Shown piece by piece: positions 1 through 39,247 of a stretch of 39,247 bases of DNA. Below the pieces are notes generated by a model, which saw only the letters and a list, made by a program, of their open reading frames with translations, did not search any database and was not told the origin of the DNA. The stretch's first letter is position 1; every line of letters starts with the position of its first letter. The DNA is from an uncultured Oscillospiraceae bacterium. Its GTDB lineage: Bacteria > Bacillota > Clostridia > Oscillospirales > Oscillospiraceae. The translations under genes were made by a program, and so were the position numbers. Location of the stretch: contig CALWXQ010000012.1 in NCBI GenBank assembly GCA_944385545.1, positions 1-39,247 on the forward strand, written 5' to 3'.

Positions 1-115
1 GAAAATACCTATCAGGCTGCTTTTTGTGCGAGTTGTGCGCCGTAGGCGCACAAGGAGTGCGCGCAGCAGACTGCAACTCCTTTGTTGAAAAGCCCCGAAG
101 GGGTTTTTCAACAGC
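1..115. repeat. Partial copy of hairpin-array repeat element (cut by window edge)
   Basis: Positions 1-75 are identical to 12196-12270. The following hairpin (83-113) matches 12276-12308 in structure but not fully in sequence: its stem has TGTTG/CAACA where the other copy has TGTCG/CGACA, a compensated change. An inner hairpin TTGTGCGCC-gta-GGCGCACAA is present in both. The left part is lost at the window edge. The right hairpin contains the ABC-F stop codon. Confidence 0.9.
83..113 (-). terminator. Hairpin at the 3' end of the ABC-F gene, supplied by the repeat
   Basis: Stem TGTTGAAAA..CCCC, loop GAA, then GGGG.TTTTCAACA. The ABC-F stop codon (108-110) sits in one arm, so the hairpin forms exactly at the mRNA end. 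There is no clear uridine run after it on the minus strand, so a terminator or 3'-stabilising role is inferred. Confidence 0.5.
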
Positions 116-1982
116 CTGAGGATTCCTGCGCCGCTTCCCATTGGGTCATAAGATCCATCAGGACGGCCTCCGCTTCCTCCTTCTCCCCCAGCAGGCGGGT
201 CAATTCCTGGTAATCAGCGGCGGCGGCATCGATTTTGGCTTCGTAATCCGCCAAAACAGCCTCCTGCTTTTCGATCTCCCGCTCCAACCGGCGGATCAGC
301 TTCTCTATGTCCTTGGTTCCGCCTTTGGGCTTTTCCTTTTTGGGCTTGGCGGGGGCGGCTGGAGCCGGTTTTGCCGCTGCCTCATGCTCCAAAATGGAGC
401 GATATTTTTGGTAGCCGCAGGGGAAATCCCGAACCTTCCCATCCTGCAAAAGCCAAATCCGCTCAGCAAACTTTTCAATAAAATACCGGTCGTGGGAAAC
501 GAACAGAAGAACGCCCTCAAATTCCTCAATGGCGGCCTCCACCCATTCTCTGGATGCAATATCCAAATGGTTTGTCGGTTCGTCCAGAATCAGCAGATTG
601 ATCTTCTCGTCCATGAGCATACACAGCCGCAGCCTGGATTGCTCGCCGCCGGAGAGGGTTCCCACGGTTTTAAATACCTCCTCTCCCTGGAACATAAAGG
701 CGCCCAAACGATCCCTGGCAACCTGGGGAGTGCAGTTCTTCTCATAGAGCATGGTGTCATAGAGCGTCCTCTCCGGGTGGGCGAAGTGAATGATCTGAGG
801 CAGGTATCCCCACTTGACCGTCGGGCCGAACTGGATCTTGCCCTGGCAGTCCTCCTCGCCCAGAAGGCACTTTAAGAACGTGGACTTCCCGGTGCCGTTG
901 TCACCCAAAATAGCGATCCGCTCCCCTGCCTCCACAGACAGCTCTACGCCGGAAAACAGCGTTCTGTCCCCGAAGGATTTCGCCACATTCTTCATTTTAA
1001 ATACCACATCTCCGGAAAACTCCCGTTCCCCAAAGCCGGCCTTCATGGTTCGCTCCTTTTTTGGCTTTTCTGTTTTTTGGATTCGCTCCATCCGATGCTG
1101 GATGGACATAGCCCGACGGTACAGCGTGCGGTTATTGATGCCCCAGCCCTTCATCCGCTCCAGGGTGAAGCCCAGCTGCTTCAGCTTGGCCTGCTCCTGC
1201 TGGTACTGCTTCATTTGCAGATCAAACCGCGCTTGCTTCTCGTCCATGTAAAAGGAGTAGTTGCCGGAATAGAATTCCCCGTGACCGTCTGTGATCTCAA
1301 TGACACGCTGGGCGATCTGATCGATAAAATACCGGTCGTGGGATATGGCGAGCACCGTACCCTTAAAGGCCCGGATGTACTGCTCCAGCCACTCAACACT
1401 GTTCAGATCCAGGTGGTTCGTCGGCTCGTCCAGCAGCAGAATATCGGTCTTCTCCAGCAGCAAGCGGGCCAGGTTCACCCGGGTCTTTTCCCCGCCGGAC
1501 AAGCTGGAGAAGCTCTGCCCCCGCTGCTCCCGGGAAATACCCAGGCCGTTGCAGATCTTATCCACGTCCACATCCATTTCGTATCCGCCGCCGCTGAGAA
1601 AGGCGTTGCTGAGCGCATCGTATTGCCGCAGCTGCTCCTGGGAAGCGCCTTGCGCCATGGCGCACTCCAACAGCTCCATTTTCTGCTTGATCCGCGTCAG
1701 TTGGTTATAGGCCGAGCGCAAAACATCCTCCACCGTATACTCCGGCGGGAATTTGGGGATCTGCGAGATCAAACCCAGGCGCTTGTTTGGATTGACAAAA
1801 ACCTCGCCGCTGTCATAGTCCATTTGTCCGGTGAGAATGTTAAACAAGGTGGTCTTACCACAGCCGTTGCGGCCCAGGATCGCCACCCGCTCCCCCTCCT
1901 GGATTTCAAAACTAAGCCCGTTGAGAAGATTCTCACCAATAACAAAGAATTTGGTCAACTCTTTTACTTGTATATCAACCAT
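108..1982 (-). CDS. ABC-F family ATPase (ribosome-associated type)
   Basis: A 624-residue soluble protein with two ABC ATPase domains and no membrane segments, the ABC-F layout. Domain 1 has Walker A GRNGCGKTT (37-45), signature LSGGEKTR (161-168) and Walker B with DEPTNHLD (185-192). Domain 2 has GDNGTGKST (360-368), LSGGEQSR (443-450) and a second DEPTNHLD (467-474). The linker of about 240-325 is helical and basic, as in proteins reaching into the ribosomal E site. An Ala/Pro/Lys tether (about 535-555) precedes a C-terminal coiled coil (about 557-620). The family acts on stalled or initiating ribosomes, and some members give ribosome-protection resistance; sequence alone does not decide which applies here. 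The start overlaps rnmV by 8 nt, implying translational coupling as last gene of the operon. The last codons and stop lie at or in the repeat hairpin. Confidence 0.93.
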   Translation of the reverse strand: MVDIQVKELTKFFVIGENLLNGLSFEIQEGERVAILGRNGCGKTTLFNILTGQMDYDSGEVFVNPNKRLGLISQIPKFPPEYTVEDVLRSAYNQLTRIKQKMELLECAMAQGASQEQLRQYDALSNAFLSGGGYEMDVDVDKICNGLGISREQRGQSFSSLSGGEKTRVNLARLLLEKTDILLLDEPTNHLDLNSVEWLEQYIRAFKGTVLAISHDRYFIDQIAQRVIEITDGHGEFYSGNYSFYMDEKQARFDLQMKQYQQEQAKLKQLGFTLERMKGWGINNRTLYRRAMSIQHRMERIQKTEKPKKERTMKAGFGEREFSGDVVFKMKNVAKSFGDRTLFSGVELSVEAGERIAILGDNGTGKSTFLKCLLGEEDCQGKIQFGPTVKWGYLPQIIHFAHPERTLYDTMLYEKNCTPQVARDRLGAFMFQGEEVFKTVGTLSGGEQSRLRLCMLMDEKINLLILDEPTNHLDIASREWVEAAIEEFEGVLLFVSHDRYFIEKFAERIWLLQDGKVRDFPCGYQKYRSILEHEAAAKPAPAAPAKPKKEKPKGGTKDIEKLIRRLEREIEKQEAVLADYEAKIDAAAADYQELTRLLGEKEEAEAVLMDLMTQWEAAQESSGC

Positions 1983-2574
1983 GGTTTTGCTCCATTGCTC
2001 TTACGATGGTATCCAACTCCTCCGGCGTGCAGATCAAATTCAGCGCGTCCACCAGAGCGTTGGCACTTAAATTCTTCGGCAGACGCAATTGCTCCGCCAG
2101 CATCCGCCGTCTGTCGGCCGCGTTGGGGCCGCCTGACAGCCCCAAATCCATCATGTGCTGTTTGCTGATCCCCCGCGGCAAAGGCGCAGTTTCCTCCTCC
2201 ATGGTGGCCCCGGCTCGTCTGAGCGCTTCCAGGAGGATTTCCCGGGACATGCCCTCCACGCCCAGCTTTCCTTCTTTTCCAGGGGCAGACTTCCGCTTTT
2301 CCTTTCCCAGAACATCGGGGATGTAGGCGTGCTTTAGATACTTGCCCGGAATCGCGCCTTTTATATAATTGCGGATCACCAGACCTGCCCCATCCGCGTC
2401 GGTCAAAACGATCAGTCCGCGCTTTTCCGCCGCCTGACGCAGAAGCCGCATCCGCTCCTTGTCTTTGAAGATGCCGAAGCCCTTTGTTTCCAGGATTGTC
2501 GCGTCCAGGATCTGGCTGAGGGTATTCTTATCGTAACGGCCCTCCACCACGATCACCTCTTTGATCTTAACCAT
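1975..2574 (-). CDS. rnmV: Ribonuclease M5 (5S rRNA maturation, Toprim domain)
   Basis: RNase M5 cuts the double-stranded flanks of precursor 5S rRNA, usually with ribosomal protein L18 as partner. From the chosen start the protein has 199 residues. The N-terminal Toprim fold shows the catalytic Glu in VVEGRYD (Glu11) and the metal-binding TDADGAG (Asp59, Asp61). The C-terminal half carries the basic substrate-recognition part. The ATG at 2574 is preferred over an upstream in-frame start because AGGAGG stands 6 nt before it. It overlaps holA by 8 nt and ABC-F by 8 nt. In many Firmicutes rnmV lies beside ksgA; here it lies between holA and an ABC-F gene. Confidence 0.92.
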   Translation of the reverse strand: MVKIKEVIVVEGRYDKNTLSQILDATILETKGFGIFKDKERMRLLRQAAEKRGLIVLTDADGAGLVIRNYIKGAIPGKYLKHAYIPDVLGKEKRKSAPGKEGKLGVEGMSREILLEALRRAGATMEEETAPLPRGISKQHMMDLGLSGGPNAADRRRMLAEQLRLPKNLSANALVDALNLICTPEELDTIVRAMEQNHG

Positions 2575-3610
2575 TTCGCGCCTCCTGGGCAAGCTGGAGG
2601 ATCAACAGCTCCAGCAAGCGCTGACTATCGTCAAAGGAGGTTTTCATGCGATAGTCGGTCATAACCACCAATTCGGCGGCTTTTTTGCAAAAGGAGGAAG
2701 AAAAGCGCCTGGCTGCATCCATCGTCTTCCTGGCGGGATAATCCGGCAGGCCGCACAGCTTTTGCAGATCGATCGCGGTTTTCCCGTGGTCAAGCAAGAT
2801 TCGGGCCGCGCCGATCCGGCGAAAATGCGCCCCCACCGCGCCGAGAATCGCCAGCGGCTCCTGCTGCATTTTCATCAGCTGGCGCAGCTTTTCCAAGGCC
2901 TGGTCGTACCTTCCCGCACTGAGCAGATCGGTCATTTGGAATACCACCGCATCCAGAACCGGTTCGGTCACCGCGTCGATGTCCGTTTTTTTGATCTCGT
3001 CCCCGCCGCAATAGGCGCAGATTTTTTCGATCTCGCCGCCCAGAGCCGTCATGGTTCCGCCGGTGATTTCGATGAGATAACCGCACAGATCCGTGGAGAT
3101 CCGCTTTTTCCGGGCGGCAAAGTGCCGTGTGATCCAGGGCACCAGATCCCGCTGATTCTGCTTGGCAAATTCCACGATAGAGCCGCCGCGCTCCACCGCT
3201 TCCCACAGCTTTTTCAGTCGCTTGTCCGGTTTCCATGGCACAGTTACATAGGTAAAAATCACCGTGCAATACTCCGGAATATCTCCCAGAAGCTCCGCCA
3301 TTTTCGTCCGGTCGGATTCATTCATTTTGAACAAGTCCACGTCATCCACCTGAACCAGCGTGCTTTGCGCCATCATCGGCAGATTTTCCACAGAATCGGC
3401 AAACGCGCGTATATCAAAGGTTTCCTGATCCAGCCGGTGGAAATTAAAGGATTCCGTCAGCGGATCCAGCAGCTGCTTTTTGATCTGGCCAAGATAATGA
3501 TGAAGCAGGAAGGTTTCTTCCCCATGAAAAATATACAGCCGTTCCAGCGATCCGCTTTTCAGTGCGGTTTTCAGCGCCTGCAAACCGCCGGGTGTGGTTT
3601 TTTTTGCCAT
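2567..3610 (-). CDS. holA: DNA polymerase III subunit delta
   Basis: A 347-residue clamp-loader delta subunit, which opens the beta sliding clamp during replication. The N-terminal AAA+-like region begins with the family hallmark of a degenerate nucleotide-binding segment (IFHGEETFLLHHYLGQ, about residues 28-43). The helical lid and C-terminal collar (about 210-340) contain the typical LLSAGRYDQALEKLRQL and LAILGAVGAHFRRI stretches. Length matches the family. Only 4 nt separate its start from the comEC stop, and its end overlaps rnmV. The comEC-holA adjacency is widespread in Firmicutes and supports both calls. Confidence 0.93.
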   Translation of the reverse strand: MAKKTTPGGLQALKTALKSGSLERLYIFHGEETFLLHHYLGQIKKQLLDPLTESFNFHRLDQETFDIRAFADSVENLPMMAQSTLVQVDDVDLFKMNESDRTKMAELLGDIPEYCTVIFTYVTVPWKPDKRLKKLWEAVERGGSIVEFAKQNQRDLVPWITRHFAARKKRISTDLCGYLIEITGGTMTALGGEIEKICAYCGGDEIKKTDIDAVTEPVLDAVVFQMTDLLSAGRYDQALEKLRQLMKMQQEPLAILGAVGAHFRRIGAARILLDHGKTAIDLQKLCGLPDYPARKTMDAARRFSSSFCKKAAELVVMTDYRMKTSFDDSQRLLELLILQLAQEARNG

Positions 3611-3614
3611 GGTG

Positions 3615-5846
3615 TCACCTCCTGATTACAATATCCCCATGGGAATCGGTTCGGTAAACCGCGCAGCCCCAGGACGCAAGCCGTTCCAGCAGCTCCGGCG
3701 CGGGATGTCCGTAGGGATTATCCAGTCCCACACTGATGCATACGGTTTCCGGACGGGTGCGTTCCAGCAGCGCTTCCGATGTCGCGTATTTGGATCCGTG
3801 GTGTCCCGCGATCAGCACATCCACATCCGCGATCACCGGGTTTTCCAGCAGCGCTTCCTCGCCGTCCATATCCCTGTCACCGGTGATCAGTATATCACAT
3901 TTTTCCGTATCAAACAAGATACACAAGCTTTTTTCATTGCCGCTCCCCTCATAATCCGCCGCGAAAATGTGGATCACCGCGTTTCCCCAGGCTATGGTCA
4001 TATCCCGATCCGCGTATACCACCTCCGCGTCGGTATGTTCCGCAAGTTCCCATGGCTCCGGGGGCAGGATCAGCAGATCCGTATCCACCCGGGACAGCAG
4101 ATTTCCGGCAGCCGCGGCATGATCCTCATCGAAATGGGTGATGATCAGTCCGTCCAGTCTGGGAATGCCCTGGCTCAGCAATTCTTCGGCGGCAATGTCA
4201 GCCGTATCCGTATCCCGATCCCCGCCGCAATCGACCATATAGGTTCTGCCTTGGCTTTGCAGCAGCAAGCACTGACCTTGTCCAACATCCAGCACTGTCA
4301 GCCGCACATCGTCCATCAGCGGTTCTACCCAGGACGCCAGCAAAGCGGCGCAAAGCCCCAGGCAGACGCAGCAGACAAATATCCACGGCTCCTTACGCCT
4401 GCTTATCAAAAGCACCGCCAGGAGAACGTAAACAAACAGCAGCCACCAGCTAATGTAAGCGCTTCGGGTATACACAGCCGCTAAGGGCAGATCCGCCATT
4501 CCCTTTGCCAACAGCAGAACATAGCGGATGGGAATCGATATGGCAGCGGCCAACAGCGTCGCTCCGCTCTGCCAAACCAACGCCAGCAGGCAAACCGCGA
4601 TCAAACCGTAAAAGACAAAGCTGATCACCCAAAGGGTGAGCAAATTCGTCACCGCGCCGGCCAGGCTCACCGTGCCGAAATACATCGCGCTTAACGGCAT
4701 GGTAAAGAACATCGCCCCCAACGTCACGGAAACGGAACCGGAGAACCATCCCACAAAGCAGGCCTTCTTCCCCTTCCGGCTGGTGTCGCCGAATAAGGAG
4801 ACAAGCCACTGCCGAAGCTTTGGCGAGAACAGGTAGATCCCAGCCACACTGGCAACAGAAAGCTGAAATCCGGCATTGGTAATGGTAAGCGGATTCCCAG
4901 CCAAAATGACCAAAACGGCAAAGGACAGCGCAGTGGGCCCGTCGTAGGATTTTTGGAACAAGGTTGCCGCTAACAGCAATCCGGACATCAGGCAAGCCCT
5001 TGTCACCGACGGCGTGAATCCAGCCACAGCCGCGAACAACAGCAGCGCCGGCAGGCCCAGCAGTGCGGTCAGAAATCGTTTCCGAAAGGTCACGATACTG
5101 ATCAGTGCGAACAAAATAGAAACATGCAAACCGGACACCGCCACTACATGGCGAATGCCGCTGATCTTCAGATCCGTATCCGTTTCATATCCCAGATCGC
5201 CGGTATCGCCCAGCAAAAGCGCCTGGGCAAAGGGAAACGTATCCGCCGGGAAGCAGTCCGCCAGCAGTTGCTTGATCTCCCGGCGCAGCTTAGCCGGAAG
5301 ATCCTTCCAAGTGTCCGGAGCATGGTTCACCCTGACCGTCTTTCCTGTCTGATACAGGAGCATGAAGATCCCCTTCCCCTGATGATAGGTAGCGTTTTCC
5401 GCTCCGTCCGCTGTGGTTACCCGGCAGCGAAAGGTTCCCTGGATCTGATCTCCGGGGGCCAACGGATCCGTCTCGTCCAAATATGCCAAAACCCGGAAGC
5501 TTCGTTCCTTCAGGGTGATGCTGCCCTCCACCCGCGTGCCATAGTTCGTCTCCTGGCTGTAGTCGGTCACCCGAATGGTGATCCCCTGTGTAACCCCGTC
5601 CAGAGCCGCCGCAGGCTGCAAGTATGCTTGGTCAAACCGCGCAAACCACACCACGCCCAGCGCGAATCCAAGGAGCGCTACTGCCATTGCCGCGAACCGA
5701 TCCAGTCTCCTGCCAAGCAGCCAAGCGATCCCCGCCAGCAAAAGCGCCGTCAGCGCGGAAGGCCAGCGGTATGCGTCCGGGAGCAAATACGCGCACAGGA
5801 CGCAGGCGCTCCCGGAGCCAATGGCGAACCACATCAGTTCCCGCAT
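3615..5846 (-). CDS. comEC: ComEC/Rec2-type DNA internalisation channel
   Basis: An integral membrane protein of 743 residues. The N-terminal part has membrane segments and a DUF4131-like domain, the middle is the polytopic Competence domain (KISGIRHVVAVSGLHVSILFAL-type motif, about residues 220-250), and the C-terminal part is a metallo-beta-lactamase-like domain with DVGQGQC, THFDEDH (about 570-576) and HHGS (about 682). The family conducts single-stranded DNA into the cell during natural transformation, and the C-terminal domain probably degrades the non-transferred strand. The ATG at 5846 is chosen because AAGGAGGT lies just upstream; the longer open frame to 5882 has no such site. No other late-competence gene is in the window, so competence itself is not shown. 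Confidence 0.93.
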   Translation of the reverse strand: MRELMWFAIGSGSACVLCAYLLPDAYRWPSALTALLLAGIAWLLGRRLDRFAAMAVALLGFALGVVWFARFDQAYLQPAAALDGVTQGITIRVTDYSQETNYGTRVEGSITLKERSFRVLAYLDETDPLAPGDQIQGTFRCRVTTADGAENATYHQGKGIFMLLYQTGKTVRVNHAPDTWKDLPAKLRREIKQLLADCFPADTFPFAQALLLGDTGDLGYETDTDLKISGIRHVVAVSGLHVSILFALISIVTFRKRFLTALLGLPALLLFAAVAGFTPSVTRACLMSGLLLAATLFQKSYDGPTALSFAVLVILAGNPLTITNAGFQLSVASVAGIYLFSPKLRQWLVSLFGDTSRKGKKACFVGWFSGSVSVTLGAMFFTMPLSAMYFGTVSLAGAVTNLLTLWVISFVFYGLIAVCLLALVWQSGATLLAAAISIPIRYVLLLAKGMADLPLAAVYTRSAYISWWLLFVYVLLAVLLISRRKEPWIFVCCVCLGLCAALLASWVEPLMDDVRLTVLDVGQGQCLLLQSQGRTYMVDCGGDRDTDTADIAAEELLSQGIPRLDGLIITHFDEDHAAAAGNLLSRVDTDLLILPPEPWELAEHTDAEVVYADRDMTIAWGNAVIHIFAADYEGSGNEKSLCILFDTEKCDILITGDRDMDGEEALLENPVIADVDVLIAGHHGSKYATSEALLERTRPETVCISVGLDNPYGHPAPELLERLASWGCAVYRTDSHGDIVIRR

Positions 5847-5898
5847 ACCAGCACCTCCTTCTCTGCGCTGAAAAGACGTCACAGCTCCGCAATTACGC

Positions 5899-5930
5899 CA
5901 AAGGACGCCGCCAAGGGGCAGCGTCCTTTG
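5899..5930 (-). terminator. Hairpin after alaS
   Basis: Ten-base arms CAAAGGACGC/GCGTCCTTTG with a short GC-rich extension stand 5 nt after the alaS stop. No U tract follows on either strand, so this may be a weak terminator or an RNA-processing/stability hairpin between alaS and comEC. Confidence 0.45.
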
Positions 5931-5934
5931 AAAA

Positions 5935-8574
5935 TTAACGGATTTCGGATGCGACGAAGTCGTCCACCATTGCCAGGGCGTTGTCCACCTTGTTCAGATC
6001 TTTGCCGCCGCCCATTGCGCTGTCCGGCTTACCGCCGCCGCTGCCGCCGCAGGTGGAGCAGACCAACTTCACCAGCTCGCCGGCTTTGATGCCGTTGGCA
6101 ACGGACTCTTTGCCGCAGACCGCCAGGAAGGTGGGCTTCCCTCCGTTTACCGTAGCCAAAACCGCCACAACCCGGGGATCCTTGTCCCGGAGCATATCGC
6201 CCATCTGCCGCAGCTTTGCCACGTCCGCATTGGGTACGGTCGCGGTAATCACCTTATGCCCGCCCACGTTGTGAGAAGCAAACAAGAACCGATCCACTTC
6301 GCCGCTGGCTTCCTTAGCCTGGTACTGCTCAATGGCGCGGCGCAGCGCTTTGGCCTCGTCCAGCTGCGCCTGGATCCGCATGCCCAGCTCCGTAGGCTTG
6401 GTCTTGAGCTTCAGCGCCGCTTCAAACAGCATCTGTCTGGTCTTCTCCATATTCTGAAGGCAAAGCTTGCCGGTAATGGCCTCGATCCGGCGCACACCGG
6501 AAGCCACGGAGCTGTCGCTTTCCAGTTCAAAGGGGCCAACCTTGGCCGTGTTGTCCAAGTGAGTACCGCCGCACAGCTCAATGGAATAATTCCCCATATT
6601 GACTACACGAACAGTGTCGCCGTACTTTTCGCTGAACAGCGCCGTGGCGCCCAGAGCCTTGGCGTCATGAATGCTCATTTCCCGGGTCTCGATGGGATAG
6701 CCTTCCAGGGTGGCGTTCTGAACCAGGGAATTGACCTTAGCCATTTCCTCGCCGGTCAGGGCGGAATAGTGGGTGAAGTCAAAGCGCAGGTGATCCGGCT
6801 CCACGTAAGAACCGGCCTGGTGAACGTGGTCACCCAGAACGCTTTGCAGCGCCTTCTGCAGGAGGTGGGTCGCCGTATGGGCACGCATAATGGCCTTGCG
6901 GCGCTCCACATCAATGGCGGCACAGACCATATCGTCGACCTTGATGGAACCGCCGGTCATTTTGCCGTAGTGCAGATACTTGCCGCCCTTGTCCTTCTGA
7001 ACGTCGGTCACCTGGAAACGGCTGTTACCCATGAGAAGCACGCCGTGGTCAGCCACCTGACCGCCCATTTCCGCATAGAAGGGCGTCTTGTCCAGAACGA
7101 TGATGCCGCTTTCACCGGCGGTAATGGCGCCGGATACTTCCTCGCCCACACAGACCGCCAGAACCTTCGCCTCGCAGTTGTTCTCGGTGTATCCAACAAA
7201 CGTGGTGGGCGTATTGTCCAGACCCAGGTCAATACCCGCCCAGGCAAGATCTCCCAGCGCCTTCCGGGCCTCCCGGGCACGAACCTTCTGCTCCTGCATC
7301 AGCCGGGTAAAGGCCTGCTGATCCAGAGTCATGTCCTCGTCGGCCACCATTTCCAGGGTCAGGTCAATGGGGAAGCCATAGGTATCGTACAGCTTAAAGG
7401 CGTCAGCGCCGGAAAATTCCGTCTCACCCTTAGCCTTGTGCTCCGCCAGCATGTTGGCAAAAATCGCCATGCCGCCGTCGATGGTGCGGGCGAAGTTTTC
7501 TTCCTCCACCTTGACCACCTTGGTGATATACTCAGCCCGCTCCCGCAGGTAGGTATAGTGAACCTCATTCTCCTGGATCACCGTCTCCACCACCTGGAAC
7601 AGGAAGGGATGGTTGACCCCAAGAAGCTTACCGTGCCGGGCAGCCCGACGCAGCAGACGGCGCAGCACATAGCCCCGGCCTTCATTGCTGGGCAAAACGC
7701 CATCGGCGATCATAAAGGTAGCGGCCCGAATGTGATCCGTAATAACCCGCAGGCTCACGTCCATTTTGACACTCTGGCCGTAAGAGGCGCCGGTGAGCTC
7801 CGTAACCTTGTTGGTGATATTCATAACCGTGTCCACTTCGAACAGGGAATTGACGTCCTGACACACCACAGCCAGCCGCTCCAGGCCCATGCCGGTATCG
7901 ATATTCTTTTGGGAAAGCTCCGTATAGTTGCCGTTGCCGTCGTTGTTGAACTGGGAGAACACGTTGTTCCAAACTTCCATATACCGATCGCAGTCGCAGC
8001 CAACGGTACAGGTGGGCTTGCCGCAGCCGTACTGTTCGCCCCGGTCATAGTAGATCTCAGAGCAAGGGCCGCAGGGGCCGGAACCATGCTCCCAGAAGTT
8101 GTCCTCCTTACCGAAGCGGTAAATCCGATCCGCGGGGACGCCGACCTCATTGTGCCAGATATGGAAGGCCTCCTCGTCGTCCAGGTAGATGGAAGGATAC
8201 AGCCGGTTCTCGTCCAGTCCCACCACCTTGGTCAGGAATTCCCAGCTCCAGGCAATGGCCTCATGCTTGAAATAATCGCCGAAGGAGAAGTTGCCCAGCA
8301 TTTCAAAATAGGTGCCGTGCCGGGCAGTTTTGCCGATGTTTTCAATGTCGCCGGTACGGATGCACTTCTGGCAAGTGCAGACCCGGTGCCGTGGCGGCTC
8401 GATCTCGCCGGTGAAATAGGGCTTCATCGGCGCCATGCCGGAGTTGATCAGCAGCAAGGACGCGTCGTTCTGCGGGATCAGAGAAAAGCTGGGCAGGCGC
8501 AGATGGTTCTTGCTCTCAAAGAAGGACAGGAACATCTCACGCAGTTCGTTTACGCCATAAGGCTTGGGTTCCAT
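5935..8574 (-). CDS. alaS: Alanyl-tRNA synthetase
   Basis: Charges tRNA-Ala with alanine in the cytosol. The 879-residue length fits the bacterial family. The class II aminoacylation core is at the N-terminus (FLSFFESKNH, then RTGDIENIGKTARHGTYFEM, about 70-90). The editing domain has the zinc-ligand pairs HTATH (about 562-566) and CGGTH (about 666-670). The C-terminal DHHA1 domain ends with the Gly-rich GGSGGGKPDSAMGGG. The start has GGAGGT just upstream. An alanine-type T-box leader and a strong promoter precede the gene, so expression should rise when uncharged tRNA-Ala accumulates. The comEC operon follows 88 nt downstream. Confidence 0.97.
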   Translation of the reverse strand: MEPKPYGVNELREMFLSFFESKNHLRLPSFSLIPQNDASLLLINSGMAPMKPYFTGEIEPPRHRVCTCQKCIRTGDIENIGKTARHGTYFEMLGNFSFGDYFKHEAIAWSWEFLTKVVGLDENRLYPSIYLDDEEAFHIWHNEVGVPADRIYRFGKEDNFWEHGSGPCGPCSEIYYDRGEQYGCGKPTCTVGCDCDRYMEVWNNVFSQFNNDGNGNYTELSQKNIDTGMGLERLAVVCQDVNSLFEVDTVMNITNKVTELTGASYGQSVKMDVSLRVITDHIRAATFMIADGVLPSNEGRGYVLRRLLRRAARHGKLLGVNHPFLFQVVETVIQENEVHYTYLRERAEYITKVVKVEEENFARTIDGGMAIFANMLAEHKAKGETEFSGADAFKLYDTYGFPIDLTLEMVADEDMTLDQQAFTRLMQEQKVRAREARKALGDLAWAGIDLGLDNTPTTFVGYTENNCEAKVLAVCVGEEVSGAITAGESGIIVLDKTPFYAEMGGQVADHGVLLMGNSRFQVTDVQKDKGGKYLHYGKMTGGSIKVDDMVCAAIDVERRKAIMRAHTATHLLQKALQSVLGDHVHQAGSYVEPDHLRFDFTHYSALTGEEMAKVNSLVQNATLEGYPIETREMSIHDAKALGATALFSEKYGDTVRVVNMGNYSIELCGGTHLDNTAKVGPFELESDSSVASGVRRIEAITGKLCLQNMEKTRQMLFEAALKLKTKPTELGMRIQAQLDEAKALRRAIEQYQAKEASGEVDRFLFASHNVGGHKVITATVPNADVAKLRQMGDMLRDKDPRVVAVLATVNGGKPTFLAVCGKESVANGIKAGELVKLVCSTCGGSGGGKPDSAMGGGKDLNKVDNALAMVDDFVASEIR

Positions 8575-8612
8575 GGTTCTATACCTCCAAAAATAATGCT
8601 ACAAAATGCCGC

Positions 8613-8647
8613 AAAATAACGCCGCCCCATCAGATAGGGGCGACGTT
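8613..8647 (-). terminator. T-box-controlled terminator of alaS
   Basis: Stem GTCGCCCC/GGGGCGGC with loop TATCTGAT, followed by TTATTTT. It overlaps the expected antiterminator downstream of the T-box motif. Confidence 0.85.
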
Positions 8648-8831
8648 CATCGCGGTACCACCCTAATTCGTCTGCATGCAGACATCTTAGACGCTCTGTA
8701 ACGGGAGCACCCGTCCCGGTCATCCCGGGCAACGCAGGAAGTGGCTTGCAAGGTCAGGCCAAGGGCTCGCACCGAATCCCTCTCGCTTTGGACTTCACCC
8801 TTGCTTGGTTTCCGCAAAGTCTTTTCATATC
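8613..8831 (-). promoter_or_regulatory. T-box riboswitch (alanine) controlling alaS
   Basis: The leader contains the T-box antiterminator motif GGGTGGTACCGCG (8663-8651), the Stem I AG-bulge AGCGAG and distal loop GGTGCGAG, and a Stem III hairpin GTCTGCATGCAGAC. It ends in a terminator (8613-8647). A GCC codon followed by a purine (8745-8743) lies in the loop between the GCAAGG/CCTTGC and GGAA/TTCC helices, as expected for an alanine specifier. Uncharged tRNA-Ala should stabilise the antiterminator. Confidence 0.93.
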
Positions 8832-8837
8832 GATTGT

Positions 8838-8865
8838 ATTCTAGCACAAAACCCAGAAATGTCAA
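8838..8865 (-). promoter_or_regulatory. alaS promoter
   Basis: -35 TTGACA (8865-8860), 16-nt spacer, -10 TAGAAT (8843-8838) with an extended TG element (TGCTAGAAT). Transcription should start near 8831, just before the T-box. Confidence 0.85.
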
Positions 8866-8882
8866 TGTTTTTTCCGGCGTTT

Positions 8883-9806
8883 TCAAAATAATTCCGGATG
8901 AACCGCTTTTTTCGCAGACACCAGGCGCTCCACGGGGATTTGAGACAGGATCACCGCCGCAAACGCAAGGCAGCAGCCCAAGGATTCCCTTCCGGTCATG
9001 GTTTCCCGCAGCACAAGCCAGCCGCCGATGGCGGCAAACACAGACTCCAGGCTCATAATCAAGGAAGCGGAAGTCGGCTCCAGATCCTTCTGCCCCACGA
9101 TTTGCAAGGTATAGGCCACACCCATGGACAATATGCCCGCGAAGCCCAAAGGAAGCCAGCAGCTTACAATGCTATCCAAACGAACCGTCTCCGTGAGCAG
9201 CATAAACGGCACAGACAGCACCGCCACCACCAGACTCTGCACGCAGTTCAGCCGAAGTCCGTCCAAATCTCCGGCAAGGCTGTCCACACAGTTGATCTGA
9301 ACCGCGAAGGCCAGAGCGCAGCCCATCAGCAGCAAATCGCCGACATTCACACCGGCGGCGCCCACGCCGCACAGCAGATACAGGCCGATCACCGCCAGGA
9401 TCACACTGAACACCGCCGCTTTTCGCAATCTTTGCTTCCGGAACAGGGCGATCACCGGCACCATAACGATATACATGGCGGTGATAAAGCCGGCCTTCCC
9501 CGCGTCTGTATAGACCAAACCGATCTGCTGGAGGCTGGCCGCAACAAACAGCGCGCAACCGCACACAAGCCCTACCCGCCACAGAACTGGATTCATCCAC
9601 TTTTTCACAGATCCCCGGAGACCGCAGGTTCCCAGGTCAAACACCAAGGTGCATAGAACCAGAAACACCACCGCCAGGGCGCAGCGGATCGCTTGAAAGG
9701 TAAACGGGCCTATGAGCTCCATGCCAACGCTCTGGGCAATAAAGGCAAAGCCCCAGATCACCGTTCCCGTCAGGAGCGCGGCGGTTCCTCGAAATTTGCG
9801 TTTCAT
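8883..9806 (-). CDS. EamA/DMT-superfamily transporter
   Basis: A 307-residue membrane protein with about ten hydrophobic helices arranged as two EamA repeats (about 8-145 and 150-290). The first begins with TGTVIWGFAFIAQSVGMELIGP and the second has the family pattern SLESVFAAIGGWLVLRE (about 255-271). The superfamily exports or imports small metabolites such as amino acids or nucleotide precursors; the substrate cannot be read from sequence. It is a single gene, divergent from pepF, and its 3' end abuts the alaS promoter with only 17 nt between. Confidence 0.88.
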   Translation of the reverse strand: MKRKFRGTAALLTGTVIWGFAFIAQSVGMELIGPFTFQAIRCALAVVFLVLCTLVFDLGTCGLRGSVKKWMNPVLWRVGLVCGCALFVAASLQQIGLVYTDAGKAGFITAMYIVMVPVIALFRKQRLRKAAVFSVILAVIGLYLLCGVGAAGVNVGDLLLMGCALAFAVQINCVDSLAGDLDGLRLNCVQSLVVAVLSVPFMLLTETVRLDSIVSCWLPLGFAGILSMGVAYTLQIVGQKDLEPTSASLIMSLESVFAAIGGWLVLRETMTGRESLGCCLAFAAVILSQIPVERLVSAKKAVHPELF

Positions 9807-9824
9807 ATTTCATCACCGGTTGCT

Positions 9825-9853
9825 ACTGTACCACATTTTCGGGAAGTTCGCAA
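9825..9853 (-). promoter_or_regulatory. Promoter for the EamA transporter
   Basis: -35 TTGCGA (9853-9848), 17-nt spacer, -10 TACAGT (9830-9825). The start site is near 9818, giving a very short leader. Confidence 0.6.
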
Positions 9854-9859
9854 GTGGCA

Positions 9860-9887
9860 TTGCTTTTTTTTTGCCATGTGGTATAAT
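9860..9887 (+). promoter_or_regulatory. pepF promoter
   Basis: -35 TTGCTT (9860-9865), 16-nt spacer, -10 TATAAT (9882-9887). It lies back to back with the EamA promoter. The roughly 90-nt leader contains a hairpin with arms GCCGCGG (9921-9927) and CCGCGGC (9951-9957) upstream of the ribosome site. Confidence 0.65.
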
Positions 9888-9986
9888 TGGTGCAATGGGT
9901 TATGATACCACTGTCCTTACGCCGCGGTTGCTCTCCCACAGGGCATAGCGCCGCGGCCCCCAGCATAACAATTCAGGAGGTAACAC

Positions 9987-11792
9987 ATGGAAACCATAGC
10001 GAAGATCAAATCCAGAGACGAGATTCAACAGCAGGACAAATGGGCCATTGAGGATCTGTATGCCAGCGACGAAGCCTGGGAACAGGAGCTTCAGACCCTG
10101 GCGGAGGATCAGACCTGTCTGTCCTCCTACGCGGGACGGCTTGGGGAAAGCGGCCAGACGCTGTGCGACTATCTGACCAGAATGGAGCAGGTTCATGCCA
10201 AGGCTGAGCTTTTGGGCAACTACTGTATGCGCAAATCTGACGAGGATACCCGCGACTCCGTGTATCAGGCCATGACCGGCAAATTTATGGGCGTCATGGT
10301 AACTCTGAACGCCGCATGCAGCTTCGACACTCCTGAGATCATGGAGATCCCCGACGAAACGTTGGACGCGTTCTATTCCGCCTGTCCCCAGCTGGAGCGT
10401 TTCCGCCGGTATCTGAAGGATGTGCGCCGCAGAAAGGCCCATTCTCTGTCCGCCGCCGAGGAAAAGCTCCTGGCCGCCGCCGGAGAAATGGCCCAGGCGC
10501 CGGACACCATCTACAGTTCCTTCGCCGATGCGGATCTGAAGTTTGAAGACGCGGTAGACGCCCAAGGCAATGCCCATCCCGTTTCTCAGGGCACCTTTGT
10601 CAGCCTGGAGGAAAGTACCGACCGGGTGCTGCGCAAAAGTGCCTATGAAAAGCTGTATAATGGCTTTGACCATTACCGCAACACCGCCGCTGCCATTCTG
10701 AACGCTCAGAACAAACAGCTGAAATTCTTTGCCGACGCCCGGAAGTACCCCAGCGCCCTGGAGGCCTCCCTGGACGCCACCAATGTCCCCGTATCCGTAT
10801 ATGATAATCTCATCGAGGCAGTCCACCGGAATCTGGATAAGATGCACCGCTATGTCCGCCTGCGCAAAAAGCTGCTGGGCGTGGAGGAGCTGCACTTCTA
10901 CGACATCTATACGCCCTTGGTGCCGGATGTGGATCGCCGCATTCCCTTTGACCAGGCCAAGCAGACCGTTTACGACGCGCTGCATCCCTTGGGAGATACC
11001 TACCGGGCCATTTTGAAGGACGGATTTGACAACCGCTGGATCGACGTATATCAAAATGTCGGCAAGCGCAGCGGCGCTTATTCCGCAGGCACCGCCGTTC
11101 ACCCCTATGTTCTGCTGAATTATACCGGCACGCTGGACAGCCAGTTCACCCTTGCCCATGAAATGGGTCATGCGCTGCATTCCTACCTGTCCAACAAGCA
11201 TCAGAATCCCATCGACTCCGACTATGTGATCTTCGTGGCGGAGGTGGCTTCCACCTGCAATGAAGCGCTGCTGATGGAATACCTGCTGGGGAAAACCACC
11301 GGCAAGAAGGAGCGCGCCTACCTGATCAACCACTTCCTGGATCAGTTCAAGGGAACCATCTACCGCCAGACCATGTTCGCCGAATTTGAACGGAATATCG
11401 GCCGCATGACCGCCCAGGGGCAGACCCTGACTCCCGAAGTTCTTTGCCAGGAGTATCGGCGTCTGAACCAGGAATACTACGGGCCTGATATGGTGGTGGA
11501 CGACCACATTGCCATGGAGTGGGCAAGGATCCCCCACTTCTACTACAATTACTACGTCTTCCAGTACGCCACCGGCTATTCCGCCGCCATCGCGCTTTCC
11601 CGCAAGATCCTGGCCGAAGGTGAAAGTGCTGTGAAGGACTATCTGGGCTTCCTGTCCGGCGGCTGCTCCAAGTCCCCCATCGATCTGCTCAAGGGCGCCG
11701 GCGTGGATATGACCAGCCCCGAGCCTGTGGAGCAAGCCCTTGCCCTGTTCGGACAGCTGCTGGACGAGATGGAAGCGCTGACCCAGGAGTAA
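9987..11792 (+). CDS. pepF: Oligoendopeptidase F (M3 metallopeptidase)
   Basis: A cytosolic zinc peptidase that cleaves short peptides of roughly 7-17 residues. The 601-residue length is typical of the M3B family. The active site is HEMGH (His391, Glu392, His395) in TLAHEMGHALHSY, and the third zinc ligand is expected in EVASTCNEALL about 25 residues later. The helical N-terminal domain (about 1-200) and the conserved C-terminal YYNYYVFQYATGYSAA stretch (about 515-530) fit the family. CAGGAGGT stands 8-9 nt before the ATG. The gene has its own promoter and is followed after 3 nt by a small gene. Confidence 0.95.
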   Translation: METIAKIKSRDEIQQQDKWAIEDLYASDEAWEQELQTLAEDQTCLSSYAGRLGESGQTLCDYLTRMEQVHAKAELLGNYCMRKSDEDTRDSVYQAMTGKFMGVMVTLNAACSFDTPEIMEIPDETLDAFYSACPQLERFRRYLKDVRRRKAHSLSAAEEKLLAAAGEMAQAPDTIYSSFADADLKFEDAVDAQGNAHPVSQGTFVSLEESTDRVLRKSAYEKLYNGFDHYRNTAAAILNAQNKQLKFFADARKYPSALEASLDATNVPVSVYDNLIEAVHRNLDKMHRYVRLRKKLLGVEELHFYDIYTPLVPDVDRRIPFDQAKQTVYDALHPLGDTYRAILKDGFDNRWIDVYQNVGKRSGAYSAGTAVHPYVLLNYTGTLDSQFTLAHEMGHALHSYLSNKHQNPIDSDYVIFVAEVASTCNEALLMEYLLGKTTGKKERAYLINHFLDQFKGTIYRQTMFAEFERNIGRMTAQGQTLTPEVLCQEYRRLNQEYYGPDMVVDDHIAMEWARIPHFYYNYYVFQYATGYSAAIALSRKILAEGESAVKDYLGFLSGGCSKSPIDLLKGAGVDMTSPEPVEQALALFGQLLDEMEALTQE

Positions 11793-11795
11793 GCC

Positions 11796-12062
11796 ATGGC
11801 TGAGCTGTTCCTGCCCACCCTGCACACCTTTGCCATGGACAACATCTTCACCGGCTCCCTGGGGAAACTGCGGTTCCGGGCAAAGCCAAAAGTGGTAATG
11901 GCAACCTCCAAAGAGGTGGACTTTGCGCAAAGCTCCATTTTCGTGGAATACTGGCACGGCCCGTTCTGCTACGAAAAGAGCGCCATGGAGGGTGAAGCGA
12001 CCTTTCCCATGTCTGAGGAAGGCCGGGAAGCCATGCGCCAATGGCTGCTTGACAAGATCTGA
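11796..12062 (+). CDS. Small protein of unknown function translated with pepF
   Basis: An 88-residue soluble protein, not recognised. Its ATG is 3 nt after the pepF stop and its ribosome site AGGAG is inside the last pepF codons, so the two are almost certainly co-translated. The sequence has no signal peptide or membrane segment. It is rich in aromatic residues (FVEYWHGPFCYEK, about residues 49-61) and ends in a predicted amphipathic helix (SEEGREAMRQWLLDKI). A bidirectional-looking terminator follows 17 nt after its stop. A role as partner of the peptidase is only suggested by coupling. Confidence 0.8.
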   Translation: MAELFLPTLHTFAMDNIFTGSLGKLRFRAKPKVVMATSKEVDFAQSSIFVEYWHGPFCYEKSAMEGEATFPMSEEGREAMRQWLLDKI

Positions 12063-12079
12063 TCCCCAAACCAATTTCA

Positions 12080-12109
12080 AAAGGCCGCCCTCCGGATCGA
12101 GGGCGGCCT
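12080..12109 (+). terminator. Terminator hairpin, left copy of a 30-bp direct repeat
   Basis: Arms AGGCCGCCCTC and GAGGGCGGCCT around a CGGATC loop, 17 nt after the stop of the small pepF partner. The identical 30 bp recur at 12313-12342. This left copy lacks the T tract that follows the right copy, as if the right half had been displaced. Confidence 0.8.
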
Positions 12110-12312
12110 CAGACCGTCGAAAAAGCTTCGCAGAATTTGCCGCTGCAGCGGCAAATCAAATTTGAATCATTTTCCGCTGGGGCGTGTACCTGGCGGAAAA
12201 TACCTATCAGGCTGCTTTTTGTGCGAGTTGTGCGCCGTAGGCGCACAAGGAGTGCGCGCAGCAGACTGCAAAAATCTGTCGGAAAGTCCCGAAGGGGATT
12301 TTCGACAGCCAG
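12110..12312. repeat. 203-bp hairpin-array element between two copies of a terminator
   Basis: A non-coding segment built from four stem-loops: a perfect 22-bp palindrome (12135-12156), ATTTTCCGC/GCGGAAAAT (12169-12177 with 12193-12201), TTGTGCGCC/GGCGCACAA (12228-12236 with 12240-12248), and CTGTCG.../...CGACAG (12276-12308). Its ends carry GTCGAAAA and TTTTCGAC, like short terminal inverted repeats. A second copy fills the window start. No open frame or transposase is present, so a MITE-like or REP-like element is the best description. Confidence 0.85.
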
Positions 12313-12346
12313 AAAGGCCGCCCTCCGGATCGAGGGCGGCCTTTTC
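12313..12346. terminator. Terminator hairpin, right copy of the 30-bp repeat
   Basis: The same hairpin as 12080-12109, here followed by TTTT on the plus strand, with CTTTC following on the minus strand. It separates the convergent pepF unit and GH3 gene and can serve both. Confidence 0.75.
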
Positions 12347-12391
12347 ACGCAATTGCGCAGCCGTTGGGAAACGAGGAGAATCTGCCCGCCA

Positions 12392-14863
12392 TCAGCCGAT
12401 GAACTCCCGCTGGGTAGCGCTGTCCAGGATGGCGCGGATCACATTGGCGCAGCAGCGGCGGACGTCAGTCTGTTGGATCTTCCCGGATTTGACGCCTTCC
12501 AGGATCTCCTTCCTGCAATGGCCGCTGCCTGGCATAATCAGGTCGTTCCCCGCCGCCATTGCCAAAGCATTGTCTCCCTGTCCCTTATTTGTGGAGAACC
12601 AGTCGGTCATCACCACTCCGTCAAATCCCCACTCACAGCGCAGAACCTTGGTGCAAAGATCATAGCTGTTGGCGGTATACGTCCCATTGACCTGGTTGTA
12701 AGACGTCATAATACTCTTTGCCCCGCCCTCCCGGACGCAGATTTCAAAGGCACGCAGATAGATCTCCCGCAAGGCGCGCTGGGTAAGATTGCTGGAGACA
12801 TAGTTGCGGTTATCCTCCTGGTTGTTGCAGGCAAAGTGCTTGACGGTAACATAGAATCCCTCCTCCTGCTGAACGCCCCGGGTAATGGCGGCAGCCATGG
12901 CGCCGGTCAGCTTCGGATCCTCGGAGAAGTACTCAAAATTCCGTCCGCACAGGGGATTGCGGTGGATGTTGACCGCCGGCGCCAGCCAGAAGGTGCATCC
13001 ATATTCCTTCATTTCCCGATAAACGGCCCGGCCGATTTCGTACATCAAATCCGTGTTCCAGGTCTGCGCCAAGGCATTGGCCACCGGGAACGCCGTGGTG
13101 TACTGATAAAGCAGCGTACCCTTTTCGGGGTCGCCGGTAACCAGCTTCTTTACAAACCCGGGCAGGGCGTCAAAGAAGGACATGGCCATCTCCACCGGCT
13201 TGACGTTCCCCTTCTTGTCCACAGCAGACCGCTTCTGGATCCGAAGTCCCGCAGGGCCGTCGCACAAGGCCACATTGGCAAGACCGCGATCCCAGAATTT
13301 CGAAGTGGTATTTCCCACAGATCCCGGAAGGTTGAACCGGGTTTCCCCGCCGAACATCCCCTTGCCCACAACAATATCGGTCATTTCCTCCAGGGACAAT
13401 GTTTCCAGGAAGCGGCTTACGTCCGGATCCTCCCGGATCCGGGGCGTTTGATAGACGTAGGTCACCGTTTCCATGGCAGCCGGCTCCAATTCCAAATGGG
13501 GCAGTCCGGCGGGAATGGCCTCATTCCCCCGGCGGTTGGCTTTCAGTACGTCGATGCTCTCCCGAGGCGTACAGACAGCCTCATGAACCGAAACCGTCAA
13601 AAGCGCCGGCACATGGATAACGCCCACCGGAATGGTATTCCGGGAGCAATTGCCCAGGCGAAGAACGTAGTCTCCCGGCTCCAGAACATACCGGTTATCC
13701 GATTCCCGATAGCTTGCCAGCTGCCGCATGTCGAAGGTCAGTTCCAGGGTCTGCCGCTGGCCGGGGGACAGCTCCCCGGTCTTGCCAAACGCCGCAAGGG
13801 ACTGATACTCCTTGTCAAGCTCGCCGTCCGGCGCCGAGACATAGATCTGGACAACCTCTTTTCCGGAATAGGTTTTCCCGGTGTTCTCCACAGCGGCCTT
13901 CACCGTGATCTTGCCGGCGTCAATGGAAACGCCTCCGGACAGGATCTCAAATGTGGTGTAACTCAAGCCGAAGCCAAAGGGAAATGCAGGCTCTACGCCA
14001 AAGCTGTCAAAATACCGGTAGCCCACATAGATGCCTTCTTTATAGCATTCCTCCTTCAGGTTTCCGTTCAGATAGCTGTACTCCTGGGCGAAGGGAATGT
14101 CATCATAGGCCTTGGCCCAGGTGTCCGTCAGTTTGCCGGAAGGCGTCACAACGCCGCTGAGCATATCCGCGAAGGCATTGCCTCCCTGGCTGCCCAGCTG
14201 ACACAGATACACCATGGCGCCCACCTTAGGGATCTGATCCAGGAAGGACATATCCATGGAAGATCCGCAGTTGATCGCCAGCACAAAGTGCTGATAGTTT
14301 TCCGCGCAAGCGGCAATGGCCGCAATTTCCTCGTCGGTGAGGAACAGATCCCCCTTCTCCGCGCGGCGGTCGCCGCCCTCCCCTGCCTGACGGCTCAGGA
14401 CGTAGACGCAGGCGTCGGTATCGCTGTCCAGGATGTCCTGCCGGGTAATGGGGCGTCCGCAGGGAGCGCGGAAATTCTCCAGGAGCATCTGCATAATGGA
14501 AGAGGGCTGAAACAGCTTGATCCGTTTCTTCTTCTCCTGCTTGTAGGCTTCCTCCGCTTGCGAATAGATCTTCCTGTAATCCCCCAGCCACTTTTGGGTG
14601 GTGACCTCAAAGCCGCGGTTTTCCAGCCCCTCCAGGATGGTCACGGAGTGGCGCTCGTTGACCTCGCCGGAGCCTGTGCCGCCCTTGATGGTGTGGGTGG
14701 CGCCGGGGCCGTACAGGGCGATCTTCTTCGTGGCAAAGGGCAGGGTGCCGTCATTTTTCAGCAAAACCATGGCCTCACAGGCCGCCCGATAGGCAACGGC
14801 CTGATTGTCCAACTCCCGCTGGGTCACTTCATCGGTGTAGCTGGCTTTTGTCAGTAGTTTCAT
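12392..14863 (-). CDS. Glycoside hydrolase family 3 with permuted domain order (beta-glucosidase-like)
   Basis: An 823-residue protein with GH3 domains in reversed order. The alpha/beta sandwich domain comes first (about 25-300; MVLLKNDGTLPF at 32-43, GFGLSYT at 297-303), then the fibronectin III-like domain (about 318-415; VVQIYVSAPDG), then the catalytic barrel (about 490-823). In the barrel, KHFACNNQE and GFDGVVMTDW are seen; the latter places the nucleophile at Asp754. Permuted GH3 enzymes are known from rumen and gut Clostridia such as Ruminococcus and Butyrivibrio. No signal peptide is visible, so it probably hydrolyses imported beta-glucosides or similar oligosaccharides in the cytosol. 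Exact substrate is unknown. The gene stands alone, with a probable -10 at 14898-14893 and GGAGG before the ATG. Confidence 0.92.
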   Translation of the reverse strand: MKLLTKASYTDEVTQRELDNQAVAYRAACEAMVLLKNDGTLPFATKKIALYGPGATHTIKGGTGSGEVNERHSVTILEGLENRGFEVTTQKWLGDYRKIYSQAEEAYKQEKKKRIKLFQPSSIMQMLLENFRAPCGRPITRQDILDSDTDACVYVLSRQAGEGGDRRAEKGDLFLTDEEIAAIAACAENYQHFVLAINCGSSMDMSFLDQIPKVGAMVYLCQLGSQGGNAFADMLSGVVTPSGKLTDTWAKAYDDIPFAQEYSYLNGNLKEECYKEGIYVGYRYFDSFGVEPAFPFGFGLSYTTFEILSGGVSIDAGKITVKAAVENTGKTYSGKEVVQIYVSAPDGELDKEYQSLAAFGKTGELSPGQRQTLELTFDMRQLASYRESDNRYVLEPGDYVLRLGNCSRNTIPVGVIHVPALLTVSVHEAVCTPRESIDVLKANRRGNEAIPAGLPHLELEPAAMETVTYVYQTPRIREDPDVSRFLETLSLEEMTDIVVGKGMFGGETRFNLPGSVGNTTSKFWDRGLANVALCDGPAGLRIQKRSAVDKKGNVKPVEMAMSFFDALPGFVKKLVTGDPEKGTLLYQYTTAFPVANALAQTWNTDLMYEIGRAVYREMKEYGCTFWLAPAVNIHRNPLCGRNFEYFSEDPKLTGAMAAAITRGVQQEEGFYVTVKHFACNNQEDNRNYVSSNLTQRALREIYLRAFEICVREGGAKSIMTSYNQVNGTYTANSYDLCTKVLRCEWGFDGVVMTDWFSTNKGQGDNALAMAAGNDLIMPGSGHCRKEILEGVKSGKIQQTDVRRCCANVIRAILDSATQREFIG

Positions 14864-14892
14864 ATTTTAACGCCTCCACAATGATTTTCCTT

Positions 14893-14898
14893 ATTATA
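14893..14898 (-). promoter_or_regulatory. Probable -10 box of the GH3 gene
   Basis: TATAAT on the minus strand, about 30 nt before the start codon. No good -35 is visible at the usual distance, so an activator may be needed. Confidence 0.45.
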
Positions 14899-14986
14899 CC
14901 GAATTTTTCTAGATTTTACTATCTGCCATATCTCCCAAAAATCGCGCATGCATTTTGAGCCTCATAACAAGTTCCGGAACCGGCAG

Positions 14987-15020
14987 AAAAAAAACGGGGC
15001 TTCGAACTACCGAAGCCCCG
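14987..15020 (-). terminator. Intrinsic terminator of the queA-tgt-yajC unit
   Basis: Stem CGGGGCTTCG/CGAAGCCCCG followed by eight T on the minus strand, 8 nt after the yajC stop. Confidence 0.9.
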
Positions 15021-15028
15021 GGGGAAAC

Positions 15029-15415
15029 TCAATCCTTATTGGTTTTTTCCGCCTTCTTGGCAGCTTTGGCCTTGGCCTTGGCCTCCTGGGCCTTCTTGGC
15101 TTCCGCCTTGGCGGCCTCGGAAGCGGTCTCATTGGAGGAAATGGCCCACTTCTCCACTTCGATCCGCACCTGATCCGCACCGGTTTCAATCACGATGCGG
15201 TTTTCCTTGACGTTGACCACCGTACCAACGATGCCGCCGATGGTGATGATCTTATCGCCGGTTTTCACAGAGGAGCGCATCTGCTCAGCTTCCTTCTTGC
15301 GCTTGTTCTCGGGACGGATCAGCATGAAGTAGAAAATGGCCAGCATGACCACCAGCATGATCATAGTGCTGCCCATGCCGGCAGCACCGCTGACTTCGGT
15401 GAGAAAATTCTGCAT
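15029..15415 (-). CDS. yajC: Preprotein translocase subunit YajC
   Basis: A single-pass membrane protein of 128 residues that accompanies SecDF at the Sec translocase. One hydrophobic helix (about 17-35; MIMLVVMLAIFYFMLI) is followed by the family signature RPENKRKKEAEQM and the soluble SH3-like part VKTGDKIITIGGIVGTV. The C-terminal tail (about 100-128) is a low-complexity Ala/Lys/Glu helix, longer than in many homologues. The tgt-yajC adjacency is common in bacteria and supports the call. It has AAGGAG upstream and a promoter of its own in the gap behind tgt. Confidence 0.95.
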   Translation of the reverse strand: MQNFLTEVSGAAGMGSTMIMLVVMLAIFYFMLIRPENKRKKEAEQMRSSVKTGDKIITIGGIVGTVVNVKENRIVIETGADQVRIEVEKWAISSNETASEAAKAEAKKAQEAKAKAKAAKKAEKTNKD

Positions 15416-15449
15416 TGGGAAAAACTCCTTCTCGTATAATGTCTTGTAT

Positions 15450-15477
15450 ATTATAGCATTCCTTGTGCAAATTGCAA
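15450..15477 (-). promoter_or_regulatory. Probable yajC promoter
   Basis: -35 TTGCAA (15477-15472), 16-nt spacer, -10 TATAAT (15455-15450) in the tgt-yajC gap, allowing yajC expression apart from queA-tgt. Confidence 0.6.
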
Positions 15478-15484
15478 GGGCAAA

Positions 15485-16615
15485 TTACAGCCTGCGCGCC
15501 AATTTTTCGGAATATTCCCGTCGGAACGCGTCAAAACGCCCTTCATCCAGGGCATCCCGAATCCGTTTCATCAAATCGTTATAGAAATACAGATTGTGCA
15601 TCACCGAAAGCCGCATGGCAAGCATTTCCTCCGCGACGAACAAATGGCGGATATACGCCCGGCTGTAGCGGCGGCACACAGGGCAGCCGCATTGGGGATC
15701 AATGGGGCTTTCATCTAGCTGATATTTGGCATTTTTCAGATTGATGGCGCCTTCCCATGTAAACAGCCGGGCGTGCCGGGCATTCCGGGCGGGCATCACG
15801 CAGTCAAAGAAATCCACCCCCCGGGCCACAGCCTCGATGATATTGGTCGGCGTACCGACGCCCATGAGGTAGCGGGTCTTATCCCCGGGCATATGGGGTT
15901 CTACCGCCTCGATGATGTCGTACATTTCCTGGGCGGTCTCCCCTACCGCCAAGCCGCCGATGGCATAGCCGGGAAGATCCAGCTCCGCGATCCGCTTCAT
16001 GTGATCCACACGGATGTCCGGATAGGTCCCTCCCTGATTGATGCCCCAGAGCATTTGCCGGGGATTCACCGTGTCCGGCAGCGCGTTGAGTCGGGCGTTT
16101 TCCGCCTTGCAGCGCTCCAGCCACCGGTAGGTTCTGTCCACGCTTTTCAGGACGTAGTCCCGGGGCGCGGGATTTTCAATGCACTCGTCGAAGGCCATGC
16201 AGATGTCGCTGCCCAAATTGGACTGAATCTGCATGCTCTCCTCCGGCCCCATAAAGATCTTCCGCCCGTCAATGTGGGAAGAAAAATACACCCCCTCCTC
16301 CTTGATCTTGCGCAAGGAGGACAGGCTGAACACCTGAAAGCCGCCGGAATCCGTAAGGATTGGCCCATCCCAGGTCATAAATTTATGAAGGCCTCCCAAT
16401 TGACGTACCACCTTGTCAGTAGGCCGCAGATGCAGGTGGTAGGTATTGGACAGCTCCACCTGACAGCCAATGGTTTTCAGATCCTCCGCGCTGAGCGCGC
16501 CTTTAATGGCCCCCTGGGTGCCCACATTCATAAACACCGGGGTCTGCACCGTCCCGTGGGCGCAGGTAAATTCGCCGCGGCGGGCCTTTCCTTCTGTTTT
16601 TTTCAGTTCAAACAT
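15485..16615 (-). CDS. tgt: tRNA-guanine transglycosylase
   Basis: Exchanges guanine 34 for the queuosine precursor preQ1 in tRNAs with GUN anticodons. The 376-residue protein has the catalytic Asp89 in LTDSGGFQVFSL, the substrate-pocket GGLAVGE, the second conserved Asp in DCVMPARNARHA, and zinc ligands Cys309, Cys311, Cys314 and His340 in CGCPVC...MHN. All key residues are present. It is followed by yajC and preceded, after a 263-nt gap, by queA, which acts on its product. AGAGAGG stands upstream of the ATG. Confidence 0.96.
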   Translation of the reverse strand: MFELKKTEGKARRGEFTCAHGTVQTPVFMNVGTQGAIKGALSAEDLKTIGCQVELSNTYHLHLRPTDKVVRQLGGLHKFMTWDGPILTDSGGFQVFSLSSLRKIKEEGVYFSSHIDGRKIFMGPEESMQIQSNLGSDICMAFDECIENPAPRDYVLKSVDRTYRWLERCKAENARLNALPDTVNPRQMLWGINQGGTYPDIRVDHMKRIAELDLPGYAIGGLAVGETAQEMYDIIEAVEPHMPGDKTRYLMGVGTPTNIIEAVARGVDFFDCVMPARNARHARLFTWEGAINLKNAKYQLDESPIDPQCGCPVCRRYSRAYIRHLFVAEEMLAMRLSVMHNLYFYNDLMKRIRDALDEGRFDAFRREYSEKLARRL

Positions 16616-16878
16616 ACTGACCTCTCTTTATCCGGATTTTGCGGGATATACAGTTTGGTGCCCAAACGTGCTTGGAATTTGCTCTCTTTGAAAAACCAAA
16701 GCCACCGTCGGGCACGAGCATGGATTCATGAGGGCGCCAACCGCCATCTGCCCAACGCCATCCATCCGGGCATATTCGGAAACGTCTTCCGGATCGTTCC
16801 CGTTCCAGGGACGGAGAATCCTCCGTTGGGTCTGCAGAGCAGCCGCGCTCAAATAGACGCGTACCTCAGACTGCCTCC
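16616..16878. other. Intergenic stretch between queA and tgt
   Basis: This 263-nt gap is unusual inside a same-strand pathway pair. A minus-strand open frame covers it, preceded by AAGGAGG at the queA end and stopping just before the tgt ribosome site. It lacks a well-placed standard start, and the encoded sequence resembles nothing I know. No terminator or clear promoter was seen. Confidence 0.4.
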
Positions 16879-17901
16879 TTATAAGATGCACATCGCGTCG
16901 CCAAAGCTAAAGAACCGATATCGTTGGGCGACCGCTTCCTTGTAGGCGTTGAGCACATGCTCCCGACCGGCAAAGGCGGACACAAGCATCACCAGGGTGC
17001 TTTCCGGCAGATGAAAATTGGTGATCAGCCCATCCATGGCTTTGAAGGTATAGCCCGGATAGATGAAAATATCCGTCCACTTGGACTTTGCCGCAAAGCT
17101 GCCGTCTTCGCCGACCAAAGATTCCAGCGTGCGGCAGGAGGTGGTGCCGACGCAAATGATCCTCCCGCCTTCTTTCCTGGCGCTGTTGAGGATCCCGGCT
17201 GTTTCCTCGCTGATCATGCAAAGTTCGGCATGCATATGATGGTCGGTGATCTGCTCAGCTTTTACCGGGCGGAAGGTTCCCAGACCCACGTGGAGGGTAA
17301 CAAACGCCGTTTTAACCCCCTTCGCCCGGATCGCCTCCAGCAGCTCTTGGGTGAAATGCAGACCGGCGGTGGGAGCGGCGGCTGAGCCGGTTTCCCGGGA
17401 ATAGACCGTCTGATATCGCTCCTGATCCTTCAGTTCCGCCTTGATATAAGGGGGCAAGGGCATTTTTCCCAAGCGCTCCAGCACCTCCAGGAAGATCCCC
17501 CGGTAGTGGAACCGGACGATCCGGTTCCCGTCTTCCCGCACTTCGGTAACCGTGGCTGTCAGCTCCCCGTCTCCGAATACCACTTGACTGCCCGGCTGCA
17601 TCTTCCGCCCAGGCTTGCACAGGCATTCCCAGCACTGATCGCCCAAGTCCCGCAGCAGCAGCACCTCAACCGCGCCGCCGGTGGGACGACGGCCCAAAAG
17701 CCGGGCAGGAAGCACCCGGGAGTCGTTCATAACCAGACAGTCCCCAGGCTTCAGATAGTCCAGGATGTCAAAAAAATGTCTATGGCTCACTTCTCCGGTT
17801 TGCCGGTTCAGAACCATCAGCCGGGACGCGTCCCGCTGCTGAAGCGGCGTCTGGGCAATCAGTTCCTCCGGAAGATCGTAGTAAAAATCGCTGGTTTTCA
17901 A
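16879..17901 (-). CDS. queA: S-adenosylmethionine:tRNA ribosyltransferase-isomerase
   Basis: Transfers and isomerises the ribosyl part of SAM onto preQ1-modified tRNA to give epoxyqueuosine, the step after Tgt. The protein has 340 residues with the family N-terminus [19 protein letters not shown], the motif [11 protein letters not shown], the segment [13 protein letters not shown] and the C-terminal [22 protein letters not shown] place the start at TTG 17901 because GAGG (17912-17909) lies 7 nt before it and the family usually begins M-K-T. The ATG two codons upstream is only 1 nt from the GAGG, too close. Later steps of queuosine synthesis are not in this window. Confidence 0.95.
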
Positions 17902-18086
17902 ATACATTCCTCATTTCTTATGGCAAGCGCGTTCCCCAAAGTCGGCAGCATCCTGCCTCCGCGGACGATGGCAGGCGCTGTAACGCCGCCGTCATTCCCC
18001 ATGCTTCTCCCGCGGGCTGGGCGGCGTGGATCCGGGATCCTCCGCGTGACCGGTATCTTCCTTCCTCCGCCATCTGTATGCCAGCA

Positions 18087-18115
18087 ATTATAGCCCAATT
18101 CCCTACTTTTTGCAA
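18087..18115 (-). promoter_or_regulatory. queA-tgt promoter
   Basis: -35 TTGCAA (18115-18110), 17-nt spacer, -10 TATAAT (18092-18087). It leaves a leader of about 175 nt before queA. The leader is GC-rich and encodes a 51-codon open frame without a ribosome site. I could not fold it into a preQ1 riboswitch by eye. Confidence 0.75.
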
Positions 18116-18164
18116 CAGACAAAATGGTGCTCCTCCGCATAGACTGGCATGGAGGTATCAGCTT

Positions 18165-19040
18165 ATGAATAAACCACTTTTTACAGGAGCCTGCACGGCT
18201 CTCGTCACACCATTCCTGGACGGCAAGATCAACTATCCCATGCTGGAGCTGCTGTTGCGGCGGCAGCTGGAGGCCGGTATCCGCGCCATCGTCCTCAGCG
18301 GAACCACCGGCGAGTCTGCCACGCTGACTGACTGCGAGAAGCTGGAGATGATTCGGCGGGCCAAGCGGTATGTAGGCAGCGACGGCATCATCATTGCCGG
18401 AACCGGCTCAAACTGCACGGAACACGCGGCGGCCCTGAGCAAGGCCGCCGAAGAAGCCGGGGCTGACGCGCTGCTGGTGGTCACTCCCTACTACAACAAA
18501 GCCAACGAGGAAGGACTGATCGCCCATTACAGCGCCGTAGCCGGCGGGGTACATATTCCGGTGATCGTATACAATGTCCCCTCCCGTACCGGCCTGGAAG
18601 TCTCCGCCGAGGTATGCCGGTGCCTGTCCATGCTGCCCAACGTCGCCGGGATCAAAGAAGCGTCCACAGACATCCGAAAGATTGCCCGACTGAAGGCCAT
18701 TTGTCCCAAAGACTTTTCCGTATGGAGCGGAAACGACGATATGACCACGCCGGTCATATCCCTGGGCGGTGAAGGCGTGATCTCCGTCATGTCCAATGTC
18801 GTCCCCGGGGAAGTCCAGGACATGGTCCAGGCAGCCTTGGACGGAGATTTCGACACCGCGGCGGATCTTCAGATCCGGCTCCTACCCCTGTGTCAGGCGC
18901 TGTTCAGCGAGATAAACCCCATCCCCGTCAAAGCCGCCATGAAGCTCATTGGGTTTGACTGCGGCGATTGCCGGATGCCCCTGACCACCATAAGCAGAAA
19001 CAATCTGGATCGATTGAAAGAGGCTTTGGCTCATTGTTGA
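18165..19040 (+). CDS. dapA: 4-hydroxy-tetrahydrodipicolinate synthase
   Basis: Condenses pyruvate with aspartate semialdehyde at the entry of lysine/diaminopimelate synthesis. The protein has 291 residues and forms a TIM barrel. Schiff-base Lys164 is in GIKEAST, the catalytic triad includes Thr47/Thr48 in GTTGE and Tyr136 in YNVPSRTG, and Arg141 sits at the aspartate-semialdehyde site. The ATG at 18165 is chosen because GGAGG (18151-18155) precedes it by 9 nt; an open frame to 18078 runs over the divergent queA promoter. No other lysine gene is adjacent. A stem-loop follows the stop by 6 nt. Confidence 0.96.
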   Translation: MNKPLFTGACTALVTPFLDGKINYPMLELLLRRQLEAGIRAIVLSGTTGESATLTDCEKLEMIRRAKRYVGSDGIIIAGTGSNCTEHAAALSKAAEEAGADALLVVTPYYNKANEEGLIAHYSAVAGGVHIPVIVYNVPSRTGLEVSAEVCRCLSMLPNVAGIKEASTDIRKIARLKAICPKDFSVWSGNDDMTTPVISLGGEGVISVMSNVVPGEVQDMVQAALDGDFDTAADLQIRLLPLCQALFSEINPIPVKAAMKLIGFDCGDCRMPLTTISRNNLDRLKEALAHC

Positions 19041-19046
19041 CAGCCC

Positions 19047-19074
19047 GTATCCCCCGGCAGCCGTCGGGGGATAC
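19047..19074 (+). terminator. Terminator hairpin after dapA
   Basis: Arms GTATCCCCCG and CGGGGGATAC. The T tract is weak and delayed, so termination may be incomplete. Confidence 0.6.
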
Positions 19075-19117
19075 AACATTCTCTGAAAAAACTTTTTTAA
19101 TTTATCGAACTAAAGTA

Positions 19118-19146
19118 TTGACATTTTTGCCGGACTGGCATATAAT
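19118..19146 (+). promoter_or_regulatory. Consensus promoter of the trpB2 T-box unit
   Basis: -35 TTGACA (19118-19123), 17-nt spacer, -10 TATAAT (19141-19146): a full match to the vegetative consensus. Strong constitutive initiation is expected, with control left to the T-box. Confidence 0.95.
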
Positions 19147-19152
19147 GGGATA

Positions 19153-19430
19153 AACCGTTGAGGATGAGTGAGTAATCCTTCGTATCTTTCCCTCAGAGAG
19201 CCGCAGATGGTGGAATTGCGGTGGCAAAGGCGTTGGACGAATGGACATCCAAGGGCAACCAGAAACGATGTTTCATCGGAGTATGCGCGCCGGAGATTGG
19301 CTCTCCGTTAGCAAAGGTCGGCGTATGTTGGTACGCGCAGAGTGGACGCATAGAACGCGTCAAGCCGGGTGGCACCGCAGGATCACATCCTGTCCCAGCA
19401 AGGAGTATTTGCTATGGGACGGGATTTTTT
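19153..19430 (+). promoter_or_regulatory. T-box riboswitch (tryptophan) controlling trpB2
   Basis: Stem I can be laid out: lower helix GGATG (19162-19166) with CATCC (19246-19250), AGTA element (19171-19174), AG bulge AGAGAG, distal loop GGTGGAA, helix TTCGT/ACGAA, and on the 3' side TGG (19242-19244) followed by A as specifier, the tryptophan codon. Stem III is GACGC/GCGTC. The T-box motif GGGTGGCACCGC is at 19367-19378 and the terminator at 19388-19430. Uncharged tRNA-Trp should switch the gene on. Confidence 0.95.
19388..19430 (+). terminator. T-box-controlled terminator of trpB2
   Basis: Stem TCCTGTCCCA / TGGGACGGGA with an inner AGCA/TGCT helix, then TTTTTT (19425-19430). It is exclusive with the antiterminator formed by the T-box motif. 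Confidence 0.88.
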
Positions 19431-19470
19431 GTTGTCTCCGTCCCGCCAAAAAAGGAAAGGAGATCACACT

Positions 19471-20848
19471 ATGGCCAGCCAAACCATTCCCTACAAGATC
19501 TATCTCAACGAAAACGAGATGCCCACCGCCTGGTACAATCTCCGGGCCGACATGACAAACAAGCCCGCTCCCCCTGCTGAATCCGGCCACCTTGCAGCCC
19601 ATGACTGCCCAGGAACTCTCCGGCGTGTTTTGTGAGGAATTGATCCGCCAGGAACTGGATGACACCACCGCCCTGTTCCCCATTCCTGAGCAGATCCGCA
19701 GCTTTTACAAGATGTATCGTCCCTCCCCTCTGGTGCGGGCATATTGCCTTGAGGAAAAGCTGCAAACCCCGGCAAAAATCTACTACAAGTTTGAAGGCAA
19801 CAATACCTCCGGCTCCCACAAGCTGAACTCCGCCATCGCCCAGGCATACTATGCGAAGATGCAGGGACTGAAGGGCGTCACCACCGAGACAGGCGCCGGT
19901 CAGTGGGGCACCGCTCTGAGCATGGCCTGTGCCTATTTGGGCCTGGACTGCAAGGTATATATGGTGAAGGTCTCCTACGAACAGAAGCCCTTCCGCCGGG
20001 AGGTCATGCGCACCTACTGCGCCTCCGTCACCCCCTCGCCTTCTATGGAAACCGCAGTGGGCCGAAAGATCCTGGCCGAGCACCCCGGCACCACCGGAAG
20101 CCTCGGCTGCGCCATCAGCGAAGCGGTGGAAGTCGCTACCTCCACCCCCGGCTATCGCTATGTACTGGGCAGCGTTCTGAACCAAGTGCTGCTGCATCAA
20201 AGCGTGATCGGCCTGGAGGCCAAGGCCGCTCTGGATAAATACGGCATTCAGGCGGATGTAATCATCGGTTGCGCCGGCGGCGGCTCCAACCTTGGCGGCC
20301 TCATCGCGCCTTTCATGGGCCAGAAGCTGCGGGGAGAGGCGGACTACCGGATCATTGCCGTGGAGCCTTCCTCCTGTCCCAGCTTTACCCGAGGCAAGTA
20401 CGCGTATGATTTCTGCGACACCGGCATGGTCTGCCCTCTGGCGAAAATGTATACCCTTGGCTCCGGATTCATCCCCGCGCCCAATCACGCCGGAGGCCTG
20501 CGGTATCACGGCATGAGTTCGACACTGTCTCAGCTGTATCACGACGGTCTGATGGAAGCTGTGTCTGTGAAGCAGACTGACGTTTTCCAAGCGGCGGAGT
20601 ATTTTGCCCGGGTCGAAGGCATCCTTCCGGCGCCGGAAAGCGCCCACGCCATTAAAGTTGCCATGGATGAAGCCATCCGCTGCCGGGAAACCGGTGAAGC
20701 GAAAACCATCGTCTTTGGTTTGACCGGAACCGGATATTTCGACATGGTGGCCTACGAGAAATTCCATGACGGCAAAATGCAGGACTATACCCCCAGCGAC
20801 GCGGAGCTTCAGGCCAGTCTGGAGCGTCTGCCGAATGTAAACGGATAA
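19471..20848 (+). CDS. trpB: TrpB2-type tryptophan synthase beta chain, frameshifted near the N-terminus
   Basis: PLP enzyme joining indole and serine to tryptophan. The N-terminal TrpB2 sequence IPYKIYLNENEMPTAWYNLR starts at ATG 19471 (AAAGGAG upstream) but runs out of frame at a CCCCC run (19570-19574). With one C fewer it reads PAPLLNPATLQPMTAQEL and continues to 20848, about 458 residues in all. As sequenced, the downstream frame has no ATG before 19592, giving 418 residues without the first 40. PLP Lys117 (GSHKLNS, full-length numbering) and the phosphate loop CAGGGSN are intact. TrpB2 does not depend on TrpA in the way TrpB1 does. No trpA or other trp gene is adjacent. The shift may be a sequencing error, a true mutation or, less likely, recoding. 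Confidence 0.9.
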
Positions 20849-20903
20849 CCCAAAGCGCTGTCTCAAAAGAGCGGTTTCAAGATAACGTATATCAAAATAT
20901 GCT

Positions 20904-20942
20904 CGGCTGGATTACCTTGTTTTTGGTAATCCAGCCGTTTTT
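20904..20942 (+). terminator. Terminator of trpB2
   Basis: Thirteen-base arms CGGCTGGATTACC/GGTAATCCAGCCG, then TTTTT. It lies between trpB2 and the converging membrane-protein gene. Confidence 0.92.
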
Positions 20943-20954
20943 GATTGCGCTTTG

Positions 20955-22232
20955 TTATTGGGCAAACTCCATATTGGGCCAGCGGTTTTTCATGTAGGCG
21001 TCGTCATAGGTGGTATCGAAAAACACCTCGATCACATTGCTTGCCGCCGGATCCGTCTGCCGGGCAGTGCAGCGGATCATTGCGCAGGCGGTCAGCAGGC
21101 CGTTGCACAGCATCAGTAGCAGTACCACCCAGGTTGTCACCTTACCCAGCAGCGGCGGCAGCTTCTCAATGCCCGCGGACATGGGAGGATAGATCACCTT
21201 GATCCAGAACACCGCCAGCAGCCCCCAAAAAATACAGTACAGGACGTTTGTCCGTCCGCCTATGTTCAAAGGCATGTCACTGTAATCCCAAAATACCGTG
21301 CCAAACAGGAGCTCTGTAAAGACACTGCACAGGTATTCGTACACGCCGCCGATGACAAATCCGGCCAGGAACACATACCGATCCTGCTTTCCGGCAAGGC
21401 GTTGCAGCGATACCGTAAGCAACACCGCGCCAAATCCCCAGACAAAGCTGAAGGGGCCGTAAAGCACACTGGAACGGTTCATCCACACGCCGCCTGCAAT
21501 CCGGCAATAGCACATCTCGATCAGCGCCCCCAGGAATGAGGACACCAGGAAAACCCATACCAGCTTGTCAAAGCACATTCCCCGGGCGAATACGTGCCGA
21601 TGGGAATGGTCCGTCACAGCCTCCGTCTCGATCCCCGGGTACGCCTTTTGCAGACGCCGCCAGATCGCGGTGATGATACGATCCGCCAGACGGTGGGTAT
21701 CTTCCTGCCTGGCCCGGGCACGTTTGGAAACGGTGTTGGTTCGCAGTGTAAGCACAACGCTGGCAAAATCCACCGCGATCAGCACCGCGCCGGCGATCAC
21801 CGCCAATCGCGGTAGCCAATCCGGCATCAACTGAACCAAGCCAAAGATCCAGGGATGGATCACCAGATAGCCGGTCAGCAATACGGCCGCCACCGCAAGG
21901 CAGAGCAGGATGCTCCACGTTCCTTTTTCCTGGATCAGGGTGGGGTTTCTGCTGATTCCCCGGACAAACTGATCCGACAGGCGCATTACCAGAAAGCACA
22001 CAATCGCACTGGTCAGATATTGCAGCGGAAGGTTATGGTTCAGGGTAGCCAGCACCGGCAGCAGCACGGCGGCAGCGATGCCGTAGGGCAAAGACAGGGG
22101 CAGATTCAGAAAGCCCCGGTTGATAAACCGCCGGTACCGAACGGCATCGTAGAAAACAGTAAGTACCCAGCCAAAAAAGGCATATATGATCAGATACAGC
22201 AGCAGATCCCATGCGGTGTAAGTGATCGTCAT
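20955..22232 (-). CDS. Polytopic membrane protein, putative ABC-transporter type IV (CmpB-like) family
   Basis: A 425-residue membrane protein with about ten hydrophobic helices. Two related halves are seen. The first has FFGWVLTVFYDAVRYRRFINRGFLNLPLSLPYG (about 15-47) and the second FLGALIEMCYCRIAGGVWMNRSSVLYGPFSFVWG (about 232-265). The FxGW/E...NRG/S..GPF.xxYG pattern is that of the family annotated as putative ABC-transporter type IV. No ATPase partner is adjacent, and family function is not established. The ATG at 22232 has GGGAGG 6 nt upstream and is preferred to the GTG at 22250. It follows GT2 and glf on the same strand after a 158-nt gap, so a link to surface polysaccharide is possible but unproven. 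Confidence 0.8.
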   Translation of the reverse strand: MTITYTAWDLLLYLIIYAFFGWVLTVFYDAVRYRRFINRGFLNLPLSLPYGIAAAVLLPVLATLNHNLPLQYLTSAIVCFLVMRLSDQFVRGISRNPTLIQEKGTWSILLCLAVAAVLLTGYLVIHPWIFGLVQLMPDWLPRLAVIAGAVLIAVDFASVVLTLRTNTVSKRARARQEDTHRLADRIITAIWRRLQKAYPGIETEAVTDHSHRHVFARGMCFDKLVWVFLVSSFLGALIEMCYCRIAGGVWMNRSSVLYGPFSFVWGFGAVLLTVSLQRLAGKQDRYVFLAGFVIGGVYEYLCSVFTELLFGTVFWDYSDMPLNIGGRTNVLYCIFWGLLAVFWIKVIYPPMSAGIEKLPPLLGKVTTWVVLLLMLCNGLLTACAMIRCTARQTDPAASNVIEVFFDTTYDDAYMKNRWPNMEFAQ

Positions 22233-22390
22233 AGGTATCCTCCCAATCACAGTATGTTACCCAAGGAGCCTCTGCTGCCGATTGACAAAGGTCATTCCCT
22301 AACAGAGGTTCCCCAAGTATCGCATCGCCGTCAAGCCCGCGGGGAAGCAGCGCAGCCGAAGGCCATGCCGAAAGGCCGCCGAGCCTCGGG

Positions 22391-23401
22391 TCAGTTAAAC
22401 CGGACGACCTTATTGGCGATCTTATACACCAGGCCGGAAAACTCCTGACCGGCAGTACCCGGGCGGCAAATCAGCCACAGCGGCGTTTTGCTTTTAAAAT
22501 GTCTGCCCCACTTTTCGTCAAAGGCGATGCAGTTTTCCCACATTTTTTCCAGAGCCTCGTCTGTCTCCTTGGACTTATTCAGCCGGGTGAACAGAATGGA
22601 AATGCCAAACATCATAAACAGCTCATGCTTCATATACCGCTTCAGTCTCGGTTCGGTAATATCATCCAGGTGGCAGGAGGTAAAGCATTTTTCCGTTACC
22701 AAAATCTGATGTTGGTAGCGCTTGGTCATCACATTCTGCTGCACGGACTGATCCGGCCGTCCGATCCAATAGCGGTACAGATCCGCATTCATATAGTACA
22801 TTCTTTGAACATGGGGCAGCGTCTTGTAGACCATCAGATTGTCTTCATAGAACACATGCTTGGGCAGATCCTCTCCCCACTTGCGCATAGCCGCCGTGCG
22901 GAAGGTGCAGGAGTGGATGGTAAGCATCTGATGGATCATAAAGGGCTTGGTTTCCGGCCAGGTGAAAATCCGTCCCTCCGGCAAAACCGAGGAATAATCA
23001 ATGGAGCGGTCACCCTGGCCGTCGGCATGGACATAGTAGTAATTGCTGATTACCAGATCTGCCCCGCCCTCTTGTTCGCACTGCTCCAGAGCGTCCAGGA
23101 ATGCCGGAAAGTCCGTGCTTAAGGTGTCATCGCTGTCCACCACCTTGAAGTAGACGCCGGAGGCATGCTTCAGTCCCTGGTTGATGCCCTCTCCGTGGCC
23201 TCCGTTTTCCTGATGGATAACCCGGCAGATATTGGGGTACTTTTCCGCATAGGCGTCGGCAATCTTTCCGGTATTGTCCTTAGAGCCGTCGTCAATAATA
23301 ATGATCTCCACCCGATCGCCTCCGGACAGCAGGCTGTTCAGACAGTTTTTCATGTAATCCTGAGAATTATAGCAGGGTACTGTAACCGTCAACAATTTCA
23401 T
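22391..23401 (-). CDS. GT2 family glycosyltransferase
   Basis: A 336-residue inverting glycosyltransferase with a GT-A fold. The N-terminus has the nucleotide-binding VTVPCYNSQDYM (6-17), IIIIDDGSKDNTG (33-45) and metal-binding DSDD (89-92), all in expected order. The C-terminal half (about 200-330) is helical, basic, and without membrane spans, so the protein is cytosolic or peripheral. It begins 15 nt after the glf stop and is probably translated with it. That pairing suggests transfer of galactofuranose or another sugar in cell-surface glycan assembly, but the substrate is inference. Confidence 0.92.
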   Translation of the reverse strand: MKLLTVTVPCYNSQDYMKNCLNSLLSGGDRVEIIIIDDGSKDNTGKIADAYAEKYPNICRVIHQENGGHGEGINQGLKHASGVYFKVVDSDDTLSTDFPAFLDALEQCEQEGGADLVISNYYYVHADGQGDRSIDYSSVLPEGRIFTWPETKPFMIHQMLTIHSCTFRTAAMRKWGEDLPKHVFYEDNLMVYKTLPHVQRMYYMNADLYRYWIGRPDQSVQQNVMTKRYQHQILVTEKCFTSCHLDDITEPRLKRYMKHELFMMFGISILFTRLNKSKETDEALEKMWENCIAFDEKWGRHFKSKTPLWLICRPGTAGQEFSGLVYKIANKVVRFN

Positions 23402-23416
23402 GTTGTTTCCTTTCTC

Positions 23417-24517
23417 TCAATCCAGTTCCTGACTTGCCAGCTTTCGTGCGGACAGCAGCACCGCGTCCATGTCGTAATAGCGGTATTCTCCCAAACGGCC
23501 CCCGAAGATGGTGTTCTTTTCCTTCCGGGCCAGCGCCTTGTACCGTTGGTACAGGGCATTGTTCTCCTCGTCATTCACTGGGTAGTACGGCTCCTCCCCG
23601 GGCTGCCACTCAGAAGAATACTCCCGGGAAATCACCGTTTTCGGCTGTGTGCCGAACTCAAAGAACTTATGCTCAATAATGCGGGTATAGGGGGTCTGGG
23701 CGTCGGTATAGTTCACCACTGCGTTCCCCTGGAAATTGGGCATATCCAGAACCTCCGTCTCAAACCGGACGGAGCGGTAGCTTAGCGGCCCATAGCGGAA
23801 CTGAAAATAGCTGTCAATGGAGCCGGTATAGACCACGGTCTTTGCCATGGCGTCCCAGTCGGCTTTGTTTTCCAGATAGTCAACCTTCAGCCGCACGTCA
23901 ATGCCGGCAAGCATTTTGTCCACCATGGCGGTATATCCGCCAATGGGGATCCCCTGGTATTTGGCGGTGAAGTAGTTATTGTCGAACGTCAGGCGAACCG
24001 GCAGGCGCTGAATGATAAACGCGGGCAGCTGTGAGCAGGGACGGCCCCACTGTTTTTCCGTATAGCCCTTGATCAGGCGCTCATAGATATCCGTGCCCAC
24101 CAGGGAAATCGCCTGTTCTTCCAGATTCCGCGGCTGCGTGATCCCCGCCGCCGCCCGCTGCTGGGCGATTTTCGCTTCAGCCTCCCGGGGGGTAACCACG
24201 CCCCACATCTTATGAAACGTATACATATTAAACGGCAGGGAATACAGCTCGCCATGATAGTTGGCCACCGGGGAATTGGTATAGCGGTTGAACTCCGCGA
24301 AGCGGTTTACATAGTCCCATACGGTCTTATCGTTGGTATGGAAGATATGGGCGCCATAGGTGTGTACCTGGATCCCTTCTATTTCCTCGGTATACACGTT
24401 GCCTCCAATGTGATTCCGCTTCTCGATAACCAATACGGACTTCCCCGCGGCAGCCATCTGCTGGGCAAAGCACGCGCCAAACAATCCGGCGCCAACGATC
24501 AGATAATCATATTTCAT
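23417..24517 (-). CDS. glf: UDP-galactopyranose mutase
   Basis: A 366-residue FAD enzyme interconverting UDP-galactopyranose and UDP-galactofuranose, the donor for galactofuranose in surface glycans. The N-terminal dinucleotide-binding motif is YLIVGAGLFGACFAQ (5-19) followed by VLVIEKRNHIGGN. Family blocks TYGAHIFHTND, NMYTFHKMWGV, KGYTEKQWGRP and the C-terminal GRLGEYRYYDMD with arginine/tyrosine substrate contacts are all present. It leads a unit with the GT2 gene. Repeat module A lies directly upstream, so the glf mRNA leader would carry this hairpin element if the promoter at 24722-24750 is used. Confidence 0.96.
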   Translation of the reverse strand: MKYDYLIVGAGLFGACFAQQMAAAGKSVLVIEKRNHIGGNVYTEEIEGIQVHTYGAHIFHTNDKTVWDYVNRFAEFNRYTNSPVANYHGELYSLPFNMYTFHKMWGVVTPREAEAKIAQQRAAAGITQPRNLEEQAISLVGTDIYERLIKGYTEKQWGRPCSQLPAFIIQRLPVRLTFDNNYFTAKYQGIPIGGYTAMVDKMLAGIDVRLKVDYLENKADWDAMAKTVVYTGSIDSYFQFRYGPLSYRSVRFETEVLDMPNFQGNAVVNYTDAQTPYTRIIEHKFFEFGTQPKTVISREYSSEWQPGEEPYYPVNDEENNALYQRYKALARKEKNTIFGGRLGEYRYYDMDAVLLSARKLASQELD

Positions 24518-24540
24518 TGGGCTATCTCCATCCCCTGAAT

Positions 24541-24690
24541 ATTCCTATGAAAGCTCCCCATTCCTAGGAATATGATTCATAAATGCCAGCATCTCGCTCC
24601 TTGCGGAGCAACCGATGCGGATGCATATCCATACCCATGCGCGAACTGCTTTCGTGGTTTTTGGCGCGATCATATCCCATGGGTATTTAA
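24541..24690 (+). repeat. Palindromic repeat module A, copy 1
   Basis: Matches the reverse complement of 28011-28162. It contains a hairpin ATTCCTATGAA/TTCCTAGGAAT, a small CTCC-TTGC-GGAG stem, a shared stretch from AAATGCCAGCATCTCG to GCATATCCATACCCATG, and an outer ATACCCATG/CATGGGTAT pair closing a long stem-loop. No coding content. Confidence 0.88.
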
Positions 24691-24721
24691 ATCCGCAATC
24701 CGATTTCCGGTGATCGTAATA

Positions 24722-24750
24722 TATATACCACAAGTGTGGAATTTTGTCAC
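24722..24750 (-). promoter_or_regulatory. Possible glf promoter with palindromes
   Basis: -35 GTGACA (24750-24745), 17-nt spacer, -10 TATATA (24727-24722). The spacer holds the inverted repeat CCACA-ag-TGTGG, and GGTGA/TCACC arms enclose the whole site, so a regulator may bind here. Assignment is tentative. Confidence 0.45.
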
Positions 24751-24825
24751 CTGGTATTGTGAATACAATTTCTGGAAGTCTCTGATTCAACCGGCAAGCG
24801 CTGACGCAAATTGAGTTTGGCGCAT

Positions 24826-24893
24826 CCGAAGGTTCAAAAAGCGGAAGATCCTGTATGTATTTCTCGCTTTTTGATCGAAACGGATGGAGGCCC
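24826..24893 (+). repeat. Palindromic repeat module B, copy 1
   Basis: A long stem-loop: outer CATCCG/CGGATG, inner TCAAAAAGCG/CGCTTTTTGA, loop with ATCCTGTATGTATTTC. The reverse complement of 28188-28262 aligns along its whole length. With module A and the possible glf promoter it fills the 424-bp gap 24518-24941, in which no gene was seen. Confidence 0.85.
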
Positions 24894-24941
24894 GGGGCAG
24901 GATCGTTTACCCGTCGGCGCCGTTTGAAACGATTGTACCCG

Positions 24942-26315
24942 TCAGTTCTGTCCCGACGCTTCCTCTTGCGTCAAACGCCGGAAGAACACAAAGAAGGCTG
25001 TGGTGGTTACGGCAGCAGACAGAATATCCGACACCGGTTCCGCGAGAAATACCGCGAAGGCCTTATTCTCAAAGAACAGAGGCAGGATAAAAATCAGCGG
25101 AATCAGCAAAATAAGCTTGCGCAGGCAGGCCATAACCAGACTGGTTTTGGCCTGTCCCAGGGCCACGAAGGCCTGCTGGCAGCTGATTTGAAAGCCGATG
25201 GAGAACGCCCCCATCAGGAAGATCCGCAACGCCCAGCCTGTGTACGCCACCAAATCCGCGTCACTGGTGAAGATGCCTGCGAAGAAATCCGGTACCGCCA
25301 TCAGCAGCAGCCAAAACACCGTGGTGTAGCCCACGCAGGTGAAAAACTGGCAAAAAAACGCCTCCTTCACCCGATGCAGCTTTCTTGCGCCGTAGTTAAA
25401 GCTGATCAGCGGCTGTCCTCCCTGGCAGATGCCCTGCAGCGGCATGGTGATCAGTTGGTTGACGGAGGTCAGCACCGTCATCGCCCCCACAGCCACATCT
25501 CCGCCATAGCGGGACAGCGAGCTTGTAAAGCTGATGGACAAAAGGCTCTCAGTAGAGACCATCACAAAGCTGGAGATCCCAAGGCTCAGGCAAGGAGCAA
25601 TGATCTTTTTTTCCAAGGGCATGTATTTGACCTTGAGCTTCAGGATGGTCTTCTTCCCGGTCAGGAATTTCAGGATCCACACCGCGCTGACCGCCTGGCT
25701 CAGGACTGTGGCCAAAGCCGCGCCGGCCACGCCCATATCAAGCGCGAAAATGAAAATGGGATCCAATACGATGTTGATCACCGCGCCGATCACGGTGGTC
25801 AGCATGCTCATCTGGGAAAAGCCCTGGGTGGTCAGGAAGGTATTCATACCCATGACGATCAGAACAAACACGCTGCCCAGAATATAAATCCGCCCGTAGG
25901 TCACGCCGTAGGGCAAGGTCGCTTCGGATGCGCCGAAAAGCCGAAGCAGGGCGGGCGCGGTGAAATAGAACACAGCGGTCAATACCACAGACAGGATCAG
26001 CAGCAACGTAAAGCAATTGGCCAGGATCTTTTCCGCCTTCTGCTGATCCCTCTGCCCCATGGCAATGGCCGCTCTGGGAGCGCCGCCGGCGCCTGCCAGC
26101 ATCGCAAAGGCGGTAATCAGCATGATAATCGGCGTAACCAGGCCGACGCCGGTAAGGGCCGTTCCGCCGATTTCGGGAATGTGGCCGATATAGATCCGAT
26201 CCACCACGTTATACAGAAGATTCACCACCTGACCGACTACCGCCGGCAGAGCCATTTTGACCATCCAGCGTTTGACGCTGCCGCTGCCCATATCATTGGT
26301 TCGGTTATTGCTCAT
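24942..26315 (-). CDS. MATE-family multidrug/Na+ antiporter
   Basis: A 457-residue membrane protein with twelve predicted helices in two MatE halves (about 17-180 and 240-400). Typical MATE features include the N-terminal VKMALPAVVGQVVNLLYNVVDRIYIG (about 20-45), the internal repeat motif GVAGAALATVLSQAVSAVW (about 190-208) and the second-half PLQGICQGGQPLISFNYGA. The family exports cationic drugs or metabolites using Na+ or H+ gradients. It overlaps the upstream MarR gene by ATGA, so the two are translationally coupled and probably co-regulated by that MarR protein. The exported compound is unknown. Confidence 0.93.
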   Translation of the reverse strand: MSNNRTNDMGSGSVKRWMVKMALPAVVGQVVNLLYNVVDRIYIGHIPEIGGTALTGVGLVTPIIMLITAFAMLAGAGGAPRAAIAMGQRDQQKAEKILANCFTLLLILSVVLTAVFYFTAPALLRLFGASEATLPYGVTYGRIYILGSVFVLIVMGMNTFLTTQGFSQMSMLTTVIGAVINIVLDPIFIFALDMGVAGAALATVLSQAVSAVWILKFLTGKKTILKLKVKYMPLEKKIIAPCLSLGISSFVMVSTESLLSISFTSSLSRYGGDVAVGAMTVLTSVNQLITMPLQGICQGGQPLISFNYGARKLHRVKEAFFCQFFTCVGYTTVFWLLLMAVPDFFAGIFTSDADLVAYTGWALRIFLMGAFSIGFQISCQQAFVALGQAKTSLVMACLRKLILLIPLIFILPLFFENKAFAVFLAEPVSDILSAAVTTTAFFVFFRRLTQEEASGQN

Positions 26316-26764
26316 TTGACGCTTCTCTCCTTTAGCATTTCCATATTTCGCAGGATCCTTTCAATGGTGTTGCGAAAACACGCCAGATCCTCCTCCGGGA
26401 TCCCCTGAACCAGCTGCCGGTAAAACCGCTCCTGGGCGTCCCGTCCATCCTGAGCTGCCAGGCGTCCCCGCTCTGTAAGCTCCAGACGCGCGCTGCGGCG
26501 GTCGGCAGGATCCGGAATCTTTTTCAGCATCCTGCGCCACACCAAATCGCTGACAGATAAGGAAACATGGGATTTTTGCAGACCTCTGCGGGCTACCACA
26601 TCCGCCGCCCGGTCAAATTGAGGGGTATTATGTAAAAACAGCAATACATCCAGTTCCGTCTGCGTCAGCTCCCACTCCAGACAAACCGGTTCCAGCGCCT
26701 TTCGATATGCCCGCCGGGCAATATCCATGGCAGAATGATCCAGAGGAAATAGGAATTCCTTCAT
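26312..26764 (-). CDS. MarR-family transcriptional regulator
   Basis: A 150-residue winged-helix protein. The DNA-binding part (about 30-110) contains the helix-turn-helix AADVVARRGLQKSHVSLSVSDL and the wing signature DPADRRSARLELTERGR typical of MarR. N- and C-terminal helices form the dimer interface. GAGG lies 7 nt before the ATG. It is the first gene of a two-gene unit with the MATE transporter. Two inverted repeats overlap its own promoter, consistent with autorepression relieved by a ligand that the transporter exports. The ligand is not known. Confidence 0.93.
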   Translation of the reverse strand: MKEFLFPLDHSAMDIARRAYRKALEPVCLEWELTQTELDVLLFLHNTPQFDRAADVVARRGLQKSHVSLSVSDLVWRRMLKKIPDPADRRSARLELTERGRLAAQDGRDAQERFYRQLVQGIPEEDLACFRNTIERILRNMEMLKERSVK

Positions 26765-26788
26765 AGCATCGCCTCATTTAGTTCTATT

Positions 26789-26800
26789 TTGAACGTTCAA
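26789..26800. promoter_or_regulatory. Candidate MarR operator
   Basis: Perfect palindrome TTGAACGTTCAA placed over the predicted start site, just downstream of the -10. The second inverted repeat (26817-26830) overlaps the -35. MarR dimers commonly bind such sites; binding here is inferred. Confidence 0.65.
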
Positions 26801-26801
26801 T

Positions 26802-26830
26802 AGTATACAATCTTCGTTGACAAAAGTCAA
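26802..26830 (-). promoter_or_regulatory. marR-MATE promoter
   Basis: -35 TTGACT (26830-26825), 17-nt spacer, -10 TATACT (26807-26802). The -35 is part of the inverted repeat TTGAC-TTTT-GTCAA (26817-26830). Confidence 0.8.
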
Positions 26831-26897
26831 TTGGTAAAATGCGGCAGAGTAGAAAGCGCATTGTTCCCTGCCATCAGAAAAAACGGCGCTTGACAAC

Positions 26898-26924
26898 CCG
26901 CATTCGGATGCGGTAACCTTTTTT
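26898..26924 (+). terminator. Terminator-like hairpin in the gap before the lipoprotein cluster
   Basis: CCGCAT-tcgg-ATGCGG followed by TAACCTTTTTT. No plus-strand gene ends here, so its role is unclear. The gap 26865-27423 holds no convincing gene. Confidence 0.5.
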
Positions 26925-27078
26925 CATTAATACGCCATGGATTACGATTCTTCAGGCCTGCGGCTTGCCGCCGCCTTTTTCAGATTTCATCTCAAGGCGA
27001 ACCCCCTGGCTTTCTCCCATTGCCGGGCGGATTCGGGTTCTTCATCTGTCAGAACCCGCGCTTACCAGGCGCGCAAGC

Positions 27079-27121
27079 AAGGGGTTGTCTCAAAACCAAC
27101 GTTTCGAGGCAACCCCTTTTT
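27079..27121 (+). terminator. Terminator-like hairpin overlapping the mini-element
   Basis: AAGGGGTTG.../...CAACCCCTT followed by TTT. It uses the left inverted repeat as part of its 5' arm. No gene is known to end here. Confidence 0.55.
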
Positions 27122-27252
27122 GCCGGGTTTGGCGCGCCAAGTTGGGTAAGTGGTTCAAAAGCGGGCGGAATTCAAGCGCGGGGGGCATGATGGCCGGCCG
27201 TCCGCCCACGCCCCCGTCCAGTTTTTGCGCATTTTTTCCCTTTTGAGACAAC
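27084..27252. repeat. Mini-element with 12-bp terminal inverted repeats
   Basis: GTTGTCTCAAAA (27084-27095) and TTTTGAGACAAC (27241-27252) bound 169 bp without coding content. A solitary related half-site, CTGTCTCAAAA, occurs near 20859-20869 after trpB2. The layout resembles a MITE or the remnant of an insertion sequence. Confidence 0.55.
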
Positions 27253-27334
27253 GCTTTTTTATGTTCCAAAAAAATTTTGTCAAAATTTTCCCTTAGGTGT
27301 GTTTTTTCCGCGGCTCATTCGTTATTACAGGTAT

Positions 27335-27391
27335 AGGGAACGGGAGATCCTTCCGCGTCTGGGAGCATTCTGTCCGGAAGTGCCGTTCCCT
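27335..27391 (+). promoter_or_regulatory. Large stem-loop in the leader of the first lipoprotein gene
   Basis: Outer arms AGGGAACGG and CCGTTCCCT with inner CTTCCG/CGGAAG, about 30 nt before the start codon. It could affect mRNA stability or translation. No known riboswitch was recognised. Confidence 0.5.
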
Positions 27392-27423
27392 GTCAGGAAA
27401 TTTCAAAAACGAGGTGTAACTGT

Positions 27424-27999
27424 ATGAAAAAACATTCTGTTTTGCGAAACATGTGTCTGCTGGTTGTCTGTCTAGCACTGCTCACCGGCTGCGGCAAGGA
27501 ACAGTCCGAAGCCTCCTCCGGCAATGTGGTCAATGCCACATCGCCTCTGGAGGTGGATCCGGAGGCCCTGAACGGCGTATCCATCACCCTGCCCCAGGAC
27601 ATGACCCGGGAAACCGTATCGGATATCCAGCACGATTTTATTCAGGATGGCAAACAAGTTGGTGGGATCGTCATTGTGGATATTCCCAATGAGATGCTGG
27701 AATCGCCCTACGGATATTTACTCCAGATCTCTGATCTTATAGGACAGCAGCTTATGCCAGACGTGGATTCTGATGAAATTGAGTTTATCGGGGCAGGCGG
27801 AAATGTCTATGCCTATATGGAGGTCTACACCGGGAAAGGCGAGGATATCCGGTATTACCATTATCTGCTCCGGGGAGAAACCTACCTATATGATATTTGG
27901 TTTTCCTACGATGAGATCGACACGGAGGCCGCCTCGCAGATCCTGGCAACCGTTTCCTCTGAGGATATCATAGCCGAGCTGAACAAAAGCCCGTTCTAA
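27424..27999 (+). CDS. Lipoprotein of unknown function (paralogue 1)
   Basis: A 191-residue protein with a type II signal peptide: basic MKKHSVLRNM, hydrophobic core, and lipobox LTGC with the lipidated Cys at about 23. A short linker is followed by a soluble domain (about 45-190). That domain shares an ordered set of blocks with the protein at 28379-29113: ITLPQDMTRETVSD, QVGGIVIVDIP, QQLMPDV, YLYDIWF and a C-terminal DIIAELNKSPF. The two are clear paralogues. Family not recognised; it is expected on the outer face of the membrane. The nearby ABC transporter suggests shared function, but no binding fold is identified. GAGGTG lies 8 nt before the ATG. Confidence 0.9.
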   Translation: MKKHSVLRNMCLLVVCLALLTGCGKEQSEASSGNVVNATSPLEVDPEALNGVSITLPQDMTRETVSDIQHDFIQDGKQVGGIVIVDIPNEMLESPYGYLLQISDLIGQQLMPDVDSDEIEFIGAGGNVYAYMEVYTGKGEDIRYYHYLLRGETYLYDIWFSYDEIDTEAASQILATVSSEDIIAELNKSPF

Positions 28000-28010
28000 G
28001 GAATCTCTGA

Positions 28011-28162
28011 ATAAATACCCATGCGCTTTCGCAGTGCGCCACCATTCATGAAAGGCTTCGGCCCATGGGTATGGATATGCATCAGCATCGGTTGCCTAGC
28101 AAGGGGCGAGATGCTGGCATTTATTAAAAATTTACTATGAATGCGGAGCTTTCATAGTAAAT
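28011..28162 (-). repeat. Palindromic repeat module A, copy 2
   Basis: Inverted relative to copy 1 at 24541-24690. Here the terminal hairpin is a perfect 12-bp stem (ATTTACTATGAA arms), where copy 1 has C-G instead of A-T at one pair. The outer ATACCCATG/CATGGGTAT pairing is kept while loop sequences differ, so base pairing looks conserved. Confidence 0.88.
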
Positions 28163-28187
28163 CGTCTTCGGCTGAATGCCGGATCTT

Positions 28188-28262
28188 TTGCCCCATCCGT
28201 GCAGTTCAAAAAGCAGGAAATACATACAGGATTCCTCCACTGTTTGAACTTTCGGCTGAGCC
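28188..28262 (-). repeat. Palindromic repeat module B, copy 2
   Basis: Reverse complement aligns with 24826-24893, including GTTCAAA arms, the ATCCTGTATGTATTTC loop and the closing CGGATGGGGC. Modules A and B fill most of the 28000-28378 gap, which holds no gene. Confidence 0.85.
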
Positions 28263-28378
28263 AAAATCTCTCGGCATCCGCTCTTGCCGATTTCATCAGA
28301 GCTTTCCTAAGAACAGACCCTGGCCCGGCAGAGATCATCGCCGGATCCATAGAAACACCGATACAGAAAGGACATACC

Positions 28379-29113
28379 ATGAAAAACCAATTCCCATTGA
28401 TTCTGTTCTGCCTCCTGGCCATTTCCCTGACGGTGCTTACCGCATGCGGAAAGTCCGAGGCCCCTCCCCCCAGCGTCCCGCAGACCATCCTGCCGGAGCC
28501 TACCGAGGAAGCGCAGACCCTGGCCAGTCAGGCTCCTGAGACTACGCCGGTTCAGGAGGAAGCTGTGACCCCCGACTATGGGCCGAACCCCTGGACACAG
28601 ACCTACATCACGACCGATCCCAGCATCGAAGCAACCCCGGAAGTGCTGGACAGCATCACCATGACCCTGCCGGACGATGTGACCCGCCACCGGGTATCTG
28701 ACCGCCAGTTTGATTTCGTCAAAAACGGGACCCAGGTGGGCGGCTTCCTGCTGGTGGACATTCCGGAGGAGATGCTGAAAAAGGCCGCCGAAACCAAGGA
28801 GGATTTTGAAGTTCTGTCCGACCATGTGGCCAAACAGGTCATGCCGGAAATTTATCCCGAGGAAGCCTGCCTGTGGGGCGGTGGGCATATCAAAGACAGC
28901 GGTCATTATCTGCATATTTCTATCAAAACCACGGAAAAGGACGGTTTATGGGGTCAGTACCGGCACCACATCTATGTAGGAGAAGAATACTGCTATGATT
29001 TTTGGATCGATGAGGCTTGGTGGGGAGACGGCGGTAGGGGCATCGTGGACAGTCTTTCCGCCGCGGATATCAAGCCGGAGCTGAACAAAGCGGAATTTGC
29101 CTGGTCGAATTAA
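28379..29113 (+). CDS. Lipoprotein of unknown function (paralogue 2)
   Basis: A 244-residue protein with signal peptide MKNQFPLILFCLLAISLTV and lipobox LTAC (Cys at about 23). A Pro/Glu/Thr-rich linker (about 25-80) spaces the domain from the membrane. The domain (about 95-244) repeats the blocks of paralogue 1: ITMTLPDDVTRHRVSD, QVGGFLLVDIPEEML, KQVMPEI, YCYDFWI and DIKPELNKAEF. The ATG at 28379 with GAAAGGA upstream is chosen; the open frame continues back to 28199 through repeat module B, which I take as non-coding. A degenerate third signal-peptide sequence follows 45 nt downstream. Confidence 0.9.
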   Translation: MKNQFPLILFCLLAISLTVLTACGKSEAPPPSVPQTILPEPTEEAQTLASQAPETTPVQEEAVTPDYGPNPWTQTYITTDPSIEATPEVLDSITMTLPDDVTRHRVSDRQFDFVKNGTQVGGFLLVDIPEEMLKKAAETKEDFEVLSDHVAKQVMPEIYPEEACLWGGGHIKDSGHYLHISIKTTEKDGLWGQYRHHIYVGEEYCYDFWIDEAWWGDGGRGIVDSLSAADIKPELNKAEFAWSN

Positions 29114-29158
29114 GGCAGGTCACCGCCCTGAAGGTGTTATAGGAAGCAACACGCAGGC

Positions 29159-29221
29159 ATGTTACGGTGGCTCTTAGCCATTTCCCCGGCAGTATTTACC
29201 GCAAGCTGCAATCCTGATTGA
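29159..29221 (+). pseudogene. Relic of a third lipoprotein signal peptide
   Basis: A 20-codon frame reading LLAISPAVFTASC then NPD and a stop. At DNA level it follows the signal-peptide region of paralogue 2 (LLAISLTVLTAC), including an unbroken GCCATTTCCC match. No paralogous domain follows. It is best read as the remnant of a lost third lipoprotein gene. A tiny lipopeptide is conceivable, but the ribosome site is poor and the lipobox non-ideal. Confidence 0.6.
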
Positions 29222-29238
29222 AATGAGGTACTTTGCTT

Positions 29239-30132
29239 ATGGAATTGAAAATAACCGATCTAACCAAGGACTTCCGCAAAACCCGGGCGGTGAATCGGGT
29301 AAACTACACCTTCCACAGCGGCGTATACGGCCTTCTGGGGGTCAACGGTGCGGGAAAGACCACCCTGATGCGGATGCTTACCACGCTGCTGAATCCCACA
29401 TCCGGCGCCGTTATCTGGGATGGGCAGGACGTCTTTCAAATGGACAAGGACTACCGCCGTCTGCTGGGGTATCTTCCCCAGGACTTCGGGGTCTACCCGG
29501 ATTTCACTGTCCAGGACTATCTGATGTACATCGCCACCTTAAAAGGCATCAAGCCGGCGGTGGCCAAGACCCGGGTGGAGGAGATGCTCCACCTTACCGG
29601 CATGACCCAGTTCAAGGGCAAGAAAATGAAAGCTCTCTCCGGCGGCATGAAGCGCCGGGCGGGCATCGCCCAGGCGGTGCTGAACGATCCCAAGATCCTG
29701 ATCCTGGACGAACCGACAGCCGGTCTTGACCCCAGCGAGCGGATCCGGTTCCGCAATTTGATCAGCGAACTGGCGGCGGATCGGATCGTGCTGCTGTCCA
29801 CCCACATCGTCTCCGATGTGGAATCCGCGGCGGGGCAGATCATCCTGATGAAGGACGGGGAATTCCTGGTCACCGGCACGTCCGACGAGATCATCGCCTC
29901 CTGCCCTGACCGGGTATGGATCTGCAAGGTACCCAAGGAGCAGGTGCTGTACTGCCATCAAACCTATCGGGTATCCAATGTGAAAACCCTGTCCTCCGGG
30001 GCGGAGCTTCGGATCCTGTCCCCGGAAGCGCCCATGTCCGATGCTGTCCAGGAGGAGACCTCCCTGGAAGATGTGTTCCTGTCCTACTTTGGCGAGAAAT
30101 CAGGTGGTGAAGATGGCAATGGTATGGTATGA
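29239..30132 (+). CDS. ABC transporter ATP-binding protein
   Basis: A 297-residue ATPase of the type serving ABC-2 permeases (drug, bacteriocin or lipid export). Walker A GVNGAGKTT (34-42), Q-loop YLPQDFGVYP (79-88), signature LSGGM (133-137), Walker B LILDEPTAGLD (154-164) and the switch histidine in LLSTHI (about 195) are all present. The C-terminal region of about 80 residues ends in SLEDVFLSYFGEK, typical of these proteins. The ATG at 29239 lies 10 nt after GAGG and is preferred to an upstream TTG. It overlaps the first permease gene by 20 nt, so the three genes form an operon. Confidence 0.95.
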   Translation: MELKITDLTKDFRKTRAVNRVNYTFHSGVYGLLGVNGAGKTTLMRMLTTLLNPTSGAVIWDGQDVFQMDKDYRRLLGYLPQDFGVYPDFTVQDYLMYIATLKGIKPAVAKTRVEEMLHLTGMTQFKGKKMKALSGGMKRRAGIAQAVLNDPKILILDEPTAGLDPSERIRFRNLISELAADRIVLLSTHIVSDVESAAGQIILMKDGEFLVTGTSDEIIASCPDRVWICKVPKEQVLYCHQTYRVSNVKTLSSGAELRILSPEAPMSDAVQEETSLEDVFLSYFGEKSGGEDGNGMV

Positions 30133-31375
30133 GATCAAAAAGATCCTGTTGCGGCCAAGCTGTCAGATCGCCCTGCTGATCCTGCTGGTTCTGGCCGGGC
30201 AGTCCTGCTACCGGGTGCTGTACGGGTCGGAAGGCGTGAGCTGGACCAATGAGCTTGGACAGACGGAAACCGGCTGCGCAGCCGCCCGGAAGCTGCGCAA
30301 TGCCCAGAGGGAATGGTCCGGCACGCTGGATCAGGAGCTGCTGGAAAAGGCCCTGGCGGAGCTGAAGCGCATTGACAGCGCCCCGGATGATCCCTCCCTG
30401 GATGAGGTGACCCAGAGCAACATCAAATTCAGCCAGAAACAAAAGCTGATGCCCATCCGAACGTTGCTCAACCTCTCCTTCAAAGGCGGGTATGAGTGGC
30501 AGTATGGTTCCTACTTTGTAGCGGAGAAGGTGGAGCCGGAGCAGCTCCCACATTTCTATGAGAACCGTATTCAGCATCTGAAAGAGTGGCTCTATGACGA
30601 GGACAGCACCGGATATACCCGGTTTTCAGAAACAGAAAAGCAGTATTTGATCCGTAACTATGAAACCCTGGAGACGCCCTTTCAGGTGGGGTATACCGCC
30701 GGCTGGGAACAGGCCTTCAGCGCCAGCTATTACACCATCCTGTACGGCACCATTCTCATCGCGTTCCTGATCTCCGGGGTGTTCGCCAATGAATTCCGGT
30801 GGAAGGCAGACTCCGTCTACTTCAGCACGGAGCTGGGAAGAAAGGAAGGCTCCGCGGCAAAGCTGACCGCAGGCTTCCTGTTTACCACAGTGGTGTATTG
30901 GAGCGTCCTGCTGGCGGTAAACCTGTTCATTCTGATCTTTCTGGGCTTCGACGGCGGAAATTGCCCGGTGCAGGCAACGTTTCACTATTGGAACAGCATC
31001 CATCACATCACCTTCTTTCAGCTAAGCCTGCTGCAGCTGGCAGACGGCTATGTGCTGTGGATGTTCATCTCCGCTCTGGTGATGCTGGTGGCGGCAGCCT
31101 CCAGGTCTGTGAGCATTTCCGTCTGCGTTCCTTCTGTGCTGATTATGGTTCCCGATATGTTGGAGCGCAAAGTCGATTTTGAGAAAGCGTTATCCCTGCT
31201 CACCCTTTTCCCCCATAGAATGACGAGTATTTATGCGAATCGAACCCTCATCCTCTATACCATCCTTGGCAATGTGGTGACCCCCGCTTTCATCCAGCGG
31301 GTTCTGTTTTCCAGCCTTACGATCCTGATGTTTGCTGTCTGCTACCGGGTTTACCGGCGCAAGCAGATCCGCTGA
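30113..31375 (+). CDS. ABC transporter permease, paralogue 1
   Basis: A 420-residue membrane protein. One helix near the N-terminus (about 15-33) is followed by a large extracytoplasmic domain (about 38-200), then about five more helices, as in ABC-2-like exporters. The domain carries AAARKLRNAQREWSGTLDQELLEKALAELK, nearly repeated in the next gene. The C-terminus FAVCYRVYRRKQI also matches the paralogue. The start ATG at 30113 has AGGTGG just before it and lies inside the ATPase gene. With the next gene it probably makes a heterodimeric channel. Substrate unknown. Confidence 0.88.
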   Translation: MAMVWYEIKKILLRPSCQIALLILLVLAGQSCYRVLYGSEGVSWTNELGQTETGCAAARKLRNAQREWSGTLDQELLEKALAELKRIDSAPDDPSLDEVTQSNIKFSQKQKLMPIRTLLNLSFKGGYEWQYGSYFVAEKVEPEQLPHFYENRIQHLKEWLYDEDSTGYTRFSETEKQYLIRNYETLETPFQVGYTAGWEQAFSASYYTILYGTILIAFLISGVFANEFRWKADSVYFSTELGRKEGSAAKLTAGFLFTTVVYWSVLLAVNLFILIFLGFDGGNCPVQATFHYWNSIHHITFFQLSLLQLADGYVLWMFISALVMLVAAASRSVSISVCVPSVLIMVPDMLERKVDFEKALSLLTLFPHRMTSIYANRTLILYTILGNVVTPAFIQRVLFSSLTILMFAVCYRVYRRKQIR

Positions 31376-31394
31376 GAAAGGAGGCGGTGGAACC

Positions 31395-32636
31395 ATGCTG
31401 ATGCGTTATGAGCTGCAAAAGGTTTTTACCAAACGGGCAAATCAGATCATTTTGATTCTGCTTGCCATTCTCACCGTCTATGCTTCCAGGAGCGCTCTGC
31501 GAAAAGTGGAATGGATAGACGACCAAGGAAATTACGTAACCGGCCATGCCGCCGCGGTTAAGCTCCGGGAGGCGGATCAGGAATGGTCCGGCATCTTGGA
31601 TCAGGAGCTGCTGGAGAAAGCCCTGGCAGAATTGAAGGAGATCTACAGTTCTATCGAAATTGACGCCCAATCCCAGGAAAGCAACTGGCTTCTGCGGAGC
31701 AAACTCCAGGGCGTCCAGGAGATCGCGGATCTTCTCGCATGGGCGTATAGATATGAATACAGCACTTTCGAAGAATTGGTGGCAGGGCTTCAACCGGAGG
31801 ATCTTTCCCGGTTCTACGAAAACCGTATAGAAACCCGGCGGATCATGCTCTATGAAGATGATAACGCCTGGCCACGCCACAACTATTCTGAAAGCGAGAA
31901 GCAGTATATCCTCAGCAAATTTAAATCTCTGAATACGCCCTTAGAAATGCGTTATCACGAGGGTTGGGTACAAGCCACTGATCAGCTTCCCACTTTATTA
32001 AAGTACGGCATCATTCTTCTGAGTTTTATCCTGGCGGGTATCTTCTCCGATGAATTTTCGCTGAAAACCGACGCGATCTACTACAACTCCCTCCATGGCC
32101 GTACAAAAGCTACCGCGGTGAAGGTGGTAATCGGATTGTTAATCATTACGGTGCTCTACTTGCTTTGTGTTGGAGCCTTCACTTTGATCGTGCTGGGGAG
32201 TTTAGGGACAGACGGCGCTCACTGCGGCATTCAGTCCCATAGCGGGTATTGGAGCATCCGAGAAAACATGACCTTCCAGCAGAAGTACTTACTGACTGTT
32301 TTTTCGGGATATCTGGGATATCTGTTTATCGGCTTTCTCATTATGTGGATTTCCGCGAAAACCAAATCTCCGGTACTGGCCGTGCTGATTCCGTCTCTGC
32401 TGATCCTGCTTCCGGAGTATCTCAGAGGTTTTAAAGGCCCCACCATGCGCCGGATCATCGGGCTGCTCCCGGACAAACTGCTGGATATCGGTCAAGCGAT
32501 CGAATACCTGTACCTGTATACCATTGGGGACAATATCATGAGCGCGGTACCCATTGTGCTCGCCATATACCCCTGCCTGACCGTTGCGCTGGTGTTCCTG
32601 TGCTATCACGAGTACCGGCGTAAGCAGATCGCTTAG
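31395..32636 (+). CDS. ABC transporter permease, paralogue 2
   Basis: A 413-residue paralogue of the preceding permease with the same layout: N-terminal helix, large extracytoplasmic domain (EADQEWSGILDQELLEKALAELK, about 58-80), then about five helices and a C-terminal YHEYRRKQI. AAAGGAGG precedes the ATG by 9 nt. Having two permeases behind one ATPase fits an obligate heterodimer. Middle parts differ more than the ends, suggesting an old duplication followed by specialisation. A stable hairpin follows the stop. Confidence 0.88.
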   Translation: MLMRYELQKVFTKRANQIILILLAILTVYASRSALRKVEWIDDQGNYVTGHAAAVKLREADQEWSGILDQELLEKALAELKEIYSSIEIDAQSQESNWLLRSKLQGVQEIADLLAWAYRYEYSTFEELVAGLQPEDLSRFYENRIETRRIMLYEDDNAWPRHNYSESEKQYILSKFKSLNTPLEMRYHEGWVQATDQLPTLLKYGIILLSFILAGIFSDEFSLKTDAIYYNSLHGRTKATAVKVVIGLLIITVLYLLCVGAFTLIVLGSLGTDGAHCGIQSHSGYWSIRENMTFQQKYLLTVFSGYLGYLFIGFLIMWISAKTKSPVLAVLIPSLLILLPEYLRGFKGPTMRRIIGLLPDKLLDIGQAIEYLYLYTIGDNIMSAVPIVLAIYPCLTVALVFLCYHEYRRKQIA

Positions 32637-32659
32637 CAGCAAACCTTTTTCCACAGAAA

Positions 32660-32693
32660 AGCCTGCTTTCCCGGGTGTCGGGAAAGCAGGCTG
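32660..32693 (+). terminator. Hairpin ending the ABC operon
   Basis: Arms AGCCTGCTTTCCCG and CGGGAAAGCAGGCT, loop GGTGT. The following CCCCTTT is a poor U tract, but the stem is very stable. Confidence 0.7.
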
Positions 32694-32761
32694 ATCCCCT
32701 TTGGCTGCGAAAATCATTTCTCCCAGTTACAGCGGATTTTCACCCACTTACGGCAGCGCTA

Positions 32762-32790
32762 TTGCACAATGCCCTTTTTCAGATTACAAT
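32762..32790 (+). promoter_or_regulatory. Promoter of the sigma-factor operon
   Basis: -35 TTGCAC (32762-32767), 17-nt spacer, -10 TACAAT (32785-32790). It looks like a vegetative promoter. I do not see a typical AAC-rich ECF -35. Confidence 0.7.
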
Positions 32791-32858
32791 AGGGTTATCC
32801 CATGTGGATGCCACAGGGGCGATTTCTGTGTTCGCCTGCCGGCGCAATGGAGTGAATT

Positions 32859-33374
32859 ATGGACTTCGACTTTCTCACCATCAGTCAAATTAAAAACGGC
32901 GACAGGCAAGCGGGAGAACGGCTGATCCGAAAATACTACCCGGAGATCCTTCGTTACTGCTATCTGCATGTTTCCTGCCGGGATGACGCGGAAGATCTGA
33001 CGCAAGAGACCTTCGTGCGATTTTTCGCTTCCCTGGGCCGATATGAATACCGCGGAAAAACAAAGAACTACCTGTATACCATCGCGGCAAACCTCTGCCG
33101 GGATCATTACAAGAAGATCAGAGATCTCCCGCTGGAGGATCTGCCGGAGCAGTCCGCCGAGTCCATCCCGGAGGTGGAGATAAGGCTGGACATTTCCGCC
33201 GCCCTGGAACAGCTTTCCATGGATCTGCGGGAAGTCACGATATTATATTACTTTCGGCAGCGCAGTCAGAAAGAAATCGCTGCCATTCTGGGCATCAGTC
33301 CCACCCTGGTTCGCCGCCGCCTGAAGCGGGCCACACAGCAGCTTCGTATTCTGCTTGGAAAGGAGGAAGAATAA
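32859..33374 (+). CDS. ECF-type RNA polymerase sigma factor
   Basis: A 171-residue sigma factor with only regions 2 and 4. Region 2 (about 22-88) includes RDDAEDLTQETFVRFFASLGRYEYRGKTKNYLYTIAANLCRDHYKK, which binds core polymerase and melts the -10. Region 4 (about 110-168) includes the helix-turn-helix QKEIAAILGISPTLVRRRLKRA. It shares one base with the following membrane-protein gene (TAATG), so the two are strictly coupled, which is the usual layout for an ECF factor and its anti-sigma factor. Targets are unknown; the preceding ABC/lipoprotein cluster is a candidate. Confidence 0.93.
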   Translation: MDFDFLTISQIKNGDRQAGERLIRKYYPEILRYCYLHVSCRDDAEDLTQETFVRFFASLGRYEYRGKTKNYLYTIAANLCRDHYKKIRDLPLEDLPEQSAESIPEVEIRLDISAALEQLSMDLREVTILYYFRQRSQKEIAAILGISPTLVRRRLKRATQQLRILLGKEEE

Positions 33375-34141
33375 TGCGATTCCCGAACAAGAAAACGCCA
33401 TTCCCCAAAGACCGTTTCCCGGAGCCGGAGCTGCCCGCCCGGGAAGAAAAAATACGGCAGACCGTCGCCGCGTCCATGGGCAGCTTCCTGGAAGCCCAAA
33501 CCCGGGAGTCTATGAATATCTGGGAGTTCCTCTACTGCCAGAGCCGGTATGTGAAAAAGCACTGGTGGCTTTTACAGGCGCTGCTTCTGCTATGGCTGTA
33601 CAGCCACATTCGAACATATCAGGATCCGGTGCTGATCCGGAGAACCCTGGGCGTCGGCGCTCCCCTGTTCATCATTCTGGTGATCCCGGAGCTGTGGAAA
33701 AACCAGAGCAGCAACGCTATGGACATTGAATCTGCCACCATGTACACCCTTCAGCAGCTCTATTCCGCCCGGTTGACTCTGTTTGCCGGAGTGGATCTGC
33801 TTCTGCTGAGCGTCTTTTGCCTGGGCACCACAGTCTCTCTGTCCTTGACATTCTGGGATCTTCTGACCCAATTTGTGCTGCCGGTGAATATGACCTGCTG
33901 CATCTGCCTGACCTGCCTGTATACGCCCCGGGGCGTCCAACAGGCCTTTTCCCTGGCCCTGTGCCTGGCCTTCGCCGGAATCTGGAGGGAGATCGTCAGC
34001 AATGAAACGCTCTATCAGGCCATCACCATCCCCACCTGGGCAGGATTGCTGGTACTGTCCCTGGGGTATATGGTCTACTGCGTACTGCGCGGCCAGAAAC
34101 GCTGGAGAAGGGATCTGGAAAAAAAGCTTCTCTGGGACTGA
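33374..34141 (+). CDS. Six-helix membrane protein coupled to the sigma factor; candidate anti-sigma factor
   Basis: A 255-residue protein. A charged cytosolic N-terminal segment (1-60; AREEKIRQTVAASMGSFLEAQT) precedes about six hydrophobic helices (64-79, 91-107, 134-155, 165-183, 191-205, 219-238) and a basic tail. It shows no zinc-finger anti-sigma motif (HxxxCxxC). Coupling to the sigma gene by TAATG suggests that the N-terminal segment holds the sigma factor at the membrane. Function is otherwise unrecognised. Its gene ends the operon; no strong terminator is seen in the 76 nt to the convergent GNAT gene. Confidence 0.82.
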   Translation: MRFPNKKTPFPKDRFPEPELPAREEKIRQTVAASMGSFLEAQTRESMNIWEFLYCQSRYVKKHWWLLQALLLLWLYSHIRTYQDPVLIRRTLGVGAPLFIILVIPELWKNQSSNAMDIESATMYTLQQLYSARLTLFAGVDLLLLSVFCLGTTVSLSLTFWDLLTQFVLPVNMTCCICLTCLYTPRGVQQAFSLALCLAFAGIWREIVSNETLYQAITIPTWAGLLVLSLGYMVYCVLRGQKRWRRDLEKKLLWD

Positions 34142-34217
34142 TCCCCCGTGGATAGCGGTCTGAAGGAAACGCAGTTCAGATAGCTCTTGTGTTTCCTCCG
34201 GTTTTCAAGGACAAAGT

Positions 34218-34745
34218 CTACTTCGCGCTTTCCCATTGTTCTCTTGTGATCATTACTTCCAGCCAACCATTGTCACGGCTGATTTCCCGGAAGCCAGCGG
34301 ACATGTGGGCTTGCCATGCGGATACTTCGTTTCTGGCAAGTTCAAAATCATTATGAATCCTGCTGACTTTACAAACCCGAAAAGCATGGTCAAGCATTTG
34401 TTTCAGAGCTGGGACGGCGTATCCGTTGCCCCGGTAGGGAGCATAGATCACGATGCCCATATCCCACCAGTCTTTATCAGGCGTATAATGGAAATTCACA
34501 TCTCCAATCCATACGCCATCGGATTTCCGGCGAATGTAGGCATAAAACCGCTCCGGTTCGTTGCCGATCCAATGGCTGTACCAATCACCCCATGCAGATT
34601 CCGGAAAATCAATGCAGCCGGTATCCTTGTGGTAGCCATGGTAGTTTACATCCCAATTGGCATTATAAGACATGGTATCCGGATCAGACATCATTTTTTG
34701 TGAGAACCACAGTTCTTCTTGCTTTGGTATGTATAGGTCAAGCAT
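34218..34745 (-). CDS. GNAT-family N-acetyltransferase
   Basis: A 175-residue protein of the RimJ/RimL-like acetyltransferase group. The acetyl-CoA pyrophosphate loop YRGNGYAVPAL is at about 110-120. It is preceded by strands WIGDVNFHYTP and WWDMGIVIYA and followed by RIHNDFELARNEVSAWQAHMSAGF, the usual C-terminal block where ...N..S....GF contacts the cofactor. Substrate cannot be told: ribosomal proteins, aminoglycosides or small metabolites are all acetylated by relatives. Transcribed singly, converging with the sigma operon, 91 nt upstream of the exporter stop. Confidence 0.88.
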   Translation of the reverse strand: MLDLYIPKQEELWFSQKMMSDPDTMSYNANWDVNYHGYHKDTGCIDFPESAWGDWYSHWIGNEPERFYAYIRRKSDGVWIGDVNFHYTPDKDWWDMGIVIYAPYRGNGYAVPALKQMLDHAFRVCKVSRIHNDFELARNEVSAWQAHMSAGFREISRDNGWLEVMITREQWESAK

Positions 34746-34836
34746 GTTTCATCCTCTTTCCGTTTGGTGGGAGCCGTTGCCGACCCCCACCGCTGTTTGC
34801 AGGGCGGAATCCCCGCTGATCCATACCATCCCTTCC

Positions 34837-36585
34837 CTACCCGGCGTACTGGCTGGTATAGAGCTTATGGTAAAAGCCCTGCCGGTTCAGCAGCTCCTGA
34901 TGGGTGCCCTGCTCCACAATGGCGCCATGATCCAGCACCAGGATCCAGTCCGCGTTCACAATGGTGCTCAGCCGGTGGGCGATGATGAAGCAGGTTCGCC
35001 CCTCCATGAGCTTGTCCATGGCCTCTTGGATCAGCAGCTCCGTGCGGGTGTCCACATTGGAGGTGGCCTCGTCCAGGATCAGCAGGGGCTTGTCCGCCAG
35101 CAGCGCCTGGGCAATGGTCAACAGCTGCCTCTGGCCGCCGGACAGATTGGTGGTATCCTCCCCAATCACGGTGTCGTACCCCTGGGGCATGGTGCGGATG
35201 AAATGGTCGCAATAGGCCTTTTTGCAGGCTTCCTCAATTTCCTCCTGGGTGGCCTCCGGCTTGCCGTAGGCCACATTTTCCCGGATGGTTCCCCGGAACA
35301 GCCATGTATCCTGTAGCACCATGGCAAACCGGCTGCGAACGTCCTCCCTGCGGAAGTCCGCGGTGTCCTGGCCGTCCAGGGTGATGGTACCGTTACGGAC
35401 GTCATAAAACCGCATCAGCAGATTGACAATGGTGGTCTTTCCGGCACCCGTGGGGCCTACGATGGCCACCTTCCGGCCCGGGGCCACTTGCATGTTCAGA
35501 TCCCGGATCAGCGGCTGCCGGGGGTCATAGGAAAAGTCCACATTGGTAAACACCACCTCGCCCCGGGTCTGCGTCGCCAGATCTTCCCGGGGCCGTTTTT
35601 CTTCCTCCATATCCAAGATGGCAAAGACCCGGCGGGCAGCGGATCGCACCCGGCTCATCTGGCTGAAGCTGTAGCTCAGCTGCTCCAGAGGGGACGCCAG
35701 CTGCCTGGAAAAGAGAACAACGGTCACAACCGTTCCCACGCTGACGCCCCGCTCCACTGCCAGATACCCGCCGATCAGGTTGATGAGAATATAGGCGATG
35801 GAATTGGACAGTCGGATCACCGGCTGCACGGCGGAATCCAGGAATCGGGCCTTGATGGTCGCGTCCGTCAGCTGTTCGTTCACCGCGGCATGCTTTTCGG
35901 CGGCATAGGCCTCCAGGTTGTATGCCTTGGTGGTGGCATAGTTGGTAAAGGTTTCTTCCACCAGCTCCGTCAGCTGCCCGGCAGTCCGGAACATGCTGTC
36001 GTAATTCTTCTCGCTGCGCCCGGCGATCCTGGTGCTGAGCCAGATGGAAGCCGGGGTCAGCAGCACCAGCGCGCCGGCCAGCCGCCAGTCCTCCCGGAAC
36101 ATGGCTACGCAGATCAGCAGAATCTGAAAAAAGCCCTTCACCAGCACGTTGAAAATGTTGTGAACGGAGTTTCCCAGGATGGAAACATCCTCAGTCATCC
36201 GCTGGATGACGTCCCCTACCGGGGTCTGATCCACGTAGGACACCGGTAACAATTTGATTTTCTCGGAAATCTTTATGCGGATGCCGCTGGTAAAAAACCG
36301 GGTCACCGTCCGGTTCATCACCAGCATGTTCCAGTAGCTGAACAAGCTGTTGGCCCCATATACCACCGCCAGCAGGATCAGTCCCGAGGTAACGGTTTGG
36401 CGGATGCTTCCAACGCATCCCCCCTCCCAGAAATCATACAGAGTCTGGGTCAGATCTCCCAGCAGCTCCGGCGCCAGGACGGCGGCAATCACCGCCAGCA
36501 CGTCCAGCACCCCGCCCAGCAGCAGCCAGGGCGCAATGGGCTTGGCCAGGGCCGCCAGGCGAAGCATAACATTATCTCGCTTCAT
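34837..36585 (-). CDS. Heterodimeric ABC exporter, canonical-site subunit (BmrD/LmrD-like)
   Basis: A 582-residue half-transporter with six membrane helices (about 15-310) fused to an ATPase domain. Walker A GPTGAGKTT (about 376-384), signature LSGGQRQ (about 480), and Walker B LLILDEATSNVD with the catalytic Glu (about 500-512) are intact. Its partner lacks this Glu, so the pair has one full and one degenerate ATP site. ATG 36585 has GGAGG 5 nt upstream and is preferred to the GTG at 36591. It overlaps the partner gene by 14 nt. Likely substrates are hydrophobic drugs or lipids, as for BmrCD and LmrCD; this is family knowledge. Confidence 0.93.
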   Translation of the reverse strand: MKRDNVMLRLAALAKPIAPWLLLGGVLDVLAVIAAVLAPELLGDLTQTLYDFWEGGCVGSIRQTVTSGLILLAVVYGANSLFSYWNMLVMNRTVTRFFTSGIRIKISEKIKLLPVSYVDQTPVGDVIQRMTEDVSILGNSVHNIFNVLVKGFFQILLICVAMFREDWRLAGALVLLTPASIWLSTRIAGRSEKNYDSMFRTAGQLTELVEETFTNYATTKAYNLEAYAAEKHAAVNEQLTDATIKARFLDSAVQPVIRLSNSIAYILINLIGGYLAVERGVSVGTVVTVVLFSRQLASPLEQLSYSFSQMSRVRSAARRVFAILDMEEEKRPREDLATQTRGEVVFTNVDFSYDPRQPLIRDLNMQVAPGRKVAIVGPTGAGKTTIVNLLMRFYDVRNGTITLDGQDTADFRREDVRSRFAMVLQDTWLFRGTIRENVAYGKPEATQEEIEEACKKAYCDHFIRTMPQGYDTVIGEDTTNLSGGQRQLLTIAQALLADKPLLILDEATSNVDTRTELLIQEAMDKLMEGRTCFIIAHRLSTIVNADWILVLDHGAIVEQGTHQELLNRQGFYHKLYTSQYAG

Positions 36586-38299
36586 AGTCACCTCCGGTTT
36601 GGGAAGCGTAGATCTCCTGATACACCTGGCACCGGCCCAGAAGATCCTGGTGGGTTCCGTGATCCACCAGCCGGCCCTGATCCATCACGTAAATACAGTC
36701 ACAGTGCATGGCGGTGGTCACCCGTTGGGTGACGATGATCCGGGTCTTGCCGGCAATGGCTCCAGCCAGGGCCTTTCTCAGGTTGGCCTCGGTCAGAAAA
36801 TCCAGCGCGGAAAAGCTGTCGTCAAAAATATAGATGGACGCGGGTTTCACCACTGCCCGGGCAATGCTGATCCGCTGCCGCTGTCCGCCGGACAGGTTCT
36901 TGCCGGACTGCTTGAGCACATGGTGGATGCCATCCTGGCAGGCGCTGACGAATTCCTTCGCCTGGGCAATTTCCAGCGCCTTCCAAATGGCCTCGTCCCC
37001 GGCAGAAAGATCTCCCATGGCCACGTTTTCCCGGATGGTGCCGGAAAATACGGCGGCATTTTGCAGGGCGCAGCGCATATTCTGCCGCATGGTGCGGCGG
37101 GAAAGCTTTGTGGTGGGGATCCCGTCCAGCAGAACCTCGCCTTCCGTAGGCATCCGGAAGCCCAGAAGCATGCTGACCAGGGTGCTTTTTCCGGCGCCGG
37201 TACCGCCGATAATGGCGGCCGTCCGACCCTTGGGAATGTGCAGATGAATGTCCCGGAGAGCAGGCTCCGCCGCCCCGGCGTACCGGAAGGTCACATGATC
37301 GAACCGGATATCCCCTTCCAGGGTCAGCTCCCGGTGCTCCACCGGATCCGCCATGCCCTCGGCCTCCAGAACCTGGCCGATGCGGCCGGCGGCTACGTTG
37401 GCGTGGGGAAACAGGATGATGGAAAACGCGCCCATGATCACGCCGCCGCTCACCAGGGATATGTACTGGACAACGGCAAAAATATCGCCGCCGGTAAGGC
37501 CGCTGCCGGCTTCCAGCCGCCAGGCGCCTGCGTAGACGATCAGCACCGCCGCCAGATTCAGCAGGAAGGTAGCCAGGGGCGTGATCATGCCCATGGTCAC
37601 ATTGGCCTGGATGATGTGCTTTGCCATCGTGTGGACGGCCTCGGCTACCCGCCGGTGCTCCTTTTCCTCCGCGTCAAAGGCCCGGATCACCCGTATCCCC
37701 CGTAGCCGTTCCCGCATAATATCGCTCTGCTTGTCCACGTACGCGTCGGACTGCTTCCAAAGAGCGTCGATATTCCGGCTGGCGTAGAGCACCACCGCCA
37801 GGATCACCGGCACGAAGGCCAGCATCAGCAGGGAGAGCAGCACATCCTTGCGCATAGCCAGGAGCACCCCGCCGAAAAACAGCACCGGAATGGTGACCAC
37901 CGTTCCGGACAACTCGGAAGCCACCCAGGAAACGGTCTGCACATCATGGGTGGCACGGGTCACCAGGGCAGCGGTGCCCAGGTTGCCGAATTCCTCGAAG
38001 CTCATGTCGTTGACCTTGCGGAAAATCGCGCCGCGCAAATCCCGGCAGAAGCAAGCCACCACCTTGTTGGAATTCCACACCCCGATCAACAGGGTAACCA
38101 AACCGGTCAAGCAGATAAGGAGCATCAGCGCGCAGCATCTGACGATGTAGCCAAAGTCCTCACCGTAAATCCCGTTGTTCAGAATCTGGCTCATAATGGT
38201 AGGCAGCAGCAGATCGCAGACCGTGGATCCGGCCACAGCCGCCATGGCTATGAGAATTCCCTTCCGATAGGGCTTCAAATAGGGAATCATTTGTTTCAT
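36572..38299 (-). CDS. Heterodimeric ABC exporter, degenerate-site subunit (BmrC/LmrC-like)
   Basis: A 575-residue half-transporter beginning MKQMIPYLKPYRKGILI. Six helices (about 15-305) precede an ATPase domain with Walker A GGTGAGKST (about 365), signature LSGGQRQR (about 468) and Walker B YIFDDSFSALD (about 489). There Asp replaces the catalytic Glu, as in the degenerate subunit of BmrCD-type exporters. The ATG at 38299 is chosen because GAGAGG lies 6-7 nt before it. The frame stays open upstream to 38455, but that stretch holds the leader ORF and terminator and has no transporter homology. Transcription must pass the attenuator at 38332-38363. Confidence 0.93.
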   Translation of the reverse strand: MKQMIPYLKPYRKGILIAMAAVAGSTVCDLLLPTIMSQILNNGIYGEDFGYIVRCCALMLLICLTGLVTLLIGVWNSNKVVACFCRDLRGAIFRKVNDMSFEEFGNLGTAALVTRATHDVQTVSWVASELSGTVVTIPVLFFGGVLLAMRKDVLLSLLMLAFVPVILAVVLYASRNIDALWKQSDAYVDKQSDIMRERLRGIRVIRAFDAEEKEHRRVAEAVHTMAKHIIQANVTMGMITPLATFLLNLAAVLIVYAGAWRLEAGSGLTGGDIFAVVQYISLVSGGVIMGAFSIILFPHANVAAGRIGQVLEAEGMADPVEHRELTLEGDIRFDHVTFRYAGAAEPALRDIHLHIPKGRTAAIIGGTGAGKSTLVSMLLGFRMPTEGEVLLDGIPTTKLSRRTMRQNMRCALQNAAVFSGTIRENVAMGDLSAGDEAIWKALEIAQAKEFVSACQDGIHHVLKQSGKNLSGGQRQRISIARAVVKPASIYIFDDSFSALDFLTEANLRKALAGAIAGKTRIIVTQRVTTAMHCDCIYVMDQGRLVDHGTHQDLLGRCQVYQEIYASQTGGDYEAR

Positions 38300-38331
38300 A
38301 CAATACCTCTCAATACCTCTCTCAAAAACGC

Positions 38332-38363
38332 AAAAAAGCGGCCCAAGCCGAAGCTCGCGCCGC
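38332..38363 (-). terminator. Attenuator terminator in the exporter leader
   Basis: GCGGC...GAGC-TTCG-GCTT...GCCGC followed by TTTTTT (38337-38332). It stands between the leader ORF stop (38394) and the ribosome site of the first exporter gene, so full-length mRNA requires read-through. Confidence 0.88.
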
Positions 38364-38393
38364 ACACAAACGCCTGTCCGATAGCATGACCCT

Positions 38394-38471
38394 CTATCGC
38401 ACAGTACCTCCAGGAGCAAGTCTTCCGCTGTAAACATTCTCAAGAACGAACCCAAAGATGTTCATCAACAT
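38394..38471 (-). CDS. 25-codon leader peptide ORF upstream of the exporter genes
   Basis: Starts at ATG 38471 with AAAGGAGG 8 nt upstream, one of the strongest ribosome sites in the window. It encodes MLMNIFGFVLENVYSGR and eight more residues, ending at TAG (38394). It lies about 30 nt after the predicted transcription start. A hairpin CGATAG/CTATCG begins at the stop codon, and the intrinsic terminator follows. This is the position and role of bmrB before bmrCD in B. subtilis: slowed or stalled ribosomes on the leader would change folding and let transcription continue. The peptide itself is probably not functional. Confidence 0.8.
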   Translation of the reverse strand: MLMNIFGFVLENVYSGRLAPGGTVR

Positions 38472-38506
38472 ATGCACTTCCTCCTTTCCGGTTGATTTTC
38501 GTGGAC

Positions 38507-38535
38507 ATGATACCATGATTTCCAGCAATTGTCAA
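38507..38535 (-). promoter_or_regulatory. Promoter of the exporter operon
   Basis: -35 TTGACA (38535-38530), 17-nt spacer, -10 TATCAT (38512-38507). Start expected near 38500, giving about 200 nt of leader. Confidence 0.88.
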
Positions 38536-38655
38536 TCACTTTCTGTAAGGAAGCCATAGGAAATCTTTGCCCCTGTCCGGAACGCGCCCTCTCTGCGTGA
38601 AATTCAAGGGCGTCTACCAACGAATATCCCTGAATGAACCATTGCAACGTATTCA

Positions 38656-38714
38656 CAGATCGTCGATAAACCCCAGTTTCGCTTAACGCAAAACTGGGGT
38701 TTATCGACGGTCTG
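38656..38714. repeat. Long hairpin downstream of the last lipoprotein gene
   Basis: Arms of about 24 bases with a single imperfect pair (CAGAT-CGTCGATAAACCCC... / ...GGGGTTTATCGACG-GTCTG) and a short loop. On the minus strand it begins with CAGACCGTCGA, the same sequence as the left end of the 203-bp element at 12110. No T tract follows on either strand. Confidence 0.7.
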
Positions 38715-38760
38715 ACGCAGCCGGCATGAGTACGTCATGCCGGCTGCGTATTATTTTTTA
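38715..38760 (+). terminator. Strong hairpin with T tract between the lipoprotein and exporter regions
   Basis: Fifteen-base arms (ACGCAGCCGGCATGA and its complement) around GTACG, then ATTATTTTTTA on the plus strand. No plus-strand gene precedes it closely. It also sits directly after the lipoprotein stop on the minus strand, so it may work as a bidirectional barrier. Confidence 0.7.
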
Positions 38761-39165
38761 GCCGTATCCGCTGTTTTTGATCTCCCACCGTCCGCCGGTG
38801 CTGCGTCCCAGATACCACTTCCAGCGGGTATAGGTGTCACCGGGTGCCCAGGCGCCGTCCGCGGCGTCTTCCCCCACTGTAAAGGAGGTGTACAGGATGA
38901 TGACCTCATCCAGACCCCAATCCCGCGCGCATTCGCCGAAGTCCTCCGGGGTATTGTCCCCCGGGTAGCTGATCTGGGTCAGGGTACAGCCCCGGTATTC
39001 CTTGCGAAAGAAGGCGATCACCACATCCATGGCGTCGGTAATGTCCTCGTCGCTGTACAGCGCTGAGTCCTCCCAGGCTGCCACTTCCACCTGATCCACA
39101 TTTCCGCCGCCGCAGGCCGTCAGCAACAGCGCCAGAAGACACACCAGGAAAAACCGTATTTTCAC
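38758..39165 (-). CDS. Small lipoprotein of unknown function
   Basis: A 135-residue protein with signal peptide KIRFFLVCLLALLL and lipobox LTAC (Cys at about 18), then GGG. The soluble part carries VEVAAWEDSALYSDEDITDAMDVVIAFFRKEYRGC (about 25-60) and a Trp-rich C-terminus (YTRWKWYLGRSTGGRWEI). The GTG at 39165 is preferred because GGAGGG lies 8 nt upstream and the signal peptide starts there; an extension to 39207 adds 14 charged residues before it. No relationship to the lipoproteins at 27.4-29.1 kb is evident. Family not firmly recognised. Confidence 0.82.
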   Translation of the reverse strand: MKIRFFLVCLLALLLTACGGGNVDQVEVAAWEDSALYSDEDITDAMDVVIAFFRKEYRGCTLTQISYPGDNTPEDFGECARDWGLDEVIILYTSFTVGEDAADGAWAPGDTYTRWKWYLGRSTGGRWEIKNSGYG

Positions 39166-39197
39166 CGGTGTTTCCCTCCCCTCCTTGGATTTCCTAC

Positions 39198-39226
39198 AGC
39201 ATACCACCGTTCCGGCCTCGGCGCAA
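39198..39226 (-). promoter_or_regulatory. Probable promoter of the small lipoprotein gene
   Basis: -35 TTGCGC (39226-39221), 17-nt spacer, -10 TATGCT (39203-39198), near the window edge. Confidence 0.5.
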
Positions 39227-39247
39227 CCCGGCGGCGGGAAACTTAAG

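Follow-up and report, generated by a model that had tools for sequence, protein, structure and literature searches.

The leader upstream of a two-gene ABC exporter in an uncultured Oscillospiraceae bacterium is real and conserved, and most likely an attenuator that responds to ribosome occupancy. It lies in the window, by which we mean the whole 39,247-nucleotide stretch of DNA analyzed here. We think it probable that transcription attenuation at this leader is governed by the ribosome, the signal being a long occupancy of the start site of a short leader ORF. One strand near the end of this ORF pairs either with the region from the Shine-Dalgarno sequence (SD) to the start codon of the same ORF, forming an anti-antiterminator (AAT), or with the 5′ arm and loop of an intrinsic terminator, forming an antiterminator (AT). 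The anatomy of the leader, its conservation in relatives, the two pairings and their covariation can be read directly from the sequences. The pairing of this switch strand with the leader's own SD region had been missed in the original prediction.

The window leader and its operon

The original prediction had described a promoter, a 25-codon ORF, a stop codon within a small CGATAG/CTATCG hairpin and a terminator with six T before the exporter genes, and all of these were located (Table 1). The promoter has 11 of 12 matches and is the best of 4 sites in a scan of 34000-39247, a scan that by itself proves little because 2.9 sites are expected in shuffled sequences. The ORF end is 30 nt from the terminator stem, and the T6 run is 32 nt from the exporter ATG (38299). 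The terminator was found by RNAfold and is absent from the list of a generic terminator scan, probably because of its internal G.G mismatch. Two adjoining strong inverted repeats at 38656-38749, CGTCGATAAACCCCAGTTT...AAACTGGGGTTTATCGACG and ACGCAGCCGGCATGA...TCATGCCGGCTGCGT, occupy part of the interval that separates the leader promoter from the 3′ end of a lipoprotein-like small gene (38758-39207, minus strand).

Table 1. Features of the leader and of the genes that follow it in the window
Feature	Position	Strand	Sequence or remark	Basis
Promoter	38507..38535	-	TTGACA 38535-38530, 17 nt, TATCAT 38512-38507, TG before -10	promoter scan
Shine-Dalgarno of leader ORF	38480..38487	-	AAAGGAGG, strong	
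AAT, 5′ strand	38476..38484	-	GGAGGAAGU, overlaps SD	
Leader ORF	38394..38471	-	25 codons, MLMNIFGFVLENVYSGRLAPGGTVR; ATG 38471-38469, stop TAG 38396-38394	
Switch strand	38413..38429	-	AGCGGAAGACUUGCUCC, codons SGRLAP; ACUUGCUCC pairs with SD region, AGCGGAAGACUUGC with terminator	
Stop-codon hairpin	38380..38399	-	CGATAG 38399-38394 / CTATCG 38385-38380	
AT, 3′ partner	38346..38358	-	GCGAGCUUCGGCU; terminator 5′ arm, loop and first 3′-arm bases	
Intrinsic terminator	38332..38363	-	UUCG loop and T6; stem GCGGC-G-CGAGC-UUCG-GCUUG-G-GCCGC 38363-38338, T6 38337-38332	
ABC exporter subunit 1	36572..38299	-	575 aa, ABC_membrane and ABC_tran, degenerate Walker B IFDDS	Pfam and sequence
ABC exporter subunit 2	34837..36591	-	584 aa, ABC_membrane and ABC_tran, canonical Walker B LDEAT	Pfam and sequence
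GNAT acetyltransferase	34218-34745	-	91 nt past exporter genes	Pfam

The two exporter genes overlap, and the operon may include the GNAT gene as its third. A degenerate Walker B motif in one subunit and a canonical one in the other mark heterodimeric ABC exporters, and the two subunits probably form such a heterodimer. The original prediction had called the leader a ribosome-dependent attenuator before a BmrCD-like exporter. The anatomy and the two subunits agree with this description, but the layout is unlike that of the bmrB leader, and neither subunit has BmrC, BmrD, YheI or YheH among its 60 solved chains listed. Both P-glycoproteins and other bacterial exporters built of two subunits are among the solved chains nearest by sequence in the listed matches; the term "BmrCD-like" fits the kind of pump and no more.

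In 136 genomes of the genus, a protein search gave 17 orthologs of exporter subunit 1 at E<=1e-150. The leader lies directly upstream in 14 of them, those of 56-100% identity (the window's included), and is absent before the three of 50-51% identity (G195, G208, G534). The regions upstream of two of these leaderless orthologs (L013 and L181, in G208 and G534) contain promoter-like boxes, short G+C-rich inverted repeats and T runs, and, judged by eye, they are perhaps another kind of attenuator.

A family of related leaders

A plain DNA search with the window leader matched 4 of 200 genomes of the family at E<=0.001: its own genome, one with a true relative (G049) and two with chance matches (L004 and L005, so judged on reading the loci). 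Covariance models were built from 6 leaders (R1) and then from 22 (R2). Within the genus, 50 of the 136 genomes match R2 at E<=0.001, and 43 matches in 40 genomes reach at least 46 bits. Two further leaders at or above 46 bits were found in other genera of the family (G140 and G062, in a search of 400 genomes), which brings the total to 45. The order (245 genomes) and the class (291 genomes) gave no convincing additional leader. Besides G140 and G062, every model match outside the genus in the family, order and class searches is below 44 bits, and the best of them (G919, 43.9 bits) was rejected on reading. Among 30 genomes there are up to three model matches per genome (G219 and G488, the second and third of G488 being weak). 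A pattern scan of genome contigs gave 24 loci; R2 confirms 7 of these, labelled Oscillospiraceae (5), Clostridia (1) and Bacillota (1), and fails to confirm 17. In the literature searched, whose coverage leaves out most subscription journals, no description of this Oscillospiraceae leader family was found.

The 57 R2 matches correspond to 55 sites, two of them being opposite-strand second matches of L126 and L035. Five sites were dropped as non-leaders (L079, L105, L080, L061, L077), two were left out with no ORF called (L044, L138) and three were set aside (L131, whose ORF start had been miscalled; L135; and L040, with a CTG start and no convincing gene near). The remaining 45 leaders were used for the pairing survey, the footprint model and the promoter count, and 32 cluster representatives for the swap tests, codon shuffles and hairpin count. 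The alignment A4 also has 45 rows, from a slightly different set that includes L131 and omits L137. For the swap test and the footprint model, the position of the switch strand in L036 and L129 was set manually. The contig of L034 begins early, and the same place was re-read as L139, a true-looking leader.

Several weak model matches were rejected on inspection. L039 and L061 are tRNA-like; L077 and L164 appear to be the end of a ribosomal-protein gene with its terminator; L079, L080 and L105 have no fitting ORF; L043 and L053 were rejected on reading as leaders of this family. L041 (G211:C61) and L042 (G213:C79) were rejected too: they carry similar Cys-rich 29-codon ORFs, MYSFSCNNACDSDC...GFGC and MFYFNCGTNNGSNCC...GFGC, with a strong SD, a common upstream CTCGAGAGACAAAT and a terminator. 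Each could encode a small protein, a peptide precursor or a leader. L040 (1501-1628, G261:C2) is leader-like at 69.6 bits, has CTG for a start codon and no convincing gene near on the same strand, and is perhaps a decayed copy.

The expectation that the leaders of relatives would share the ORF and covarying stems is borne out by sequence comparison. A promoter with TTGAC and a -10 box of at least 4 of 6 matches is present in all 45 leaders examined, with 17-nt spacing in 44 and TG in 39. The leaders have an SD, a start codon and an open frame, and the terminator lies between the leader ORF and the gene. Stop-codon hairpins of at least 4 pairs occur in 30 of the 32 cluster representatives (mean z -1.33), the 7 exporter-1 representatives showing them most clearly (z -2.2 to -3.6). 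The conserved parts are mainly the SD and start, the switch strand and the terminator, and the remainder is variable; for example, the first part of the leader peptide is highly divergent (MLMNVLVGVYSGRLAPGRTVR, MLNYLNAAGKKYRIGRRLAPYASTRR, VRIRKTFQRFALVITLQLCPELASCLAAR).

Alternative pairings and the ribosome

By base pairing, the AAT and the AT are mutually exclusive partners of one leader-ORF strand. The AAT partners differ from leader to leader: GGAGGAAGU/ACUUGCUCC in the window, GGAGCAAG/CUUGCUCC in L033, GGAGUGAAGC/GCUUCGCUCC in L038 and CGGG/CCCG in L052. In a swap test, own pairings were compared with pairings swapped among the 32 clusters (75% identity, 10000 permutations). The AAT is stronger with the leader's own partner (-15.6 vs -12.3 kcal/mol, z -8.5) and so is the AT (-17.6 vs -15.6 kcal/mol, z -4.9), each with 0 of 10000 permutations, counts that overstate independence because the leaders share descent. 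Four control pairings of segments of the same relatedness gave z from -0.5 to +2.0. With one leader per exporter type (n=17, a set that still holds several GNAT, S66 and phosphorylase leaders) z is -5.1 for the AAT and -3.7 for the AT, and inside each exporter type a smaller effect is seen (z -2.1 to -2.8). The swap result stands with the whole ORF open to pairing, so that no strand has to be chosen: z is then -7.7 (AAT) and -3.5 (AT).

The alignment A4 was fitted to the AAT and terminator helices and not to the AT, and its counts should be read accordingly: 92.8% of cells are paired in the AAT and terminator together, with 14 of 19 pairs changed on both sides, vs 33-51% paired when the partner is slid by 1-3 columns. 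The terminator helix taken separately has 98.6% of cells paired and 8 of 10 pairs changed on both sides. For the AT, 83.2% of cells are paired vs 80.6% when shuffled and 30-58% when slid, and cells changed on both sides number 28 vs 17. No excess over shuffles is seen in the number of AT pairs with both sides changed (5 vs 4.4) or in pair types (17 vs 17.6). By these counts covariation is weaker for the AT than for the AAT. The AAT is the best-supported helix besides the terminator. The antiterminator of the original prediction, AGCGGAAG with CTTCGGCT, is present in the window and extends to AGC.GAAG(A)CUUGC with GCGAG-CUUC-G-GCU. Alone this pairing could be due to chance, and it is the swap tests in relatives that support it, the pair counts being weaker.

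We infer that the leader ORF is translated and that the position of the ribosome decides between the two pairings. With no ribosome on the SD, the AAT would form, the terminator would fold and the exporter would stay off. A freely translating ribosome would soon cover the switch strand, so that no AT could form, and the exporter would again be off. A ribosome kept at the start codon, or within the few codons after it, would mask the SD and leave the switch strand free; the AT could then form before the 3′ arm of the terminator emerges, and the exporter would be turned on by antitermination.

This scheme was modelled in the 45 leaders by masking 15 bases on each side of the P-site codon in a transcript cut just after the terminator loop. 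Without a ribosome the mean pairing is 0.61 for the AAT and 0.18 for the AT. A ribosome on the start codon raises the mean AT to 0.75; the AT is then above 0.4 in 45 of 45 leaders, and it increases by over 0.1 in 39 of 45. The mean AT is 0.66 with the footprint on codon 4, 0.00 on the switch strand and 0.09 on the stop codon. In the window leader the AT is 0.00 without a ribosome, 0.79 with one on the start and 0.00 with one on the switch strand. Among real leaders, 81% of 32 have AAT above 0.5 without a ribosome and AT above 0.5 with one at the start site, vs 16% of 320 codon-shuffled ORFs. Ten of the 45 leaders favour the AT (above 0.4) without any ribosome, which counts against the model. 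It also counts against the model that in the full transcript at equilibrium the terminator wins in every modelled state (state means 0.93-0.99), and a start-site ribosome brings it below 0.5 in only 4 of 45 leaders (L021, L028, L099, L136). The switch must therefore be kinetic, with the AT forming first.

Inhibitors that trap initiating or early ribosomes would be inducers, and loss of initiation would give no induction. The original prediction held that the bacterium senses translation inhibitors through this leader, and we infer the same; by analogy with known leaders, lincosamides, pleuromutilins and tetracyclines would induce. Streptogramin A and phenicols are also drugs that trap initiating or early ribosomes.

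Theoretically, the conserved element could be the peptide, with a frequent x-A-P near its C-terminus stalling the ribosome and drugs or cell state altering the stall. Arrest motifs containing AP are known, and Ala-Pro occurs in 33 of the 45 leader peptides. Moreover, in 43 of 44 leaders the stop follows the GCUCC-type motif by 4-7 codons, and in 42 of 44 the motif, 13-23 codons from the start, is read in one frame, so that the leader ORF seems constrained. We nevertheless regard such a nascent-peptide arrest as unlikely. After Ala comes Pro in some leaders and Ser (type II, for example L024), Arg (L052) or Leu (L102) in others, yet the SD pairing persists; L052 has changes in both pairing strands. 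Elsewhere the peptide is highly variable, and L129 and L134 read the RNA motif in a different frame. Because the post-Ala residue varies with SD pairing kept and two leaders are out of frame, RNA pairing is the better account, and conservation seems to act on the RNA pairing to a greater extent than on the peptide. A stall at x-A-P would also cover the switch strand and favour termination. The usual frame of L129 would end at a stop codon within its stop hairpin, and an indel or an assembly error is therefore possible there.

In a second alternative no signal is sensed: the AAT serves chiefly to keep the leader peptide untranslated, and the terminator is a constitutive setting of strength. It would agree with the AAT being the most strongly covarying pairing and hiding the SD, and with a terminator stable in all modelled states at equilibrium. 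But the switch strand matches the 5′ arm and loop of its own terminator better than those of other leaders, which a mere silencer would not need, and a strong terminator behind a near-consensus promoter in all 45 leaders would waste that promoter. We consider this reading quite improbable.

Less probable still is an amino-acid starvation attenuator, in which slow decoding of regulatory codons raises read-through. The general layout of ORF, alternative hairpins and terminator is alike, but the window's 25 codons contain no run of one kind of codon, and the typed downstream genes are exporters and single enzymes, not biosynthetic operons. A likely true amino-acid attenuator in the same search output, L057, looks different and was rejected as a family leader. 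At 1501-1647 (G471:C14) it has a terminator and a leader ORF, MKNFVFASYYFYFTASSGKGNL, in which Phe and Tyr codons abound, as in an aromatic attenuator, and the gene after it resembles DAHP synthase.

Finally, a small-molecule riboswitch or protein-binding leader is hardly to be expected: the leader is structured (whole fold -70.5 kcal/mol by RNAfold, z -3.37, 0 of 200 shuffles equally stable), but conservation is confined mainly to the SD and start, switch strand and terminator, and no Rfam match is credible. In Rfam 15 the window at 38100-39247 gives 6 matches with E up to 10, none anywhere near the gathering score, and the 15 leader loci scanned (the window's, L020, included) gave only 2 tRNAs at E up to 0.1.

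Genes behind the leaders and comparison with known attenuators

The leader stands before 14 of the 17 exporter-1 orthologs; the element is not specific to exporters and also precedes unrelated genes. By Pfam typing, done on one to two members per group, the 45 sites of at least 46 bits have exporter type 1 downstream in 14 cases and, in 15, an exporter of another type that shares no more than 30% identity with it. An ABC ATPase follows L052. GNATs follow L104, L131, L139 and L134 (in the last, beginning 325 nt on), and S66 LD-carboxypeptidases follow L102, L129 and L130. Single cases are GrpB (L032), a metallophosphoesterase (L033), a histidine phosphatase (L075), a methyltransferase (L103), a nucleoside phosphorylase (L132) and NUDIX-HIT (L076). 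L051 is followed by an unassigned gene fragment where its contig ends and L040 by nothing convincing. Weaker sites, below 46 bits, precede a phosphorylase (L137), a GNAT (L135), a methyltransferase (L138), a gene with a weak AAA match (L044) and a gene without family identification (L136). NCBIfam resistance models gave no match at cut-off among the matches listed for 13 proteins scanned, so that none of the downstream genes counts as a known gene for resistance to translation inhibitors. This speaks against the occupancy model, as does the absence of the leader before three exporter-1 orthologs.

We tentatively suggest, as a possibility short of a firm conclusion, that the promoter, leader and terminator form a reusable cassette of about 200 nt, a sensor of start-site occupancy placed before at least nine unrelated families in one Oscillospiraceae genus. 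Those families are ABC exporters (two types), GNATs, S66 peptidases, methyltransferase, GrpB, NUDIX-HIT, metallophosphoesterase, histidine phosphatase and nucleoside phosphorylase. Together they might form a translation-arrest regulon wired only in cis with no transcription factor involved, unlike the situation in actinobacteria, where WhiB7 is a single hub. If the occupancy mechanism is true, the sequence alone would be enough to mark uncharacterised genes of uncultured gut bacteria as induced when translation is blocked. The use of the leader's own ribosome-binding site in the AAT would give a simple rule, the gene being on while a ribosome occupies the leader start, which predicts drugs trapping early ribosomes as inducers and drugs preventing initiation as non-inducers. 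If the cassette reading is true as well, the list of targets is a route to new resistance genes in gut bacteria, and R2 can be used to search for further leaders.

For the bmrB leader of B. subtilis bmrBCD, induction by ribosome-targeting drugs and a need for leader translation were shown, as well as a predicted terminator, antiterminator and anti-antiterminator, the role of the last being left open (PMC4191407). Like bmrB, the window leader ORF precedes a two-gene ABC exporter, probably heterodimeric, and has terminator, AT and AAT. In contrast, the bmrB terminator is inside the coding region (the complete bmrB fusion is 162 nt; PMC4191407) and the window terminator is outside the ORF; in the window, the AAT is the leader's own SD region.

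For vmlR of B. subtilis, the trigger proposed is ribosome stalling at the start of the uORF under lincomycin-type drugs (PMC9226507). The shared parts are an AAT, an AT, a terminator, a uORF and a hairpin between AAT and terminator, which in vmlR is the putative pause hairpin SL-2; by this analogy the stop-codon hairpin of the window leader may be a polymerase pause hairpin. The vmlR uORF has three codons (MIN), whereas the leader ORFs of this family have about 19-29. Its SD is in a single-stranded region before the AAT, whereas here the SD is one AAT strand; vmlR also has an SD-sequestering hairpin, SL-4 (PMC9226507).

The rli80-hflXr leader of Listeria monocytogenes likewise has AT and terminator in the leader; a start-codon mutation abolishes induction there and an AAT mutation gives constitutive expression (PMC6310831). 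Its peptide has the macrolide-arrest motif RLR, absent from the window peptide, and that paper concerns one gene, whereas the related leaders here precede unrelated genes. In toiL-topAI of Escherichia coli, tetracycline or retapamulin holds the ribosome at the uORF start, and a start-codon ribosome frees downstream pairing (PMC12121999), as it does here in the model. That system controls translation and Rho-dependent termination (PMC12121999), whereas the window leader has an intrinsic terminator.

The bmrB, vmlR and hflXr leaders share their logic with the window leader and differ from it in layout. In the window leader the SD is within the AAT, unlike in vmlR, and the terminator is outside the ORF, unlike in bmrB; related leaders also stand before unrelated genes.
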